Shown piece by piece: positions 1-64,000 of a stretch of DNA of 64,000 bases. The stretch covers positions 310,001 to 374,000 of the forward strand of contig NZ_CP033932.1 in NCBI RefSeq assembly GCF_003815975.1, written 5' to 3'. Origin of the DNA: Chryseobacterium bernardetii. GTDB taxonomy: Bacteria > Bacteroidota > Bacteroidia > Flavobacteriales > Weeksellaceae. Every line of letters starts with the position of its first letter. The first letter of the stretch is position 1. A program made the position numbers and the translations under genes. The notes beneath the pieces were generated by a model. That model was not told where the DNA came from. It searched no databases and worked only from the letters and a program-made list of their open reading frames with translations.

Positions 1-2699
1 GAATGGGTGGCGAATTTATACCTCAATTACAAGAAGGGGATTTTGCATTTCATTGTATTTTACCACAAGGCAGTTCATTGAGCCAAAGCATCGAAACTTC
101 TATGCAAGCCAGTAGAATTATTAAAAAATTTGATGAAGTGAAAATGGTGGTGGGTAAAACCGGAGCAGCAGAAGTACCAACTGACCCGATGCCTCCCGAA
201 GCAACTGATATGATGATTTTGCTGAAACCGCAAAGCGAATGGAAAAGCGGTAGAACTTATGATGAATTAGCTGATGCTATTAATGAAAAATTGGAAGCAA
301 TACCTGGTGTGTTTTTTGAAAAGAACCAACCAATACAAATGCGTTTCAATGAACTAATGACAGGTATTAGGCAAGATGTCGCAGTAAAAATATTTGGCGA
401 AAATTTAGATACATTAGCTTTAAATGCAGAAAAGGTTAGCAAAATTATACAAACTGTTCAAGGTGCTACCGCTCCACAAGTAGAACGTGTAAGCGGTTTA
501 CCGCAAATAAATGTAGAATATGACCGTACTCGCTTAGCTAATTACGGAATAACAGTAGAAGATGTAAATAACGTGGTAAGCACTGCATTTGCAGGTAAAA
601 GCGCAGGTGTGATTTTTGAGAACGAAAGAAGATTTGATTTGGTCGTTCGCTTAGATAGTGTTTACAGAAGTAGTATTGAAGATGTAAACAATCTGATGAT
701 ACCCACCTCATCAGGTAATCAAATTCCGCTTTCACAAGTTGCCACAATTGATTATAAATTAGGACCTGCACAAATAAGCCGAGAAGCAGGAAAACGTAGA
801 ATTGTAATCGGATTTAATGTAAAAGACAGAGACGTACAAAGCGTGGTAGAAGAAATTCAGCAAAAACTAAATACACAGGTAAAGTTACCACCGGGATATT
901 ACTTTACTTATGGTGGTCAGTTTGAAAATCTACAGGAAGCAAGTAATAGATTAATGATAGCCGTTCCGGTTTCTTTGTTGTTAATTTTTGTGTTGCTTTA
1001 TTTTACTTTTCGTTCTTTTAAACAAGCGGGCTTAATATTTACAGCAATTCCAATGAGTGCCATTGGTGGTATATTGGCTTTATTGCTTCGTGGTATGCCA
1101 TTCAGCATAAGTGCAGGAATTGGGTTTATTGCTTTATTTGGTGTAGCCGTTCTTAATGGAATTGTACTGATAGGCACATTCAACCAATTGGAAAAAGAAG
1201 GAATAAAAGATGTATTTAAAAGAGTAATCGAAGGAACTAAAATCCGTCTTCGACCAGTATTAATGACGGCAACCGTAGCCAGTTTAGGATTTTTACCAAT
1301 GGCATTGAGTAGCAGTGCAGGAGCCGAAGTTCAAAAACCTTTAGCAACAGTAGTCATTGGCGGTTTAGTCACGGCTACATTTCTTACACTGTTTGTATTA
1401 CCCTTACTTTATATAATTTTCAATTCAAAAATTAATTTAAAAATAAAACCTCAAGTGAAATTCATAGCAACTGTCATTGTATTGCTTCTATCATTGGTAA
1501 GCTTTACAGCAAATGCTCAAACAAAGAGTTTAATGAGCGTTGATGATGCGATTAACATTGCTCTTCAAAATAATCAAACCATTAAAGCTTCAGCTTTAGA
1601 AATTGATGCCAGCAAAGCTTTGAAAAAAACTGCCGGAGAATTACCCAAACTAGATTTTAATGCACAGTTGGGGCAATACAACAGTACCAAATTCGATCAG
1701 TCTTTTCAAGTATCGCAAACCATTCCGTTTCCATCGTTATTTGGAGCAAAAAAACAACTGATTAATGCTGAAATAAAAGGTAAAGAATTACAGAAAGACA
1801 TTTCGGTTTTGGAGTTGAAAAATCAGGTGCGGACTTACTATTACCAAATTTTGTACTTGCAACATAATCAAAAACAGTTGCAAGAATTGGATAGTTTGTA
1901 CAATGATTTTATCAAAATAGCACAACTTAGATACAAAACTGGCGATACCAAAAAAGTCGACATCAGCACAGCGGAAGCCAAGAAAGGCGAAATCAATTTA
2001 TTGTTGAAACAAAATGAAGTATTTCTGAAGAATGCAGTTGCCAATCTAAAGACATTGATGAACACAAAAGACGATTTTACCATCGCAGAAAAAGGAAATT
2101 TTCAACCTTTGCAAGTTTCTAATTTGTTGGATGATGAAGCCGTAGCCAATCACCCAAGCATTCAATCTTTGTATCAGGAAGCTAAAATTGCCGAGCAAAC
2201 CAAAAAAGTTGAGCGTTCGCAAGGCTTACCCGATTTTACTATTGGTTACGTTAATCAATCCTTGATAGGTTTTCAGGATGTAAACGGAACGGAGCGGTTT
2301 TTCAATAGCGGAAACCGATTTAGCTCTGTAAACATAGGCATCTCAATTCCCATTACTTACGGTGCTACAAAAGCACGAATTAAATCTTTGGATTATAGTA
2401 AGCAAGCAGCCGAAGCCAATGCACAACAGCGACAGAAAATACTTGCTACACAAATGCAAAATGCTTTGCACCAATATCAACAAGATATACAGCAATTCAA
2501 TTATTTTCAGCAGGAAGCTTTGCCTAATGCCAAAGAAATCGTATCAGCTGCACAATTGGGTTACAGAACAGGCGAAATCAGTTATGTAGAGTATCTTTTT
2601 GCATTGCAAACCGCTACCGACATAGAATTGAATTACCTGAAAAGCATTCAACAAGTAAACCAATCCGTAATTCAAATTTATTCATTCATCAATCAATAA
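1..2699 (+). CDS. CusA/CzcA-type RND metal efflux pump fused to TolC-like channel (5' partial)
   Basis: Proton-driven heavy-metal efflux through both membranes. The reading frame enters from the left edge, so the true start is outside the window; 898 aa are visible. Residues 1-478 are the C-terminal half of an RND pump: a periplasmic docking domain, then membrane helices around residues 318-475 (for example LLLIFVLLYFTF and GVAVLNGIVLIGTFNQL). Residues 487-506 look like a signal peptide ending in ANAQ, yet are internal. From about 510 to the end is an outer-membrane efflux protein (MSVDDAINIALQNNQ and long coiled-coil stretches). CusA-CusC fusions of about 1400 aa are usual in Bacteroidetes. 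The adaptor gene follows after 5 bases, so this is an operon. The metal is unknown; neighbouring genes suggest Zn/Cd/Co or Cu. Confidence 0.93.
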   Translation, partial: MGGEFIPQLQEGDFAFHCILPQGSSLSQSIETSMQASRIIKKFDEVKMVVGKTGAAEVPTDPMPPEATDMMILLKPQSEWKSGRTYDELADAINEKLEAIPGVFFEKNQPIQMRFNELMTGIRQDVAVKIFGENLDTLALNAEKVSKIIQTVQGATAPQVERVSGLPQINVEYDRTRLANYGITVEDVNNVVSTAFAGKSAGVIFENERRFDLVVRLDSVYRSSIEDVNNLMIPTSSGNQIPLSQVATIDYKLGPAQISREAGKRRIVIGFNVKDRDVQSVVEEIQQKLNTQVKLPPGYYFTYGGQFENLQEASNRLMIAVPVSLLLIFVLLYFTFRSFKQAGLIFTAIPMSAIGGILALLLRGMPFSISAGIGFIALFGVAVLNGIVLIGTFNQLEKEGIKDVFKRVIEGTKIRLRPVLMTATVASLGFLPMALSSSAGAEVQKPLATVVIGGLVTATFLTLFVLPLLYIIFNSKINLKIKPQVKFIATVIVLLLSLVSFTANAQTKSLMSVDDAINIALQNNQTIKASALEIDASKALKKTAGELPKLDFNAQLGQYNSTKFDQSFQVSQTIPFPSLFGAKKQLINAEIKGKELQKDISVLELKNQVRTYYYQILYLQHNQKQLQELDSLYNDFIKIAQLRYKTGDTKKVDISTAEAKKGEINLLLKQNEVFLKNAVANLKTLMNTKDDFTIAEKGNFQPLQVSNLLDDEAVANHPSIQSLYQEAKIAEQTKKVERSQGLPDFTIGYVNQSLIGFQDVNGTERFFNSGNRFSSVNIGISIPITYGATKARIKSLDYSKQAAEANAQQRQKILATQMQNALHQYQQDIQQFNYFQQEALPNAKEIVSAAQLGYRTGEISYVEYLFALQTATDIELNYLKSIQQVNQSVIQIYSFINQ

Positions 2700-2704
2700 G
2701 TAAA

Positions 2705-3994
2705 ATGAAATTCACTATAAAAAAAATCTGGAGCATAACAACAATAGTTGTTTTAGTATTTGCTTTTTCGGCTTGCAGTAATCACAAAGAAGGCGATGGT
2801 CACGACCACGGCACAAAAAAAGAAGAACCAAAAAAAGAAGAAGCTCACGAAGAAGAAACTCCAACCATTGCCACACTTACCGAAGAGCAAATAAAAACGG
2901 TAGGCATACAATTAGGTACAATAGAACAAAAAGAATTAACAGCAACAATCCGGGCAAACGGCTTACTAAAAGTGCCCAATAACAACAAAGCCAATGCAAC
3001 TTCATTGTATGGGGGTGTGATAAAAACGCTTAAAGTTCAAATTGGAGATTATGTAAAGAAAGGACAAGTAATAGCCACAATTGCCAATCCGCAGTTTATA
3101 CAATTGCAGGAAGAATACTTGAGCACAGCAAGCAGAATAACCTTTGCAGAGCAAGAATTGGCAAGGCAAAAAGAACTGAACCAAGGCAATGCCGGTGCTG
3201 GTAAAAATTTACAAAGTGCCACAGCCGAACTCAATAGCTTACGAACCAGAAGAGCTTCTTTACAACAGCAGATACAGCTAATGGGCATTAATCCCAGTTC
3301 GGTATCAAATAGCAATCTACGATCGGCATTGGTCGTAACCAGTCCGCTGAATGGTACGGTTAGCAACGTTTTTGCCAAGATAGGAAGTTATGCAGATGTA
3401 TCTTCGCCTGTGATAGAAATTGTAGATAACAGTTCATTACATTTGGATTTACAGGTTTTTGAAAAGGATTTACCACAGGTAAAAGTGGGGCAAACCATTC
3501 ACTTTACTATAACAAACAATCCATCAACCGAATATGATGCTACTGTTTTTAGTATTGGTTCATCATTTGAAAATGATAGTAAAACCATAGCCGTACACTG
3601 CCGTGTAAATGGCAATAAAAAGGGTTTAATTGACGGAATGAACATCACTGGTATTGTCAGTCTTAGCAATGTAACAACTCCTGCTGTACCCAACGAAGCT
3701 GTTGTAAACGCCGATGGTAAATACTATATTTTTGTGCAAACCGATAAAAAAGCAGAAGAACACCACGAAGAAGGAGAAGAAGCACACGAACATAAGGAAG
3801 GCGAAGAAAAAGAGCATTCGGAAGAAAAAACCAGTATGAACTTTGAAAAAATAGAAGTACTGAAAGGCGTATCCGACATGGGGTATACCGCAATAAACTT
3901 CGTGAACGAAATTCCTGCCAATGCAAAAATTGTGGTAAAAGGAGCCTTTTTTGTAAATGCAAAATTAAGTAATACAGGAGGTCACGAACATTAA
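2705..3994 (+). CDS. RND efflux periplasmic adaptor (CusB/CzcB-like), His-rich lipoprotein
   Basis: Membrane-fusion subunit linking the RND pump to the outer-membrane channel. A lipoprotein signal peptide ends in FAFSAC with Cys24, followed by a His/Glu/Lys-rich linker (HKEGDGHDHG). A barrel-sandwich/lipoyl half (YGGVIKTLKVQIGDYVKKGQ), a coiled-coil hairpin (about residues 135-200) and the beta-barrel (SALVVTSPLNGTVSNVFAKI) follow in the family order. A second His/Glu-rich insertion lies near residues 350-378 (EEHHEEGEEAHEHKEGEEKE). Both His-rich runs could bind periplasmic divalent metal; that is inference. It sits 5 bases behind the pump gene and 9 bases ahead of a Fur-family gene, so co-transcription is likely. 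Confidence 0.93.
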   Translation: MKFTIKKIWSITTIVVLVFAFSACSNHKEGDGHDHGTKKEEPKKEEAHEEETPTIATLTEEQIKTVGIQLGTIEQKELTATIRANGLLKVPNNNKANATSLYGGVIKTLKVQIGDYVKKGQVIATIANPQFIQLQEEYLSTASRITFAEQELARQKELNQGNAGAGKNLQSATAELNSLRTRRASLQQQIQLMGINPSSVSNSNLRSALVVTSPLNGTVSNVFAKIGSYADVSSPVIEIVDNSSLHLDLQVFEKDLPQVKVGQTIHFTITNNPSTEYDATVFSIGSSFENDSKTIAVHCRVNGNKKGLIDGMNITGIVSLSNVTTPAVPNEAVVNADGKYYIFVQTDKKAEEHHEEGEEAHEHKEGEEKEHSEEKTSMNFEKIEVLKGVSDMGYTAINFVNEIPANAKIVVKGAFFVNAKLSNTGGHEH

Positions 3995-4003
3995 TTTTTT
4001 GTT

Positions 4004-4423
4004 ATGAAAAATATTGAAGAGAAACTTTTAAAAAAAAACACCAACCCTACCAGTATGCGGATTTTGGTGTATGACTTTTTGGAAGAACAACAGATAGCGA
4101 TGTCATTATCTGAAATAGAAAGCCATTTTTATAAAGCAGATAGAATTACTATTTATAGAACTCTGAAAACTTTCGAGGAAAAAGGTATTGTACATAGTAT
4201 TCAAGACAATAACACAAGTAAATATATCTTATGTGACGATGGGTGCGATGAGAAAACTCATAAAGATTGGCATCTGCACTTCTACTGTAAAATTTGTAAA
4301 CAGACAACCTGTAAAGAAGATTTTACAATACCACAGGAAAGGAATTATGAATTTAGAATTGACGAGATAAAACTATTTGGTAAGGGTATTTGCGAGAAGT
4401 GCTTAAAGGAGAGTTTGCAATAG
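4004..4423 (+). CDS. Fur-family metal-responsive transcriptional regulator
   Basis: A 139-aa Fur/Zur-like repressor. The N-terminal winged helix is visible (TSMRILVYDFLEEQ, then DRITIYRTLKTFEEKGIVH as recognition region). The C-terminal dimerisation half has the metal-ligand run HLHFYCKICKQTTC (about residues 90-103) and a terminal CEKC pair, the usual structural Zn site. It lies between the efflux adaptor and the P-type ATPase, so control of this metal operon is the natural guess; whether it senses Zn, Fe or another metal cannot be read from sequence. A hairpin with TGCAAT/ATTGCA arms spans its stop codon. Confidence 0.9.
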   Translation: MKNIEEKLLKKNTNPTSMRILVYDFLEEQQIAMSLSEIESHFYKADRITIYRTLKTFEEKGIVHSIQDNNTSKYILCDDGCDEKTHKDWHLHFYCKICKQTTCKEDFTIPQERNYEFRIDEIKLFGKGICEKCLKESLQ

Positions 4424-4438
4424 CATTGCAGGCTCTCT
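4409..4438. promoter_or_regulatory. Hairpin / possible operator between fur-like gene and P-type ATPase
   Basis: Arms AGAG-TT-TGCAAT and ATTGCA-GG-CTCT fold across the spacer AGC, overlapping the end of the Fur-family gene, 30 bases before the ATPase start. There is no T-run, so a terminator is unlikely. It may be an operator for the Fur-family protein or an mRNA-processing hairpin. Confidence 0.3.
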
Positions 4439-4468
4439 ATAATTAACTTTGATATTAAAAAGAAAGAT

Positions 4469-6505
4469 ATGGAACATAAACATAAATATGATGCACAAGG
4501 TAAACAGCTTTGTTGCACAGCACAAGAACAAAAAATATATACCGATGCCAACGCTAAAAAGCTATTGGGAAAGCATCACAACGAAGATGGTCACAATCAC
4601 GAACACAGTGATGATGACGGTCACAATCACGGAAGTACCGATAATTCTACCTTTCAAATGTTTTTACCAGCCATTATCAGTTTTGCATTATTAATGATAG
4701 CCATCGCTTTCGATAATTGGTTTCTGCAATCTTGGTTCACAGGCTGGGTACGAATTGTTTGGTATGTTGTAGCCTATATTCCTGTTGGATTTCCCGTAAT
4801 TAAAGAAGCTTTTGAAAGCATCAGAAAAGGCGATGTGTTTTCAGAATTTTTATTAATGAGCATTGCCACCATCGGAGCTTTTGCCATTGGCGAATATCCC
4901 GAAGGTGTAGCCGTAATGTTGTTTTATGCCGTTGGCGAAGTGTTTCAAACATTGGCGGTTACACGAGCCAAAGCGAATATTAAAACCTTGCTCGACCAAC
5001 GTCCCGATGATGTAACTGTTTTAGAAAATAACCAACCAAAAACCGTAAAAGCTGAAACCGTAAGTATCGGAAATATTATCCAATTAAAACCAGGAGAAAA
5101 ATTAGGATTAGACGGCGAATTATTATCCGAAACAGCATCATTTAACACAGCTGCACTTACAGGCGAAAGCAAGCCCGACACGAAAACCAAAGGCGAAACC
5201 GTATTAGCAGGAATGATAAACCTAACAACCGTTGCACAGGTAAAAGTAACCACCGCTTACACAGACAGCAAGCTTTCAAAAATTTTAGAATTAGTACAAA
5301 ATGCCACCGCTCAAAAAGCACCTACCGAATTATTCATCCGAAAATTTGCAAAAATCTACACCCCGATTGTAGTGCTTTTAGCATTATTAATTACAACAAT
5401 TCCTTATTTTTTTGTAGATAATTATTTGTTTAGTCAATGGTTATACAGAGCCTTGGTATTCTTGGTAATTTCGTGCCCTTGTGCTTTGGTCATCAGTATT
5501 CCTTTGGGGTATTTTGGAGGAATTGGAGCCGCTTCCAAAAATGGAATTTTGTTTAAAGGAAGCAACTTTTTAGATGCCATTGCCGATATTAAAAACGTAG
5601 TGATGGACAAAACAGGTACAATGACCGAAGGCGTTTTCAAAGTTCAAGAAGTGGTATTAAAACCGGAATTTAATAAGGATGAAATTTTGAAAATGGTTAA
5701 CGCTTTAGAAAGCCAAAGTACACATCCTGTTGCAACAGCTATACATCAATATGTAGGCGAAATTGATAGCACTATTAAATTAGAAAATACAGAAGAAATT
5801 GCCGGTCACGGTTTGAAATCCAGTGTAAACGGGAAAGAATTATTGGTAGGGAATTTCAAGTTGATGGATAAATTCAACATCAGTTATGATTTAGATCCGA
5901 CTACAATTGTTTACACTTTAATTGCCATTTCCTACGATGGAAAATTTGCAGGATATATTACCATTGCAGACAGCATCAAAGAAGATGCACAGTTAACAAT
6001 TGACAAACTGAAAGCATTAGGCGTAAAAACCACAATGTTGAGCGGAGACAAAAGCACCGTAGTAAAATTTGTTGCCGATAAATTAGGAATTAATAATGCC
6101 TTTGGCGATTTATTACCCGAAGACAAAGTAAATAAAGTAAAAGAAATAAAAGCCCAAAACGAAACCGTAGCATTCGTAGGCGATGGCGTGAACGACGCAC
6201 CAGTAGTAGCTTTGAGCGATGTAGGAATTGCAATGGGCGGTCTAGGAAGCGATGCCACCATAGAAACTGCCGATGTGGTTATTCAGGACGATAAGCCAAG
6301 CAAAATCCCAATGGCAATCAACATTGGTAAGCAAACTAAAAAAATTGTTTGGCAAAATATCATATTGGCATTTGCTGTAAAAGCAATCGTATTGGTTTTA
6401 GGAGCAGGTGGACTGGCCACAATGTGGGAAGCCGTTTTTGCTGATGTAGGTGTAGCATTGTTGGCTATTTTAAATGCTGTGAGGATACAGAGGATGAAGT
6501 TTTAA
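4469..6505 (+). CDS. Heavy-metal translocating P1B-type ATPase (Zn/Cd/Co-like)
   Basis: Inner-membrane metal export ATPase, 678 aa. Visible family motifs in order: LTGES actuator loop (about residue 231), SCPCAL transmembrane metal site (about 335), DKTGT phosphorylation site (about 380), STHP nucleotide-binding His motif, GDGVND hinge (about 571), and a last helix with DVGVALLAILNA. SCPCAL plus the terminal DxG favours the Zn/Cd/Pb group over Cu. Instead of a ferredoxin-like HMA domain the N-terminus carries a short Cys pair (QLCCTAQEQ) and a His/Asp-rich run (GHNHEHSDDDGHNHG). It follows the Fur-like gene after 45 bases. It would lower cytosolic metal while the RND pump clears the periplasm. 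Confidence 0.94.
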   Translation: MEHKHKYDAQGKQLCCTAQEQKIYTDANAKKLLGKHHNEDGHNHEHSDDDGHNHGSTDNSTFQMFLPAIISFALLMIAIAFDNWFLQSWFTGWVRIVWYVVAYIPVGFPVIKEAFESIRKGDVFSEFLLMSIATIGAFAIGEYPEGVAVMLFYAVGEVFQTLAVTRAKANIKTLLDQRPDDVTVLENNQPKTVKAETVSIGNIIQLKPGEKLGLDGELLSETASFNTAALTGESKPDTKTKGETVLAGMINLTTVAQVKVTTAYTDSKLSKILELVQNATAQKAPTELFIRKFAKIYTPIVVLLALLITTIPYFFVDNYLFSQWLYRALVFLVISCPCALVISIPLGYFGGIGAASKNGILFKGSNFLDAIADIKNVVMDKTGTMTEGVFKVQEVVLKPEFNKDEILKMVNALESQSTHPVATAIHQYVGEIDSTIKLENTEEIAGHGLKSSVNGKELLVGNFKLMDKFNISYDLDPTTIVYTLIAISYDGKFAGYITIADSIKEDAQLTIDKLKALGVKTTMLSGDKSTVVKFVADKLGINNAFGDLLPEDKVNKVKEIKAQNETVAFVGDGVNDAPVVALSDVGIAMGGLGSDATIETADVVIQDDKPSKIPMAINIGKQTKKIVWQNIILAFAVKAIVLVLGAGGLATMWEAVFADVGVALLAILNAVRIQRMKF

Positions 6506-6618
6506 AAGATATAAAAAAGAATATAACTAATTTTAAGAATAATATTGTAGGTATACGTTGCTATCAATTTTAGTAGTGAGTTAAGAAGGTTATATAAGCG
6601 AAATGAAAGAGGTTAATT

Positions 6619-6645
6619 AAGCCTGAAAACTAAAATTCAGGCTTT
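6619..6645. terminator. Short bidirectional terminator-like hairpin
   Basis: Arms AAGCCTGAA (6619-6627) and TTCAGGCTT (6636-6644) with an 8-base loop lie between convergent genes, the ATPase (+) and traD (-). The flanking T-tract is short on both strands, so termination strength is uncertain. Confidence 0.45.
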
Positions 6646-6658
6646 AATACAACACCTT

Positions 6659-7294
6659 TCACACAAACTCCCCAATGTCAAAATCACTCAAATCACTTTT
6701 CCGCAAAGTGGAAGAACCGGCTTCCGTTTCAGATGAAAGGGTGCTATCCAAAAGCTCGGCTATTCTTCGGGAAGCATCTTCCATAGAATTTTCCAATAGG
6801 CTAAATAATTCGGTTCCCTGTATTTTTTGAACTATCGCTATCGCTATTTCCTTTTGGGCTGGTTCCAATTCTTCTTTTTGGAGCAACACCCCCACGGAGT
6901 TTAGTTCTTCAAAGGTAACCCCTTGGGCAAAACCGTTATCACCACCAGATATTCCGTACCTGTTCCATTCTTCTTCCTCTTCCTCCAAATCAGGCATATT
7001 TCTGAAAACTTCGTCCAGCTCTTCCTGCGGAATTTGAACACTTACGTTTTCATTTTCGTCGTATTCAATGTCTAAATTAGCAAGGTTTATTTCATTTTCC
7101 TGAATTTGGCGTTCAGTGGCAGTGTTTGGCACTGAAAGGCGTTCTACAGGTTTGGGCTGTCCCATAATATCGGGTAAGTTCGGGTTGACTTTTTTATGCG
7201 GAGGGTCTTGTTTCGACCTTTTATGAATTACAATTTTATCCTGCAATAACAGGACAATGACTATGAGTAGGCATATCACAATTACTATTTCCAT
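6659..7294 (-). CDS. traD: Conjugal transfer protein TraD (Bacteroidetes ICE type)
   Basis: A 211-aa protein of the kind found after traA/traB in Bacteroidetes conjugative elements. It has one N-terminal membrane helix (residues 2-17, IVIVICLLIVIVLLLQD), a basic stretch, then a long acidic soluble part (LEEEEEEWNRYG) and helical C-terminus. It is unrelated to the F-plasmid TraD coupling ATPase despite the name; its molecular role is unknown. It lies 3 bases downstream of the DUF3408 gene in the leftward operon traA-DUF3408-traD. In related elements traE and later genes follow; here metal-resistance cargo follows instead. The coding sequence contains one copy of the element-wide TGGCAGTGTTTGGC motif (7116-7135). 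Confidence 0.8.
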   Translation of the reverse strand: MEIVIVICLLIVIVLLLQDKIVIHKRSKQDPPHKKVNPNLPDIMGQPKPVERLSVPNTATERQIQENEINLANLDIEYDENENVSVQIPQEELDEVFRNMPDLEEEEEEWNRYGISGGDNGFAQGVTFEELNSVGVLLQKEELEPAQKEIAIAIVQKIQGTELFSLLENSMEDASRRIAELLDSTLSSETEAGSSTLRKSDLSDFDIGEFV

Positions 7295-7297
7295 AGC

Positions 7298-7702
7298 TTA
7301 TAGAATAGGTTTAAAATGTTCGTTGAAATAATCGGTAATATCTTCACCGTACTCCCTGAAATGATGTTCGAGAATGTTGTCAATGTAAGAGTAGAGCGTT
7401 GTTCTTTCTTCCCTTGTCAGTTGAACGATGCGGAGCAATCTTTCGTGGTATTCAGGGCGTATGTAAACGACCTTGCCGTTACGCCCCGATGGAAACCGAT
7501 TGACCAAAAACGTTTCCTCATAGTTCACTTTTTTTGATGAACTGTTACGGGCTTTTTCCCTTGGCTTGGTTTCCTTTGGTACATCCTGCTTTTTGTTATT
7601 GCTCGGTGGAGCTACAAGCTCATCGCCGCTTATGATGTTCATAAGGTATTCCTCATCAACATTGGGCTTTTCAAAATCGTTGTTTTTGTTATTTGAAGCC
7701 AT
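7298..7702 (-). CDS. DUF3408 conjugal transfer protein (TraB-like)
   Basis: A 134-aa protein in the traA-traD operon, in the position where Bacteroidetes elements carry the DUF3408 protein. The first ~65 residues are charged and probably disordered. The C-terminal part (RFPSGRNGKVVYIRPEYHE through LEHHFREYGEDITDYFNEHF) is the conserved module, which resembles a small ribbon-helix-helix-type DNA-binding unit as in ParB-like partners of ParA proteins. It starts 12 bases after the traA stop. A DNA-segregation or oriT-related role next to the ParA ATPase is inference. Confidence 0.78.
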   Translation of the reverse strand: MASNNKNNDFEKPNVDEEYLMNIISGDELVAPPSNNKKQDVPKETKPREKARNSSSKKVNYEETFLVNRFPSGRNGKVVYIRPEYHERLLRIVQLTREERTTLYSYIDNILEHHFREYGEDITDYFNEHFKPIL

Positions 7703-7714
7703 ACTTTACTGTTT

Positions 7715-8482
7715 TTATAGATGAGTGATTTTTAAAAATTCCTCGACAAACAAATCCATTTTCGTTGCTTTCATCAACTGTGGTTCAGCAGGCAGCAAAC
7801 TTGATCGGAACACATAACTGCCTGTGTCGTCTGTTTCCTTTCGGAAACGTTTGCTGTCCATTATTCTTGTTTCCATTATGGGCAGGTTGAGTTCTTTGAT
7901 GACATTTTGATAAGCATCATACAATCCTGTTCTTTCCCTCCCGTCCACTTGGTTCCAAAATAGCCACATCTCTTGTTCGGGATTTCCCTCGTCCGTTTTG
8001 GGAAGTCCGAGAAAGGCTTTGGTAAAGCCCAATGTACTTTCCACTACCAAACGATCGGCAGTAATGGGCGAAAAGATAAAGTCCATTTTTTTCAAGGTAG
8101 TCAGTACGCCTTTGGTATTGGCTGTTCCGGGCAGGTCGAAGAAAACTACATCCGGTTCAACCGCAGATTGGATTGTATATTCCGATGCTTTATCCAAAGC
8201 CGTTTCAGCCTTGCATTTAATAATCGGGTACGCTTTTTTGTTGATGGTTTGAAACTGCTTCATTGCTGCCTTTTTATGGTAGTCGTTCTGCATTATGGTT
8301 CTCTTATCCCTTTCACGCATATTGGTCAGGCTGTGTTGTGGAAAGTCGCAGTCCATCACCAGTACATTAAAACCTAAACGGTAATGAAGCACACTTGCCA
8401 GCAAGGTGGTCATCGTGGATTTTCCCACACCGCCCTTTTGGGTGGAGAAGCTGATTTTTAAAGTTTTCTTTGTTGTTTCCAT
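7715..8482 (-). CDS. traA: ParA/MinD-family ATPase TraA
   Basis: A 255-aa ParA-type ATPase. The deviant Walker A KGGVGKS occupies residues 16-22. Further ParA signs are VLVMDCDFPQHSL (Walker A' region with the conserved Asp) and VVFFDLPGT (Walker B). Such proteins head the tra cluster in Bacteroidetes conjugative elements and probably help position or maintain the element DNA; the exact role is not known. It is the first gene of the leftward operon, and its upstream region is the proposed operator/oriT interval shared with divergent mobA. Confidence 0.88.
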   Translation of the reverse strand: METTKKTLKISFSTQKGGVGKSTMTTLLASVLHYRLGFNVLVMDCDFPQHSLTNMRERDKRTIMQNDYHKKAAMKQFQTINKKAYPIIKCKAETALDKASEYTIQSAVEPDVVFFDLPGTANTKGVLTTLKKMDFIFSPITADRLVVESTLGFTKAFLGLPKTDEGNPEQEMWLFWNQVDGRERTGLYDAYQNVIKELNLPIMETRIMDSKRFRKETDDTGSYVFRSSLLPAEPQLMKATKMDLFVEEFLKITHL

Positions 8483-8681
8483 TATTTAAAAATTTATTGT
8501 TACACACTTTATCTGTTTTGCAGGATTGAATATTGGTTTGTCTGATTATAACCTCATTCCTATATTCCTGCATTCTCTTTTGGGTACTTTCCTGCACAGG
8601 TATTTGCTTTCATTTTTGTCTTGTTAGGTACATTCTTTGGCAAGTGGAAAAACTTGCAACAGGTAAATTGCTTTACCGCTT

Positions 8682-8732
8682 TTATGCTTTTACACTTTTA
8701 TTGTTTTATGCTTTTAAAACCTTATGCTTTTA
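8682..8732. repeat. Three direct repeats of TTATGCTTTTA upstream of traA
   Basis: Exact copies of TTATGCTTTTA begin at 8682, 8706 and 8722 in an AT-rich, pyrimidine-biased stretch about 200-250 bases upstream of traA. They could be iteron-like binding sites or promoter-linked regulatory repeats for the leftward tra operon. Confidence 0.5.
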
Positions 8733-8846
8733 TTCCAAACTACCTGTTTGCAAACCTGATTTTCTTCTTTGTTTAGATACATTTTTTATTACCTGCACTA
8801 AAATTATACGGCAAATAAAGCGATTGATTTAATCGATGATTGAGCT

Positions 8847-8887
8847 GTGGCAGTGTTTGGCTTTCAAAGGCAGTGTTTGGCACTGCT
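8847..8887 (+). promoter_or_regulatory. Element-wide operator candidate, double copy (upstream of traA)
   Basis: GTGGCAGTGTTTGGCTTT is followed by a second GGCAGTGTTTGGCACTGC. The 13-mer GGCAGTGTTTGGC is repeated exactly 20 bp apart (8849 and 8869), that is about two helical turns. The second copy forms an inverted repeat GCAGTG-N5-CACTGC. Related copies lie upstream of four other core genes in the same orientation relative to the gene. Confidence 0.6.
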
Positions 8888-8980
8888 ATGCAGTACAATG
8901 CTTTCGTAAACAGGGCTTTACTTTGTACAATGATTTTTATTAATGGATTTATGCAAAAGTCTTTTGACAAATCGGAGGGT

Positions 8981-9157
8981 AACGGGAACGGCATCGAGCC
9001 GTTTTTCCCTGTTACATTTAATCCGTCCCGCAGGGCGGATTTTTGTGTTCAACGGAACACGGCAAGTTGTGTTTTGAGGCACTCGAAACCGAGTCAGTGC
9101 CTCAAAACAACTTGCCCTGCTGGGAGCTTAAAAAACGCTTTCCGAAGTCAGCGTTTT
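8981..9157. other. Putative origin of transfer (oriT): cluster of four hairpins before mobA
   Basis: Four inverted repeats lie in under 180 bases between traA and mobA: AACGGC/GCCGTT (8987-9003); ATCCGTCC/GGGCGGAT (9021-9040) with a following T-run; a long imperfect one whose 21-23-base arms read GGCAAGTTGT...TTTGAGGCACT (9061-9083) and its complement (9096-9116) with a 2-base bulge; and AAAACGCT/AGCGTTTT (9132-9157). The long repeat contains a nested alternative stem ACTCG/CGAGT. Relaxase genes begin 22 bases later. In mobilisable elements oriT normally adjoins the relaxosome genes and carries such repeats. The nick site is not assigned. Confidence 0.6.
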
Positions 9158-9181
9158 GTGTGAATTAAAAATGGATTAGTG

Positions 9182-9613
9182 ATGAACGAGAACAATAACA
9201 AAAAACAGAATAAGGGCGGACGGAGAGCTAAGACCGATCCAAGCATCCACCGCCACGTTTTTCGTCTTACGGACGAAGAAAATGCCAAACTTTTATCGCT
9301 TTTTGAAGCATCGGGAATGCCCAATAAAGCCAAGTTTATCATTTCGCAGGTGTTCGGAAATGAAATGAAGTCGGTTAAAATTGACAAAGGAACAGTTGAT
9401 TTTTATATGCGGCTGACTTCGTTTCACAGTCAGTTTCGTGCAATAGGTGTCAATTATAATCAGATTGTAAAGCTGTTGTACCGCCATTTTTCGGAGAAAA
9501 AAGCCGCCGCATTCCTTTACAAATTAGAAAAACAGACGGCAGAAATGGCGGTATTATGCCAAAAAATTATTCAGATAACCGAAGAATTTGAAGTAAAACA
9601 TCTGAAAAAATAG
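9182..9613 (+). CDS. mobA: MobA, relaxosome accessory protein
   Basis: A 143-aa plasmid-mobilisation protein of the MobA/MobC type found before the relaxase in Bacteroidetes ICEs. It would bind oriT and load the relaxase. The N-terminus is basic (NNKKQNKGGRRAKTD). The segment HRHVFRLTDEENAKLLSLFEASG has the ribbon-helix-helix look of relaxosome proteins, and FRAIGVNYNQIVKLLYRHF matches the family's C-terminal region. A GTG directly before the ATG could serve as an alternative start at 9179. It ends 8 bases before mobB and lies just downstream of the hairpin cluster read as oriT. Confidence 0.87.
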   Translation: MNENNNKKQNKGGRRAKTDPSIHRHVFRLTDEENAKLLSLFEASGMPNKAKFIISQVFGNEMKSVKIDKGTVDFYMRLTSFHSQFRAIGVNYNQIVKLLYRHFSEKKAAAFLYKLEKQTAEMAVLCQKIIQITEEFEVKHLKK

Positions 9614-9621
9614 CCTTAGAA

Positions 9622-10905
9622 ATGATAGCGAAAATCGGCAGAAGCGGAAATTTATACGGAGCATTGGCTTACAATCAGCTCAAAGTTGAGAATGAAAACG
9701 GAAAAATTTTGTTTGCCAATAAAATGATTGAAACCAATGGTCATTATTCCGTTGCACAATTAGCCCAATCTTTTGCCCCTTATCTGATAGCCAATCGCAA
9801 TACGGAGAAACATACATTGCATATTTCACTCAATCCCAATCCAAAAGACAAGGTAAGTGATGACAGTTTCAGGGAAATGGCGGAAGAATACATGCGGGAA
9901 ATGGGTTACGGCGAACAGCCTTTTGTGGTATTCAAACATACCGATATTGACCGTAGCCATATTCATATTGTATCGGTTTGCGTAGACGAAGAGGGTAAAA
10001 AAATCTCTGACAAGTTTGAAAAAATGCGGTCGATGAATATTTGCCGAGAACTCGAAAAAAAACATGAATTGATACCTGCAACGGATAAAGAACACAAACA
10101 GAACGACAAAATTTTTAAACCTGTGGACTACAAAGCAGGTGATGTAAAAAGTCAAATAGCTTCAGTTATTCGCCATTTGCCAAACTATTATAAATTCCAA
10201 ACTTTAGGTGAATACAACGCCTTGCTTTCCCTGTTCAATGTTACCACCGAAAAAGTGGAGGGCGAATTGCAGGGAAAAATGCGGCAGGGTTTATTATACA
10301 TTCCCTTAAATGAGAAAGGCGAAAGAGCTGGACATCCATTCAAGGCTTCGTTGTTTGGTAAAAATGCAGGACTTCCGGCTTTGGAATTACATTTTGAAAA
10401 ATGCAAAGAGGCTTTAAAAGACCACCCAACCAAACCAATCATTAAAGCTGCCGTTACCGTTGCCCTACAATCCACAAACAATGAACAGGTTTTTAAAAAG
10501 CAGTTGAGTGAACAGGGCATTAATGTAGTAGTGCGTAGAAATGACACAGGGCGTATTTACGGAATAACTTTTATAGACCACAATTCTAAAACGGTTTGGA
10601 ACGGTTCACGCTTGGCAAAGGAACTTTCCGCCAACACCTTTAATGATTATTGGAACAATAATATCAAACCGGAGATTAAAGAACGGGACGTATTACAATC
10701 CAAACAATCCATATCAAATGATGCGGATCTTCAGCCGGAAGAACCACATCAATTGTTCGACTTCTTAAATAATAATGAAAAACACGAAGATGGTTTGATT
10801 GAAGCATTAGGTGGTTTGTTGCCCGAAGTACAGGGTGAAGATTACGAAGAACAGGATTTTGAAAATCGAATGAAGAGAAAGAAAAGAATTAATAAGAAAA
10901 GGTAA
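9622..10905 (+). CDS. mobB: MobB relaxase (MobP-type, HUH nuclease)
   Basis: A 427-aa relaxase that nicks oriT and stays covalently attached to the transferred strand. The N-terminal nuclease domain (about residues 1-150) has the HUH metal site in HTDIDRSHIHIVS (about residues 107-119) and an earlier HTLHISLNP strand. A conserved helical region follows (YKFQTLGEYNALLSLF). The tail is Lys/Arg-rich. It is the second gene of mobAB. In related elements the coupling gene mobC comes next, but here about 8.8 kb of cargo intervenes. Which residue attacks DNA cannot be fixed by eye; an N-terminal Tyr is the usual nucleophile. Confidence 0.9.
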   Translation: MIAKIGRSGNLYGALAYNQLKVENENGKILFANKMIETNGHYSVAQLAQSFAPYLIANRNTEKHTLHISLNPNPKDKVSDDSFREMAEEYMREMGYGEQPFVVFKHTDIDRSHIHIVSVCVDEEGKKISDKFEKMRSMNICRELEKKHELIPATDKEHKQNDKIFKPVDYKAGDVKSQIASVIRHLPNYYKFQTLGEYNALLSLFNVTTEKVEGELQGKMRQGLLYIPLNEKGERAGHPFKASLFGKNAGLPALELHFEKCKEALKDHPTKPIIKAAVTVALQSTNNEQVFKKQLSEQGINVVVRRNDTGRIYGITFIDHNSKTVWNGSRLAKELSANTFNDYWNNNIKPEIKERDVLQSKQSISNDADLQPEEPHQLFDFLNNNEKHEDGLIEALGGLLPEVQGEDYEEQDFENRMKRKKRINKKR

Positions 10906-10914
10906 TAGTTGTAA

Positions 10915-11477
10915 TTACTGAGTGTGACTCAAAAGAAACTTACATCGATCTTCGATACAGCCCTTTGGCACCTCAACAACCTCATAGCCATAATGTAGAT
11001 AGGTCACCTTCATTTTATCAAACGTATAAACAGCCTCCCGCCAAGTCTGCTTTCTTTCAGTATCTACCCTATATATTTCTTGGCAGGGAGGAAGAATGAA
11101 AACCTTTTGAGCATATCGCTGTGTTTTTGCTAATTCGTACAATTCTTCTAGTACAGTCATATTTTCCATCCGAATGTAACAGATAGTATCCAATATCCCT
11201 CTATCGAAAAATACAGTATTGGAAGACGTTTCCTTAACTGCACTTTGATAAGTTGTTAAAGAAGTCTCGGACATTAGTTGGGAATATAATGCTTTATTTT
11301 TCCAAGGTAGCCCATCACCGTTTATCATTATCTGTTCCCTAATAATTCGTCTGGGAACTTCGGGAACTATTCTATATTCTATTCTGTTCAACTCATTCAG
11401 AAGTGTGGTTTTACCACCACCAGGACCTACGGTAATGACATAGTACTTCTTTGTGTTTTTTTTATTGTTTTCTCCAT
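10915..11477 (-). pseudogene. AAA_28-like P-loop NTPase, frameshifted near the N-terminus
   Basis: The readable body has GPGGGKTTLLNEL (Walker A), VFFDRGILDTICYI (aspartate-bearing strand) and a C-terminal GYEVVEVPKG, matching the small Ttd14/NadR-like NTPase family of about 180-190 aa. The frame holding the P-loop has no start codon and is bounded upstream by TGA. An ATG at 11477 (reverse strand) opens a frame reading MEKTIKK that joins the P-loop frame only if one A is added to the 8-A run at 11456-11463. So the gene looks disabled by a one-base loss, unless slippage restores it or the base is a sequencing error. The biological role of the family is unclear. Confidence 0.75.
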
Positions 11478-11881
11478 TCCATCAAATATTCGTCTACAAG
11501 TATTATTTCCTAGAACACTATTAAAACTAGAGTTATAATCTAATTTCATTGTAACAGAGACTTCTTTTACCAGTATGTTGCATCACTACTGTATAAACAT
11601 TGTTTCCATCAGGGGTAAAAAGGCCTGATATTCATTTTCTAAAGCCGTAGATTTTAATTTAATTTTCTTTTTTAGAAGGGCAAATAAATACTAATGAAAA
11701 ATCTTTTAAATCAAAAAACCATTTTTCGGATTTTATAATATCGTTATCTGAGAATTCATTAAAATACAATGAAATTTCCTAAGGTTTTTCTTTTGTCCAG
11801 TAGTTCTTTAAAAAGTCAGTTTGGTCCCGTAAATTAATTCAGTTTTTAAGAATTTAAAGAAACAGTCTTTAAATATTCAAC
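11478..11881. other. Gene-free stretch with decayed reverse-strand coding traces
   Basis: No intact gene is seen. On the reverse strand short protein-like stretches (for example SEKWFFDLKDFSLVFICPSK and STALENEYQAFLPLMETMF) occur in different frames separated by stops, suggesting a degraded gene between the membrane-protein gene and the frameshifted ATPase. I do not recognise the family. Confidence 0.35.
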
Positions 11882-12892
11882 CTAGTCTATTTTTTTCTTT
11901 TTGCGTTTTGGGCGTTCCATTCTGCATCTGATAAATTCCGGTATAAAACAAATTAGAAGGTGTTCGCGTTTCCAACGGTAACATTTTTGAAAAAAGAACA
12001 TTGCCACAAATAGAAATGCACCCGCCCCAACGGCCACCTGAAAAGGATACGATAGTATATTATCTTGTGGAATAATCATTGGAACAAGGGCAATGGCACA
12101 AGCTGGTGCAAATGGTTTTTTGATTATTTCAAAAAGTAGAAAAAGGCATAGAAACAGCAAGAGTACAACATATAACTGAGGAAAACCCAATACCGCATGC
12201 AGGTAATATTGAAGGAGTGTTCCCAGGATTGCAGCAATTAAGACGACTGAATAAACCTGTAATGGACGATTTCTAAAACCGGAAGAAGAAGAACTAAATT
12301 CTACAAACATGACTACTAATGGAGGTACTATAATATATACTTTTCCGATAGCTATTGGAATTACAGCTATGAGTATTAGCCAAAAGAGCAATCTAATAAA
12401 ATGTTTTGGATTGTGTTTGTAACGCCCTTTTTTTGCATCGAATACAATAACGGTACGTAAGGAATTTTTCTCAAGAAGCCATTGTCCACAAACGACTAGA
12501 AGACTCATGACGAAAACAGAAATTGGGTAAACTAATGAATCAGTTCCTAATAGAACAGGTAACATTGTAGCTGATGTTATGGGTATTAACGAAGTGCGTG
12601 TTATGATAAGACAAATCGAAGTAAACGCAAATGAAATTATAATATTTACCAATAATGGAAACTCTGAATAACGGACAAGCAAGATTCCGAACAAGGCGCA
12701 AGCCGTCATTAACAGCACAAGCATTGGTCTGCTAATCGTCCATACTTTTTTATCAATAACCCATAAACCAAGTACCAAGGCAGCCATCTCGGGAAACAAA
12801 ATTTCTTTTTCACCAAGCCATTCAGAAACACCAACCATCAAGACAATCATGATAAGGGCAAAAAAGTATCGGATTAACTTGTGCTTATTCAT
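11882..12892 (-). CDS. Polytopic membrane protein of unknown function
   Basis: A 336-aa integral membrane protein with roughly ten hydrophobic helices in two similar halves. A loop around residues 150-165 is basic (FDAKKGRYKHNPKH) and the C-terminus is strongly basic (RPKRKKKKID), so it probably faces the cytoplasm. The halves share small motifs: FPEMAALVLGLWV near the N-terminus and FAPACAIALVPMIIP near the C-terminus, suggesting internal duplication as in HPP- or FUSC-like proteins. I cannot name the family. Its start overlaps the end of the DUF417 gene by 8 bases, so the two are translationally coupled. Transport or stress function is inference from that pairing. Confidence 0.75.
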   Translation of the reverse strand: MNKHKLIRYFFALIMIVLMVGVSEWLGEKEILFPEMAALVLGLWVIDKKVWTISRPMLVLLMTACALFGILLVRYSEFPLLVNIIISFAFTSICLIITRTSLIPITSATMLPVLLGTDSLVYPISVFVMSLLVVCGQWLLEKNSLRTVIVFDAKKGRYKHNPKHFIRLLFWLILIAVIPIAIGKVYIIVPPLVVMFVEFSSSSSGFRNRPLQVYSVVLIAAILGTLLQYYLHAVLGFPQLYVVLLLFLCLFLLFEIIKKPFAPACAIALVPMIIPQDNILSYPFQVAVGAGAFLFVAMFFFQKCYRWKREHLLICFIPEFIRCRMERPKRKKKKID

Positions 12893-13460
12893 TTGTTTTA
12901 TTTTTCAAAAGGTTTTTAGCATTGTCAGAAGCTATAAGTAAACCTCCAGCCATCATAATTATATCTTTTATGACCAAACGACCAGCTGCTGACAGATAAG
13001 GAAAACCGTAATGAGGTGTTGGCACGTCACCACCTAAATTAGGAACCCAGGTTTCAGCAGTAGTAATTAAAAAAGTTAGTGTGACTAAAGACATAATTGC
13101 TGTGAGTAATCCGCCAATTATCCCTAAACGATTGTTAAAAATACCCAATAAGGTTAGTGAACCAATAATTATAATGATAGTTCCTAATGCATATGAAAAA
13201 ATATAAGTTCCATTTCGTTTATGCCATTCGATATTTTTTTGAACCATTTCACCTTCTTTATTCTTATGGTCTTTGTATTGCTCTGGATTGTTGTAAAAGA
13301 AGCTCATTAGTGGACTATTGGCAACAAAAGGCACAATTCCATCAGCTTCATATTGAAAAGCTTTAAGTCCGCCAATCCATACCATCACAATGAAAATGGC
13401 AATTCGCATAAAGTTGAAAAATTGACTCTGTAATTTGGCTAATCTTACTAAAATGTTCAT
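12885..13460 (-). CDS. DUF417 (RclC/YkgB-like) inner-membrane protein
   Basis: A 191-aa membrane protein with about four helices. MVWIGGLKAFQYEADGIVPFVANSPLMSFFY is the hallmark N-terminal region of the family (split here by eye), followed by GIIGGLLTAIMSLVTLTFL and a loop PHYGFPYLSAAGRLVIKD before the last helix. E. coli RclC belongs to this family and helps survival of reactive chlorine species; that function is borrowed. It is first in a two-gene operon with the membrane protein at 11882. Its promoter is well formed (13487-13525) and the AraC gene lies just upstream in the same direction. Confidence 0.88.
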   Translation of the reverse strand: MNILVRLAKLQSQFFNFMRIAIFIVMVWIGGLKAFQYEADGIVPFVANSPLMSFFYNNPEQYKDHKNKEGEMVQKNIEWHKRNGTYIFSYALGTIIIIIGSLTLLGIFNNRLGIIGGLLTAIMSLVTLTFLITTAETWVPNLGGDVPTPHYGFPYLSAAGRLVIKDIIMMAGGLLIASDNAKNLLKNKTNE

Positions 13461-13483
13461 CTGTTTTGTATTTAAATGATTCC

Positions 13484-13546
13484 AGACAAAATTACTGTCA
13501 CTTTATTTTGCTTGCAATAGACAAAAGTGGCTATTCCCTAGACAAA
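13484..13546 (-). promoter_or_regulatory. DUF417 operon promoter with AraC-type direct repeats
   Basis: On the reverse strand the -7 box TAATTTTG (13494-13487) and the -33 box ATTG (13518-13515) are separated by 20 bases, the Bacteroidetes consensus arrangement. TTTGTCTA occurs at 13525-13518, abutting the -33 box, and again 21 bases further upstream (13546-13539); a third TTTGTCT overlaps the -7 box. Two direct half-sites two helical turns apart next to -33 are the classic AraC-activator layout. The AraC gene ends within this region. Confidence 0.6.
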
Positions 13547-14382
13547 TCTGCTACAATGGATATTCCAACATTTTCTCGAAAAGCAGTTGGTGTAATTCCA
13601 GTATGTTTTTTAAAATAACGACTAAAATAATTTTCGTCGTCAAAATGTAACTCAGCAGCAATTTCTTTAATGCTTTTATAGGTAAGGTGAATGAGTTTTT
13701 TGGATTCCAATATAACTCTTTCGTGAATAAGTGTAGATGGTGTTTTAAAAAACTGCTGTTTGCAGATTTTGGAAAAATTATTAGGTGAAATTCCCATTTG
13801 GGCAGCATAAAAAGAAGGTTGTCTTTCGTTACGAAAATTATTTTCCAGCAATATTTTAAAATTCATCAATGGATGATAACTATTCTTTTCTTCCTTTATG
13901 ATTGTGTCGTTTGATTTTATTTTACTACACAAAGCAAGAATCAATTGTAAATAAGCCTTTACTACTGCTGTAGAACAGTTGCTACTGTTTTGTATTTCGA
14001 TAATTAATTTTTCTAAAATAGTATCTATTTCAATATAATCCGATGTCTCAAGATTGATATAGGGTTGTTGGTAGATGTTATTAAATAGTAAACCATTACA
14101 AGCTACTTCTTTTTTATGGTATTCTATGCAGTAGAAATCACCATGAAATTGAAGTCTTTTTGTTTTAAGAGGCTGTTCGGTATTGAAATTAATAATTTGA
14201 TAGGGAGTAGCAAATAATATGATGCTACCATCAAAAGCATATTCTACTAAGTCAACCCTTACTTTTCCGTTTCCTTCTAAAAGAAAAATATTGTACAGGA
14301 GTGAACCTTCCGATTGATTAATATAATCGGTATTACAAATCTGGACTTTACAGCCATTTTGGTTTGTTTGTTTTTCTTTCAT
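13531..14382 (-). CDS. AraC-family transcriptional regulator
   Basis: A 283-aa regulator starting at the ATG at 14382; a longer frame to 14451 exists but its extra residues look non-coding. The N-terminal ~160 residues form a cupin-like sensor (FHGDFYCIEYHKKEVACNGLLFNN). The C-terminal double HTH runs from FYAAQMGISPNNFSKICKQQF to IKEIAAELHFDDENYFSRYFKKHTGITPTAFR. The sensor region is clearly similar to that of the AraC protein at 27121 (HDKELTCDGILFNN), so the two are paralogues. Direct repeats overlapping its 3' end suggest it drives the DUF417 operon downstream. Confidence 0.9.
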   Translation of the reverse strand: MKEKQTNQNGCKVQICNTDYINQSEGSLLYNIFLLEGNGKVRVDLVEYAFDGSIILFATPYQIINFNTEQPLKTKRLQFHGDFYCIEYHKKEVACNGLLFNNIYQQPYINLETSDYIEIDTILEKLIIEIQNSSNCSTAVVKAYLQLILALCSKIKSNDTIIKEEKNSYHPLMNFKILLENNFRNERQPSFYAAQMGISPNNFSKICKQQFFKTPSTLIHERVILESKKLIHLTYKSIKEIAAELHFDDENYFSRYFKKHTGITPTAFRENVGISIVADLSRE

Positions 14383-14468
14383 TAGGCAGTGTAACTTATA
14401 CAAGATCTGTATAGATTGTATTCGAAAATATTGCTTACACCTGTAGTGCATTATAAAAAAAAAATGCT

Positions 14469-14493
14469 CATTATACTATAAATTAGTATAATG
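14469..14493. promoter_or_regulatory. Perfect 10-bp inverted repeat upstream of AraC gene
   Basis: CATTATACTA and TAGTATAATG flank a 5-base spacer TAAAT. It lies 87 bases upstream of the AraC start and 26 bases before a small rightward reading frame. The TACTA/TAGTA core resembles the TetR-type sites at 28107 and 28733, so a TetR-like protein could bind here. Confidence 0.4.
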
Positions 14494-14518
14494 CATTGAC
14501 TACCATTTAAATAAATTC

Positions 14519-14647
14519 ATGAGCAACTTTCAAGCAAATTACGAATTAATTTTAAAAGAATTACAAAATTTAAGGTTCGACAATAATTGTTATTTTAAAA
14601 CGGATAATATCAAAACTGTGTCATTTATAATTGGTTGCGTAAAATAA
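14519..14647 (+). CDS. Possible 42-aa small protein
   Basis: ATG-initiated reading frame beginning MSNFQANYELILKELQNLRF and ending FIIGCVK. The N-terminal half reads like an amphipathic helix and codon use looks native, but there is no recognised family and no strong promoter. It may be a gene remnant or chance. Confidence 0.25.
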   Translation: MSNFQANYELILKELQNLRFDNNCYFKTDNIKTVSFIIGCVK

Positions 14648-14761
14648 GTAAAAACTAGTTTGGTGGTTGCAGATTGTCAAGTTCACTACATAATAAGTTT
14701 AAAGAAATTTTTTAAAGTTTTGAGGATAAAAATATTATTACTAAATATAATATATGCATTA

Positions 14762-14829
14762 TTGATCTAGGTCAATATTTTTTATTGATTAAGGTTTTCA
14801 TTCCAATACACAATTATTCCAGAAATTTG
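14762..14829 (+). promoter_or_regulatory. Crp/Fnr-type compound site 1 and VOC promoter
   Basis: TTGATCTAGGTCAA at 14762-14775 fits TTGAT-N4-ATCAA with one change. With the following bases it forms TCAAT-N7-ATTGA (14772-14788). A -7-like GAAATTTG ends at 14829, its TTTG 64 bases from the start of the box, exactly as at site 2. It lies upstream of the VOC gene. Confidence 0.6.
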
Positions 14830-14954
14830 TATAGTAATCTTTAGTCATATATATTTTCAAAAGAACGTAATATGACTAACTAGTATTTTGTGATTATTAA
14901 CAATATAGAGTAAGGTTTAGCTCTATTATAATTTTAACTTTTAAAATAAGTATT

Positions 14955-15329
14955 ATGAAAATCAATCAAGTTGGATGGTTTGAGTTTGGTTCAGACCAAC
15001 CGGAAAAAGTAAAAGAGTTTTACAAGAAAATGTTTGGCTGGGAATTTTTGAAAAATCCAGATTTGGAAAGTCAAGGATATAAATATGATGGTATTCTTGA
15101 ACCGGGAAATGAAGTTCCTACCGGCGGACTAATGCATACCGAAGGTAAAATGCCTGAATATGCTGTTTTTTATATATTTGTCGAGGATGCTGAAAAAGAA
15201 ATAAAACGAGCACAGGAAAATGGCGGGCAACTAGTATGGGGACCAGTAACAGATGATTCTAATATTACTTTTGCACGTTTAAAAGACAATTTAGGCCATC
15301 AATTTGGCGTTTTTTCTGTTAAGAAATAA
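14955..15329 (+). CDS. VOC-superfamily (glyoxalase/bleomycin-resistance fold) protein
   Basis: A 124-aa single-domain VOC protein made of two beta-alpha-beta-beta-beta modules. Signs are the opening GWFEFGSDQPEKVKEFYKKMFGWEF, the strand AVFYIFVEDAEKEIKRAQENGG and the closing LKDNLGHQFGVFSVKK. VOC proteins bind a metal and act on small electrophiles or drugs; the substrate is not predictable. It lies downstream of a Crp/Fnr-type box and ahead of the Crp/Fnr gene, separated from it by a strong terminator. A second VOC protein (18336) is in the same cargo block. Confidence 0.88.
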   Translation: MKINQVGWFEFGSDQPEKVKEFYKKMFGWEFLKNPDLESQGYKYDGILEPGNEVPTGGLMHTEGKMPEYAVFYIFVEDAEKEIKRAQENGGQLVWGPVTDDSNITFARLKDNLGHQFGVFSVKK

Positions 15330-15350
15330 TATTTTATCCTGATTATCCAA

Positions 15351-15380
15351 AACCTGCCTTTTAAATGGCAGGTTTTTTTT
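15351..15380 (+). terminator. Rho-independent terminator after VOC gene
   Basis: Perfect arms AACCTGCC (15351-15358) and GGCAGGTT (15367-15374) with an 8-base loop, followed by an uninterrupted T-run to 15380. Confidence 0.85.
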
Positions 15381-15481
15381 TACAATAACTTTGAAAATCA
15401 ACATTCCCGATATCATAGAATACAATATTACACGTTATTTTGTACATTTATGGAAGTTTTAATACTTTGATTTTTTAGCAT

Positions 15482-16096
15482 ATGTATCAGGAAATACAAG
15501 ATAAATTTACAGTAATGATTGATTTCTTTAATTCAATTATTCCCTTGAAACAAGAAGAAAAAGAATTGATCCGCCAATATTTTTATTTGCGTTCCTATAA
15601 GAAACGTATGTTTGTACTTCAGGAAGGAGATGTTTGCCAGCATCTCAATTTTGTTCTTTCCGGTTGTCTGCGGATGTATAAAGATGATGAAAATGGTAAT
15701 CCGCATATCCTGCTTTTTGCGACTGAAGGCTCCTGGATAAATGATTTGGACAGCTACTACGAACAAAAAAAATCATTGCTGAATATTGATGTTTTGGAAA
15801 ATGCAGAATTGCTGCAAATTAGTAGAGAGGATATTGTAAAACTATATCTCGCTGCGCCAAAGTTTGATAGAATTTTTAGAATTCTCACCGAGCGAAACCT
15901 TGTCATTCTGCAAAACAGAATGCTTGAAAATATTAGTTTATCAGCTGAAGAACGCTACTATAATTTACTTTCCAGTCACCCCGATCTTTTCAATAGAATA
16001 CCTCAAGTGCATATTGCATCCTACCTTGGCGTATCAGCCGAGTTTATAAGTCGCTTAAGAAGCCGAAGGGCTAGAAATCCATTGATGGGAAATTGA
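15482..16096 (+). CDS. Crp/Fnr-family transcriptional regulator
   Basis: A 204-aa regulator. The N-terminal cyclic-nucleotide-binding-like barrel spans about residues 20-130 (KKRMFVLQEGDVCQHLNFVLSGCLRMY). The long dimer helix follows, then the winged HTH (VHIASYLGVSAEFISRLRSRRA, about residues 176-197). The sole Cys residues in the sensor (Cys44, Cys55) are not the four-Cys cluster of E. coli FNR, so oxygen sensing by an Fe-S cluster is not evident. A perfect TTGAT-N4-ATCAA site begins 3 bases before its stop codon, with related sites upstream of the neighbouring VOC and alcohol-dehydrogenase genes, so it probably controls its own neighbourhood. Confidence 0.9.
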   Translation: MYQEIQDKFTVMIDFFNSIIPLKQEEKELIRQYFYLRSYKKRMFVLQEGDVCQHLNFVLSGCLRMYKDDENGNPHILLFATEGSWINDLDSYYEQKKSLLNIDVLENAELLQISREDIVKLYLAAPKFDRIFRILTERNLVILQNRMLENISLSAEERYYNLLSSHPDLFNRIPQVHIASYLGVSAEFISRLRSRRARNPLMGN

Positions 16097-16160
16097 TCTT
16101 GATCAATAATATTTATTGATTTTGTTCTGGTAAGTATAATCAGCCTTGTCTGTAAATTTG
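16093..16160 (+). promoter_or_regulatory. Crp/Fnr-type compound site 2 and DUF5131 promoter
   Basis: TTGATCTTGATCAA (16093-16106) is an exact TTGAT-N4-ATCAA box. It continues as TCAAT-N7-ATTGA to 16119. The consensus -7 box TAAATTTG lies at 16153-16160, its TTTG 64 bases from the box start, 27 bases before the DUF5131 start codon. Confidence 0.65.
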
Positions 16161-16186
16161 CATAGTAAAGTAAATATCATTTTATT

Positions 16187-16894
16187 ATGGAAATTGTTAA
16201 TATAAGTAAACTAATAAAAACCCTTAATCCTGTAAATGGATGTAGAGCGGGTTGCGTATATTGTTATGCACGAAAAATTAACAATAGGTTCAAAATTACG
16301 CCTGATTTTGAAATTCCTGAGTTTAGTCCGCATCGCTTGAAACAGATCAAACAAACCCAGAAGTCCCAAACCTACTTCATGACAAGCATGAGTGATTTCT
16401 CTGATTGGCAAGAAGAGTGGAGAACAATTGTTTTTGATTATATCAAAGATTTCCCACAGCACAATTTTATATTTCTTACAAAATTCCCAGAGCGCATTCA
16501 TTTCCATACCGACCTTGAAAATGTATGGATCGGTGCCACCATTACGGCAAAGAATGAAAAACGAAGGATTGATTCTTTGAGAAATAATATCAAAGCAAGA
16601 AATTATTTTCTCACATTCGAGCCACTACTGAATGATCTTGGAGAGCTTAATCTACAAGATATTAAATGGATTGTAATCGGATCTGAAACTGGGAACAGAA
16701 AAGGCAAGGTTACTGTTAAAAGAGAATGGGTAAACAATATTATGAAACAGGTTAATAAGGAAAATGTCTCAGTCTTTATGAAAGACAGTCTCACTTCTAT
16801 TGTTAATTCAGATGATATGCGACAAGAATTACCCTTTATTGATATGGGTAAAAATAAAGAAGAAGAACATCAGATTTCATTTAATTTCAAATAG
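16187..16894 (+). CDS. DUF5131 family radical-SAM-like protein
   Basis: A 235-aa member of the DUF5131 (phage gp37/gp68-like) family. NGCRAGCVYCYA gives a C-x3-C-x2-C motif at about residues 19-26, the radical-SAM 4Fe-4S ligand pattern. Further conserved pieces are TYFMTSMSDFSDWQEEW, NFIFLTKFPERI, WIGATITAKNEKRRID and WIVIGSETG. The family resembles TIM-barrel radical SAM enzymes but no reaction is assigned. It sits under a Crp/Fnr-type site and promoter, so redox or cofactor-linked regulation with the next gene is plausible. Confidence 0.85.
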   Translation: MEIVNISKLIKTLNPVNGCRAGCVYCYARKINNRFKITPDFEIPEFSPHRLKQIKQTQKSQTYFMTSMSDFSDWQEEWRTIVFDYIKDFPQHNFIFLTKFPERIHFHTDLENVWIGATITAKNEKRRIDSLRNNIKARNYFLTFEPLLNDLGELNLQDIKWIVIGSETGNRKGKVTVKREWVNNIMKQVNKENVSVFMKDSLTSIVNSDDMRQELPFIDMGKNKEEEHQISFNFK

Positions 16895-16920
16895 CCAAAA
16901 GCAAAATACCACACCTAATA

Positions 16921-16976
16921 TTGACATGGATCAATATTAGATATTGATCCATGTCAAGCCCAAATAATAAAATTTG
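16921..16976 (+). promoter_or_regulatory. Crp/Fnr-type site 3: perfect 17-bp palindrome before alcohol dehydrogenase
   Basis: Arms TTGACATGGATCAATAT and its exact complement flank TAG (16921-16957). Each arm holds a TTGAY-N4-RTCAA box, so the palindrome is two facing boxes. Read from the left it fits TTGAY-N4-RTCAAT-N7-ATTGA like sites 1 and 2. AAAATTTG ends at 16976. No T-run follows, arguing against a terminator. Confidence 0.65.
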
Positions 16977-17050
16977 TTCATAATTTACAATACATTAAAC
17001 TATTAGTATTTAGAATCATTTTACTGACCTAAATTGATTTTTATCTTCGG

Positions 17051-17064
17051 TTGATGATGATCAA
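17051..17064 (+). promoter_or_regulatory. Crp/Fnr-type site 4
   Basis: TTGATGATGATCAA is an exact TTGAT-N4-ATCAA box ending 33 bases before the alcohol dehydrogenase start. It lacks the downstream ATTGA half seen at sites 1-3, so it may act as a proximal (repressing) site. Confidence 0.5.
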
Positions 17065-17097
17065 AAAGAATATTGTTAAACTTAAATTTTAGATAAA

Positions 17098-18213
17098 ATG
17101 GAAATAACAGCAGCTCTTATCAGAGAAAAAGGTGGGAAATTCGGATTAGAAAAAGTCATGATCGGTGAGCCACGTGCTGACGAAGTATTGGTGAAAATCA
17201 TAGCTACAGGAACATGTCATACAGATATGGCTGTAAGAGACCAGCAGATGGGACCAACTGGTTTCCCTTTTATCTTGGGCCACGAGGGTGCAGGAATTGT
17301 GGAGAAAGTAGGAGAAAATGTAAAAAATCTGCAGCCAGGAGATCATGTTGTACTTACCTTCGGGTCATGTGGAGAATGTGAGAACTGTAAAAAAGGTAAT
17401 CCTGCATATTGTGAAAATCTGATGGGAATGAATTTTTCCGGTTGCCGTTTAGATGGAACACACAGCCACTCTAGTCATTTGAAAGACGAAGAAATACATG
17501 ACAATTTTTTCTCGCAGTCGTCTTTTGCGACTTACTCCATATCGCACAAAAGCAATACCATAAAGGTTAGTAAAGATGCGCCGTTGGAAATCTTAGGTCC
17601 TTTGGGATGCGGAGTTCAGACCGGAGCCGGAGCTGTCATCAATTCTCTTAAAGTTAAGCCTGGTAAGTCAATTGTTATCACTGGCGCTGGCGCAGTCGGA
17701 TTATCCGCATTATTGGCTGCAGTTGCCTCTTCGGCAGGAACAATCGTTGCAGTGGACATCAATAGTGAAAGATTGGATTTTGCAAAAGAATTAGGGGCTA
17801 CACATGTTATCAATAGTAAAGATCAGGATGTCGAAGAAGAATTAAGAAAAATTTTACCTAAAGGATTCGATTACGGACTTGATACTACTGGACGTAATGA
17901 GGTTATTAATACTATATTGTCTTCCTTAAAACCTTTTGGTGAAATAGGCATTTTAGGAGTGGCAACAAAACCGCTTGAAATAGAAATGAATTCTTTTGTA
18001 TCAAGAGGTATAAAACTTAAAGGAATAGTAGAGGGCGACAGTGTCCCTTCAGAATTTATTCCACAGATGGTCAATATGTATCTTCTTGGACAATTTCCCT
18101 TTGATAAATTGATAAAAAAATATAGTTTTCAGGATATTAACCAGGCTATTTCAGATTCCGAAAGTGGCAAGACGATAAAGCCTGTTATTCTCATTGGGGA
18201 TTTTGAAAAATAG
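17098..18213 (+). CDS. Zinc-dependent alcohol dehydrogenase (medium-chain, aryl-alcohol type)
   Basis: A 371-aa medium-chain NAD-dependent dehydrogenase oxidising a primary or aromatic alcohol to the aldehyde. Catalytic zinc ligands are Cys40 (CHTD), His62-Glu63 (GHEGAG) and the Cys of GPLGCGVQTGAG. Structural zinc is bound by the CGECENCKKGNPAYC cluster. The Rossmann motif is GAGAVG with AVDIN after beta-2, whose Asp favours NAD over NADP. GCGVQTGAG and length fit the AreB/XylB benzyl-alcohol dehydrogenase group. Two Crp/Fnr-type sites precede it. The actual substrate is unknown. Confidence 0.9.
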   Translation: MEITAALIREKGGKFGLEKVMIGEPRADEVLVKIIATGTCHTDMAVRDQQMGPTGFPFILGHEGAGIVEKVGENVKNLQPGDHVVLTFGSCGECENCKKGNPAYCENLMGMNFSGCRLDGTHSHSSHLKDEEIHDNFFSQSSFATYSISHKSNTIKVSKDAPLEILGPLGCGVQTGAGAVINSLKVKPGKSIVITGAGAVGLSALLAAVASSAGTIVAVDINSERLDFAKELGATHVINSKDQDVEEELRKILPKGFDYGLDTTGRNEVINTILSSLKPFGEIGILGVATKPLEIEMNSFVSRGIKLKGIVEGDSVPSEFIPQMVNMYLLGQFPFDKLIKKYSFQDINQAISDSESGKTIKPVILIGDFEK

Positions 18214-18335
18214 TTTTTTCACTTCACTATAAGATTCTTCAAGTTTGTTATTTGATACCAGTTTTAGGAAATAGAGATCTTAAAAGATTTATCAGCTAAG
18301 AAAGAGACAGAACCTTATATTTTATAAACGGTATA

Positions 18336-18716
18336 ATGAAAACAAAAAGAAATATTGGCGGCTGGTTTGAGATTTATGTAGAAGATATGCAGAGGGCAAT
18401 GGATTTTTACCTGTATGTTTTCGATGATGTAAACTTCATCGACCTTTCAAAAGGCGACAGTCAAATGCAGATGTTTGAATGGGAAGATCACTTATCTGGA
18501 GCGGGGGGTGCATTGGTAAAGATGAAGTTCAATAAACCCTCACCAAATGGAACCATTATCTATTTCAGCTGTGATGACTGTGCTGTCCAGGAAGCCAGAG
18601 CCCGCGAAAAGGGTGTGGAGATCGTAGCTCCTAAAACGCAACTTCCGCATTTTGGTTTTTCAGCCCTCTTGAGAGATAGTGAAAATAATACGATCGGGTT
18701 ATACTCACTTAAATAG
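18336..18716 (+). CDS. VOC-superfamily protein
   Basis: A 126-aa VOC protein (GGWFEIYVEDMQRAMDFYLYVF at the start, then FGFSALLRDSENNTIGLYSLK at the end), distantly paralogous to the one at 14955. It has the compact two-module form common in Bacteroidetes; substrate unknown. It follows the alcohol dehydrogenase and lies 35 bases before an MBL-fold hydrolase, probably in one transcript with it. Confidence 0.87.
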   Translation: MKTKRNIGGWFEIYVEDMQRAMDFYLYVFDDVNFIDLSKGDSQMQMFEWEDHLSGAGGALVKMKFNKPSPNGTIIYFSCDDCAVQEARAREKGVEIVAPKTQLPHFGFSALLRDSENNTIGLYSLK

Positions 18717-18751
18717 AAAACATTTAATAATAACACATAAAATAAAAGGAC

Positions 18752-19516
18752 ATGAAACTACAACAAATCAGGAATGCAACTATGGTTGTTAATTATGGAG
18801 GTAAAAAATTTTTAATTGATCCAATGTTGGCGGATAAAGGTACATTACCTGCATTTCCGAATCCGGCAAGTGGCGATGAGCGTAATAATCCGCTAGTTGA
18901 ACTTCCAGTATCAATAGATGAACTGGTAAAAGATCTTGATGCAATTTTTTTAAGCCACCTGCATTATGACCATTACGATGATGCGGCAAAGAAATTTCTG
19001 CCCAAGCATGTAAAAATTTATGTTCAGGATGATGCTGATAAAAAAGAAGTGGAGTCTTCCGGTTTTACAAATGTCGAAGTACTAACTGATGGGACAGAAA
19101 TTGATGGGATTCAATTATTTCAGACTCAGGCTCAGCACGGATTTGGCGAAACATTAAAATTAGCAGGAAATGTTCATGGATTTGTTATGAAGCATGTCTC
19201 AGAAAAAACATTGTACTTTATTACAGATTCAGTTTGGTATGAAGGGGTACATCAAGAATTAAATAAACACAAACCCGATATTGTTGTCGTTAATGGCGGT
19301 GACAACCAGTTCGTTGGAGGCGGTCAGCTGATTATGGGCAAGGAAGAGATTAAAAAGGTCCATGAGACTGCTCCAAATGCAACTTTAGTGGTAAGCCATA
19401 TGGAGGGTGTAAACCATAATACCTTATCACGAAAAGAATTGAAGCAGTTTCTTCTAGATGAGAGCATCTCTGGTAAGGTAATGGTTCCTGATGATGGACA
19501 ACAATATGAGTTTTAG
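18752..19516 (+). CDS. MBL-fold metallo-hydrolase (UlaG-like)
   Basis: A 254-aa metallo-beta-lactamase-fold hydrolase. The zinc motif HxHxDH is SHLHYDHYD (about residues 69-77); further ligands are in TQAQHGFGE, TDSVWYEG and SHMEGVNHNT. The opening MKLQQIRNATMVVNYGGKKFLIDPML is typical of UlaG-like proteins (shown split: MKLQQIRNAT, then LIDPML). UlaG is an ascorbate-6-phosphate lactonase, but this subgroup's substrate is unknown. A close paralogue of identical length is at 24470 in the other cargo block. Confidence 0.9.
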   Translation: MKLQQIRNATMVVNYGGKKFLIDPMLADKGTLPAFPNPASGDERNNPLVELPVSIDELVKDLDAIFLSHLHYDHYDDAAKKFLPKHVKIYVQDDADKKEVESSGFTNVEVLTDGTEIDGIQLFQTQAQHGFGETLKLAGNVHGFVMKHVSEKTLYFITDSVWYEGVHQELNKHKPDIVVVNGGDNQFVGGGQLIMGKEEIKKVHETAPNATLVVSHMEGVNHNTLSRKELKQFLLDESISGKVMVPDDGQQYEF

Positions 19517-19710
19517 TCTTAAAAACAGACACTGTATTTTTAAAAAATCTTTTATTTAAATACTTGAAAGAAAAAAATATGTTAGTGATTTTACTAATTT
19601 CTATTTAGTATTCTAACTAAAACCATTCCGATTGTGTCATTTTAATAATATACTCATATACATAATTTCTAGCTAGTAAAAAAAGTCGAATAAGACAAAT
19701 AAAGCCACGC

Positions 19711-19724
19711 ACCGCCATTGAGTG
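19711..19724 (-). promoter_or_regulatory. Element-wide operator candidate upstream of mobC
   Basis: On the reverse strand this reads TGGCACTCAATGGC, identical over 14 bases to the copy at 56336-56349 before the DUF3945 gene. It lies 64 bases upstream of mobC and points against the gene, like all other copies. Confidence 0.6.
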
Positions 19725-19787
19725 CCATATTCTTATAGCCGCTGTGTAAAGTCTTTAAATTCACGCCCGAACATTAAAATTTAAATA

Positions 19788-21785
19788 ATGCAGGGAGAAG
19801 ACGATTTAAGAGGGCTTGCCAAAATAATGGCATTTATGCGCGCCGTCAGTATTCTATTGTTGCTGATGCACCTTTATTGGTTTTGCTACGGTTTCTTTGT
19901 AGAACGTGGATGGACGTTGGAAGTAATCAACAGAATTTTAGGAAATTTCAACAGAACGGCGGGTTTATTTTCACATACTTTTTATACCAAAGCGTTTGCT
20001 TTGGTTTTGCTTGCTTTGAGTTGTTTGGGAACGAAAGGCGTAAAGAATGAGAAGATAACCTGGTCTAAAATTTACGTGGTTTTGGGCGTTGGCTTTGTCC
20101 TGTTCTTTCTGAACACACCGTTGTTAAAGCTATCACCGGTAATAGGCACATTTCTGTATATTCTTACTATCTCGTTAGGTTATATCGCCTTGCTGATGGC
20201 TGGCGTATGGATGAGCAGATTGCTCCGTACCAACCTGATGGATGATGTTTTCAATAATGAGAACGAGAGTTTCCAGCAGGAAACCAAGCTGATGGAAAAC
20301 GAGTATTCCGTCAATCTTCCCACGAAGTTTTATTACAAAGGCAAATGGAATAACGGTTGGATCAACATTGTCAATCCTTTCAGGGCATCAATCGTTCTCG
20401 GCACTCCTGGTTCAGGAAAATCGTATGCAATCGTTAATAATTACATCAAGCAGCAGATTGAAAAAGGTTTCTCAATGTACATCTACGATTTCAAATTTGA
20501 CGACCTTTCTACCATTGCCTATAATCACTTACTGAAGCATCGGGATAAGTACGAAGTTCAACCCAAATTTTACGTGATAAATTTCGATGATCCACGCAAG
20601 AGCCACCGTTGCAATCCACTCAATCCCGATTTTATGACGGACATTTCCGATGCTTACGAAGCGGCTTACACCATAATGCTGAACCTCAACCGTAGCTGGA
20701 TACAGAAGCAAGGTGATTTTTTCGTGGAAAGCCCAATTATCCTATTGGCTGCCATTATTTGGTATCTGAAAATCTATGAGGACGGTAAATATTGTACATT
20801 CCCTCACGCCATTGAATTGCTGAATAAAAAGTATTCGGACGTATTTACCATTCTGACCTCATATCCCGATTTGGAAAACTATCTTTCTCCGTTTATGGAT
20901 GCTTGGCAAGGTGGCGCACAAGACCAATTGCAGGGACAGATTGCATCGGCAAAAATTCCTTTGTCAAGAATGATTAGCCCGCAGTTGTATTGGGTTATGA
21001 CTGGTGATGACTTTACGCTCGACATCAATAACCCCAAAGAGCCTAAAATTTTGTGCGTTGGGAATAATCCCGACCGTCAAAATATCTACTCCGCAGCTTT
21101 GGGATTGTACAATTCAAGGATTGTAAAGCTCATCAACAAAAAAGGGCAATTAAAGAGTTCAGTAATTATAGATGAGCTACCGACAATTTATTTTAGAGGA
21201 CTGGACAACCTTATCGCAACTGCGAGAAGTAACAAGGTGGCAGTTTGTTTGGGTTTTCAGGATTTTTCGCAATTAACAAGGGATTATGGCGACAAGGAAA
21301 GTAAGGTAATTCAGAATACCGTTGGTAATATTTTCTCTGGGCAGGTCGTTGGCGAAACGGCAAAAAGCCTTTCGGAACGTTTCGGGAAAGTATTGCAGAA
21401 ACGCCAAAGTATGACGATTAACAGGAATGATAAATCTACCTCTATCTCCACACAGTTAGACAGCCTTATTCCGGCTTCTAAAATTTCAACGCTTACACAA
21501 GGTATGTTTGTCGGTTCTGTATCGGATAACTTTGACGAACGTATTGAGCAAAAAATATTTCACGCTGAAATTGTTGTGGACAATGAAAAAGTTGCCGCAG
21601 AAACTAAAGTATATCAGAAGATACCGGAAATTTTATCTTTTGTAGATGAACACGGAGAAGATAAAATGAAGCAGGATATTGAAAGCAACTACCGCCAAAT
21701 AAAACAAGATATTGTACAGATTATAGCATCGGAATTGGAGCGTATCAAGAATGACCCAAACTTACGGCATTTGGTACAGGGGTAA
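19788..21785 (+). CDS. mobC: MobC/TraG-type conjugative coupling ATPase (VirD4 family)
   Basis: A 665-aa type IV coupling protein that brings the relaxase-DNA complex to the mating channel. The N-terminal ~150 residues contain about four membrane helices. Walker A is GTPGSGKS (about residues 205-212). Walker B is SVIIDELPTIYF (about 459-470), followed by the TraG-type LIATARSNKVAVCLGFQDFSQL segment. In Bacteroidetes elements mobC directly follows mobAB; here it is 8.9 kb away with cargo between. Its own upstream region carries an element-wide operator candidate, so it may be expressed independently. Confidence 0.93.
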   Translation: MQGEDDLRGLAKIMAFMRAVSILLLLMHLYWFCYGFFVERGWTLEVINRILGNFNRTAGLFSHTFYTKAFALVLLALSCLGTKGVKNEKITWSKIYVVLGVGFVLFFLNTPLLKLSPVIGTFLYILTISLGYIALLMAGVWMSRLLRTNLMDDVFNNENESFQQETKLMENEYSVNLPTKFYYKGKWNNGWINIVNPFRASIVLGTPGSGKSYAIVNNYIKQQIEKGFSMYIYDFKFDDLSTIAYNHLLKHRDKYEVQPKFYVINFDDPRKSHRCNPLNPDFMTDISDAYEAAYTIMLNLNRSWIQKQGDFFVESPIILLAAIIWYLKIYEDGKYCTFPHAIELLNKKYSDVFTILTSYPDLENYLSPFMDAWQGGAQDQLQGQIASAKIPLSRMISPQLYWVMTGDDFTLDINNPKEPKILCVGNNPDRQNIYSAALGLYNSRIVKLINKKGQLKSSVIIDELPTIYFRGLDNLIATARSNKVAVCLGFQDFSQLTRDYGDKESKVIQNTVGNIFSGQVVGETAKSLSERFGKVLQKRQSMTINRNDKSTSISTQLDSLIPASKISTLTQGMFVGSVSDNFDERIEQKIFHAEIVVDNEKVAAETKVYQKIPEILSFVDEHGEDKMKQDIESNYRQIKQDIVQIIASELERIKNDPNLRHLVQG

Positions 21786-22154
21786 CTAATTTAAAGACAT
21801 TATTCTAAATACAGTTAATCTGGAATTTACACTTATAGAGCGTTCCCCTGCTTTAATCCAATATTGAACAGGATGAACACGAAAGAGTGTTAAGCAACCG
21901 GTTATCCTGTAGCGCGTATATCCTTATTCTGAAAATAAAATTGAGATAAAACCATGTCTTGCTATGTTATTGATTATTTGAATTGTCAAAATAAAATGTT
22001 TTGACTAAACGGAACCTTAAAGTGTAATTAAAGCGCTCAAAAGTGTAATTTTTATTGATATACCCATAACTACATTTGTATTGGTGTAAAGATAGCTTAG
22101 CCGGCATAAGATATAGCACCTATAACGCATAATTTTAACATAATTTATTTTCAA
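21786..22154. other. Intergenic region with AraC-type repeats
   Basis: About 370 bases without a gene. It marks the end of core DNA and start of the second cargo block. Apart from the 11-bp direct repeats at 22019 and 22040 and the TACATTTG box at 22071, I see nothing in it. Confidence 0.5.
22019..22078 (+). promoter_or_regulatory. Direct repeats and promoter before DJ-1/PfpI gene
   Basis: AAAGTGTAATT occurs exactly at 22019-22029 and 22040-22050, 21 bases apart (two helical turns), then the -7 consensus TACATTTG at 22071-22078. No -33 TTG is at the right distance, as is common for activator-dependent promoters. The AraC-family gene at 22922 is the obvious candidate regulator. Confidence 0.5.
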
Positions 22155-22871
22155 ATGAAATTCATAAAATTTTCTTTACTGACTCTTCCTCTTTTAGTGT
22201 GCTCATTAAATAGTAATGCACAGGAAAGCGCAAAAAACAAGTTCAATTTTCCTACTGATCGCAAGATCAATATCGGAGTTTTAGTTTATGATGGTGTAGA
22301 GATTGTCGATACGGGTGGACCTATTGATGTTTTTGTAAAGGCGAATAACTGGAATGGCAACTATAATATTTACACCGTATCGGCAACGGCCAATAAAAAT
22401 ATAATCATGGACGGTGGGACAGTAAATCTAGTTTCTAAATATAGCATATACGATGCTCCACAATCAGATATATTGGTCATTCCTGGAACATCTCCTGAGA
22501 TTGTCAAAACGATTTCTTCAGATAAAAAAATGATGAATTGGATTGTATCACAGAATGAAAAAACCCAGATGACAATGTCTGTGTGTACTGGTGGCCTTAT
22601 ATTAGCAAATACAGGTCTGCTTGATGGACGCTCAGCAACTACGCATCACTGGTCAATTGATGAACTGAGATCGCACCCTAAAATAAAAGTGCAGGAAAAA
22701 ACTCGATTTGTAGTGGATGGCAAGTTTTTAACTGGCGCGGGTGTCACTTCTGGTATGGATGTAGCACTTCAAGCTATTGAATTGATAAACGGTAAAGAAA
22801 TTGCTGACGATATCGCACTCGGAATGGTTTATGATCGTTATAATACTATGGAGTTTTTACCTAAAAAATAA
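22155..22871 (+). CDS. Secreted DJ-1/PfpI-family protein
   Basis: A 238-aa protein with a signal peptide (LLTLPLLVCSLNSNA) and a DJ-1/PfpI domain. The nucleophile elbow is SVCTGGLIL with Cys near residue 145, followed by ATTHHWSIDELR, a pattern seen in GlxA-type amidase-like domains and isonitrile hydratases. Export to the periplasm is unusual for isonitrile hydratase itself, so enzymatic function is open. It is convergent with an AraC-family gene 50 bases away, recalling the DJ-1 sensor/AraC combination of GlxA-type regulators split in two genes. Confidence 0.87.
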   Translation: MKFIKFSLLTLPLLVCSLNSNAQESAKNKFNFPTDRKINIGVLVYDGVEIVDTGGPIDVFVKANNWNGNYNIYTVSATANKNIIMDGGTVNLVSKYSIYDAPQSDILVIPGTSPEIVKTISSDKKMMNWIVSQNEKTQMTMSVCTGGLILANTGLLDGRSATTHHWSIDELRSHPKIKVQEKTRFVVDGKFLTGAGVTSGMDVALQAIELINGKEIADDIALGMVYDRYNTMEFLPKK

Positions 22872-22921
22872 TACCGAAATAACAAATGAAGTAACTGTTG
22901 ACAACTATAACTTGTCAGCAG

Positions 22922-23797
22922 TTATTCTATTTTACCGTGAAACTGTTTTCTGTGGAATTCCTTCGGAGTTTCACCAGTATATTTCTTAAAAAAGCGATTA
23001 AAATAACTATCCGTTTCAAATCCCAACTCCCATGCGACTTCCTTTGCAGGAACTTTTGACCAGTACAGGAGTCTTTTTGCCTCTAGTAATAAATGCGCAT
23101 CAATTAGTTGCTTAGGTGTTTTAAGGGTTGATTTACGGACACTTTGATTTAATGTACGCGTAGTAACATTAAGCTGATCTGCATAGAATTTTACCTGATG
23201 TTGTTTATGGTAATTTTGTTTTAGCAGGGCTTTGAAACTATCGTAGATGCTTTGGACATTGTGATCTTTAACTGGATACTTTACCGAAATTCCGTAACAT
23301 TGGACGATCAAAACATTCAATAGGGCTTTAATCAATTCTTCATCGGCATCTTCTTTATCAACTTCTGTCGAAATAATTTTGATGATATTATCCAATTCTT
23401 GAAGTTTTTCAAAAGAAATTTGAATGAACGGCCGTGAGAACAACAGACTTACTTTTTGAAGAAATTGATTAGTCTGATCGGCAATAAAATGACTAGAGAA
23501 TGCGATTGATACTATTTTGCAATTGCTCATGTCAGGATGCGTGTGTACCTGATCAACATCTAACATTAATACAGCTGGGCCTGAGAGATCTTTATTTTCA
23601 AAGTCAGAAAGATGACTCACATAACCCTCATACAAAAAGCTCAAGATATAAAAATTATGGGTATGAGCATCTGAATTTAACTTCATAAATTGCTCCAATT
23701 CTTCACCTGTAATCAATGAAAATTCATCCCTGAAATTTATACTATAGTTGGGTAATGTACAATCCATTTTGTTACATGATAAAATTCGTCTAAACAT
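22922..23797 (-). CDS. AraC-family transcriptional regulator
   Basis: A 291-aa AraC protein with N-terminal cupin-type sensor (LMLDVDQVHTHPDMSN) and C-terminal double HTH (VKFYADQLNVTTRTLNQSVRK to WELGFETDSYFNRFFKKYTGETPKEF). It ends just past the convergent DJ-1 gene. The first residues before MDCTLPNYSINF may not be translated; an ATG there (codon 11) is an alternative start. Direct repeats before the DJ-1 gene fit its likely site. Confidence 0.9.
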   Translation of the reverse strand: MFRRILSCNKMDCTLPNYSINFRDEFSLITGEELEQFMKLNSDAHTHNFYILSFLYEGYVSHLSDFENKDLSGPAVLMLDVDQVHTHPDMSNCKIVSIAFSSHFIADQTNQFLQKVSLLFSRPFIQISFEKLQELDNIIKIISTEVDKEDADEELIKALLNVLIVQCYGISVKYPVKDHNVQSIYDSFKALLKQNYHKQHQVKFYADQLNVTTRTLNQSVRKSTLKTPKQLIDAHLLLEAKRLLYWSKVPAKEVAWELGFETDSYFNRFFKKYTGETPKEFHRKQFHGKIE

Positions 23798-24030
23798 TTG
23801 ACAGGAAGAAAATCCTGTAGTTAACAGTGATTAGTATTCTAAAATTAGGAAACAGTATTCAATGTAATATCATAATTTTCCAAAATATTAATACCCGTTG
23901 TGCGGGTAGAAAAATACAATTCGACACGCTATTATTGAACTTCTAAAAGAAAATAATGATTATTAGAAGATTCCTTTCGTGCGAATTCGGAATAATTTAC
24001 TTGAACGACAACGTTAGTTTTAACGCATTG

Positions 24031-24363
24031 TTAAACTAAATTTTCCAGCCCGAACTCAGCCAGCTTATCTACGATTGGTAAAGTTTTCAATCCCAATTCT
24101 GTCAACTGATATTCCACTTTAGGAGGAATTTGGGGATAGACTTTTTTGGTGACGAGCTTATGTTCTACAAGCATATTCAATTCTTGTATCAGCATTTTTT
24201 CACTGATGCCTACAACCGCTCTTTTCAACTCGCCATATCGCACCGTATTTTCGTTAATTTGGAACAATATCATTAATGTCCATTTACCGCTTAACAAAGT
24301 TAAAGAGGCTCTTACCGGACATCTGTCATCGCAGGCCGGATTTATTTTTAAGTTTTTTTCCAT
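24031..24363 (-). CDS. HxlR-family winged-helix regulator
   Basis: A 110-aa HxlR protein. Cys residues in ACDDRCPVRA precede the helix ASLTLLSGKWTLMILFQI; CP-x-R Cys often acts as a redox or electrophile sensor in HxlR/HypR/QorR relatives. The wing region is HKLVTKKVYPQIPPKVEYQLT. It is divergent from the MBL-NmrA-NTF2 operon, and a perfect 12-bp inverted repeat over that operon's promoter is its probable operator. Confidence 0.9.
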   Translation of the reverse strand: MEKNLKINPACDDRCPVRASLTLLSGKWTLMILFQINENTVRYGELKRAVVGISEKMLIQELNMLVEHKLVTKKVYPQIPPKVEYQLTELGLKTLPIVDKLAEFGLENLV

Positions 24364-24414
24364 TGATATTCAATAATTCTAACCGTTTGGTAAGTACCTA
24401 ACTACATTGTAAGT

Positions 24415-24454
24415 ACTTGTACAAAGGTAAGTAATAGTTTAACTTTGTACAAGT
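24415..24454 (+). promoter_or_regulatory. HxlR operator covering both boxes of the MBL operon promoter
   Basis: ACTTGTACAAAG (24415-24426) and its exact complement CTTTGTACAAGT (24443-24454) are 16 bases apart. The -33 box CTTG (24416-24419) lies in the left arm; the -7 box TAACTTTG (24440-24447), 20 bases away, overlaps the right arm. Each arm is itself near-palindromic around TTGTACAA. A bound dimer pair would block polymerase completely. Confidence 0.7.
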
Positions 24455-24469
24455 TTAAAAATAGAATAA

Positions 24470-25234
24470 ATGAAAATTCAACAAATACGAAATGCCACGC
24501 TAATTGTCGAATATGCAGGAAAGAAAATCTTAATTGACCCAATGTTATCTAGTAAAGGAACATTGCCTGCGTTTATTCCGGCTAAAAATTGGACTTTCAA
24601 AAAGAACCCTTTAAACGATTTACCTTTTCCTAAAGAAGAAATCATCAAAGATGTAGACTTTGTGTTTGTGAGTCACCTGCATCCAGACCATTGGGATAAA
24701 GAAGCTGTTCGTATTTTGCCCAAAGGAATTAAAATATTTGTCCAGGATCATACCGATAAATTGAAAATAGAAAAATCAGGTTTTTCTAATGTAGAAGTTC
24801 TTGGTGAACATTCTTTATTTGGAGATATAAGGCTGAGCAGAACAAAAGCCCAACACGGGAAGGGCTATATTTTGAAAATTGCAGGATGTGTTTGCGGCCT
24901 GGTACTACAGCACCCAACAGAAAAAACCCTGTACATAGCAGCCGATACCGTTTGGTACGAAGGCGTCCAGGAAGCCCTTGATAAACACCAACCAGAAATA
25001 ATTGTATTAAATGGTGGCGACAACCAATTTGCTTTTGGTGGACAGGTAATTATGAATAAAAATGACATTAACGAAGTCCATAAGGCGATTCCGAATGCCA
25101 CAATTGTTGTAAGTCACATGGAAGGTGTGAACCACAATACGCTTACACGAAAAGAATTAAAAGAATTTCTTTCTGAAAAAAGAATAACCGATAAAGTGAA
25201 CGTTCCTGAAGATGGACAATCATACACATTTTAA
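24470..25234 (+). CDS. MBL-fold metallo-hydrolase (UlaG-like), paralogue of 18752
   Basis: A 254-aa hydrolase with zinc motif SHLHPDHWD and later ligands in KAQHGKGYI, AADTVWYEG and SHMEGVNHNT. Same length and start (MKIQQIRNAT) as the protein at 18752. First gene of the operon MBL, NmrA-like, NTF2-like, NTF2-like, immediately behind the HxlR-type operator. Substrate unknown; with the reductase neighbour, detoxification of a quinone or reactive metabolite is a reasonable guess. Confidence 0.9.
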   Translation: MKIQQIRNATLIVEYAGKKILIDPMLSSKGTLPAFIPAKNWTFKKNPLNDLPFPKEEIIKDVDFVFVSHLHPDHWDKEAVRILPKGIKIFVQDHTDKLKIEKSGFSNVEVLGEHSLFGDIRLSRTKAQHGKGYILKIAGCVCGLVLQHPTEKTLYIAADTVWYEGVQEALDKHQPEIIVLNGGDNQFAFGGQVIMNKNDINEVHKAIPNATIVVSHMEGVNHNTLTRKELKEFLSEKRITDKVNVPEDGQSYTF

Positions 25235-25257
25235 TAATTAATCATAAAAATAGAAAA

Positions 25258-26154
25258 ATGAGAATTTTAGTATTTGGAGCTACAGGCTCACAACAATTCA
25301 ACGTGATAGGCGAAGCAAAGAAAAAAGGTGCAGAAGTAATTGCTGCGACAAGCTCAGAAAATAGTTTTGAAAAGTTGGCACATGCGGGAGCAACGCCGGT
25401 TTTGGCAAACTTAGCTGATGCTGATAAAATTAACGAAATTACCAACGGTGTGGATGCAATTGCCTTTATGATACCTGTATCGCTTCCCAATCCTTCTGAT
25501 GGTTTTCAATATTCCAAAAATGTAATTGACGCAGCAAAAGCAAATGGCGTAAAAAAAATTGTTTGGAATACAAGTGGCTGGTTAGAAACTCAAAAAATAG
25601 GTTCTCCGGTAGATGATGTGAAATTGGATGTTCTGGATTATTTAAAAAATAGCGGTGTGGATTATGTAATCATCGAACCAACTATTTATATGGAAAATAT
25701 GATGGGACCATTTTGTGCCCCTTTCATAACAAATGAGAAAAAATTAGCTTATCCTACGCCAGAGGCAATGCCCATCGGTTGGATAGCTTCCAGAGATGTG
25801 AGTGCTTTTGTGGTTGAAGCTATTTATAATGAAAATTTAAAAGCAGATAGTTTTAAGATCAGCGGGTTAGAAAATTTAAAAGGCAATGATTTGGCTGCAG
25901 CGTTTTCTAAAGGTACAGGCGAAGAAATCGTTTATTATCCGCAGAAGCCGAAAGAATTTGGCGATATATTAAAACCAATGGTGGGTGAAGCAGGAGCAAA
26001 CAGCGTTGCAGCTTATTACGAAATGCTTCAAAACGCATCGGAATATCCTTCAAAATTCAATCCTCAAATGAACAAAATACTGGAAACGCTTCCTGTAAAA
26101 ATGACTTCTTTAGCGGAATGGGCCAAAGAGAATAAAAATTATTTCATTAAATAA
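25258..26154 (+). CDS. NmrA-like NAD(P)-binding oxidoreductase
   Basis: A 298-aa atypical short-chain dehydrogenase. The N-terminal dinucleotide site is LVFGATGSQQFNVI (GxxGxxG type) and AATSSEN follows beta-2. IVWNTSGWLE and YVIIEPTIYMENMMGPF match NmrA/YtfG-like proteins, which reduce quinones or sense NADP. The catalytic Tyr-x3-Lys of classical SDRs is not seen. It is second in the HxlR-linked operon, 23 bases after the MBL gene; QorR/HxlR-type regulators commonly control such quinone reductases. Confidence 0.87.
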   Translation: MRILVFGATGSQQFNVIGEAKKKGAEVIAATSSENSFEKLAHAGATPVLANLADADKINEITNGVDAIAFMIPVSLPNPSDGFQYSKNVIDAAKANGVKKIVWNTSGWLETQKIGSPVDDVKLDVLDYLKNSGVDYVIIEPTIYMENMMGPFCAPFITNEKKLAYPTPEAMPIGWIASRDVSAFVVEAIYNENLKADSFKISGLENLKGNDLAAAFSKGTGEEIVYYPQKPKEFGDILKPMVGEAGANSVAAYYEMLQNASEYPSKFNPQMNKILETLPVKMTSLAEWAKENKNYFIK

Positions 26155-26165
26155 ACAAACTATAT

Positions 26166-26555
26166 ATGAAAGCGAAAGAAGTTGTTGCTTCATACTTTGA
26201 GGCATTAGGCAAAGGTGAATTAGAAAAAGCACTTTCATCATTTACTCCGGACACCAAGTGGTGCCAGCCGGGAGACAATCAGTTTGCCGGATTGAAGAAT
26301 AATCTCAGTGAAATTATCCAAATGTTTCAAGGTATAATGAGCCATACATCTGGAAATATGCAGGTTAGACCTAACGGACCGATGTTGGAAAGTGGAAATC
26401 TGATAGCAGTTCCGGTATGGTTTACCGCTAAAACAGAAACTAAAATTATGGATCTGGGCGGTCTTGATCTTTTCGAAGTAAAAGATGGAAAAATCATTCA
26501 GGTTTGGACATTCTCAGATGACCAGTCAGTAGATGATGAATTTTTCGGAAAATAA
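26166..26555 (+). CDS. NTF2-like (SnoaL-type) protein
   Basis: A 129-aa cone-shaped-fold protein (EVVASYFEALGKGELEKALSSF, then DTKWCQPGDNQFAG and GGLDLFEVKDGKIIQVWTFSD). SnoaL-like folds bind or isomerise small hydrophobic ligands. The next gene encodes a tandem paralogue of identical length. It starts 11 bases after the NmrA-like gene, so it belongs to the HxlR-linked operon. Confidence 0.87.
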   Translation: MKAKEVVASYFEALGKGELEKALSSFTPDTKWCQPGDNQFAGLKNNLSEIIQMFQGIMSHTSGNMQVRPNGPMLESGNLIAVPVWFTAKTETKIMDLGGLDLFEVKDGKIIQVWTFSDDQSVDDEFFGK

Positions 26556-26594
26556 AAAAAGTATTAATAATTAGAAATTTTAAAACCAAATATT

Positions 26595-26984
26595 ATGACA
26601 GCAATAGAAGTAGTAACGGCTTATTCAGTAGCCCTTTCGCAAGGAGACATTCCTACCGCCTTTTCACATTTTAGTCCAGACGCCAAATGGCACCAACCGG
26701 GAAACCATCAGTTTGCTGGAACCAAAACAGGTCTGGATGCTATTGGCAAAATGCTTGGCGATATGATGGCAGCCACACAAGGTTCATTGGTGATAGAACC
26801 TACAAGCGCCTTAATGGCTAACGGGAATTTAGTTTCATTTCCAACACGTTTTAGCGGTAAAATTGGAGAAAGAACAGTGGATATGAATGGTGTGGATCTG
26901 TTTGAAGTGGTGGATGAAAAAATTGTACAGGTTTGGTTGTTTTCTGAAGACCAATCTGCTGAAGACGAGTTTTGGGGAAAGTAA
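26595..26984 (+). CDS. NTF2-like (SnoaL-type) protein, tandem paralogue
   Basis: A 129-aa NTF2-like protein aligned end to end with the preceding one (EVVTAYSVALSQGDIPTAFS, DAKWHQPGNHQFAG, NGVDLFEVVDEKIVQVWLFS). Divergence is large at DNA level, so duplication is old or the pair was acquired together. Last gene of the operon; a terminator follows at 27006. Confidence 0.87.
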   Translation: MTAIEVVTAYSVALSQGDIPTAFSHFSPDAKWHQPGNHQFAGTKTGLDAIGKMLGDMMAATQGSLVIEPTSALMANGNLVSFPTRFSGKIGERTVDMNGVDLFEVVDEKIVQVWLFSEDQSAEDEFWGK

Positions 26985-27005
26985 ATCCTTTTAAAATTTG
27001 AAAAT

Positions 27006-27041
27006 GGACGGTTGGTTTTAAAGCTTTACCGTCCTTTTTTT
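27006..27041 (+). terminator. Rho-independent terminator of the MBL-NTF2 operon
   Basis: Arms GGACGGT (27006-27012) and ACCGTCC (27028-27034) with a run of seven T after the stem. Confidence 0.8.
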
Positions 27042-27120
27042 ATCTATGAACCGAACGAGCCATTAGTGGCAAATAAAGTATTTTTGTATATCTCAATCGA
27101 AATAATATTAGTATCTATTT

Positions 27121-27969
27121 ATGGAAATTTTAAAATCATTTGGAAGCAAGAAAATCGGTTATTTAGATTTTGACACCACTAGTCCGGCGGATGGTTTTTC
27201 GCTGCCATGCCGAAAATTAAACGACTGCTACATCGTTCTTTACGCACAAGCGGGAAGTTCCGTAATTACTGATTTTGTTGAGTATAAAACAGAACAGGAT
27301 ACTTTATTTTTTTTTAGTGTGGGACAACATTTCCAAATTGAGGATAATAGTAAAGGGGCACTGATTTATTTCAATCCCGAGTTTTATTGTATTGCCTTCC
27401 ACGACAAAGAGCTGACTTGTGACGGAATTCTGTTCAACAATGTTTTTGAAACACCGTACATTACATTAACTGATAACGAAAATAGATCGTTCAGCAGGAT
27501 TGCTGACGAGATAAAGGAGGAATTGAATAAAGATGATTACTGGACAGAAGAAATGACAAGAACAAAATTGAAGGAGTTGATCATCACAGCAAGTAGAGCG
27601 TGGCTTGCTAGGTCGCCTGAACAAAAAGGATTGGGAACAATAGAGGATGCGGTAACGCGAAAATTCAGCCATTTGGTTGAAGAAAATTACTATCGATATC
27701 ATGGTGTTGCACAATATGCGGAACTACTTTATATCAGTCCCAAAACTTTATACAGAAAAATTGTAGATGAAAAAGGAACATCACCTAATACCATTATCAA
27801 AAACAGGATTATACTTCAGGCAAAGAAATTGCTTGTCAATACCGACCTCACTATAAAGGAAATTGCTGCCCAGCTCGGATATGAAGACCAATCTTATTTT
27901 GTGCGTTTTTTTAGAATACAAACTGGAAAATCTCCAATTGAATTTAGAAAAACAGCAAACGAAAATTAG
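27121..27969 (+). CDS. AraC-family transcriptional regulator
   Basis: A 282-aa AraC protein. The sensor half contains LIYFNPEFYCIAFHDKELTC, matching the AraC protein at 13531. The C-terminal HTH pair runs from YAELLYISPKTLYRKIVDEKG to KEIAAQLGYEDQSYFVRFFRIQTGKSPIEF. A -7-like TATTTTTG lies about 35 bases upstream. Target genes are not evident; the HxlR operon before it or the TetR operon after it are candidates. Confidence 0.9.
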   Translation: MEILKSFGSKKIGYLDFDTTSPADGFSLPCRKLNDCYIVLYAQAGSSVITDFVEYKTEQDTLFFFSVGQHFQIEDNSKGALIYFNPEFYCIAFHDKELTCDGILFNNVFETPYITLTDNENRSFSRIADEIKEELNKDDYWTEEMTRTKLKELIITASRAWLARSPEQKGLGTIEDAVTRKFSHLVEENYYRYHGVAQYAELLYISPKTLYRKIVDEKGTSPNTIIKNRIILQAKKLLVNTDLTIKEIAAQLGYEDQSYFVRFFRIQTGKSPIEFRKTANEN

Positions 27970-28106
27970 AGAGAGGAAAATAGAACTCTGAGATAAACAT
28001 AGACTACCAAGAGCCGGGTAGTGAGCTCTTAAAAAACTCCAAAAAAAATTCGATAGTTGTTTTCAAAGCTTGCCAAACTAATAAAATTGTGCGTACTTCG
28101 TATTTC

Positions 28107-28120
28107 ATACTAATTAGTAT
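28107..28120. promoter_or_regulatory. TetR operator 1 (before the tetR-type gene)
   Basis: Perfect palindrome ATACTAATTAGTAT ending 5 bases before the TetR start codon and overlapping a -7-like TATCTTTT. Its half-site matches operator 2 at 28729, indicating autoregulation. Confidence 0.65.
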
Positions 28121-28125
28121 CTTTT

Positions 28126-28716
28126 ATGACAAAAGCATCCACAACACGTAATACAATTCTTCAAAAAGCATTTGAATTGATTTATACCAAAGGCTATCAA
28201 ACGACAAGTATTGATGAAATTATTGCTACAACCAAAGTTACAAAAGGTGCATTTTACTATCATTTCAAGACCAAAGATGAAATGGGTTTGGCAATAATTA
28301 ATGAAATTTTGAAACCGACAATGAAAAATGATTTCATTAAACCATTGCAAAATGCTAAAAATCCAATCAAGGAAATTTACGATATGACGAAAGCATTACT
28401 TCTTGAGAATCCGTTTCTAAAGCTAGAGTATGGTTGTCCGGCAGGAAATTTAACACAGGAAATGACTCCCTGGAATATTGAATTTGGAAAAGCTCTGGCT
28501 GAACTTACTTTAGAATGGCAACAAACAATAGAAAATAGTATAAAAATCGCCAAAGAAAATGGAACGGTAAGAGATAGTGTAAATCCGCAGCAGGTAGCCT
28601 ATTTTATTATGTCGGGATATTGGGGAATCAGAAATTTTGGTAAGGTTTATAATAATACTGACTGTTACCATTCGTACCTAAAAGAGCTAAAAATTTATCT
28701 AAATAGCTTAGGATAA
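28126..28716 (+). CDS. TetR-family transcriptional regulator
   Basis: A 196-aa TetR repressor. The N-terminal HTH is explicit (ILQKAFELIYTKGYQTTSIDEIIATTKVTKGAFYYHFKTKDEM, here abbreviated at TTSIDEI...KGAFYYHFKTK). The ligand-binding helices carry Cys in YGCPAGN near residue 105, typical of the AcuR/TetR_C subgroup that senses electrophiles. Matching TACTA/TAGTA palindromes lie before this gene and before the following four-gene operon, so it very likely controls both. Confidence 0.92.
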   Translation: MTKASTTRNTILQKAFELIYTKGYQTTSIDEIIATTKVTKGAFYYHFKTKDEMGLAIINEILKPTMKNDFIKPLQNAKNPIKEIYDMTKALLLENPFLKLEYGCPAGNLTQEMTPWNIEFGKALAELTLEWQQTIENSIKIAKENGTVRDSVNPQQVAYFIMSGYWGIRNFGKVYNNTDCYHSYLKELKIYLNSLG

Positions 28717-28728
28717 AATATTTTACAT

Positions 28729-28764
28729 AAAAACATACTACTTAGTATGTTTTTAATATCTTTG
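28729..28764 (+). promoter_or_regulatory. TetR operator 2 and promoter of the 28786-30119 operon
   Basis: Arms AAAAACATACTA (28729-28740) and its complement (28743-28754) around a 2-base spacer, directly followed by the consensus -7 box TATCTTTG (28757-28764). The palindrome occupies the -33 region, so binding should exclude polymerase. The first gene starts 21 bases after the box. Confidence 0.7.
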
Positions 28765-28785
28765 CATCGTTAAATAAAATTTACG

Positions 28786-29244
28786 ATGTTTCAAACACTT
28801 ACCTTTTACCATTCCATCATGCGTTGGCTTGTTTTAGCAAGTATAGTTTACGCAATCTACCGGGCATATAGAGGTTATTCTTCGAACGCCCAATTTTCCA
28901 AAACAGATAATGCCGTTCGGCATTGGACAGCTACAATTGCACACATTCAACTTCTAATTGGGATTATATTGTACACCCAAAGTCCGATAATCAAATACTT
29001 TTGGCAAAATTTCAATGAAGCCATCCCAAATTTAGACCTTGCTTTTTTTGGCTTACTTCACCTGATTTTAATGCTAACCGCAATTATTTTAATTACCATT
29101 GGTTCTGCATTGTCAAAAAGAAAAACAACCGACAAAGAAAAATTCAAAACAATGTTGGTTTGGTTTTCGGTTTCCCTCATCATCATTTTCATCGCCATTC
29201 CCTGGCCATTTTCACCATTAGCAAACAGACCTTATTTTAGATAG
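28786..29244 (+). CDS. Four-helix membrane protein of unknown function
   Basis: A 152-aa integral membrane protein with four predicted helices. His residues sit at helix ends (FYHSIMRWL, VRHWTATIAHIQLLIG, GLLHLILML), a pattern reminiscent of small b-type cytochromes, and the paired His within membrane helices could bind haem; this is inference. First gene of the TetR-controlled operon, 1 base ahead of the DUF3817 gene. Confidence 0.75.
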   Translation: MFQTLTFYHSIMRWLVLASIVYAIYRAYRGYSSNAQFSKTDNAVRHWTATIAHIQLLIGIILYTQSPIIKYFWQNFNEAIPNLDLAFFGLLHLILMLTAIILITIGSALSKRKTTDKEKFKTMLVWFSVSLIIIFIAIPWPFSPLANRPYFR

Positions 29245-29245
29245 T

Positions 29246-29548
29246 ATGATACATTTATTCAAAACGAAAATCGGAAGATTACGCATTATTGGTTTTCTTG
29301 AAGGAGTTTCCTTACTGGTACTCATTTTTATTGCATCGCCGATGAAACATTATTTTGACAATCCAGGTTTTTCAAAGATTCTTGGACCAATTCACGGAGC
29401 TATATTCTTACTATTCCTCTTCAATACTTTAAGTGTAGCTGTAGAGCAGAATTGGAAATTTAAAACCACGACCTGGAAAATTATTTTGGCTTGTTTTATT
29501 CCATTCGGAACGTTTTACATTGACCATAAAATTTTAAGCAAACTATGA
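29246..29548 (+). CDS. DUF3817 membrane protein
   Basis: A 100-aa protein with three helices and the DUF3817 hallmarks FLEGVSLLVLIF and GPIHGAIFLLFLF, ending in a TFYIDHKI motif. Function unknown; such proteins often accompany MFS or redox genes. Overlaps the rhodanese start by 4 bases. Confidence 0.82.
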   Translation: MIHLFKTKIGRLRIIGFLEGVSLLVLIFIASPMKHYFDNPGFSKILGPIHGAIFLLFLFNTLSVAVEQNWKFKTTTWKIILACFIPFGTFYIDHKILSKL

Positions 29549-29916
29549 AAACGATATACATTATTTTGGGTGCAATTCTTTTAATCTATATTTCTTACCG
29601 CACCTATCGCTTTGCAAAACTTGACAACGGACTTTCCGAAAAGATAGAAAATGGAGCAATAATTTTAGATGTTCGAACCGAATACGAGTATAAAACAGGT
29701 CATATTGATGGTTCGATAAATATCCCACTAGGAACAATTCGGGAAAGATACATTGAACTTGACACCAATAAAACCTACATCACTACTTGTTCTCATGGTT
29801 TGAGAAGTGTAAAAGTGGAGACGCTTTTAAAGGAAAAAGGATATAAAAATGTTTTTAATGGTGGAGCTTGGTCTGATCTTGAAAAAATTGTAATCGAACA
29901 AAAAGGTGACAAATGA
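29545..29916 (+). CDS. Membrane-anchored rhodanese-like protein
   Basis: A 123-aa protein with an N-terminal anchor (IIYIILGAILLIYISYRTY region) and one rhodanese domain (ILDVRTEYEYKTGHIDGSIN, then YITTCSHGLRSVKVETLL). The catalytic loop is CSHGLRS with Cys near residue 83. It would carry sulfane sulfur as a persulfide at the membrane. It overlaps both neighbours by 4 bases. With DoxDA, DsrE, OsmC and TlpA further on, it points to sulfane-sulfur handling. Confidence 0.86.
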   Translation: MKTIYIILGAILLIYISYRTYRFAKLDNGLSEKIENGAIILDVRTEYEYKTGHIDGSINIPLGTIRERYIELDTNKTYITTCSHGLRSVKVETLLKEKGYKNVFNGGAWSDLEKIVIEQKGDK

Positions 29917-30119
29917 TTTCGGTATTTAAAACGAATGTGACAAATGAGAAAGAAATAGAAACACTTAAACCACTTCTTGACACACATCTCGAAATTACAA
30001 AATGGAATTTTGACCTTGAAGACTGCGACAATATTTTGCGCATAGATAGCTTCAGCGAAATTGCTCAACCGACAATTAAAATATTGAAAGACAATGGCTT
30101 TGACTGCCAAGAGCTTTAA
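29913..30119 (+). CDS. Small hypothetical protein (68 aa)
   Basis: A 68-aa soluble protein beginning MISVFKTNVTNEKEIETLKP and ending in NGFDCQEL. The predicted beta-alpha-beta order resembles small ferredoxin-like (HMA-type) folds but the metal-binding CxxC is missing. Overlaps the rhodanese gene by 4 bases, so it is the last gene of the TetR operon. Confidence 0.65.
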   Translation: MISVFKTNVTNEKEIETLKPLLDTHLEITKWNFDLEDCDNILRIDSFSEIAQPTIKILKDNGFDCQEL

Positions 30120-30203
30120 GGTTCACTTATAAGAACCAAAACCGATAATAACAAACCAAAATAAGCATTGGGCAAAATGTCCTATACAATGAGTTCTATA
30201 TCC

Positions 30204-30235
30204 ATTGTGTGAAATTTCAAGAGCCGGTAACTTTG
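30204..30235 (+). promoter_or_regulatory. Promoter of the OsmC gene
   Basis: ATTG (30204-30207) and TAACTTTG (30228-30235) are 20 bases apart, the full Bacteroidetes consensus. It lies inside a longer reading frame from 30209, so translation should begin at the downstream ATG (30266). Confidence 0.6.
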
Positions 30236-30265
30236 TACTATAAAAATTTTAGTAGAGTTAAGTTT

Positions 30266-30682
30266 ATGGAAACAAGAATTAAAGCCGTTTGGCAAGGAAG
30301 TTTTAAAGAAGGAAAAGGACAGTTTAATGTGACTGATTCCGCAATAAATAATACAACTTTCAAACCTTCATTTGCTAAAGGCAATGAAAGTTTTACAAAT
30401 CCGGAACAATTACTGGCTTCCGCTCACGCTGCCTGTTATACAATGACATTGAGTTACATTCTGTCAGAAAACGGATTTTCTGCTGATAATCAAATTGAAA
30501 CAACCGTTTCATTAGCGCTGAACAACAATGTAATTACAAAATCAATTTTGACTTTACAAGCTAAGATCGCTGATATAACAGAGGAACAGTTCCAAAATTT
30601 TGCATTGAAAGCCAAAGAAATATGTCCTGTGGGTAATGCCCTTAATGTTGAAATTAGTTTAGAAGCTACTTTGGTATCATAA
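30266..30682 (+). CDS. OsmC/Ohr-family peroxiredoxin-like protein
   Basis: A 138-aa OsmC protein reducing organic hydroperoxides. The two reactive Cys are in LASAHAACYTMTL (about residue 55) and AKEICPVGNAL (about residue 122). The start at 30266 gives the usual OsmC length; a promoter overlaps the start of the longer frame. It is followed by the DsbA-type gene, which fits a thiol-stress theme. Confidence 0.9.
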   Translation: METRIKAVWQGSFKEGKGQFNVTDSAINNTTFKPSFAKGNESFTNPEQLLASAHAACYTMTLSYILSENGFSADNQIETTVSLALNNNVITKSILTLQAKIADITEEQFQNFALKAKEICPVGNALNVEISLEATLVS

Positions 30683-30752
30683 AAACAGTTATAACCAAAA
30701 GTTTAACTTGTTATAGAGCTAACCTATTTGAAATAATTAAAAAATCCCTTAA

Positions 30753-31460
30753 ATGAAAATAGAAATCTGGAGTGATGTAATTTGTCCGTTTTGTTACATC
30801 GGAAAAAGAAATTTTGAAACGGCTTTAGGACAATTTGCAGATAAGAAGAACATTGAAGTAATCTGGAAAAGTTTTCAATTGGATCCTGCAATTCCCGAAG
30901 TTGCTACGGAAAGCTATACCGATTATTTGGTAAAACGAAAAGGAATGGCTGTAGAGCAAGTCCAGGGAATGTTGTCCAATGTAACACAAATGGCAACGCA
31001 GGTAGGACTAGATTATCATTTAGATCAATCAATAGTTGTCAATTCGCTAAAAGCCCATCAATTGATACAGTTTGCAAAGTTGAAAAATCTGGGCAGCGAA
31101 GCTGAAGAACGATTATTCAAAGCATTTTTTATTGAAGGAAAAAATATTGCTGATACAGAGACCTTAGTTCAATTGGGTAAAGATTTTGGTTTGGACGAAA
31201 GCGAAATCAAAGCCAATTTAGAGGATGAAAAATACAAGTATGAAATAGCTCAGGATATCCAGGAAGCCCAAAATATAGGAGTTACGGGCGTTCCATTTTT
31301 TGTTTTCGATAGAAAACATGCAGTTTCTGGAGCTCAACCAGCGGAAGCTTTTTTAGAAACTTTGAGCAAGTCTTTTGTCGAATGGAGAAAGTCTAATCCT
31401 GAAGCTATATTAGAAATTACAGAAGGAAATAGTTGTACGGTTGATGGTAAGTGTGATTAA
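30753..31460 (+). CDS. DsbA/FrnE-like thioredoxin-fold oxidoreductase
   Basis: A 235-aa DsbA-family protein without signal peptide. The active site is CPFC at residues 11-14 with GVTGVPFFVF (cis-Pro loop) near residue 170, the FrnE pattern. The C-terminus carries an additional C-x6-C pair (SCTVDGKC). Cytosolic FrnE relatives act in redox and oxidative-stress protection. It lies 70 bases after the OsmC gene. Confidence 0.9.
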   Translation: MKIEIWSDVICPFCYIGKRNFETALGQFADKKNIEVIWKSFQLDPAIPEVATESYTDYLVKRKGMAVEQVQGMLSNVTQMATQVGLDYHLDQSIVVNSLKAHQLIQFAKLKNLGSEAEERLFKAFFIEGKNIADTETLVQLGKDFGLDESEIKANLEDEKYKYEIAQDIQEAQNIGVTGVPFFVFDRKHAVSGAQPAEAFLETLSKSFVEWRKSNPEAILEITEGNSCTVDGKCD

Positions 31461-31505
31461 CTTTATAAGTCACAAATACTCTTCTTTCTAAAAATCAACA
31501 AAACA

Positions 31506-32081
31506 ATGTTAGATATGTACCGAATGTTTGTTGTTCCAGAAGGTAAATCGGGCGAAAAGGGAGCCAAGATGATGGTAGATTTAGGTGATGCGATGGCTCG
31601 TGAAGCGATCCCATTTCTTGGTCTTGGGCAAAAAGATCGTGTTATTGAAATAGGATTTGGACCCGGAATAGGTTTAGAAACTTTGGCAAAAACGGTATCG
31701 CAAGGTACTATTGTAGGAATTGATCCTTCCGAACTAATGCATCGGCTTGCCAGTGAACGTAACAAAGATTCTATAGTTTCAGGAAAAATCACTCTTATAA
31801 AGGGAACCGTAGAAAATCTACCTTTTGATGATGATTATTTTAATGGTGCAATCGCGATGGATAATATGCATTTTTGGAATGAACCGTTGAATGGATTAAT
31901 CGAGCTCAAACGTGTACTGCTGCCGGGATCAAAGTTGGTCTGTTCCTTCACACCACATTCTGGAGGAAGCAAACATGGCTGGGAAAAACTGTTCGAAAGA
32001 GCCGGATATGTGGACTTTACACTTTTGGAATCCGCATTAGGAATTCGCATGGTAGCGAAAATACCGGAGATATCTGTTTAA
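31506..32081 (+). CDS. Class I SAM-dependent methyltransferase
   Basis: A 191-aa methyltransferase. Motif I is IEIGFGPGIGLETLA with IVGIDPSELM after it; NGAIAMDNMHFWNEP is the motif IV/post region. Such UbiE-like small enzymes are common and the substrate is unknown. A weak hairpin (AAAAGC/GCTTTT, about 32097-32125) follows the gene without a clear T-run. Confidence 0.85.
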   Translation: MLDMYRMFVVPEGKSGEKGAKMMVDLGDAMAREAIPFLGLGQKDRVIEIGFGPGIGLETLAKTVSQGTIVGIDPSELMHRLASERNKDSIVSGKITLIKGTVENLPFDDDYFNGAIAMDNMHFWNEPLNGLIELKRVLLPGSKLVCSFTPHSGGSKHGWEKLFERAGYVDFTLLESALGIRMVAKIPEISV

Positions 32082-32194
32082 AAACCAGAACAGCAGTACA
32101 AAAGCATTTTAGCGCATAACGCTTTTCACCTGACCATCAAAGCTGTTACGTGTCACAACGTAAATTAAAGCAGTTAATCAAAACACATAAGAAA

Positions 32195-32428
32195 ATGAAT
32201 AGATATTTGAGAAATTGGAATTACATGCGGTTGCTACGATTAGCATTGGGCATTTTTATTATTGTGCAGGGAATCATGGAGCAGCAGTGGTTACTGGTGA
32301 CTATGGGAAGTCTGTTCTCATTGATGCCTTTGATGAATATCGGTTGCTGTGGTGTATCAGGCTGCAATACCCCTATTTCAAGAAGTACTAAAAAACTAGA
32401 TGAAACAACTTATGAAGAAATACGGTAA
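32195..32428 (+). CDS. DUF2892/YgaP-type inner-membrane protein
   Basis: A 77-aa protein with two hydrophobic helices (LRLALGIFIIVQGI and LLVTMGSLFSLMPLM) and the Cys-rich NIGCCGVSGCNTP segment. This is the membrane part of rhodanese YgaP, here as a separate gene. The ATG at 32195 is preferred over a GTG at 32150. It overlaps the DUF6132 gene by 29 bases, in the typical set DUF2892, DUF6132, thioredoxin. Confidence 0.8.
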   Translation: MNRYLRNWNYMRLLRLALGIFIIVQGIMEQQWLLVTMGSLFSLMPLMNIGCCGVSGCNTPISRSTKKLDETTYEEIR

Positions 32429-32633
32429 GAAACATTTGTCCACCATAATAGGTATGGCTATTGGTGCAGTCGCAGGCTATTTCTATTGGAAATTTGTCGG
32501 ATGCAATACCGGCAGTTGTGCCATTACTTCCACTCCAATAAACAGTACTTTCTACGGTTCGATTATGGGCGGGCTTCTATTATCAATATTTAAAAAAGAC
32601 AAAAAGCACTATGACGTTTCAAGAAATAATTAA
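32400..32633 (+). CDS. DUF6132 small membrane protein
   Basis: A 77-aa protein with two helices and a Cys-bearing loop VGCNTGSCAITSTP between them, ending in a basic tail. An ATG at codon 5 is an alternative start. It overlaps the upstream DUF2892 gene and the downstream thioredoxin relic, so the three were translated as a coupled set. Confidence 0.75.
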   Translation: MKQLMKKYGKKHLSTIIGMAIGAVAGYFYWKFVGCNTGSCAITSTPINSTFYGSIMGGLLLSIFKKDKKHYDVSRNN

Positions 32634-32904
32634 CAGCGACAAACCTGTATTGGTAGATTTCTTTGCCGAATGATGCGGCCCCTGCAAAATGATGTCGCCC
32701 ATTCTGGAAGAATTAAAACAGCGTATAGGCAATAAGGCAAGCATCATTAAAATTGATGTGGACAAGAACCCGCAGGCGGCGGCAGCGTATCAGGTTCGAG
32801 GCATACCTACACTAATCATATTTAAAAACGGAGAAATCCGCTGGCGACAATCTGGCGTATTTCCTGCAAATGAACTAGAAAGATTGATTAACGAAAACAA
32901 ATGA
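32611..32904 (+). pseudogene. Thioredoxin with in-frame TGA at the active-site Trp
   Basis: Reading from ATG 32611 gives MTFQEIINSDKPVLVDFFAE, then TGA (32671-32673), then [17 protein letters not shown] and a full thioredoxin tail ([18 protein letters not shown]). Thioredoxins have WCGPC here, so a TGG-to-TGA change interrupts an otherwise intact 97-residue protein. The downstream part keeps an open frame from ATG codons after the active site, but without CGPC it would be inactive. Either a recent nonsense mutation, a sequencing error, or low-level read-through. Confidence 0.85.
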
Positions 32905-33053
32905 GAATATACGTGTTAGAAGTTTTAATAGAACATCAGCAATAACGTTATTAACTGCCATTGCAGGTACTTGGGCTTATGGTTTGCTTACGGGGAAGTT
33001 GCCACATTAAATATTAATCAACCTCATCAAAACCTCCTTCAAAACAAATTAAT

Positions 33054-33061
33054 TACTTTTG
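33054..33061 (+). promoter_or_regulatory. -7 promoter box before the 33089 gene
   Basis: TACTTTTG matches TAnnTTTG exactly and lies 27 bases before the start codon of the small secreted protein. A -33 TTG at the expected distance is not clear. Confidence 0.4.
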
Positions 33062-33088
33062 TAAAGTTTAAAAAACAAAACATCTAAA

Positions 33089-33445
33089 ATGAAAATCAGC
33101 ATCAGACCATTTTTTACAAAAGTTATCGTCATTTTGATGACTTTTATGGTGGGTCTTCCTTGTGCTGTGAAAAAAGATCTTAAAGAAGTTTTAAATATCC
33201 CTGTTTCAGATTTGGGACAGGCAGAAAAGCCCAATAAATCTGTCGTTTGTTCGAGTTTTTCAAAGACAGAAAGCAACAATAATTCGGTTTCTTGTAAGAA
33301 AAAAGAGGTACAGAAATTTAGTTATAAATCTGGAAGTATTCAATATTCATCTGAAGTTTCATACTTCATTTTTTCGCCTTTTGCAGATGTTGAATTTACT
33401 GCATCGATTCCCATTTATATTCTTCACGAGCAATATTTGATTTGA
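33089..33445 (+). CDS. Hypothetical secreted or anchored protein (118 aa)
   Basis: A 118-aa protein with one N-terminal hydrophobic segment (VIVILMTFMVGLPCAV) and a basic Ser/Lys-rich remainder with Cys in VVCSSFSK and SVSCKKK. I do not recognise a family. It lies 83 bases before the DoxDA gene with its own -7 box, so it may be the first gene of that transcript. Confidence 0.55.
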   Translation: MKISIRPFFTKVIVILMTFMVGLPCAVKKDLKEVLNIPVSDLGQAEKPNKSVVCSSFSKTESNNNSVSCKKKEVQKFSYKSGSIQYSSEVSYFIFSPFADVEFTASIPIYILHEQYLI

Positions 33446-33528
33446 TTTTTTGATTAAAATTTAGCCACTTCAATATCTTTTTATTGAAGCTTTATGCATT
33501 TTATTTTATCAAATTTTAATTCAAATCA

Positions 33529-34548
33529 ATGAACAATCAAACATATTCGTATGCCGGAATGTTTACCACGGCATTGCGCTGGGTGGCCGGCTGGACCTAC
33601 TTTTCCGCGTTTTGGAGAAGATTAATTTTAGAGAACAAACTCAATCCTGATGAGGCAGGATATATCGGTGAAAAGTTCAATCACTTTTTACCCAATGCTT
33701 TGGGCATAAAACCCATTATCGAACACCTTGTTTCCAACCCTGAAAGTCTTTGGTGGGCAATGATTTCCTTCACAATTATAGAGGGAATTGTAGGACTTTT
33801 ATTTATACTCGGCGTTTTTACCAGATTGATGAGCATTGGCGTTTTCAGTTTGGCACTAGGAATTTTATTGGGTTCCGGCTGGCTCGGAACGACCTGTTTA
33901 GACGAGTGGCAAATTGGCGTTTTGGGTGTTGCTTCTGGGTTTACCATTTTCCTTTCAGGTGGCGGAAAATATTCTTTTGACGAATATTTTATTCGAAAAA
34001 ACAAATCATTTGCGAGCACAAAATGGTTTCAATTTCTAGGTTCTGGAATGTTGCCATTAACAGAAAAAGTACTGAACAAAACGGTCTTGGTGGGTGCGAT
34101 TTTTATTTTTGGTTTGACATTATTTACCAATCAATATTTTCACGGTGGCGTTTATGGAACTTTGCACAACCTCTCCGTTCGTCCTCACGTAAGTATTAGC
34201 AATGCAAAAATTCAGAATGATACGTTGTCTTTTATCGTTTTCAGAGATGAGGGTGCCGATGTATATGGCTCGTTTTTGATAGGTATAAAATTGATGGATG
34301 AAAATGGAAATACGGTTTTTGAACAAACGCAAACGCAACTTTCACAATTGACTTCTGCGCACATTAAAAATGAGTATGTAGCAAAGGTAAAACCCGGAAA
34401 ACACAGTTTGATATTGCCTTTGGGTGCAAAAGCATCATTAAATTTTAAGGAAACTATTTTTACAACTTTAGAAGGAAAATACACCTTAGAATTGTTGGAT
34501 ATCAGCGGTGTAAAATGGCAAGAAAAGATAACTGTTATCAAAAATTAA
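33529..34548 (+). CDS. DoxD-DoxA fusion, thiosulfate:quinone oxidoreductase-like
   Basis: A 339-aa membrane protein. Residues 1-165 are a four-helix DoxX/DoxD domain (LRWVAGWTYFSAFWRRL, GIVGLLFILGVFTRLMSIG, GWLGTTCLDEWQIGVLG). After another helix (about 185-205) residues 215-339 form the periplasmic DoxA-like beta domain (VYGTLHNLSVRPHVSI, FRDEGADVYGSFLIGI). In archaea DoxD and DoxA form thiosulfate:quinone oxidoreductase; single-chain fusions are common in Bacteroidetes, where the activity is unproven. A TlpA-type thiol reductase and DsrE protein follow. Confidence 0.88.
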   Translation: MNNQTYSYAGMFTTALRWVAGWTYFSAFWRRLILENKLNPDEAGYIGEKFNHFLPNALGIKPIIEHLVSNPESLWWAMISFTIIEGIVGLLFILGVFTRLMSIGVFSLALGILLGSGWLGTTCLDEWQIGVLGVASGFTIFLSGGGKYSFDEYFIRKNKSFASTKWFQFLGSGMLPLTEKVLNKTVLVGAIFIFGLTLFTNQYFHGGVYGTLHNLSVRPHVSISNAKIQNDTLSFIVFRDEGADVYGSFLIGIKLMDENGNTVFEQTQTQLSQLTSAHIKNEYVAKVKPGKHSLILPLGAKASLNFKETIFTTLEGKYTLELLDISGVKWQEKITVIKN

Positions 34549-34572
34549 TCAGATAATTTAAAAGCAAAAAAA

Positions 34573-35175
34573 ATGGAAAAATTCAAAATATGGCTCAAAA
34601 AAAACTGGAGCGTCACGCTTTTATTTGCAATATTCGTTTTGTTATTGGTAAGCCCAGACGCAAAAGCGTGGTTGATGAGACAGATTATTTCAACAGGTTT
34701 ACTTAATTCAAAAATTGAGGAGAAAAATGTTGAAAAACCTGCTAATGAAAATATTGCAACCATCTCTGAAAGTTTCAGCGTAAAAGATGAAAGCGGACAA
34801 TCAATCAATGTTTCTGAACTGAAAGGCAAAGTGGTTTTTATTAATTTCTGGGCATCTTGGTGTCCGCCTTGCAGGGCAGAATTTCCGTCGATTCAGAAGT
34901 TTTACGAAAAATATGAGGGAAATGATGAGCTCGTTTTTATCACGATAAATTTAGATGATGAACCACAAGCCGGAAAACATTACTTTGAGAAAGAAAAATT
35001 TACTATTCCATTTTTAATTCCAAACGGAAATATTCCCAATGAATATTTCAGCGGTTCACTCCCAACAACCGTAATTTTGGACAAAACCGGAAAAATAAGA
35101 ATGCATCACGCAGGAATGGCAGATTATAGCAAAGATTCTTTCTATGAGGAAATTAATCAACTTCTAAAAGACTAA
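34573..35175 (+). CDS. TlpA-type membrane-anchored thiol:disulfide oxidoreductase
   Basis: A 200-aa protein with an N-terminal anchor (VTLLFAIFVLLLVSPDA) and a periplasmic thioredoxin-like domain. The active site is WASWCPPCRAEFPS (about residues 93-106) and GSLPTTVILD holds the cis-Pro. TlpA/ResA relatives keep cytochrome or enzyme thiols reduced. It lies 24 bases after the DoxDA gene. Confidence 0.9.
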   Translation: MEKFKIWLKKNWSVTLLFAIFVLLLVSPDAKAWLMRQIISTGLLNSKIEEKNVEKPANENIATISESFSVKDESGQSINVSELKGKVVFINFWASWCPPCRAEFPSIQKFYEKYEGNDELVFITINLDDEPQAGKHYFEKEKFTIPFLIPNGNIPNEYFSGSLPTTVILDKTGKIRMHHAGMADYSKDSFYEEINQLLKD

Positions 35176-35279
35176 GAATAGGCTCTAGGTATCCGTTATT
35201 TTTCAAGAACGCTCAAAATCAATCTTATGATTTCTCGTTTTAGAGTGTGTATTTTTTAATTAAACTAAAAATATTTATA

Positions 35280-35723
35280 ATGAAAACAAATTTTTTATCA
35301 ACATTAATTTTAATAATAGCTTTAATTTTCATTTCAAATTACAGCAATGCGCAAACCCAAACTTCTGGAAATAAAGTAGAATACAAAGGCGCTAAAAAGA
35401 AATTGGCAGTAATGATTTCAGACGTTAAGCATTTTAATACCACGGTAGAAACCGTAGAATTACTAGAGCTAAAAGAAAACGGATTGACCTTTGAAATTGT
35501 GATAGTTGGTATATTGGCTAAAGAAATCGTAGAAAATAATGAACTTATAGAATTGATTGACAGAGCAGAAAAGTCAGGTGCACAATTGGTAATTTGCGAG
35601 TATGCTTTAGATATTCTAAAAGTTGACAAATCAAAACTTGACAAACGAATTATGATCACTCCAAATGCCTTGATATATATGTTTGAACTGAATGATAAAG
35701 GATACAATACGCTGGTTTATTAA
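35280..35723 (+). CDS. Secreted DsrE-family protein
   Basis: A 147-aa protein with signal peptide (LILIIALIFISNYSNA) and a DsrE/DsrF-like domain (LAVMISDVKHFNTTVETVEL, VICEYALDILKVDKSKLD). The conserved Cys-bearing VICEYALD segment is the usual sulfur-relay position. The start at 35280 places the signal peptide at the N-terminus; an earlier ATG at 35247 adds an unlikely extension. With DoxDA and rhodanese it suggests periplasmic sulfane-sulfur transfer. Confidence 0.87.
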   Translation: MKTNFLSTLILIIALIFISNYSNAQTQTSGNKVEYKGAKKKLAVMISDVKHFNTTVETVELLELKENGLTFEIVIVGILAKEIVENNELIELIDRAEKSGAQLVICEYALDILKVDKSKLDKRIMITPNALIYMFELNDKGYNTLVY

Positions 35724-35785
35724 TAGGAAATAGTAAAATAAAATTGCATGATTTCGGTTTATATTTGATAATAAAAAGAGAATAG

Positions 35786-36658
35786 TTGGAAACAATAAAA
35801 TTTAACAAGACAGAATGCGGGGTAGATTTTCTGCTCAATGTACTTCCTTCTGATGAAATTGGAGAGACATACCTTAATCATAAATTGTTTAATACAGATT
35901 ATTTTGAAATCATTTTTTTCAAGAAAGGTAGTGGTCAACTTACGCTCAACTATCAAAAAATAAATGTTGAGGATAACAGTATTATTTTTATTTCCCCTTT
36001 TCAAAAACGCCAATGGAAACTTGATGCGGAAGATTTTGATTTTACGGTTTTGGCTTTTAAAGAGGATTTTCTGAATGAATTTTTCTCCGACAAACTGTTT
36101 ACTTACCGATTGTCTTATTTCTATCAGTTAGAATTTCCTTTAAATATGCAGGTTGAGAAAGAAAACATCGATATGTATTGTGTTTTGTTATCAGAAATTA
36201 AAGCAGAATTACGTAAAACCAGAATAGACAGTGTGCATATCATCCGTTCCCTAATCTATTACCTTTTACAAAAATTGAACAGAGTGTATGCGGAAAAGCA
36301 TCAATTATCATTAAAAAATCAAGATACCAATTATGCCTTCCAGTTTAAAAAACTGATTGAAACAAATATCGAAAACAAACAACGGATCAGCGATTATACA
36401 GACTTAATGGGCATCAGTCGTATTACGCTCAACAAATGTGTAAAAGACCAATTTAATGTAACTGCAACTCATTTGTTGAAGCAAAGATTGCTGGTGGAAA
36501 TCAAAGATTACCTCATCCATTCTGAAATGACCGTTTCACAAATTGCCTATAAACTCAACATTTCTGAGCCCAATCATTTGATGCGTTTTTTTAAAAGTCA
36601 AACAGGAATGACGACCACCGAATTTCTAGCCGATTATCAAAATGGTAGCATTGCTTAA
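35786..36658 (+). CDS. AraC-family transcriptional regulator (TTG start)
   Basis: A 290-aa AraC protein. The sensor half includes FKKGSGQLTLNYQKINVEDN and IIFISPFQKRQW; the HTH pair is YTDLMGISRITLNKCVKDQF and VSQIAYKLNISEPNHLMRFFKSQTGMTTTEF. A stop codon TAG directly precedes the TTG at 35786 and no in-frame ATG occurs for more than 100 codons, so TTG is the only reasonable start. It lies between the sulfur genes and the isochorismatase-like gene, either of which it may regulate. Confidence 0.88.
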   Translation: METIKFNKTECGVDFLLNVLPSDEIGETYLNHKLFNTDYFEIIFFKKGSGQLTLNYQKINVEDNSIIFISPFQKRQWKLDAEDFDFTVLAFKEDFLNEFFSDKLFTYRLSYFYQLEFPLNMQVEKENIDMYCVLLSEIKAELRKTRIDSVHIIRSLIYYLLQKLNRVYAEKHQLSLKNQDTNYAFQFKKLIETNIENKQRISDYTDLMGISRITLNKCVKDQFNVTATHLLKQRLLVEIKDYLIHSEMTVSQIAYKLNISEPNHLMRFFKSQTGMTTTEFLADYQNGSIA

Positions 36659-36724
36659 TAAATTGGTAGACTAGCTCATCGTGATGTGTGCTAATTTTGC
36701 TAAACAATAAATAATATTAAAGTT

Positions 36725-37276
36725 ATGAGCAAACAAGCATTGATTATCATCGACATTCAGAATGATTATTTTGAAAATGGCGCACTTGAATTAGTAAACC
36801 CAATAGAAGCAAGTTTAAACGCGGGTAAGGTATTGGAACATTTTAGAAAAAATAATTTACCCATTGCACATATTCAGCACATATCGGCTAATCCAGCGGA
36901 ATCACCAGTTTTTGTAGAAGGAAAATCTGGTGCAGAAATCCACGAAAATGTAAAACCACTTCCCGGAGAAAATGTTTTTCAAAAATTTTATCCAAACAGC
37001 TTCAGAGAAACAGGGCTTTTAGACTATTTAAAGGAAAATGACGTAACCGAAGTCGTTATTACAGGGATGATGACACACATGTGCATAGACGCCACCACAA
37101 GAGCGGCATGTGATTTTGGATACAAATGTACCGTTGTTGGCGATGCTTGTGCATCAAGAGATTTAGAAATCAACGGTAAAACTGTAAAAGCTGATGACGT
37201 GCACCATGCATTTTTAGCGGCATTAGAATTTTTCTATGCGGAGATAAAAAGTACCGAAGATTATCTTTCCGCATAA
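36725..37276 (+). CDS. Isochorismatase-family cysteine hydrolase
   Basis: A 183-aa hydrolase with the triad Asp (ALIIIDIQNDYF), Lys (KFYPNSFRETGL region) and Cys (ITGMMTHMCIDATTRAA). The THMC-x2-A-T-x-R-A pattern is typical of nicotinamidase/isochorismatase relatives. Substrate unknown. A consensus -7 box TAATTTTG is at 36692, so it has its own promoter; a terminator follows at 37362. Confidence 0.9.
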   Translation: MSKQALIIIDIQNDYFENGALELVNPIEASLNAGKVLEHFRKNNLPIAHIQHISANPAESPVFVEGKSGAEIHENVKPLPGENVFQKFYPNSFRETGLLDYLKENDVTEVVITGMMTHMCIDATTRAACDFGYKCTVVGDACASRDLEINGKTVKADDVHHAFLAALEFFYAEIKSTEDYLSA

Positions 37277-37361
37277 ATAATTATTTACATTATTAATCTC
37301 TAAGAGGTATCTCTTACAAATAGAGATAGAGTGACAGGATGGTTTAAAAAACATCAAAACG

Positions 37362-37396
37362 AAAGTGAGGCAGAAGATTTTTGCCTCGCTTTTTCT
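37362..37396 (+). terminator. Rho-independent terminator after isochorismatase gene
   Basis: Arms AAAGTGAGGCA (37362-37372) and TGCCTCGCTTT (37382-37392) pair with one T-G wobble and lead into a T-run. It also closes the second cargo block. Confidence 0.75.
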
Positions 37397-37562
37397 TACT
37401 GTAACCATAGCAAGCAGAACTTATGCTTATTGTTTTAAACTTTATATCACTAAAATTTAGGAGTGTTTCGCTTATAACAAAAGCTATGACCACAAGCTGC
37501 TAAGCATACTGAATTATGCTTTTCTATTAGTATTTCAAGCAGCAAGATTTAAAACTAGTTGA

Positions 37563-38381
37563 ATGGAAAAAATGTATAATAAAACATTAAATAGACTTGA
37601 AAAAGTAATTAATGAATTGGAAATTGAAGCAGATGGCTCATTAGATAGAATAGAAGCGATAATCCAATTTGTCATCCAATGTCTGTCTGATGTAAAGGAC
37701 CATGTTCTGCAAAGAGGTTTTAAAAATATTGAAGAAGAAATTAACTTTTTCAAATATCAGAAACCTGTCATTGTTGCAAGGCTTATTTACTACAATGCAA
37801 TCTATAAAATAGAAATGAAAAAGCCTAATGGAGCAAAGGCAATCAGGAAGTATCTCAACGAAGAACTGAGAAAGCTCAAAAGATATTTTGATAACAATCT
37901 TGAATTTTATAAATACTACCGAACAAACAATTCATTTATTGACGAAAAGCTATTTGTTCGCGGGAAATACAATATAAAATTAAGTTTAGATACGGTGTAT
38001 TTTGAAACCGATCATAGATTTTCTACTTCTCACGATTTTAAAGCAGCAAAGATTATTGCCAACGACCTGATACAAGTCTATATTGAGGGTCAACTGAATA
38101 ACAACAATAAGAAGAAATCATCTGGTAAATCTTCATTAAATTGGACAGAAAGCAAAACTGCCTTAACAGAAGTGATTTACGCACTGCATTCGCAAGGTGC
38201 ATTTGGCAATGCAGATATTATAACCATCGCCAAAACATTTGAAAGTACATTCAATATTAGTTTAGGCGATTTTTATCATACATTTATGGAACTGAAAACC
38301 CGAAAAATAAATCGTACCAAATTCCTTGACAGCCTAAAAGAAAGTCTGCTAAAAAAAATGGATGAAGAGGACGAACTGTAA
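37563..38381 (+). CDS. RteC-domain regulator (paralogue 1)
   Basis: A 272-aa RteC-type protein. The family body runs from FFKYQKPVIVARLIYYNAIYKIE through KRYFDNNLEFYKYYRTNNSFID to WTESKTALTEVIYALHSQGAFGN and KTRKINRTKFLDSLKESL. In CTnDOT RteC is a winged-helix protein that activates the excision operon. It is distinct from the RteC at 57293 though the same motifs align. It is convergent with the methylase/helicase gene, 9 bases away, and may regulate it or be a remnant of a second element. Confidence 0.87.
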   Translation: MEKMYNKTLNRLEKVINELEIEADGSLDRIEAIIQFVIQCLSDVKDHVLQRGFKNIEEEINFFKYQKPVIVARLIYYNAIYKIEMKKPNGAKAIRKYLNEELRKLKRYFDNNLEFYKYYRTNNSFIDEKLFVRGKYNIKLSLDTVYFETDHRFSTSHDFKAAKIIANDLIQVYIEGQLNNNNKKKSSGKSSLNWTESKTALTEVIYALHSQGAFGNADIITIAKTFESTFNISLGDFYHTFMELKTRKINRTKFLDSLKESLLKKMDEEDEL

Positions 38382-38390
38382 TAAGCATGT

Positions 38391-41300
38391 TTATAATACC
38401 CCTCGAGGTAAATGAATACCTTTTGTCCGTATAATACTCTCCGAATTGTTTGGCGTTTCTTTTTGCTTTTCTACCTGCTCCACAGGCTCTCCTTTAGTTT
38501 CCGGCGTAATGGATAATTGTATCTTTCGCTCAACGGCTGCCAGTTCCGTTTTCAGCTCGCTCAAACGGGTTTCCTTCGACCACGTACCATTTATAACTTC
38601 CTGAAGAACTGGCAAATCTTTTTGTATTTCTACAATTTTCTTTTGCTCCTGCTCGATGTAGCTAGGCAATTTTTCCAGGGCATTAAGGAAATTCATAGCA
38701 GCCAATTTTTCGTCTTTAGCAATGATACCGTTGTTGTAGGTATATTTTATGTTTCCTTCTCCCTGAACCAAGAAGCGGTTTACCCTAATATCCAAGCCGT
38801 CTTTTTGTGACATTTCCGTTTTTACCAAAAGTTGGAAACCATAAAGGCTTCCGATTTCTTCATAATCCCCACCTGTACGAGATTTGTCGGCAAGCTGATT
38901 GAGCTTTGAGCCAATTTGTTTGATGTCCGCATTGGATGATAGGCCGTCTAATTGCACAGGATTTAAGGTTGTACCGTCCGAATGGTTATGGATACGACCT
39001 TGCAGATTATTCCAATCAAGGCTCATACGGTCAAAGCGGGATTGGGCTTTATCAAGTTCAGCCGTATAGTCTTCCAATTTGTATTTCGCACTATACTTTG
39101 AACGGTTAAACGCCTGTTTTTCACTTTCCAATCCGGCAATCTGTTTTTCTAATTTGGCTTTATCCAACAGGTCGGTATTTCCCGAAAGGATAGCTACATA
39201 TTCTGAAAAATTCATTCCCGCCTTTTCGTCCATACTGCCTTCGTCAATGGTTCGTTTGCCCAGATTGTTGTTTTTTAACTGGTCTATAAATAGCTGTTTA
39301 TTGTACAGCAGGTTAAACTTGTAGCTATCTAATGATTTTTCTACGGCATAGATAATCACATCTACTTTGTTCTCTGCAAAGAACTTGGCAATTTCATTGC
39401 CTTTACGAACAGCTCTTCCATCACGTTGAGCAAGGTCGCTTGGTCGCCATGGCGTATCCAAATGATGAACAGCAACGGCTCTTTTCTGTGCATTTACACC
39501 CGTCCCAAGCATACTCGTAGAACCAAAAAGCACACGAATTTTACCTTCGTTCATTCCTTTGATAAGTTCCTTACGTTGCTTGTCATTTTTGGCTTCCTGT
39601 ATAAAACGGACTTCGTGCGCAGGTAAACTGTGGTCTTCTACAAGTTTGCGTTTAATTTCGGAATAAACATTCCATTCATTGGGCTTATAAGTTCCCAAAT
39701 CAGAAAAAACGAACTGCGTTCCTTTCTGTGCATTGTATTGGTTGTAATATTTAGCAATAGTCGCAGCACAATGCGAAGCTTTGCTATCGGGATGATCTTC
39801 ATAGCCGCCGTTTACCATTCGCATATCCAAAGACATCTTACGGGCGTAGTCCGTAGCGATGAGCATTTTTGCCTTTTCTTCGCTTTGCGACAACGGTGGT
39901 CTTCCGAGCAATTCGGCATTTCCCGTTTTTGCAAAATCCATCAATTTTTGAATAAATGCAGACTGGTCTGGAGTGGGCGGAATATTATACAATATCTCAT
40001 TCTTATTCGGGCGGTCAATGCCTACATCCTTTGCTGTTCGGTAATCTGTGATTTCGGAGTAGAATTGCGCAAGCTCCGGTACTTTGATAAAGTATCGGAA
40101 ACGCTCTTTGGCTACAATATTGTTGGCTACCGAAAATTCATAATCGGTCGTTTTCCTTGCATAGATAGCTGCCCACGCATCAAAAGAGTGAATGCCCTGT
40201 TTTTCCATTGCTCTTGGTCGCAGGTACTTAAAAAGTAGGTACAGTTCCGTTAGTGAGTTGCTGATAGTAGTCCCTGAAAGAAAGGTCGCTCCCATATCCG
40301 CATTGATGCGTTCCTGAATGGTACGAATGGCAAAGAGCAGGTTCATTGCTTTTAGGCTTCCGTCCACGTTGCCCAATCCTGCAACCCTTGAATGTCTTGT
40401 ATTAAACATCAGGTTTTTAAATTGATGGCTTTCATCTACAAACAAATGGTCAATGCCCATCATCTTAAAATCAACCACATCATCTTTGCGGTTATCAATA
40501 TCGTGTTGCAGGGTTTTTAGTTTTACTTCGAGGTTTTCTTTTCGTTTGATTACTCCGGCAAGCATTCCCCTGGTCACTTCTTTGCCTTGCGATTGCAACG
40601 CATCGAGGTTTCGTTCTACGCTATCTAACTCGATTTGGAGAATTTCCTTTTGCATTTCGGGAGATTGCGGTATCATTCCGAATTGGTCGTGCGTGAGGAT
40701 GACGCAATCCCAGTCGTTGTTTTTAATATCGCCAAAAATCCGCAGACGTTTTTGAGGTGTAAAATCTTCTTTGCCTGGAAACAAAATTTTAGCGTGTGGA
40801 TAAGCAGCTCTGTAAGCTTCGGCGATTTCGTGAACATTGCTTTTCAGTCCGATAATCATAGGTTTGTGGGCTAATCCCAAACGTTTCATTTCTTGTGCTG
40901 CGGTACACATTACCAAGGTTTTTCCTGCACCTACTTCGTGGTCGCAGATAGCACCGTTGTTTAGCTTTATCATCCAAACCGTGTCCTTTTGACTTGAATA
41001 CAGGTCTTCAATGCCCAATGCCTTACGGTCTAAGCCCGGAAAGTCCTGATGCGTTCCATCATAGTTTGGTCGGACAAAGCAGTTAAAAGTATCGTTGTAC
41101 TGGTCGGTCAGCCTGCTTTTAAATTCATCGTTTTGAGCGTGGAGCCATTCGGTAAAGGCAGTACGGATTTCATCAATTTTGGTGTTCGTCATTTGTATGG
41201 CTTCCATATCCCGCACCTTGACCTCTTGGTCGCCAACCATTACTTTTTTGGTAATATCCGGCGTGGTATTAACCAATGCGTGTTTGAGCAGGGCAATCCC

Positions 41301-43832
41301 GTCAAACGTTCTGCTTTCGGCTTTGACGGCATATTTTTCCCAGATATGCAAATTCTTACGGTCGCATTTTACTGAAAAGTCATCGGAGCTTTCAGAGTAA
41401 TGAACAAGTACGTCCGTATCAAAAAGATGTGAAGCAAAGCGGGCATAAATGCCAGTGGGTATCCACCGTTCGCCCAAATTAAAATCGAGTTCTTCAAACT
41501 CAATTCTTCTTGGTCGGGCTTCTTCCAAAACGGTAAAGCTTGTTTTGGCTTCGGTATCATTGGGATTGCTTTCAATGTAGTTCTGTACCTCTTGGGCTTT
41601 CTCTACTACGTTTCCTGCAATCCATCGTTCGGATATTTCATATTCCTTTTGCAAAGGATTGTAGTAAATACGTCCGTGTAAGGCTTCTTTCAACGCATCA
41701 TCGGTCATACCGCTGATTTCGGACATATAGTCCAAATCCACGCTTCCGTATTTGTTCAGCGAAGCCGCTAACGCTTCTTCGGGATTGTCCGTTGCTATGG
41801 TTAAGGTGGAGAAACTTACCGGACGGCTGAATATATCCGCTTTGTGTACCACGCCACCAACAACACGCTCCAAATAAGGGATTTCCTTGCCGGAGCTATC
41901 CGTTTTGATGAGCTTAATATTATCAGTACTGTTGAAGTTACCATACCTCTTGACAAAGGCATCGTAAAGGCGGTTCAGGGTTTCCCGTTCTTCCTTGTAT
42001 TCGGTCTGAAACTTTGCCTCTTTATTGTAAAGGTCTTGGTAAACATCACGTACAGCAATGTACGCTTCGGCTCTTGCTTTCTGTAAGATCGGTAAAGCTA
42101 AAGGGTGGAAAATTGCCGTACCCTCTGATGTATCTACATCTTGCAGATGACCGACCCAGCCGTTATCCACAACAAGGCAATCGTTACGGTGGTACGATTG
42201 CAGTTCGCCGCTATAAGGAGCAGGTTCGGGAATGGTATCGGGAACGGCTGGCTTATCAGCTTGGCCATTCCCGTTTATTTGTGAAAACAGGTCGCCGATA
42301 GCTTCCTGTTTTTTGCCATTGATAGATGTATTCCCATTGGGGGCTTTATTGATAACAGGGGGCGTGTAAGGTCGCTGCATCGCACTACTGAACAGGTCAG
42401 GTTGGCGACCTATTGCACCTCTTCTTTTGTTGGTGCTTTGCCTTTTAACTTGTGTCGTTCTTTTGAACGGAGCTGCAACCATTACAGGTTCGTTCGCATT
42501 CTCAAACAGGTCGAAAATGCTTAGTTGCTTTAATTCGTGCGGACTTTCCCGATTGATTATCGGAACAGATAAAGATTGTATTTCCGGTTGAATGGTTACA
42601 GGTTCGATAACCAGAGGTGTAACCGTTGGTGTTGGTGTAACAGGAATTTGTAATGCAGGCTCATCGTTTAGTTCGCCTTTGTATAAATTCAAATTCAGAT
42701 GCTTACCAAAATCATCCGTAAGCATTTGTTTGAGGTCTTGGGCAATTCCCTCAACGCCACTTTTATGAGTATAGATGAGTGCAGGTTGTCCGTAAGGGTC
42801 GGTATCTAATTTACGGTCGGTATGCACAATTCTTTTGCTGTCCTGAAAGAGCGAATTGCCCGGAGTATTGTATTCTGTTTGCCTGCTTTGGCAAAACAGA
42901 TCTTCCCTTTCGGTCAGACTTTGTTTTGCCGTATTCTTTTGCAGGATAATCAAATCACTGCCAACTTCCGTACCTGCATATTCAGTAAACAGGTTGTTGG
43001 GTAAGCGAACAACCGAAATCAAATTATTATCCTGCATCAACGCCCTGCGTATGGGTTCGTTCTTTGGGCTATTGAGAATACCCTGCGAAGTAATGTAAGC
43101 CAACAAACCGCCCTCACGGAGCATATTAACACCTTTCAGGAAAAAGTAATTGTGTATGCTTCGGGCAGCCTGCACTTTTGCACTTTCCTTGCTTCGGGAA
43201 TAGGATAAATCAAAGACGGAAGTATCGCCGAACGGTATATTACTGGCGATTACATCATAGCTGTTTTGTTCCTTTTCGGGTATTTCTTCAAAACCACTTA
43301 TACGAATATTGCTATCGGGATAAAGCTGTTTTAAAATCTTACCTGTCAGCAAATCCTTTTCATAGGCGGTAACACTGGCTTTTTTATTTTCTGAAAAGGA
43401 TTGTATGAAAGACCCGATACCTGCGGAGGGTTCGAGGAACTTATCAATTTGCAAACCGCTATCACGCAAGGCTGATGAAATGGCATCTATGACCTTTGGA
43501 GGCGTATAAAAAGCCGTCAGTACGGAACTTTTCATACTATCCACATACCTGCGGTATTGCTTGTCGTCTTCGGAATTTTCTTTGAGTAGTTGGTGGAGTT
43601 CCTGCGTAATCGGAAAGAGGTCGTGTTCCGTTTTTCTCCAATTATTGATGTCTATTTCGTTTTCAATGGGGTTCAGAACGAATTTAAGACCACCAAATCC
43701 GCTGTATTGCATCATTAGCAGTCTTTCGCCTACGGTGGCTTGACGTTTCTCCTTTTCCAGTTTAAAAACAATTCGCAGGGCATCAATATTCTGTTGGAGG
43801 TGGAAACGCTTACTGAAGCCCATTTTCCTCAA
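38391..43832 (-). CDS. Giant N6-DNA methylase / SNF2-type helicase fusion
   Basis: An 1813-aa protein typical of Bacteroidetes ICEs. An adenine methyltransferase-like domain is near the N-terminus: [32 protein letters not shown] (motif I) and IASNIPFGD (about residue 200), where NIPF replaces the usual NPPY/F. A long linker with Pro/Gln-rich sequence follows. The helicase has EVGAGKTLV (about 962), [10 protein letters not shown] (about 1131), [10 protein letters not shown] and [15 protein letters not shown] (about 1470). A coiled-coil tail ends the protein. Proposed roles are protecting the element from restriction or aiding transfer; neither is shown. ATG at codon 4 (43823) is an alternative start. 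The start overlaps the DUF1896 gene. Confidence 0.9.
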
Positions 43833-44247
43833 TCCATATTGCGATGGTTCCGGTCAGTTCGGTATAGAGCAGGTCAAACTCTGTATCACTGTCGAAATCA
43901 TCGGTTAATTCATATCCTGCAAATACAGGTTCGCAAACAGGGAACATTTTCAGGGCGAACGGGCGTAGTTCCTCATCTGCCATAATGGTATCAAACTCAT
44001 TGCACACCACTTTGAAAACCGTGTCGAATTTGGAGAAGTGTAAGTCCTCAAACAGTATGTAGTTGGCTATTTCGTTGCATTGCTCAATAGCGTTTCCCGA
44101 ACGGAACGCACCCTCATAAGCATTGGCAGCCCACGAAGACCGTTGGTCTATAAATTTTTGGTCGTGTGCCTTTTCGGGGAAGCTGCTGTTTAATAATTCT
44201 TGCAGTCGTAATCTGAAATACGATAGGTCTTTTTGCTGTACATCCAT
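43810..44247 (-). CDS. DUF1896 family protein
   Basis: A 145-aa acidic protein ([19 protein letters not shown] at the start, [21 protein letters not shown] near the end), the DUF1896 partner regularly found upstream of the methylase/helicase in Bacteroidetes elements. Function unknown. It overlaps the methylase start by 23 bases, so expression is coupled. The element-wide operator candidate lies 69 bases upstream. Confidence 0.85.
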
Positions 44248-44314
44248 ACTATATTTTGTTTAGAATTTTACTTGAAGTCTAAAATTATAGCGGGTAGCCT
44301 CCTTATTCAGAGAA

Positions 44315-44348
44315 GTGGAAGTGTTTGGCTTTTAAAGGCTGTAATTGG
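44315..44348 (+). promoter_or_regulatory. Element-wide operator candidate upstream of DUF1896-methylase
   Basis: GTGGAAGTGTTTGGCTTT is followed by TAAAGGCTGTAATTGGC. Aligned with the copy at 8847 it keeps both TTTGGC/TTGGC half-sites and their 20-base spacing with few changes. Same orientation relative to the downstream gene as the other copies. Confidence 0.55.
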
Positions 44349-44349
44349 C

Positions 44350-44364
44350 GTAATACAGTATTAC
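44350..44364. promoter_or_regulatory. Palindrome GTAATACAGTATTAC (controller-protein operator candidate)
   Basis: Perfect 7-bp arms around one central base, in the divergent interval between DUF1896 and the XRE controller gene. It adjoins the element-wide motif, so it may be a second regulator's site. Confidence 0.5.
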
Positions 44365-44389
44365 TTCTGAAAAATTACAGATACCCTAT

Positions 44390-44438
44390 AATATAGTGTG
44401 TATTTTCACCTTCTAGTATTGTATATTCACTATATTTG
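44390..44438 (+). promoter_or_regulatory. Promoter and inverted repeat before the XRE controller gene
   Basis: AATATAGTG (44390-44398) and CACTATATT (44428-44436) form a perfect 9-bp inverted repeat. Its right arm overlaps the -7 consensus box TATATTTG (44431-44438), 25 bases before the controller start. Binding of the controller to both arms would autoregulate the restriction operon. Confidence 0.55.
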
Positions 44439-44463
44439 ACACTGTAATTTAATTAGGCATTAA

Positions 44464-44652
44464 ATGAACCGAATTAAAGAAGTATTAAAAGAGAAGGGAA
44501 TTTCACAGGCTTGGCTTGCAAAGAAATTAGATAAAAGCTACAATACCATAAACGAGTACGCCCGAAATGTGAGGCAGCCAAGTCTGGAAGACCTGTATAA
44601 AATTGCAAATATTCTTGGAGTTAGTGCCAAAGATTTATTAATAGAACAATGA
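44464..44652 (+). CDS. XRE-family HTH, putative restriction controller (C) protein
   Basis: A 62-aa Cro/C1-type protein that is a single HTH domain (MNRIKEVLKEKGISQAWLAK, then YNTINEYARNVRQPSLEDLY). Its stop overlaps the HsdR start (ATGA), so it leads the operon. Small XRE proteins in this position time expression of modification before restriction. Palindromes upstream fit autoregulation. Confidence 0.88.
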   Translation: MNRIKEVLKEKGISQAWLAKKLDKSYNTINEYARNVRQPSLEDLYKIANILGVSAKDLLIEQ

Positions 44653-47651
44653 GCAAAGAAAACCAAATTGAACTTAGCTTAATTGAGCAGCTCAAAGGGC
44701 TCAAATATATCTATCGACCTGAAATTGTTGATAGAAAATCGTTGGAATCAAATTTTCGTCAGAAATTCGAGACATTAAATCGTGTAAGATTGACTGATAA
44801 TGAATTTTTGCGTTTACGTGAAGAAATAATAAGTCCAGATGTTTTTGAGGCTTCCAAACTTTTACGTGAAAGGCAGTACTTTCAACGAGAAGATGGAACT
44901 CCATTACATTATACTTTGGTAAATAACAAGCAATGGTGTAAGAATAATTTTGAAGTCATCAATCAATTACGAGTTAATACCGAAAACAGCCATCAGCGAT
45001 ATGACATTATTCTGCTTATAAATGGTTTGCCTGTGGTGCAGATTGAGCTTAAAAAGGGAGACATCTCTCATAGGAAAGCTATGCAGCAAATTGTCGATTA
45101 CAAAAACGAACCTGGTAATGGATATAGTAATTCGTTACTCTGTTATTTGCAATTATTTATTGTTAGTAATGGAGGTAGGACACTTTATTTTGCAAATAAC
45201 AAAAATCAACATTTTGCCTTTAATGCCGACGAACAATTTCTACCTGTATATGAATTAGCGGACATCAACAATAAGAAGATTAATAATTTACACGAGTTCA
45301 CTGAAAAATTTTTGACAAAATGTACACTAGGTGAAATGATTAGTAAATACATGGTCTTAGTAGAAAGCGAGCAAAAATTATTAGTGATGCGACCTTACCA
45401 AATTTACGCGGTAAAAGCAATAGTTGATTGCATAAAAGACAACAGAGGAAATGGTTATATATGGCACACAACTGGTAGTGGTAAAACTTTAACTTCCTTT
45501 AAAGCATCCACTTTATTAAAAAGCAATCCAGATGTTGAAAAATGCTTGTTTGTGGTCGACCGTAAAGACCTTGACCGGCAAACTCGCGAGGAATTTAATA
45601 AATTTCAGGAAGGAAGTGTTGAAGAAAATACAAATACTGAAACATTGGTTAAGCGGCTACTTTCTTCAGACTATGCAGATAAAGTAATTGTCACTACCAT
45701 ACAGAAATTAGGATTGGCTCTTGACGGAACTAATAAAAAAAATTACAAAGAACGCTTAGAACCATTACGAAGTAAACGCATCGTTTTTATTTTTGATGAG
45801 TGTCATCGTTCCCAATTTGGGGATAACCATAAAGCAATAAAGGAATTTTTTCCGAATGCTCAATTATTCGGCTTTACTGGTACACCAATTTTTGATGGTA
45901 ATGCAACTTACAATATTCGGGAAGGTGAATATGGCTCTTACAAAACCACAAAAGATATTTTCCAACAGGAATTGCATGCCTATACTATTACTCACGCTAT
46001 AGAAGACAAAAACGTACTCCGTTTTCATATTGATTATTTCAAAGGACAAGGCAGTCAAAATGCGAAGCCAGGAGAAGCCATAGCACAGCAAGCAGTGGTA
46101 GAAGCTATTCTGGAAAAACATGATGCCGCGACTAACAACAGAAAATTTAATGCTGTATTGGCTACGTCTTCCATTAATAGTGCTATTGAATATCATCGAC
46201 TATTTAAAGAAAACCAGGAAAAGAAATATGCAAACGATCCTAATTATTCATCTTTAAACATAGCTTGTGTGTTTTCTCCTCCGGCACAACTGATTGCCAA
46301 AGAAGGTGACCAACAAAGTCAAAAAAATGCAGCGGATATCAAACAGCTTCAGGATGACTTAACTCAGGAAAAAGAAGATAATAAACACAATCCGGAGGAA
46401 AAGAAAAAAGCGTTGACAGATATTATTTCCGATTATAATAAGCAGTTTGGAACAAACCATACCATCAACGAATTTGATGTATATTATCAAGATATACAAA
46501 GGCGAATCAAAGATCAGAAATACAGCAGTAAAGAATACGCCCACAAAAATAAGATTGACATTACCATCGTGGTGGATATGTTGCTTACCGGATTTGATTC
46601 GAAATATCTGAATACACTGTATGTAGATAAAAACCTCAAATATCACGGTCTTATTCAAGCTTTTTCAAGAACGAATCGAGTTTTGAATGATACCAAACCG
46701 TATGGCAATATTCTTGATTTTCGCTCACAACAGGATGAAGTAAATCAAGCAATTGCTTTATTTTCTGGTGAGAAAGTAAATAATCCAAGAGAAATATGGC
46801 TGGTAGATCCCGCTCCGGTTGTAATGGATAAGTTTAAAGGGGCAATAGAGAAATTAAACAAGTTCATGGAAGACAATAGTCTTTCAATGAAACCTGATGA
46901 TGTTTACAATTTAAAAGGCGATGCAGCAAAAATAGCATTTATCGAAAACTTTAAAGAAGTCCAACGTTTCAAATTACAGTTAGATCAATTTACGGATTTG
47001 AATGACGAGCAAAGAGTAGAAATTGAATCTCTTTTACCGAAAGAAACTTTTCAGGATTTCCGTAGCTCTTATATAGAAACTGCTAAGAAATTTCAAAAAA
47101 GACAGGAAAAAGAGGGAGATAACGCACCGGCAGAAATTCAACAGTTGGATTTTGAGTTCGTTCTGTTTGCTTCTGCTGTGATTGATTATGACTATATCAT
47201 GAATTTGATTGCTGATAGCACACAGAAGAAGTCCTCAAAGCAGAAAATGACAAAGGCACAGGTCATTAGTCTGTTAAGTGCTAACTCTAACCTAATGGAA
47301 GAGCAAATCGATTTGACAGAATTTATTGGTGCTCTGGATTGGACTACTGGTCATACTGCCGAAGAGCTTAAGAAAATGTATGATCTGTTTAAGGATGAAA
47401 AATACAATCAAGAACTAGCAACTATAGCAGCGAAATATGGACTTCAAACCGCAGACTTGAAAGTGTTTGTGGATAAGATTGTTTCTCGAATGATTTTCGA
47501 TGGTGAAAAACTAACGGATTTATTAGAACCATTACAGTTGAATTGGAAAGAACGTAGAGTGAGAGAATTGGCATTAATGGAAGATTTATTACCACAACTA
47601 AAGAAATTAGCCCAAGGGCGTGAAATAGCAGGATTAGCAGCTTATGAATAA
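44649..47651 (+). CDS. hsdR: Type I restriction endonuclease subunit HsdR
   Basis: A 1000-aa motor and nuclease subunit. The PD-(D/E)xK nuclease motifs are RYDIILLINGLPVVQIELKKGD (the D and the ExK; about residues 117-138, quoted as RYDIILL and VVQIELKKG). The SF2 translocase follows: TTGSGKTLTS (Walker A, about 274), IFDECHRSQFG (DEAD-box, about 382), FGFTGTPIF, and LIQAFSRTNRV (motif VI). The C-terminal helical region binds the methylase complex. It overlaps the hsdS start by 8 bases. Confidence 0.95.
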   Translation: MSKENQIELSLIEQLKGLKYIYRPEIVDRKSLESNFRQKFETLNRVRLTDNEFLRLREEIISPDVFEASKLLRERQYFQREDGTPLHYTLVNNKQWCKNNFEVINQLRVNTENSHQRYDIILLINGLPVVQIELKKGDISHRKAMQQIVDYKNEPGNGYSNSLLCYLQLFIVSNGGRTLYFANNKNQHFAFNADEQFLPVYELADINNKKINNLHEFTEKFLTKCTLGEMISKYMVLVESEQKLLVMRPYQIYAVKAIVDCIKDNRGNGYIWHTTGSGKTLTSFKASTLLKSNPDVEKCLFVVDRKDLDRQTREEFNKFQEGSVEENTNTETLVKRLLSSDYADKVIVTTIQKLGLALDGTNKKNYKERLEPLRSKRIVFIFDECHRSQFGDNHKAIKEFFPNAQLFGFTGTPIFDGNATYNIREGEYGSYKTTKDIFQQELHAYTITHAIEDKNVLRFHIDYFKGQGSQNAKPGEAIAQQAVVEAILEKHDAATNNRKFNAVLATSSINSAIEYHRLFKENQEKKYANDPNYSSLNIACVFSPPAQLIAKEGDQQSQKNAADIKQLQDDLTQEKEDNKHNPEEKKKALTDIISDYNKQFGTNHTINEFDVYYQDIQRRIKDQKYSSKEYAHKNKIDITIVVDMLLTGFDSKYLNTLYVDKNLKYHGLIQAFSRTNRVLNDTKPYGNILDFRSQQDEVNQAIALFSGEKVNNPREIWLVDPAPVVMDKFKGAIEKLNKFMEDNSLSMKPDDVYNLKGDAAKIAFIENFKEVQRFKLQLDQFTDLNDEQRVEIESLLPKETFQDFRSSYIETAKKFQKRQEKEGDNAPAEIQQLDFEFVLFASAVIDYDYIMNLIADSTQKKSSKQKMTKAQVISLLSANSNLMEEQIDLTEFIGALDWTTGHTAEELKKMYDLFKDEKYNQELATIAAKYGLQTADLKVFVDKIVSRMIFDGEKLTDLLEPLQLNWKERRVRELALMEDLLPQLKKLAQGREIAGLAAYE

Positions 47652-48930
47652 CAAAAATACTTTGATACCAGAATTGCGTTTTCCTGAATTTATTGATGAT
47701 GGAGATTGGGAAAAACTTGTCGTAAGTCAAGTTGCAAGTTATGAAAATGGAAAAGCACACGAACAAAATATAATAGAAGACGGAGCTTATATTGTTGTAA
47801 ACTCAAAATTTATTTCTTCGGACGGAAAAGTCAGAAAATACACAGACAATGCTGATTGTTTGGCCAATAAAGATGATGTTTTAATGGTGCTTAGCGATGT
47901 GCCAAATGGAAAAGCAATAGCGAAATGTTTTTATGTTGAAGAAAACAATAAGTTTACTGTTAATCAGAGGATATGTAAGATAACTGCAACAAAAGTAAAT
48001 AGTAAAATTTTATATTATGTACTAAATAGGAATTCTTACTTGCTTTCTTTCGATGATGGAGTTAAACAGACTAATCTTCGAAATGAAGATGTTCTAAATT
48101 GTCCAGTCTTGCTTCCAAAAAATCCAAAAGAACAGGCGAAAATATCTGAATTTGTTTCTTCTTTAGACGAAATTATTGAAGGTCACATTGAAAGGTTAGA
48201 CTTATTAGAAGAACATAAAAAGGGATTGATGCAGAATCTATTTCCTCAAAAAGGAGAAAAAAAACCAAAGCATCGATTCCCAGAATTTGAAAATGATGGA
48301 GAATGGATTCAAACATCGTTAGGAAAAGTTTATAGGTTTTACATCACGAATTCATTTTCAAGAGACAATTTAAACTATGAAGCTGGAAATGTAAAGAATA
48401 TACACTATGGAGATATTCATACGAAATTTTCCACTTTATTCGACATTACAAATGAATATGTTCCATTTATCAATGAAGATATATCAATAGATAAAATAAA
48501 AGAAGACAGTTATTGTATTGAAGGTGATATCGTTTTTGCAGACGCTTCGGAGGACTTGAATGACATCGGCAAAAGTATTGAGATTGTCAATCTTGATGGA
48601 CAAAAACTAGTTTCAGGACTTCATACATTGCTAGCGAGACAAAAGAAGAGCGAGTTAGCTATTGGTTTCGGAGGTTATTTATTTAAATCAGCTTGGATAA
48701 GAAGACAAATTCAGAGAGAGTCACAAGGAGCAAAAGTATTAGGAGTTTCTGCCACAAGAATTTCAGAAATCTTGATTTCGTTTCCCAAAAATCAAAAAGA
48801 ACAAAAAAAAATAGCTTCTTGCTTGTCTTCTTTAGATGAGCTAATTATTGCACAAACTAAAAAAATAGATCAATTGAGATTACATAAAAAAGGATTGATG
48901 CAAAGTCTATTTCCAAAAATGAATGATTAG
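47644..48930 (+). CDS. hsdS: Type I restriction specificity subunit HsdS
   Basis: A 428-aa subunit with two target-recognition domains (about residues 10-150 and 215-360), each followed by a conserved helical spacer: KEQAKISEFVSSLDEIIEGH with HKKGLMQNLFPQ, and KEQKKIASCLSSLDELIIAQ with HKKGLMQSLFPK. Each half begins with a RFPEF element. The sequence recognised cannot be read. The spacer repeats are also similar at DNA level, so domain swapping by recombination is possible. Confidence 0.94.
   Translation: MNNKNTLIPELRFPEFIDDGDWEKLVVSQVASYENGKAHEQNIIEDGAYIVVNSKFISSDGKVRKYTDNADCLANKDDVLMVLSDVPNGKAIAKCFYVEENNKFTVNQRICKITATKVNSKILYYVLNRNSYLLSFDDGVKQTNLRNEDVLNCPVLLPKNPKEQAKISEFVSSLDEIIEGHIERLDLLEEHKKGLMQNLFPQKGEKKPKHRFPEFENDGEWIQTSLGKVYRFYITNSFSRDNLNYEAGNVKNIHYGDIHTKFSTLFDITNEYVPFINEDISIDKIKEDSYCIEGDIVFADASEDLNDIGKSIEIVNLDGQKLVSGLHTLLARQKKSELAIGFGGYLFKSAWIRRQIQRESQGAKVLGVSATRISEILISFPKNQKEQKKIASCLSSLDELIIAQTKKIDQLRLHKKGLMQSLFPKMND
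48214..48246 (+). repeat. hsdS central conserved repeat (copy 1)
   Basis: Encodes the HKKGLMQNLFP spacer. It matches 48882-48914 at most positions (shared blocks include GGATTGATGCA and TCTATTTCC), flanking the second target-recognition domain. Confidence 0.6.
48882..48914 (+). repeat. hsdS distal conserved repeat (copy 2)
   Basis: Second copy of the spacer repeat at the 3' end of hsdS, encoding HKKGLMQSLFP. Confidence 0.6.
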
Positions 48931-48933
48931 ATA

Positions 48934-50163
48934 ATGAGCAATAAAAACGAATTAATCAATTTTACAACCTTAGAAGAAGTTGCTCAGCATTTCAGAAAGG
49001 ATTTAACGGGGGATCATCGCCCAATGAAAGATTTGGTTCTCTTTTTTGCCCACAACGGCACTGGAAAAACCCGACTTTCTATGGATTTTAAGCAGGCAGG
49101 TAAAGTGTTTGACGCAGAAGGAAATGTGACAAGCAGAGATACTTTGTATTTTAATGCATTTACAGAAGACTTATTTTCTTGGAATAATGATTTAGAGAAT
49201 GACACCAATAGGGTATTAAATCTAAATGCGGATTCAGCTTTTTTTGACGGATTGCACGAGTTAGAACTTGATGCTAAAATCGAAGCATTTTTCAATAACT
49301 ACGTAGATTTAAAATTTGATATTAATTATGATACTTCGACGGTGACTTTCTCCAGAAGTATCGTTGTCGAAGGAAATGAGCAGACTGTTGAAAATATTAA
49401 GATTTCAAGAGGAGAAGAAACATTATTCATTTGGTGCTTTTTTCTTGCTATTTGTCAATTAGCCATTGATAAAGACCCTGCGTATAGCTGGGTGAAATAT
49501 ATTTACATTGACGACCCAATTTCCTCCCTTGATGAGAATAATGCAATTGCAGTTGCTTGTGATTTATGCAATCTGCTAACAAGCCAAGGAAACGAAATCA
49601 AAACGATAATTTCTACGCACCACAGCTTGTTTTTCAATGTATTGTATAATGAATTCGGAAGAAAGGTAAAAAATAAACGTTACTTTTTGCATTCTAAAAA
49701 ACCTAGTGGATATGCTTTGCAGGACACTAATGACACTCCATTTTTCCATCACATAGCTACACTTGGTGAACTAAAAAAAATTGCCGAATCTAATAAAATA
49801 TATACTTATCATTTTAATTCATTAAGAAGTGTTTTGGAAAAAACAGCTACGTTTTTTGGTTATGATAAAATAGATAAATGTATTAATGGATTAGAAGATG
49901 AAGTCCTTTTTGAAAGGGCTTTACAACTCTTTAGTCACGGAAAATACTCAATATTCGATCCTGTCGAAATGGGTGATGACAATAAAGAACTATTTAAAAA
50001 AATCTTGCAAGGTTTTTTGGATAAGTATGAATTTTATTTTCCATTAATTTTTGAAGAAGAAGTGGCAGCAATAGAAACCCCACAACCAGAAGCAGAACAA
50101 GCCGTTCCGGTAGCATTAAATGAAGTAGTTCCCACAGTGGAACCTGATCAATTAAACAGTTAA
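48934..50163 (+). CDS. PrrC-like AAA ATPase, candidate tRNA anticodon nuclease
   Basis: A 409-aa protein between hsdS and hsdM. The N-terminal ABC-type ATPase has Walker A AHNGTGKTRLS (Lys45), signature ISRGEETLFIW (158-168), Walker B YIDDPISSLDENN (191-203) and the His switch STHHSLF. The C-terminal ~130 residues contain R298, E302 (NSLRSVLEK) and H335 (LFSHGKYS). E. coli PrrC (396 aa) uses Arg320, Glu324 and His356 to cut tRNA-Lys, so spacing (4 and 33 versus 4 and 32) and length agree well. PrrC is silenced by its type I enzyme and released when a phage disables restriction. Nuclease activity and tRNA target here are inferred. The tail after residue ~375 is Glu/Pro/Ala-rich. Confidence 0.75.
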   Translation: MSNKNELINFTTLEEVAQHFRKDLTGDHRPMKDLVLFFAHNGTGKTRLSMDFKQAGKVFDAEGNVTSRDTLYFNAFTEDLFSWNNDLENDTNRVLNLNADSAFFDGLHELELDAKIEAFFNNYVDLKFDINYDTSTVTFSRSIVVEGNEQTVENIKISRGEETLFIWCFFLAICQLAIDKDPAYSWVKYIYIDDPISSLDENNAIAVACDLCNLLTSQGNEIKTIISTHHSLFFNVLYNEFGRKVKNKRYFLHSKKPSGYALQDTNDTPFFHHIATLGELKKIAESNKIYTYHFNSLRSVLEKTATFFGYDKIDKCINGLEDEVLFERALQLFSHGKYSIFDPVEMGDDNKELFKKILQGFLDKYEFYFPLIFEEEVAAIETPQPEAEQAVPVALNEVVPTVEPDQLNS

Positions 50164-50164
50164 A

Positions 50165-51793
50165 ATGACACAAAAAGAACAACAACAATTGGGTAAAACC
50201 CTTTGGAATATAGCAAACGAATTACGAGGAGCAATGAATGCGGATGATTTCCGTGATTATATGCTGTCATTTCTTTTTTTAAGGTATTTATCCAGTAATT
50301 ATGAAGAAGCCGCTAAAAAAGAATTAGGCTCCGATTATCCTCAAACGGATTCAAATATTGTATCTGAATTTGGTGTAACAACACCACTTCAGCTATGGTA
50401 TGAGGGTAATAATGATGACATAGATGAGTTTGAAAAGCAAATGAGAAGAAAGGTTCACTATGTGATAAAACCGCAATATCTGTGGAGTAATATCACAGAA
50501 ATGGCACGAACTCATGATGATGAATTATTGCCTACATTAAATAAAGGCTTTAAGTATATACAGGACGAATCTTTCGACAGTGCCTTTCAAGGACTATTCT
50601 CTGAAATTAACCTAAACTCCGATAAATTAGGAAAAACTAATACCGACAGGAATAAAACACTTTGTAATATTATTCAGAAAATTTCTGAAGGTATAGCTGA
50701 TTTTTCCACCGACACAGATACTTTAGGTGATGCTTACGAGTATTTGATTGGTCAATTCGCAGCAGGTTCAGGTAAAAAAGCTGGTGAATTTTATACGCCT
50801 CAGCAAATTTCAACCATTCTATCAGAGATAGTGACGCTTGATAGTCAAGATCCGTCATCAGGGAAAAAAGATAAGTTAGACAAAGTATTGGATTTTGCAT
50901 GTGGGTCTGGCTCCCTCTTATTGAACGTTAGAAAGCAAATTAAATCAGAAGGCGGAAGCATTAATAAAATTTACGGGCAAGAAAAGAATATCACTACTTA
51001 TAACCTTGCTCGAATGAATATGCTATTACATGGTATGAAAGATACCGAGTTTGAGATATTCCATGGAGATACTTTGCTCAATCACTGGGATTTACTGAAT
51101 GAGATGAACCCGAGTAAAAAGACAGAGTTTGATGCTATTGTTGCTAATCCGCCGTTTAGCTTACGTTGGGAGCCAAACGATACTATGGCTGAAGATTTTC
51201 GCTTTAAAAGTCATGGATTAGCTCCTAAATCTGCTGCTGACTTTGCATTTTTACTGCATGGCTTTCATTTTCTGAGTGATGAGGGTACTATGGCTATTAT
51301 ATTACCACATGGTGTTTTATTTCGTGGAGGAGCAGAGGAACGTATTAGAACTAAACTTTTGAAAGATAACCATATTGATACAATTATTGGATTACCTTCT
51401 AACTTATTTTACTCCACAGGTATTCCTGTTTGTATTTTGGTTTTAAAGAAATGTAAAAAGCAAGATGATGTCTTGTTTATTAATGCTTCAGAACAATACA
51501 AGCCAGGAAAAAGGCAGAATTATTTAGAACCTGAACATATTCAGAGAATTGTAGACACCTATCAATTTAGACCTGAAGATGTTGAAAGGTACGCACGTAA
51601 GGTTTCTATGGATGAAATTGAAAAGAATGGTTTTAATCTTAATATATCAAGATACGTAAGTACCGCAGTAGATGACGTTCAAATTGACTTGAACGATGTT
51701 CATTCCAAACTTGAAGCAATAAATGAAAAGATTAAAATAAACACAGATAAACACAACGAATTCTTGAAAGATTTAGGTTTAAAAAAGATTTAG
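50165..51793 (+). CDS. hsdM: Type I restriction modification methylase HsdM
   Basis: A 542-aa N6-adenine methyltransferase. The N-terminal HsdM domain has ELRGAMNADDFRDYMLSFLF. Motif I is VLDFACGSGSLLL (about residue 241), motif IV is IVANPPF (about 327), and the AGEFYTPQQIS entry is present (about 207). The C-terminus is a coiled coil that holds HsdS. It starts 1 base after the PrrC-like gene and ends the operon at a strong terminator. Confidence 0.95.
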   Translation: MTQKEQQQLGKTLWNIANELRGAMNADDFRDYMLSFLFLRYLSSNYEEAAKKELGSDYPQTDSNIVSEFGVTTPLQLWYEGNNDDIDEFEKQMRRKVHYVIKPQYLWSNITEMARTHDDELLPTLNKGFKYIQDESFDSAFQGLFSEINLNSDKLGKTNTDRNKTLCNIIQKISEGIADFSTDTDTLGDAYEYLIGQFAAGSGKKAGEFYTPQQISTILSEIVTLDSQDPSSGKKDKLDKVLDFACGSGSLLLNVRKQIKSEGGSINKIYGQEKNITTYNLARMNMLLHGMKDTEFEIFHGDTLLNHWDLLNEMNPSKKTEFDAIVANPPFSLRWEPNDTMAEDFRFKSHGLAPKSAADFAFLLHGFHFLSDEGTMAIILPHGVLFRGGAEERIRTKLLKDNHIDTIIGLPSNLFYSTGIPVCILVLKKCKKQDDVLFINASEQYKPGKRQNYLEPEHIQRIVDTYQFRPEDVERYARKVSMDEIEKNGFNLNISRYVSTAVDDVQIDLNDVHSKLEAINEKIKINTDKHNEFLKDLGLKKI

Positions 51794-51833
51794 ACAATAA
51801 ATAAACCCTCCAATTTCGGAGGGTTTATTTATT
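51794..51833. terminator. Bidirectional terminator between hsdM and ORF6N gene
   Basis: Perfect 17-bp arms (51794-51810 and 51817-51833; core ACCCTCC/GGAGGGT) around loop AATTTC, with A/T-rich outer stems. It serves the convergent hsdM (+) and the leftward ORF6N gene (-) and overlaps the last codons of the latter. Confidence 0.85.
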
Positions 51834-52710
51834 GGTTGTTTAAGATTTGGAGCATCCTGCCCACTTCAATATCCATTCGTGAAAAGGCAAACCATTTTTT
51901 GCCCAGGTCTTTGAGTGATGCTCCGATGTGGTAAAGTTCCACATTGTCAATAATCAAGAAACGGTCGTGGGCATCGGAGAAAATCTCCACTTCGATAGGT
52001 GGATATTGGCTGTTGTAGCGTTGCAGGTCTAACCGTAACTGATTGCTGATAGCTTTGGTGTAGATTGTTGCAATTACATTCGCTTTGCGTTTACCCAATA
52101 AGGTCAGTACCGTATCGTCCACATAATTATCAAGCAGGATAATGGAACTTTCGGCACTTCGGATAATATCCGAAACAAAGGTATAGGCATCAAAAATCTG
52201 CCCGTTATAGAAAATACCTTTTTCGCTGTGGAGCTTGTCGCTTTCCAAAGCCTTAAAAATCTCTTCAAATTTTTGGTCAGCTTCTAATTGCTTTAGCTCA
52301 ATTTTACCCAAACGATGAAACAAAGAAGCATTGCTGATAAGCATTCTCCGCATTTCTACAAAGGCTTCCATAATTTCAACACTGACTTTAACCGCTATAT
52401 CTGAACGGAGTATGGCAGAAGCCATTGCGACCCCTTGTTCAGTAAAAACATAGGGCAAATACCGTCTTCCACCGTAGCTTAAACTTGAGGTTCCAAATTG
52501 GAACCTCAAGTTTTCAACTTCCCCTTCGGTCAGTTGAAAGCAAAAAGAAGCAGGAAACCTCTCAATATTTCTTTTTACGGCTTTGTTGAGGTTCTTTGTT
52601 TCCACTTGGTATAAGGAAGCGAGGTCGCTATCCAGCATCACTTGCTTTCCACGTATGGAATAAATCAGGTTTTTGATTTCCATTGTGCTAATGGTAGGCT
52701 TATTTTCCAT
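51829..52710 (-). CDS. ORF6N-domain protein with C-terminal PLD-like region
   Basis: A 293-aa protein. The N-terminal ORF6N (KilA-type) DNA-binding domain is clear: VMLDSDLASLYQVETKNLNKAVKRN, RFPASFCFQLTEGE, YLPYVFTEQGVAMASAIL. The C-terminal half (about residues 165-290) has SIILLDNYVDDTVLTLL and FSDAHDRFLIIDN, resembling a single HxK-type phospholipase-D-like half-site with HDR replacing HxK. The combination is found on Bacteroidetes mobile elements; function unknown. It overlaps the topB stop by 1 base, extending the excision-type operon. Confidence 0.85.
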   Translation of the reverse strand: MENKPTISTMEIKNLIYSIRGKQVMLDSDLASLYQVETKNLNKAVKRNIERFPASFCFQLTEGEVENLRFQFGTSSLSYGGRRYLPYVFTEQGVAMASAILRSDIAVKVSVEIMEAFVEMRRMLISNASLFHRLGKIELKQLEADQKFEEIFKALESDKLHSEKGIFYNGQIFDAYTFVSDIIRSAESSIILLDNYVDDTVLTLLGKRKANVIATIYTKAISNQLRLDLQRYNSQYPPIEVEIFSDAHDRFLIIDNVELYHIGASLKDLGKKWFAFSRMDIEVGRMLQILNNQ

Positions 52711-54794
52711 TACTTTTTGTAGCTTTTATTTTTATCAAACTCAAAAGAGGTTGTACAATCCTCTTTCAATACGATATACGCATCGAATTTCTTTCCTGCC
52801 TTGCTTTTCATTCCTTTGATAAGTGAAGTTTTCCTTTTATTGACAAGGTTTTCAATATCAGCTATGCCGATTTGTACGCCACACACATTGCGGAACTGCA
52901 CCCAATTACAAACCTCATCAGGACACTTCACTATTTTATCACGGATAATAAGCCCGTGGCTTTTACATTTCGGGCAAACCAATTTTGGCAGGTTATTTTG
53001 AGCAATCGAAGTTTGCAACAGTTCATTGGTAATAGTGGAAGCATACGTTTCCATTTCTTTTTGAAATGCGCCTGCATCGGCTTCGTTGTTTTCGATTTTT
53101 TGCAAAGCCAATTCCCATTCGGCGGTCATTGCCACATCCGAAATTTTGCGGTCTTTGACCAATTCGTACACCTGCAATCCTTTTTCGGTAGGGATTAGGG
53201 ATTTCTTTTCCCGTTGGATATAATTGCGGGTAAACAGGGTTTCAATAATCGCTGCTCTTGTGGCAGGCGTACCTATACCGATATTTTGCAACACTTTCCG
53301 TTCGTCTTCGTTTTCAATTTCCTTTCCTGCACTTTCCATAGCCGACAAAAGCCCGGCTTCGGTATAGAGTACAGGTGGTTTGGTTTTCTTTTCTAAAACG
53401 GAGGCTTCTTTTATTTTGAGTTCATCGCCTTTTTTCAGTTCGGGTAAATCCTGTACAGGTTCGGTATCATCATCGGAGAAACTGCCTTTAATGGAACGCC
53501 AGCCCGCTTCAATTACCTTACAACCCTTTGCCATAAAATCATAATGCAATGCTTGTAAACCTACATCGGTTATCTCTTTGATGCAGGCTTGTGAAAGGGC
53601 TTCGAGCAATCGAAAGGCAATCATATCATAAACAGAGTTTTCCTTTGCGTTTAAGGCTGACGGGATTTTGTCTGTAATCAATAATCCGTGGTGGTCGGTA
53701 ACACGCAAATCGTTTACAATACGTTTATTGAACCGTCCCCATTTCAGTTTAGCTACGGCTTGCTTGCAGGTTTCCCTGTCCTGCAATGCCCTCACGAGGT
53801 TGGGAATTTCTGCCCACATATCTTCAGGAATGTATTTGCTTCCCGTACGTGGGTATGTGATAAACTTTTTTTCGTAGAGGCTTTGGGCAATATTGAGCGT
53901 TTCTTCGGCAGAAAGATTGAGTTTTTTATTGGCTTCTTTTTGCAATCCAGTAAGGTCAAACAGCAAAGGCGGTTGCTCTGTAACACTTTTGGTTTCTACC
54001 GATGTAACTGTTGCCGTTTCGGTTCGCTGAATGGATTTCAGCGTATCATCGGCGAGTTTTTGGTCTTCCCATTTGTTTTTAGAAAGACTTTTAAAATCTA
54101 TCAACTCTTTAATGTGCGATAGCTGTATCTGCCAATATTTCTTTACCGAGAAATTTTTGTTTTCCAGATAACGTTTGCATATTAAAGCCAATGTAGGCGT
54201 TTGTACCCTGCCGAGTGAATAAATGCCATTACCTGCGGCTATACTCAATGCCTGTGTAGCATTGATGCCCACGAGCCAATCGGCACGGCTTCTGCCTTGT
54301 GCAGCTTGGTATAATCCGTCAAATTCTTTTCCGTCTTTAAGGTTATCAAAACCTTGTTTAATAGCTTTTTCAGTTAGTGAGCTTATCCAAAGGCGTTCAA
54401 AGGACTTGTTACATTTCAGGTATTCATAAATGTACCTAAATATCAATTCCCCCTCACGACCTGCATCGGTGGCTACGATGATGCTGTTGCTACGGTTAAA
54501 AAGCTGTTCAATGACTTTCAGTTGCTTCAATGCTCCTGTATCAGCGGTATAGCCTTTGTCTTTTTTTACTTTCCGGACGGTCAGCAAAAACGGGTTAGGG
54601 AGTATTGGCAAAGCTGCTTTGTCAAATCCCGAAATCCCGTAATCTTCGGGCATTCCCAATCCTATCAAATGACCGAATGCCCACGTAACAAAATAGCCGT
54701 TACCTGTCAGGTAGCCTTCCTTTTTATCAGATGCTCCCACAAGTCCGGCTATTTCCCTTGCTACGCTTGGTTTTTCTGCGATTATTGTTTTCAT
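52710..54794 (-). CDS. topB: DNA topoisomerase III (TopB; Exc-like)
   Basis: A 694-aa type IA topoisomerase. The Toprim domain opens with IIAEKPSVAREIA and continues to VATDAGREGELIFRYI. The catalytic Tyr is in KKFITYPRTGSKYIPED (about residue 314). The C-terminal end carries a Cys4 zinc module (LVCPKCKSHG to VKCPDEVCNW). The CTnDOT homologue is Exc, required in vivo for excision. It lies 6 bases after the DUF3945 gene, matching orf3-exc order. Confidence 0.94.
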   Translation of the reverse strand: MKTIIAEKPSVAREIAGLVGASDKKEGYLTGNGYFVTWAFGHLIGLGMPEDYGISGFDKAALPILPNPFLLTVRKVKKDKGYTADTGALKQLKVIEQLFNRSNSIIVATDAGREGELIFRYIYEYLKCNKSFERLWISSLTEKAIKQGFDNLKDGKEFDGLYQAAQGRSRADWLVGINATQALSIAAGNGIYSLGRVQTPTLALICKRYLENKNFSVKKYWQIQLSHIKELIDFKSLSKNKWEDQKLADDTLKSIQRTETATVTSVETKSVTEQPPLLFDLTGLQKEANKKLNLSAEETLNIAQSLYEKKFITYPRTGSKYIPEDMWAEIPNLVRALQDRETCKQAVAKLKWGRFNKRIVNDLRVTDHHGLLITDKIPSALNAKENSVYDMIAFRLLEALSQACIKEITDVGLQALHYDFMAKGCKVIEAGWRSIKGSFSDDDTEPVQDLPELKKGDELKIKEASVLEKKTKPPVLYTEAGLLSAMESAGKEIENEDERKVLQNIGIGTPATRAAIIETLFTRNYIQREKKSLIPTEKGLQVYELVKDRKISDVAMTAEWELALQKIENNEADAGAFQKEMETYASTITNELLQTSIAQNNLPKLVCPKCKSHGLIIRDKIVKCPDEVCNWVQFRNVCGVQIGIADIENLVNKRKTSLIKGMKSKAGKKFDAYIVLKEDCTTSFEFDKNKSYKK

Positions 54795-54800
54795 ACTTTA

Positions 54801-56273
54801 CTACATTTTTCTGCCTTTGGACTTTGCAGGTGTTTCGGATTTTTCCTGTTGTTCTTGTTTTTCCTGCTGTTGTTTGTTTTTCGGTCTTTGCTGTCCCGAT
54901 TTTAAAGGCTCGTTGATATTTTTGGTCGCTTCGTTGGTCTTGCCCTCTGAATTGACGGCGGTTTGCGTTTTGTGGGCTTCGGCAGGCTTTATCTGTGCTT
55001 TAACCTGGCTTGGAAATTGGAAGTTCGTTTTTCCTGTTTCTGCATTGAAAGTGATATAACCCTGATACGGTTGCCCTTTTTTATCCCTCAATCCATCAAT
55101 GTAAACGGTTTGCCCGGCTTTGAAATCCTTATGCTGTTCATCGGTCAGTTCTTTGCCCCTGAATGTTTTTGGAGCTTCCTGCGGCTGGCTTTGCTGATTA
55201 CTTTGTCCGTTGTTTTGGGCTTGACCGTTGCTTTGGCTTTGCCTGTTGGAGTTGTTGCGGTCAAACAGGAACTCAACATAACGCTTGTCTGCATTGAACT
55301 GTACCGTTGCCGAAAATTCCGTTCCTTTGGTAGAAATCATACCCTCTAAATAAAGGGGTTTACCCTCCATTAAGGTTTGCTTTTGGCCATCGTCCAATTT
55401 CACACCCTTAATTTCATCGGGAATTTTTATGAAATCCGTTCGCAGTGCAATTACATCGTTTGTCAACCTGTCTATACTGATAATAGACGGCATTAGGTCG
55501 CCTGTTTTGGTATTTTTCAAATCAACCACACGTCCCATATTGCCCGTTTCGAGCAGGTTTTTCTTGTCTTCATCCGTAAATTTGTGTCCGAAAAATTCAG
55601 AATGCAGGTTAGGTTCTTTTTTGATGCCGTGTATTCCCACTACAACCTTTCCGTCTTCGGCTTGCTGTAAAGACAAACGGGCATCCGTGCGGAGGATAGT
55701 ACCGCCGAGGTTAACACCTATCGGTAATAGTTCATTGGTTTTATAGCCTTTCAATAAAGGTTCAAGGAGGTTCCTTTTTTCAAGGTATTCCTTACTTAAT
55801 CCGAGATTGTTCATTGTTTCCCAATCAATCTGCTCCGGTTTGTAGCGGTATTCGCTTTTTTCCGGTGTTGTTTGTGTTGTTGCCATATCTTTTTGATTTT
55901 CTTGTTTCTGTTCGGTTTTTACTTCGTGTTCTTTCATTACTTTTTCGCCTTCAGGAGTGGGCTTATCCACCTGCTTTTGCATTTCCTGTGCTTTTTCAAT
56001 AGCAAGAGGTGCAGGCACTTTAAAGAATGAGAAATTGGTAGGGTTCTTTAACTGGCTGAAAAAATTGGAGAAGAAATTGGAAAAGAAATCTCCGCTTTTG
56101 TCCACACGCATAAATTGGTTTTCATTTTTCTTGGTGGGGTCAACGGTTTCCATTTTTCCGTTCTCGTCTATACTCTTTACGGCTTGGATTTTCATTTTTT
56201 CTTTATCCAACACTAATAAGATGTCCGATAACTGTTCGGGCATTTCCTGTTTATTTGTTGTTTCTTCGCTCAT
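54801..56273 (-). CDS. DUF3945 protein (CTnDOT Orf3-like)
   Basis: A 490-aa protein with repeated DUF3945-type modules: DEIKGVKLDDGQKQTLMEGK and FRGKELTDEQHKDFKAGQTV with YLEGM/YIDGL strands. N-terminal and C-terminal parts are Lys/Glu/Gln-rich and probably disordered (NKQQQEKQEQQEKSE). Orf3 lies between xis2d and exc in CTnDOT and has no assigned activity. An element-wide operator candidate lies 62 bases upstream, so it may start a transcript with topB. Confidence 0.82.
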   Translation of the reverse strand: MSEETTNKQEMPEQLSDILLVLDKEKMKIQAVKSIDENGKMETVDPTKKNENQFMRVDKSGDFFSNFFSNFFSQLKNPTNFSFFKVPAPLAIEKAQEMQKQVDKPTPEGEKVMKEHEVKTEQKQENQKDMATTQTTPEKSEYRYKPEQIDWETMNNLGLSKEYLEKRNLLEPLLKGYKTNELLPIGVNLGGTILRTDARLSLQQAEDGKVVVGIHGIKKEPNLHSEFFGHKFTDEDKKNLLETGNMGRVVDLKNTKTGDLMPSIISIDRLTNDVIALRTDFIKIPDEIKGVKLDDGQKQTLMEGKPLYLEGMISTKGTEFSATVQFNADKRYVEFLFDRNNSNRQSQSNGQAQNNGQSNQQSQPQEAPKTFRGKELTDEQHKDFKAGQTVYIDGLRDKKGQPYQGYITFNAETGKTNFQFPSQVKAQIKPAEAHKTQTAVNSEGKTNEATKNINEPLKSGQQRPKNKQQQEKQEQQEKSETPAKSKGRKM

Positions 56274-56333
56274 AGTCTGAAAAATTTAAAGTTCGATGCC
56301 TAAAGTAAAACAAGCGGTTACTGCATTGCATCA

Positions 56334-56364
56334 AGTGGCACTCAATGGCAGTCTTTGTCTTTCA
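56334..56364 (+). promoter_or_regulatory. Element-wide operator candidate upstream of DUF3945-topB
   Basis: AGTGGCACTCAATGGCAGTC followed by TTTGTCTTTCATTGGC. TGGCA is repeated in direct orientation at a 10-base period (one helical turn), and TGGCACTCAATGGC matches the mobC copy exactly. Confidence 0.6.
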
Positions 56365-56371
56365 TTGGCGT

Positions 56372-56662
56372 TCATTTTGAGGGAGGATTAAAGCTTTCTC
56401 TGATGAACTGATGTACATCAGATAGCTTGTAATATAATTTTCCACTTATCGTATAATAAGGTAGTTTGCCAATGGAGCGATACCGTTGCAGAGAGCGGTT
56501 GCTTATTTTCAGCATTTGGAGCAAATCCTGATTATCGAGCAGTTCCTCGCCATCTATGCTGTTGCGTTTCTTTTGCAACTCGTCTATATTATCGCCCAGT
56601 ATATCAAGGCGACCCATCAGGCGTTCCATCCACGCCAAAAATTCCATTCTGTCAATATTCAT
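56372..56662 (-). CDS. Excisionase-like HTH protein (Xis2d-like)
   Basis: A 96-aa protein with a coiled N-terminal helix (WMERLMGRLDILGDNIDELQ) and a MerR/HTH_17 winged helix (LLDNQDLLQMLKISNRSLQRY, then IGKLPYYTISGKLYYKLSDV). Such proteins come as a pair before orf3-exc in CTnDOT, where Xis2d is needed for excision. It would bend attachment-site DNA for the integrase, by analogy. Confidence 0.82.
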   Translation of the reverse strand: MNIDRMEFLAWMERLMGRLDILGDNIDELQKKRNSIDGEELLDNQDLLQMLKISNRSLQRYRSIGKLPYYTISGKLYYKLSDVHQFIRESFNPPSK

Positions 56663-56688
56663 AGGGATATACTTTTAAGGGTTCATAC

Positions 56689-57042
56689 CTATTTTTTGTC
56701 TGCCTTTAACTTTCTGCCTTTTTCGATATAGCTTTTGCCTTTTGCCATAAGCTCCTTTACAAATTCATCACTGCTCTGTATAGCATTTGCATTGAGCATA
56801 TCTTTGATAGCCCCAATGGTGTAGAAATACTGACCGTAGATTTTTGAATAAGCAATCTCGCCTTTGGTTCGCATACGCCATAAGGTCTTTTCGCTGATGT
56901 GCAGGTATTGGCATACCTCGTGGTTATTGAGCCACAGGTCATCATAGCTTTTATCTTCCTGTCTTTTCAGATAGTCGGCAATGGCATTGATACGGCTGTT
57001 GAGCTGTTGCCACGCTTCTTCTTCAATGGTTATTATTTTCAT
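56689..57042 (-). CDS. Excisionase-like HTH protein (Xis2c-like)
   Basis: A 117-aa protein with the HTH_17 core WLNNHEVCQYLHISEKTLWRMR and wing GEIAYSKIYGQYFYTIGAIKD, and a basic tail (KGRKLKADKK). First gene of the leftward operon HTH, HTH, DUF3945, topB, ORF6N. Two TTGCCAATTGG repeats and one element-wide motif lie upstream, between it and the rteC gene. Confidence 0.82.
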   Translation of the reverse strand: MKIITIEEEAWQQLNSRINAIADYLKRQEDKSYDDLWLNNHEVCQYLHISEKTLWRMRTKGEIAYSKIYGQYFYTIGAIKDMLNANAIQSSDEFVKELMAKGKSYIEKGRKLKADKK

Positions 57043-57082
57043 TGCACAGCTTTTTAAAGTTCACTATGCAAAATTGTGAAAG

Positions 57083-57117
57083 GTGGCAGTGTTTGTCTGC
57101 CAAGCCTTGCCAATTGG
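57083..57117. promoter_or_regulatory. Operator region of the excision-type operon
   Basis: GTGGCAGTGTTTGTCTGCC contains an inverted repeat GGCAG-N7-CTGCC and continues into TTGCCAATTGG (57107-57117). It begins 41 bases upstream of the Xis2c-like gene. In CTnDOT the RteC site lies upstream of xis2c, so this is the best place for it here. Confidence 0.55.
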
Positions 57118-57216
57118 TTTGGCGGTTTTTTGAAAATTTTTACAATTAGGGAAAACCCTTGTTTAATAAGGATTTTAGGGGATGTTGGATATTTTGTAAT
57201 GAAGTTTTGAGAGCAT

Positions 57217-57227
57217 TTGCCAATTGG
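57217..57227. promoter_or_regulatory. Second TTGCCAATTGG copy between rteC and the HTH operon
   Basis: Exact repeat of 57107-57117, shifted by 110 bases, and here extended to the palindrome TGCCAATTGGCA. It lies just before the end of rteC. Confidence 0.45.
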
Positions 57228-57292
57228 CAGATATGGGCAAAGAAAAAGCAGTACATTTTGTGTACTGCTTTGAACATACTGTTTACCTTTAG

Positions 57293-58138
57293 TTAAAGGT
57301 CTTTATCCATATATTCTTCGAGGGATATTTTGAGCTGGTCTAAAAATGCCGTCCGGGAACCTGCTCTTGTTTTCATTCGGTGGAAAGAGTGATGTATGTC
57401 GTTTAAGGGAGTTCGGAATAGCACTTGAAAAATCAATGCTAATTTTCGGATACCTATTTTTCCGTATGCAATGGAATTTGAAGCATAAAGAGCATATATC
57501 AGTTCGATAAGTGCATTTTGAGAATTTGTCCACGAAATATCCTTGTTTGCATCTAAATTTTGTAAAATCGTGTCGGGGGTTTCGTCGGGATTTATTTTGG
57601 TAAGCATATAAGTATAAAGTAATTCATTGGCAATAATATGTGCTATCTTGTTGTCATAATATGTAGAAAAACTAAGGTCAATTTCAAATACGCCACTCTT
57701 TAATCCATCGTGGTAATTGACTTGCCCGAGCTTGAAATAACTATGGTCACGGTCTATCCTGCCAGTCCGATAGTACCTATAAAAATCCTCATTGCAAATG
57801 CTTTCTTTGTATTCTGATTTGAGGGTTTTTAATAGGTTCTCATAATAGCTTTGATGTATTTTGCCATTGCTCACAGGGCAGGTAGTTTCGATGCGGAAGA
57901 CTTTGTTATAGTAAATGAGCTTTCCTAAGATTTGTGGCTTAATGTTCTTGAAAAAGTCAATTTCTTGCTGCTCATTTGTAAATCCATCCTGCAAAACTTT
58001 TGCTTTTATGGTACACAGCATTTCCTTCAGGAACAAGGTCATTTGGTAAGCCTCTTCCGTAGTTTGCATCATTTGAGAAGAAAGTTTATCTTCCTGATGC
58101 CGAATTTGCGTCAATAATTTTCTCAACACGATTTCCAT
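57293..58138 (-). CDS. rteC: RteC-domain regulator (paralogue 2, excision-operon linked)
   Basis: A 281-aa RteC protein: FFKNIKPQILGKLIYYNKVF, YKESICNEDFYRYYRTGRID, NKIAHIIANELLYTYML, WTNSQNALIELIYALYASN and KTRAGSRTAFLDQLKISLEE. In CTnDOT RteC activates xis2c-xis2d-orf3-exc. Here it lies directly upstream of the matching operon and in the same direction. No RteA/RteB two-component genes are in the window. Its 5' side is the last element-like gene before chromosomal DNA. Confidence 0.9.
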   Translation of the reverse strand: MEIVLRKLLTQIRHQEDKLSSQMMQTTEEAYQMTLFLKEMLCTIKAKVLQDGFTNEQQEIDFFKNIKPQILGKLIYYNKVFRIETTCPVSNGKIHQSYYENLLKTLKSEYKESICNEDFYRYYRTGRIDRDHSYFKLGQVNYHDGLKSGVFEIDLSFSTYYDNKIAHIIANELLYTYMLTKINPDETPDTILQNLDANKDISWTNSQNALIELIYALYASNSIAYGKIGIRKLALIFQVLFRTPLNDIHHSFHRMKTRAGSRTAFLDQLKISLEEYMDKDL

Positions 58139-58237
58139 AGCATAGTCTTTTAGAGTTTCTCACTATTTGTTTCGGAGTTGCAACTGTTGTTGATATGCCA
58201 AAATTTGGGAATAAACTTGAAAAAAATCTCACAGGTC

Positions 58238-58262
58238 CCCCACAGTGTGGGAATTTTTTTCA
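58238..58262 (+). terminator. Compact terminator-like hairpin
   Basis: CCCACA-G-TGTGGG-type stem directly followed by AATTTTTTT. No + strand gene is annotated upstream of it. Confidence 0.4.
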
Positions 58263-58288
58263 AAGATTTTTATATTAGCACTAATGAA

Positions 58289-58328
58289 AAAGAGTAAAGC
58301 ACCAATGTACTTTACCCTTTATTTTTTT
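58289..58328 (+). terminator. Terminator-like hairpin with T-run
   Basis: AAAGAGTAAAG (58289-58299) pairs with CTTTACCCTTT (58310-58320) with one mismatch, followed by seven T. It precedes the small frame at 58361 and could be an attenuator or the end of a short RNA. Confidence 0.45.
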
Positions 58329-58360
58329 ATATTTGCAGTATTGATTTACAAGGTAATCAA

Positions 58361-58471
58361 ATGAAAGTAAGTGCAGTAAGCACCATTACTAAATCGTTAC
58401 CGATAGAGTTTCCCTCTCTTGTAAACTACTATTTATTAGCCACTTTGGGCTATATTAATCTTTTTCTTTAA
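58361..58471 (+). CDS. Possible 36-aa hydrophobic peptide
   Basis: ATG frame starting MKVSAVSTITKSLPIEFPSL with a hydrophobic C-terminus (YYLLATLGYINLFL). The -7 consensus TATATTTG (58328-58335) lies 25 bases before the ATG. No homologue is recognised; it could be a small membrane peptide or a chance frame. Confidence 0.3.
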   Translation: MKVSAVSTITKSLPIEFPSLVNYYLLATLGYINLFL

Positions 58472-58575
58472 AAATATTAAAATATTTTTGATATTACAGA
58501 AACGAGTAACTTTTCAACAATGTGTGTATACTCTAAAATCTATAATTTTTTGCAAGCTTATGAAAATGAAGTGAA

Positions 58576-58608
58576 TAAAAAACGGTCTGAATATTCAGAC
58601 CGTTTTTA
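58576..58608. terminator. Terminator of the 58626-60074 gene
   Basis: A near-perfect palindrome with core ACGGTCTGAA/TTCAGACCGT, A-rich before and T-rich after, suited to termination in both directions. Confidence 0.8.
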
Positions 58609-58625
58609 TTTTATAGAAATATCTA

Positions 58626-60074
58626 TCATTCTGCAATTTTTCCCTGTAACTGCATTGCTCCTGCAACCTGCATTCCTACTCTAAGAGCAGCAAATCTCAT
58701 ATTCTCTTTGCTTATGAAAGCATCCACCGTAAAGAAGTTTTCCATTTCCGAATTGGTAATTAGTCTTAATTTCAGGATAAATCCTTTCACACTTCCGTCT
58801 GGAAGCAACTCAGTTTCTTTAATGTCAAGAACTTTACCAATAAAGTCGATACACCCGTAATCAGGAAGGTCCTGACTTGGCTTGTATGCTGTAAACTCTT
58901 CATCAGTTTTGGTACCATCCGGCAAATCGAAGCTTTGATGAAGATCTAGCACGAAAATAATTCCACTGATATTAATATTCAGCTTATTCTGTGCCTGATA
59001 TTTATTTTTGTTTTCTGCATAATCTGTAGGGAAAAACCAAAGTCCGAAAGTTTCTCTTCCAAGACCACCTACAATAGCTTCCTTATTTTCTACATTTTCC
59101 CATTCACGGATTTCCTTTGTTTCGAAATCAAGAGTGAAATCGGTTTTTACTTCCGGATAAATAGTGTTAAAATCATCAGAAATAATTGTTCTGAACGTCA
59201 CATCTTTAAATTCTGTATACTTCCCTTTTTCATCCGCAGGAATATCATCTACTCTGGATAAAGCCATTGTTTCCATCAGATATTGAGAAAATTTTTCCTG
59301 AGACTGAAAATTCTGGAAACCAAAAATCCCACCCCACATATTGGCAAGAGAATGAACATTTGACTTCTTCATAATAATTCCCGCTTCATTTGTACTCTCA
59401 GGGCTTTTAATCTCCTCTCTGTTTGTAAAATAATCTTTACCATCTATAAGCTGGGTGTTCATAATCTCATTGTTTTCTTCATGAGAAAACTCGGCAAAAC
59501 CTTTGAAGGTAACGTTTTCATTTTCGAAAGCATAAGGCAGGGCAATATTACCTTCTTCAGCATCATTAAAATGATATGAAAGAGTAATGGCCTTCAAATC
59601 TTCCGGGTTTACTGCTAAAGCATGATTACCATCATTATTGAACTGAGAATGATAAAGAACAGCATATGATTTAATCTTTCCTTCTTTTAATTCATTTTCA
59701 AACTTTTCTTTCATATTGCTCAATACCACCTGCGGTGAAAGCCCATAAGTAGGATCTGTAATCATATAAGCAAACCCTTCTACTTCTCCATTCAGGTTTT
59801 CAAATGCTGAAATGGGTGCAAAATCCCCTCTTAGCTGAAGAGCGATAGAATACACGATATAATCACTATAAACCTTGATCTTTTCATATAACTCATTCAC
59901 CTTTTTTGCTTCCACAGATTGTGGCTGTATTGGAGCTTCCGGCACTACATCTACCGCCTCTTCTTCCACTATCTGTTCTACTGCTTTCTCCTCTGGCATT
60001 TCCTGCTGCTGAACCGGAGCACTGACATTTTCCTGTCTTTTGTCTTTCTTCTTAAAAAAATCAAAGATTCCCAT
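58626..60074 (-). CDS. Conserved hypothetical protein (482 aa)
   Basis: Not recognised. The ATG at 60074 (MGIFDFFKKKDKRQE) is preferred; an upstream frame to 60128 adds 18 unlikely residues. After a basic start and a Gln/Glu/Val-rich linker (about residues 20-60), the body is a mixed alpha/beta protein, for example DYGCIDFIGKVLDIKETEL near the C-terminus and ISKENMRFAALRVGMQVAGA at the end. No signal peptide or membrane helix. A strong terminator follows. Codon use and neighbours (S9 peptidase, htpG) suggest chromosome rather than ICE. Confidence 0.8.
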   Translation of the reverse strand: MGIFDFFKKKDKRQENVSAPVQQQEMPEEKAVEQIVEEEAVDVVPEAPIQPQSVEAKKVNELYEKIKVYSDYIVYSIALQLRGDFAPISAFENLNGEVEGFAYMITDPTYGLSPQVVLSNMKEKFENELKEGKIKSYAVLYHSQFNNDGNHALAVNPEDLKAITLSYHFNDAEEGNIALPYAFENENVTFKGFAEFSHEENNEIMNTQLIDGKDYFTNREEIKSPESTNEAGIIMKKSNVHSLANMWGGIFGFQNFQSQEKFSQYLMETMALSRVDDIPADEKGKYTEFKDVTFRTIISDDFNTIYPEVKTDFTLDFETKEIREWENVENKEAIVGGLGRETFGLWFFPTDYAENKNKYQAQNKLNINISGIIFVLDLHQSFDLPDGTKTDEEFTAYKPSQDLPDYGCIDFIGKVLDIKETELLPDGSVKGFILKLRLITNSEMENFFTVDAFISKENMRFAALRVGMQVAGAMQLQGKIAE

Positions 60075-60180
60075 ATTGTTGTTAAAATTGGCGGTAAATA
60101 TAATAAAAGCTCGCAATAGGCCCATCATAAAAAAAATGCCATTGTGGCAGTGTATCTTCTAAGATATATTTTTAAAACGA

Positions 60181-60213
60181 AACCCGGCGGAGCCTTTGGC
60201 TCCGCCGGGTTTT
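60181..60213. terminator. Terminator of the S9 peptidase gene
   Basis: GC-rich perfect arms AACCCGGCGGAGCC (60181-60194) and GGCTCCGCCGGGTT (60198-60211) with loop TTT, flanked by A-rich and T-rich ends. It lies just past the leftward S9 peptidase stop. Confidence 0.9.
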
Positions 60214-60220
60214 CTATCAA

Positions 60221-63100
60221 TTAAGGTTTATCATCCGTTAACTCAAATCCCCAATCCTTTCCTTTTTGGGTGGCCGGAATTCCCTTCGTCATCCAGGCCG
60301 GAGCTTTAGCCCCTTTAAGATAGTGATCGAAAAACTGCTGTTCACGAATTTGAATATCTTTTCTGTTCTGGCGTTTGATGAGGTTATGGTCATCACCATT
60401 ATAATTCAGGAGCCATGCAGGTTTTCCAAGACGGCGTAATGCTGTAAACATTTCGATCCCCTGATACCATGGCACTGCTCCATCCTGATCGTTGCTCATA
60501 ATGGCTACCGGAGTTTTTACTTTATCAATTGTAAAAAGCGGTGAATTTTTAATATAAAGATCCGGTGCTTCCCATAGATTCTTTCCTAATCTACTCTGTG
60601 ATTTTTCATACTGAAACTGTCTGTTCATTCCTGAACCCCATCGGATTCCACCATAAGCGGAAGTCATATTTACAACAGGAGCACCACTCCATGCTGCGGC
60701 ATACATGTCAGTATGGGTAATAAGATAAGCTACCTGATAACCACCCCAGCTTTGCCCCTGAATTCCGATCTTAGTGCCATCTACCCAAGAATTTTGCTTT
60801 AACTTTTCAACTCCGGAATTAATATACTCCATCGCAGATTCTCCAGGGAAACCATCTGTGTAAGAAATATCAGGGGTAAAAACCTGATATCCGTTGCTCA
60901 CAAAATAAGAGATATTTAGCCTTGAAGGAGTTGGCGAAGGAGCCACATACCTGTTTAGGTTATCAGAAAGCTTTTCATAGAAATAGACAATCATAGGATA
61001 CTTTTTATTCGGATCAAAATCTTCCGGCTTGAATAAAACTCCAGTAGAGGTATTTCCCTTTGGTGTTGTCCAGTGTACCAATTCATCTGTTCCCCAATTG
61101 TAGAGAGCTTGTTGTGGATTGGTATTGCTTAACTTTTCCTGTTTTGAAAAATCTGATGTTGAAAAAATATTAGGAGAATCTGTGTATGATTCTTTTACCA
61201 GAATATATTCCTCTGCATTTTTTGCTTTTTGAAGGCTGCTATACCCCCAAACATTTTCCATTTGAATTTTTACGGGGTCAGCATTGGATTGAATAGATGT
61301 TTTAAAGATTCCGTTGGCCTTAGATGCATTATCAAATGCTGATAAGTAGATAGAAGACTTTCGGTTTAAACTTTTAATATCTTTATCCAGTTCGTAAGTA
61401 TCAAATGTTATTTTATTTTTACGCCCATATCCATTCGTAATATTTCTTGGCTTTTTTGATCCGTTCAGGAAAAATTCCCAAAGATCATAACGGTCTCTGA
61501 TAATAACAGACTCATCATTATCCGTCCATGTTGCGAGTCCGTAAGGGCTTGGAAAATCTGGCATATCAAACTCCTCGTCTACAAAGGAAACCGGTAAACC
61601 TTTAGTCAGTGGCACTGTTTGTTTTGTCTTCACATTGTAGCTGAACCACTGCCCTTTTTCACTGTCAAAGATCACAACAAATTTACCCAGCGGAGAAACA
61701 GCCACTGAACCATCTAAATTTTTAATAATTTCTGTTCTTTCCCCGGTTTTATTATCAATGATAAAATAGGTCTTCTTTGTTGAGCCTTCCCATTGCGAAG
61801 AAATACGGTTATTTATACTGGTAACTCCTAATGCAAATTCAGCATTCCCGTGGTTTATCACTCTTAAAGTATCTAAATCTTCACCATCAATATTTCTAAA
61901 AAAATCAGGCTTTTCCGTCTGCATTACTGCGGCGTAAGATTTTTTCAGGTCATTTTTCAATTCTTTTAGCTGTACGGTTTGCAGATAATCATCTTTGTAA
62001 TTCCAGATATCTACCACAGCATGATCATTCGCAATCATTGCAGTGTCTTTTGCAACAGGTCTTGGAGCAACGCCAAAATATAATTGCTTCCCGTTTTTAC
62101 TGAACAGAGGTAAACGATTTTCGGAAACTACCCAATTCGTTTTCATTTGGGCGTTTTCATTGGTTATGATTTCTTTTTTATTTCCTTTAAAACTAAAGTA
62201 ATATAAATTATAAAGCTTTACCAGATCATTCTGTGCAGAAGAAGTTCCCACATAGGCCAATTGGTTTCCTTCTTCATCAAAAGACAGCTGTGAAAAATCA
62301 CCTTCCATTTCGGAAATTTTAGTAACAGTTCCTTTCTGCAGATCTACCACCTGAACCGTTTCAAGAGCATACTTCTTTGGTTTAGATTTGTCTGTATCCT
62401 TTTTATCCGCAGACTTTTCTTCCGTTGAATCTTTTTCCTCTTTTTTATTCTTTTTCTCTTCCGGTTTCTTTGTTACAAAAGCAAGCTGCTTTCCATTTTT
62501 ACTGAACTCATAACGGATTACATTATCATACGTTGTGCTCTTTCCATCCAGAAGATTACGTACAACCAACTGTAGAGGCTTTATATTTTTCTCTTCCTCT
62601 TTATTTTCATCACCATCTTCTTTATCTGCAGATTTATCTTTTAAATCTTCCAGAAGATAGGCAATATAAGAACCTGCTTTTTCAGGAATTTTAAATGTTT
62701 TTACGTTAGGAATTTTCTCAGTTTGGCCATTTAAAACATCAACAATAGCAAGGCTGTCTTTGGTAAGTTTATTTTTTTTAAGCTTTTTATCTTTTACGGC
62801 TTTTATATCTTTATACAGCGGACGGATCTGAAAAACAGCAAATCGGGAATCATTCGTAAAATCTACTTTTGTTCCCCTTGCAAACTTCTTTGAAGTTTTA
62901 TTCTCTACGGAATATAAAAAAAGATTAGGATTCCCTTCCTGAACATCCACTGAATAGGCGATCCATTTTCCATCATTTGAGATTTTTCTCGAACCGATAT
63001 TTTGCCAATTATCATAGACAGAATGGTCTAAAGGTTTCTTCTGCCCATACAGGCCACAAGCCATTATGAACAGAATAAAAATTGTACATTTCAACTTCAT
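60221..63100 (-). CDS. S9-family (prolyl oligopeptidase) peptidase, secreted
   Basis: A 959-aa serine peptidase with signal peptide (CTIFILFIMACGLYGQ) and an N-terminal beta-propeller with a charged low-complexity insert (KEEKDSTEEKSADKKDTDKS region). The C-terminal alpha/beta-hydrolase has the nucleophile in GIQGQSWGGYQVAYL (Ser near residue 785), the Asp in MSNDQDGAVPWYQG and the His in NGDDHNLIKRQNR. It cleaves peptides in the periplasm or at the surface. Such long S9 proteins are common in Flavobacteriia. Divergent from htpG. Confidence 0.93.
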   Translation of the reverse strand: MKLKCTIFILFIMACGLYGQKKPLDHSVYDNWQNIGSRKISNDGKWIAYSVDVQEGNPNLFLYSVENKTSKKFARGTKVDFTNDSRFAVFQIRPLYKDIKAVKDKKLKKNKLTKDSLAIVDVLNGQTEKIPNVKTFKIPEKAGSYIAYLLEDLKDKSADKEDGDENKEEEKNIKPLQLVVRNLLDGKSTTYDNVIRYEFSKNGKQLAFVTKKPEEKKNKKEEKDSTEEKSADKKDTDKSKPKKYALETVQVVDLQKGTVTKISEMEGDFSQLSFDEEGNQLAYVGTSSAQNDLVKLYNLYYFSFKGNKKEIITNENAQMKTNWVVSENRLPLFSKNGKQLYFGVAPRPVAKDTAMIANDHAVVDIWNYKDDYLQTVQLKELKNDLKKSYAAVMQTEKPDFFRNIDGEDLDTLRVINHGNAEFALGVTSINNRISSQWEGSTKKTYFIIDNKTGERTEIIKNLDGSVAVSPLGKFVVIFDSEKGQWFSYNVKTKQTVPLTKGLPVSFVDEEFDMPDFPSPYGLATWTDNDESVIIRDRYDLWEFFLNGSKKPRNITNGYGRKNKITFDTYELDKDIKSLNRKSSIYLSAFDNASKANGIFKTSIQSNADPVKIQMENVWGYSSLQKAKNAEEYILVKESYTDSPNIFSTSDFSKQEKLSNTNPQQALYNWGTDELVHWTTPKGNTSTGVLFKPEDFDPNKKYPMIVYFYEKLSDNLNRYVAPSPTPSRLNISYFVSNGYQVFTPDISYTDGFPGESAMEYINSGVEKLKQNSWVDGTKIGIQGQSWGGYQVAYLITHTDMYAAAWSGAPVVNMTSAYGGIRWGSGMNRQFQYEKSQSRLGKNLWEAPDLYIKNSPLFTIDKVKTPVAIMSNDQDGAVPWYQGIEMFTALRRLGKPAWLLNYNGDDHNLIKRQNRKDIQIREQQFFDHYLKGAKAPAWMTKGIPATQKGKDWGFELTDDKP

Positions 63101-63255
63101 TTTTAAAAAAATTTAAGGATTAAAAGTATGATATTTCTTTGACAAATCCTCACAATTTTTAGTTTATAACTATTGAAAAAATGTCATTCTGTCACTTTCT
63201 GCTCCATGGTATTTTTTTTGAGAAAGATTCTGAAAATTAAAAAATCTAAAATATT

Positions 63256-64000
63256 ATGACGAAAGGAAATATTAATGTATCGGTGGAAAATATTTTCCCA
63301 CTTATTAAAAAGTTTCTTTACAGTGACCACGAAATATTCTTAAGAGAGCTGATTTCTAATGCTACAGATGCTACTCTGAAACTGAAACATTTAACAAGTA
63401 TTGGCGAAGCAAAAGTAGAATACGGGAATCCGAAACTTGAGGTTAAGATTGATAAAGAACAGAAAACACTGCGTATTATAGACCAAGGTATCGGTATGAC
63501 CGGTGAAGAGGTTGAAAAATACATCAACCAGGTTGCTTTCTCAGGAGCTGAAGAGTTTCTGGAAAAATATAAAGATACAGCAAAGGATTCAGGAATTATC
63601 GGACACTTTGGTCTTGGTTTCTACTCTGCCTTCATGGTAGCAGAAAAAGTAGAAATTCTTACAAAATCCTATAAAGACGAGCCTGCTGTAAGATGGATCT
63701 GCGACGGAAGCCCGGAATTCACTCTTGAAGAAACTACTGATAAAACAGACAGAGGAACGGAAATCATTCTACATATTGCAGAAGACTCTGTAGAATTTTT
63801 GGAAGAAGGAAAAATCCGTGAACTTTTATTAAAATATAACAAGTTCATGCCTGTTCCTATCAAATTTGGAACAAAAACGCATACTCTTCCTTTACCGGAA
63901 GACGCTCCGGAAGATGCTGTTGCTGAAACTGAAGAAGTAGATAACATCATCAACAACCCTACTCCGGCATGGACAATTGCTCCAAGTGATCTTACCAATG
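63256..64000 (+). CDS. htpG: Chaperone HtpG (Hsp90), 3' partial
   Basis: The frame starts MTKGNINVSVENIFPLIKKF and runs past the window edge; 248 codons are visible of a protein of about 630. GHKL ATPase motifs are present: REL-ISNATDA (N-box), DQGIGMT (G1), GHFGLGFYSAFMV (G2). ATP-dependent cytosolic chaperone. It is divergent from the S9 peptidase, with 155 bases between. No heat-shock operator (CIRCE) is seen in that interval. Confidence 0.95.
   Translation, partial: MTKGNINVSVENIFPLIKKFLYSDHEIFLRELISNATDATLKLKHLTSIGEAKVEYGNPKLEVKIDKEQKTLRIIDQGIGMTGEEVEKYINQVAFSGAEEFLEKYKDTAKDSGIIGHFGLGFYSAFMVAEKVEILTKSYKDEPAVRWICDGSPEFTLEETTDKTDRGTEIILHIAEDSVEFLEEGKIRELLLKYNKFMPVPIKFGTKTHTLPLPEDAPEDAVAETEEVDNIINNPTPAWTIAPSDLTN

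Follow-up and report, generated by a model that had tools for sequence, protein, structure and literature searches.

The compound element that occurs three times around a Crp/Fnr-family gene of Chryseobacterium bernardetii is, read from its sequence, two tandem FNR-like boxes with starts 23 bp apart. It was found in a 64,000-nucleotide stretch (the window; contig NZ_CP033932.1, positions 310,001 to 374,000), and the paired operator recurs at the crp 3′ end or beyond it in 79 of 81 loci, the window included. A paired site at a fixed promoter distance marks the arrangement as a candidate for a genuine regulatory system. The neighbouring Crp/Fnr-family protein very probably binds this paired site, and we favour, with some reserve, a model in which these promoters are activated by a pair of regulator dimers, one at about −65 and the other at about −42.

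The sequence-only reading had described a common pattern at three places, and exact TTGAY-N4-RTCAAT-N7-ATTGA matches indeed start at 14762, 16093 and 16921 on the + strand, compared with none across 100 dinucleotide shuffles of the window. The one exact minus-strand match (16957-16931) reflects the inverted-repeat structure of site 3. The genes named around the sites (VOC, Crp/Fnr-like, DUF5131 and alcohol dehydrogenase) were also correct by Pfam matches. Searching the 5.32 Mb genome for TTGAY-N4-RTCAA-N9-TTGA without mismatch gave four matches, all at these window places, and no further exact compound copy was found elsewhere in the 5.3 Mb. With one mismatch allowed there were 12 matches, fewer than the 14 of the reversed control, and the one-mismatch matches are therefore noise. 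The genome has 32 copies of the plain box TTGAY-N4-RTCAA (15 of the reversed control), five of them inside the 2.3 kb around the Crp/Fnr gene. We rejected a host-wide regulon of compound sites, since TTRA at +23 is absent on either strand from the other 27 boxes of the genome.

Box 1 is a strong FNR-like dyad (TTGAYCTRGRTCAA in the window, TTRAWCYAGRTCAA in distant loci). The weaker box 2, TTRAnnnAGnTYAT, starts exactly 23 bp downstream. What had been taken for a lone extra ATTGA half-site is actually the left arm of this degenerate second box, and the leading A is C in site 2 of loci L016–L018 and likewise in 77/80 rows of the alignment. Operator 1 comprises the upstream box TTGATCTAGGTCAA (14762..14775, +; exact pattern, kept in L016 at 4300), a degenerate box TTGATTAAGGTTTT 23 bp from it by sequence (14785..14798, +), which matches most of the distant-locus box-2 pattern, and a candidate −7 box GAAATTTG with TTTG at offset 64 (14822..14829, +). 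Its presumed target is a VOC/glyoxalase-superfamily protein (14955..15329, +; PF00903), and operator 1 is conserved in L016 only. The Crp/Fnr-family regulator follows (15482..16096, +). Its stop codon is overlapped by the upstream box of operator 2, TTGATCTTGATCAA (16093..16106, +); the degenerate box TTGATTTTGTTCTG (16116..16129, +), seen in the sequence and by locus comparison, and a −7 box TAAATTTG, again with TTTG at offset 64 (16153..16160, +), lie downstream. The presumed target here is a DUF5131/radical SAM mobile pair protein A-like protein (16187..16894, +; PF07505), which scores 260 bits against TIGR04471, under the cut-off of 355.

Operator 3 begins with the exact-pattern box TTGACATGGATCAA (16921..16934, +). 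Plain-box and inverted-repeat searches revealed a fifth local box, TTGATCCATGTCAA (16944..16957, +), which had been overlooked; site 3 therefore consists of two complete boxes, forming a perfect 17-bp inverted repeat (arms 16921-16937 and 16941-16957). The first gene past it encodes a zinc-dependent alcohol dehydrogenase (ADH; 17098..18213, +; PF08240, PF00107), presumably on the same transcript as a second VOC protein (18336..18716, +; PF00903) and an MBL-fold hydrolase (18752..19516, +; PF12706). Locus L017 has no ADH match, and the second VOC is its first matched gene past operator 3. The 64-base distance to TTTG reported for sites 1 and 2 is correct. The distance of 52 given for site 3 also holds in the window but is poorly conserved (TTTG at 53 in L016, none there in L017 and L018). 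Offset 60-67, by contrast, retains a −7-like word, TAATTTAC in the window (16981..16988, +) and TAAWTTAG in L016–L018, and we set aside the proposed shift of one helical turn in favour of this candidate degenerate −7 box at offset 64. A fourth site had also been listed, and the box TTGATGATGATCAA is present in the window (17051..17064, +), but it is not conserved in L016–L018 (the aligned word is TTAATGATTATTAA in L016, and L017 and L018 diverge further). It is probably a chance occurrence, and we rejected it as an operator.

Conservation was assessed in 80 loci from one protein-only database scan (43-92% identity), or 81 with the window. Box 1 matches at 12 or more of 14 positions in 78 of the 81, plus L039. 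Box 1 was taken to be whichever word scored best in the interval from 30 bp ahead of the stop to 200 bp beyond it, and the score is thereby a selected one; a like search over 230 positions succeeded in 3/78 cases upstream of crp and 0/61 in far DNA. TTRA lies at exactly +23 in 71/81 loci. Among 74 distant rows (a set that omits the window, L016–L018, L039, L087 and L088), 67 have TTRA at +23, the only position for it within offsets 14 to 45. In 69/81 loci the distance from box 1 to the start of the −7 core TTTG is exactly 64 bp, against a background of 14 in 1458 positions at offsets 40-57, and the nine loci with TTTG at 53 all have it besides the copy at 64. A −33 TTG closes box 2 in 65/81 loci, and this TTG is missing from operator 2 of the window and from L016 and L017. 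Loci L087 and L088 have kept the regulator, with box 1 partial and box 2 absent. In the alignment of 80 rows, with L039 left out, most box-1 columns, the box-2 TTTC-TTRA and TCAT columns and TTTG are strongly conserved, and the DNA at offsets 41-60, between operator and −7, is near random. The left half of box 1 is TTRA throughout and the right half mostly RTCAA. An F420-oxidoreductase-like gene starts at most 300 bp from crp on the same strand in 58/80 loci, and such a match occurs anywhere in the locus in 62/80. The earlier reading would have fallen had related loci lacked the second half-site or its spacing; it survives because the spacing of this compound operator beside its Crp/Fnr gene is conserved both near and far. 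The search that it suggested, for the motif beside relatives of the regulator, thus recovered the paired operator almost throughout, and matching architecture in more distant loci means that this is no private local invention.

We propose that the Crp/Fnr-family neighbour would occupy both boxes, one dimer on each and the pair on roughly the same face of the helix, and would activate a weak sigma-A type promoter in a combined class I and class II manner. The transcription start is inferred from the TTTG 64 bp past box 1. In Flavobacterium psychrophilum the −7 box lies at −12 to −5, according to an extract of PMC9723704, and this position yields estimated centres near −65.5 for box 1 and −42.5 for box 2, the −33 TTG being the end of box 2 at most loci. 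At distant loci the operator usually stands at the crp 3′ end, ahead of an F420-oxidoreductase-like gene, and in the mobile element it stands ahead of three units: VOC, DUF5131/radical SAM-like and ADH–VOC–MBL. The sequence features expected of a tandem class I plus class II promoter are present (TTRA at +23, 71/81; TTG at the box 2 end, 65/81; TTTG at +64, 69/81). Our trust in this explanation is lowered because few loci have a complete TAnnTTTG whose TTTG is at 64 (7/81, with A at 61 in 65/81) and because covariation inside box 2 is absent (pairing 0.548 vs 0.581 in shuffles, z −3.5), so it is the consensus that identifies box 2 as a dyad. Box 1 shows no internal covariation either (0.733 vs 0.729).

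Given binding, activation is the probable outcome, and repression is a rather unlikely alternative. As a repressor, the same protein on the same boxes would block RNA polymerase, with box 2 over −33, until a signal arrived. The coincidence of the box 2 end with the −33 TTG speaks for such a repressor, and the targets near operators (oxidoreductases, pirin, VOC and SnoaL) could suit one relieved by stress. However, a strong, conserved upstream box near −65 and a weaker one near −42 come close to the activator positions, −61.5 and −41.5 in the part of PMC5957442 available to us. The rarity of TAnnTTTG and the loss of the −33 TTG from most mobile copies also fit promoters that need help.

Activation by two dimers would resemble the class I plus class II Crp/FNR promoters of E. 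coli, in which one promoter has two upstream sites, the nearer over −35/−33. The class positions, near −41.5 for the nearer and −61.5 for the farther, are those of the extract of PMC5957442, where 'class III' denotes promoters at which two Crp act with a second factor. In contrast to E. coli, the promoters here are of the Bacteroidota −33/−7 type, the spacing stays at 23 bp even in strongly diverged loci, and the operator is usually at the regulator's own 3′ end. Tandem CRP sites were reportedly also treated by Belyaeva in 1998.

The regulator belongs to the Crp/Fnr superfamily, with PF00027 at 1.2e-12, C-terminal helices in a Crp-like model (pLDDT 91.3) and 50 best Foldseek matches, which include CRP and FNR, at E 6.7e-13 to 2.1e-10. 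No Pfam HTH family matched it at E 0.001 or better. Its recognition helix carries E187 (78/81), S190 (78/81) and R191 (69/81), which we take to correspond to E209, S212 and R213 of FNR. The E-xx-SR helix is common to FNR and, together with the TTGAT-N4-ATCAA dyad, predicts FNR-type DNA specificity. Oxygen-sensing FNR has four [4Fe-4S] cluster cysteines, three of them near the N-terminus. Here the only cysteines conserved among the 81 proteins are Cys52 (80/81) and Cys62 (81/81), and 52/81 have just two; lacking a conserved four-cysteine set, the regulator is not an FNR of the oxygen-sensing [4Fe-4S] type. The cAMP pocket of CRP has a phosphate-binding Arg-Ser, and residue 97, at that place when aligned by eye, is P in 60/81 and K in the window.

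The FNR/DNR box consensus TTGATnnnnATCAA, as quoted in an extract of PMC1274295, has the half-site and N4 spacing of the window boxes, and in Sphingopyxis granuli the majority of Fnr boxes have their centres between −40.5 and −42.5, by the portion of PMC7713065 available to us. In contrast to FNR/DNR, the half-site is relaxed to TTRA in distant loci, the inner bases are biased (CYAG), a second box is paired with the first, and the protein is without the four conserved cysteines. HcpR-type regulators, as presented in the same extract of PMC1274295, likewise adjoin their one or few targets and were traced by similar comparative genomics; the HcpR2 motif there is GTAACnnnnGTTAC and its target hcp. 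Neither a GTAACnnnnGTTAC-type site nor an hcp target was seen in our operator alignment or loci, and the regulator is not assigned to HcpR.

A different Crp/Fnr protein of the host could bind these boxes instead, since FNR-like boxes have a common consensus, the E-xx-SR helix is widespread in FNR and the genome holds 29 Crp-like matches, the window regulator included. We consider this improbable. Scans with the operator pattern only (197 + 296 genomes) gave 23 sites, 20 of which were not identical to any protein-found locus; the other three (L141, L152, L160) are identical to one over 74 nt. A Crp-like gene adjoins 20/23 sites, in each case of the window regulator's subfamily or a near relative, three have none, and TTTG is at +64 in 18/23. 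By comparison, the tandem shape with TTTG was found at none of the 14 paralogues for which a locus was available to scan, out of 28 other matches, and exact compound sites are nowhere else in the genome. Some Crp-like genes in genomes G442, G378 and G384 (L174, L175, L177–L181) have no adjoining operator.

That the repeats act as RNA, with box 1 pairing with box 2 at the crp 3′ end to give a hairpin, a terminator or an attenuator, is very unlikely. The perfect repeat at site 3, near-perfect 14-bp inverted repeats in the G384 and G442 operators and box-to-box pairing slightly above column shuffles (0.688 vs 0.671, z 3.4, with kinship ignored) favour it, but consecutive palindromes pair mutually by construction. 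We rejected a hairpin as a general explanation on a pairing test of 99 unique operators (107 rows with duplicates removed, and L039, L087 and L088 left out), in which outer columns are conserved yet non-pairing (0/36 is T-T in 91, 2/34 A-C in 59). The constant 64-bp distance to TTTG is the geometry of a promoter, three sites stand without an adjoining crp, no Rfam match in the window reached the gathering threshold, and no T run follows site 3. Chance, or recent functionless duplication in which the three window sites are mutual copies, can be practically dismissed given the absence of matches in 100 shuffles and conservation in 79/81 loci, set against the near-random DNA that separates operator and −7.

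The operator copies preceding the VOC gene, the radical-SAM-like gene and the ADH–VOC–MBL block lie between the conjugation genes mobB on the left (9622..10905, +; NF041325, 643 bits, cut-off 400) and mobC on the right (19788..21785, +; NF041326, 1129 bits, cut-off 900). By these flanking genes, with MobB and MobC over cut-off in both the window and L018, the region is cargo of a Bacteroidota mobile element. Of 41 plasmid records with a match, not one reached 80% coverage of the region, the best place standing at 13%. The element carries the regulator plus several copies of its predicted operator, and since these travel together, a recipient could gain a working regulon at once. Among the matches listed, the open-access literature held no paper describing the operator, the regulator, or a target or site for the subfamily. 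Bacteroidota have many Crp/Fnr proteins, and this sharp footprint gives one of them a candidate operator, promoter geometry and target; the system also offers a test of activator contacts at an unusual Bacteroidota promoter.

As to the signal, we tentatively suggest that the conserved Cys52 and Cys62 sense a reactive electrophile or a thiol oxidant. On a similarly speculative footing, this may be a Bacteroidota-wide thiol/electrophile-sensing Crp/Fnr switch with an obligatory two-dimer operator at one fixed place, its own gene's 3′ end; a mobile element may have acquired this switch and multiplied the operator into a portable three-promoter detoxification regulon. The closest solved relative by sequence, and second by Foldseek rank, is the Cytophaga hutchinsonii cyclic nucleotide binding regulatory protein 3dn7, whose Foldseek copy is 146 residues, mostly N-terminal domain; no function or DNA site for it came up. 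Equivalents of Cys52 and Cys62 are also present in this more distant protein by alignment, and the two cysteines could be structural rather than sensory.

The sequence-only reading had placed three compound sites at 14762, 16093 and 16921 (operators 1, 2 and 3), and these positions are correct; 100 shuffles yielded no occurrence. The host genome contains 32 TTGAY-N4-RTCAA boxes, five of them inside this 2.3 kb. No further exact compound site was found elsewhere in the 5.32 Mb contig, and TTRA at +23 (offsets are counted from the start of the first box, box 1) was absent from all 27 remaining genome boxes. The downstream element had been described as an ATTGA half-site. An element is indeed present after the 7-base gap, but it is not a lone half-site, since another box (box 2) starts there. 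Read from the window sequence in site order, the second boxes are TTGATTAAGGTTTT, TTGATTTTGTTCTG and TTGATCCATGTCAA, and that of site 3 (TTGATCCATGTCAA) is a complete box that had been left uncounted. Box 2 starts 23 bp after the start of box 1 at all three window sites.

Scanning with the regulator protein found 86 relatives, 80 of which were kept; beyond three close relatives, identity was at most 57%. In these 80 loci and the window, box 1 was taken as the best match in a span reaching from 30 bp ahead of the stop codon of the Crp/Fnr-family gene (crp; 15482..16096 in the window) to 200 bp beyond it, and was counted as present at ≥12 of 14 consensus positions. It was present in 78/81 loci (window included) and also in L039, a locus with an interrupted crp gene, after allowing for the interruption. 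Comparable control searches gave 3/78 upstream of crp and 0/61 in distant DNA. Two of the 81 loci (L087 and L088) have the protein and lack the operator. TTRA starts at exactly +23 in 71/81 loci, and in 67 of the 74 distant profile loci, with none at the other offsets from 14 to 45. TTTG, the core of the Bacteroidota −7 box (TAnnTTTG), starts at exactly +64 in 69/81 loci (at 63 in five and 62 in two; by eye, also at 64 in L039), compared with a background of 14/1458 positions at offsets 40–57, nine of which are at offset 53 in loci that also have TTTG at 64. Column information drops to ∼0.2 bits in the DNA separating the operator from the −7 region, then climbs again at TTTG; therefore, the conservation is not general similarity. 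These comparisons indicate a real, strongly conserved tandem operator that goes with a Crp/Fnr subfamily of the Bacteroidota. In kind, it varies on the two-site Crp/Fnr promoter already known, and no description of the subfamily, the fixed architecture or the mobile three-operator form was found among the open-access literature matches listed.

Another search used operator DNA patterns only, without the protein or the −7 box. Strict-pattern sites numbered 10 in 9/197 genomes of the host's family and 13 in 12/296 genomes of its phylum; with so few genomes having sites, strict patterns are uncommon, and the host genome itself gave no match. A Crp-like gene adjoins 20 of the 23 sites (10/10 in the family set, 10/13 in the phylum set), TTTG lies at +64 in 18/23, and three of the 23 duplicate protein-found loci. 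Three sites lie apart from crp: L156 has a Crp-like gene ∼3 kb off, L162 has Crp-like genes ∼9.5 and 14 kb off on the same contig, and L154 has none within 12 kb. Genome G384 has three operators, two with unusual inner bases in common, as expected for one regulator with several targets. No operator was found in the examined DNA around one Crp-like gene of G384, the single one of G378 or all five of G442; Crp-like genes without an operator (L178, L175, L174, L177 and L179–L181) were counted against the association. In L153, L154 and L162 (G384, G442), each box is almost the exact reverse complement of its partner, more so than in most loci.

Pairing within box 1 showed no covariation (0.733 versus 0.729 in shuffles), and pairing within box 2 was less than in shuffles (0.548 versus 0.581; z −3.5). 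Box-to-box pairing showed a slight excess, with row relatedness uncorrected (0.688 versus 0.671; z 3.4), and the only account we offer is that two palindromes pair mutually. As covariation was absent, box 2 is interpreted as a site on the strength of its consensus. On the −7 scale of Flavobacterium psychrophilum, where TAnnTTTG lies at −12 to −5 (excerpt of PMC9723704), box 1 and box 2 would be centred at about −65.5 and −42.5, near the Crp class I and class II positions of −61.5 and −41.5 (excerpt of PMC5957442). A TTG at offsets 36–38 runs on from box 2 in 65/81 loci; lying 21 bp before offset 60, it fits a −33 element, and this overlap may be why box 2 is degenerate. The TTG is missing in window operator 2 and its counterparts in two close relatives (L016 and L017), and box 1 of these operators has the full TTGAY...RTCAA form. 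The −7 box is incomplete, with A at offset 61 in 65/81 loci and the full TAnnTTTG in just 7/81, which would resemble promoters dependent on an activator.

The regulator has a predicted Crp-like fold (pLDDT 91.3), with structure matches including CRP, FNR and 3dn7. Its recognition helix carries E187, S190 and R191, the FNR-type recognition set, in keeping with the FNR-like half-site. The FNR cysteine set is not conserved in the regulator family, where conserved cysteines are limited to Cys52 (80/81) and Cys62 (81/81), both contained in the 3dn7 alignment. As these form the one conserved pair, it is possible that the regulator senses a thiol signal; alternatively, the pair may be structural rather than sensory. 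Crp-like matches in the host genome form a large set of 29, including the window's own, two with in-frame stops.

An F420-oxidoreductase-like NAD(P)-binding gene, whose PF03807 assignment is based on two members, starts ≤300 bp from crp on the same strand in 58/80 loci. It is further downstream in L044, L056 and L068, far away on the opposite strand in L029 and cut by the contig end in L054; a 3-keto-disaccharide-hydrolase-like protein or DinB comes after it in several loci. In the examined cases without it, the next gene encodes a 3-keto-disaccharide-hydrolase-like protein (L025, L027, L028, L033), a SnoaL-like protein (L058, L070, L140), a zinc/quinone-type oxidoreductase (L094, L154, L162), an alpha/beta hydrolase (L072) or pirin (L150, L156). 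Together with the window VOC, alcohol dehydrogenase (ADH) and radical SAM-like genes, we infer that these targets look like reactive small molecule handling.

The window block encodes a VOC protein, the Crp/Fnr-family regulator, a DUF5131 protein, a zinc ADH, a second VOC protein and an MBL-fold hydrolase. It is flanked by the conjugation genes mobB and mobC (scores well over cut-offs), and therefore a mobile element probably carries the regulator/operator block as cargo. Chryseobacterium balustinum (L016), Sphingobacterium puteale (L017) and Flavobacterium anhuiense (L018) carry close relatives of this island, and their regulators are 90–92% identical to the window protein. Both mob genes are present in F. 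anhuiense with the regulator after mobC, so the exact insertion place is not the same as in the window. Operators 2 and 3 are present in all three relatives, the former with TTGAY and GTTC in its second box and the latter differing at one position of box 1 in S. puteale (TTAACCAGGATCAA). Operator 1 was found in C. balustinum as its one independent relative and was not found in S. puteale, where there is no ADH match and operator 3 precedes the second VOC gene. The tandem operator is multiplied on the probable mobile element. The S. puteale copy has a shortened first VOC gene (L017 4549-4803).

Upstream of crp, TATTTTGT (15436-15443) is kept in 4/4 island copies and resembles the SM5 motif TAnnTTGY reported in F. 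psychrophilum (excerpt of PMC9723704); crp may have a promoter type of its own. The DUF5131 protein (16187-16894) is similar to radical SAM mobile pair protein A, scoring 260 bits, under the cut-off of 355. No partner was found among ten neighbouring proteins scanned, and the name had no match in the open-access literature searched. Divergent cargo at 11882-14451 encodes a 336-aa protein matching no family, an AraC-type regulator and an RclC-like reactive chlorine resistance membrane protein (NF040476; 277.5 bits, barely over the cut-off of 275).
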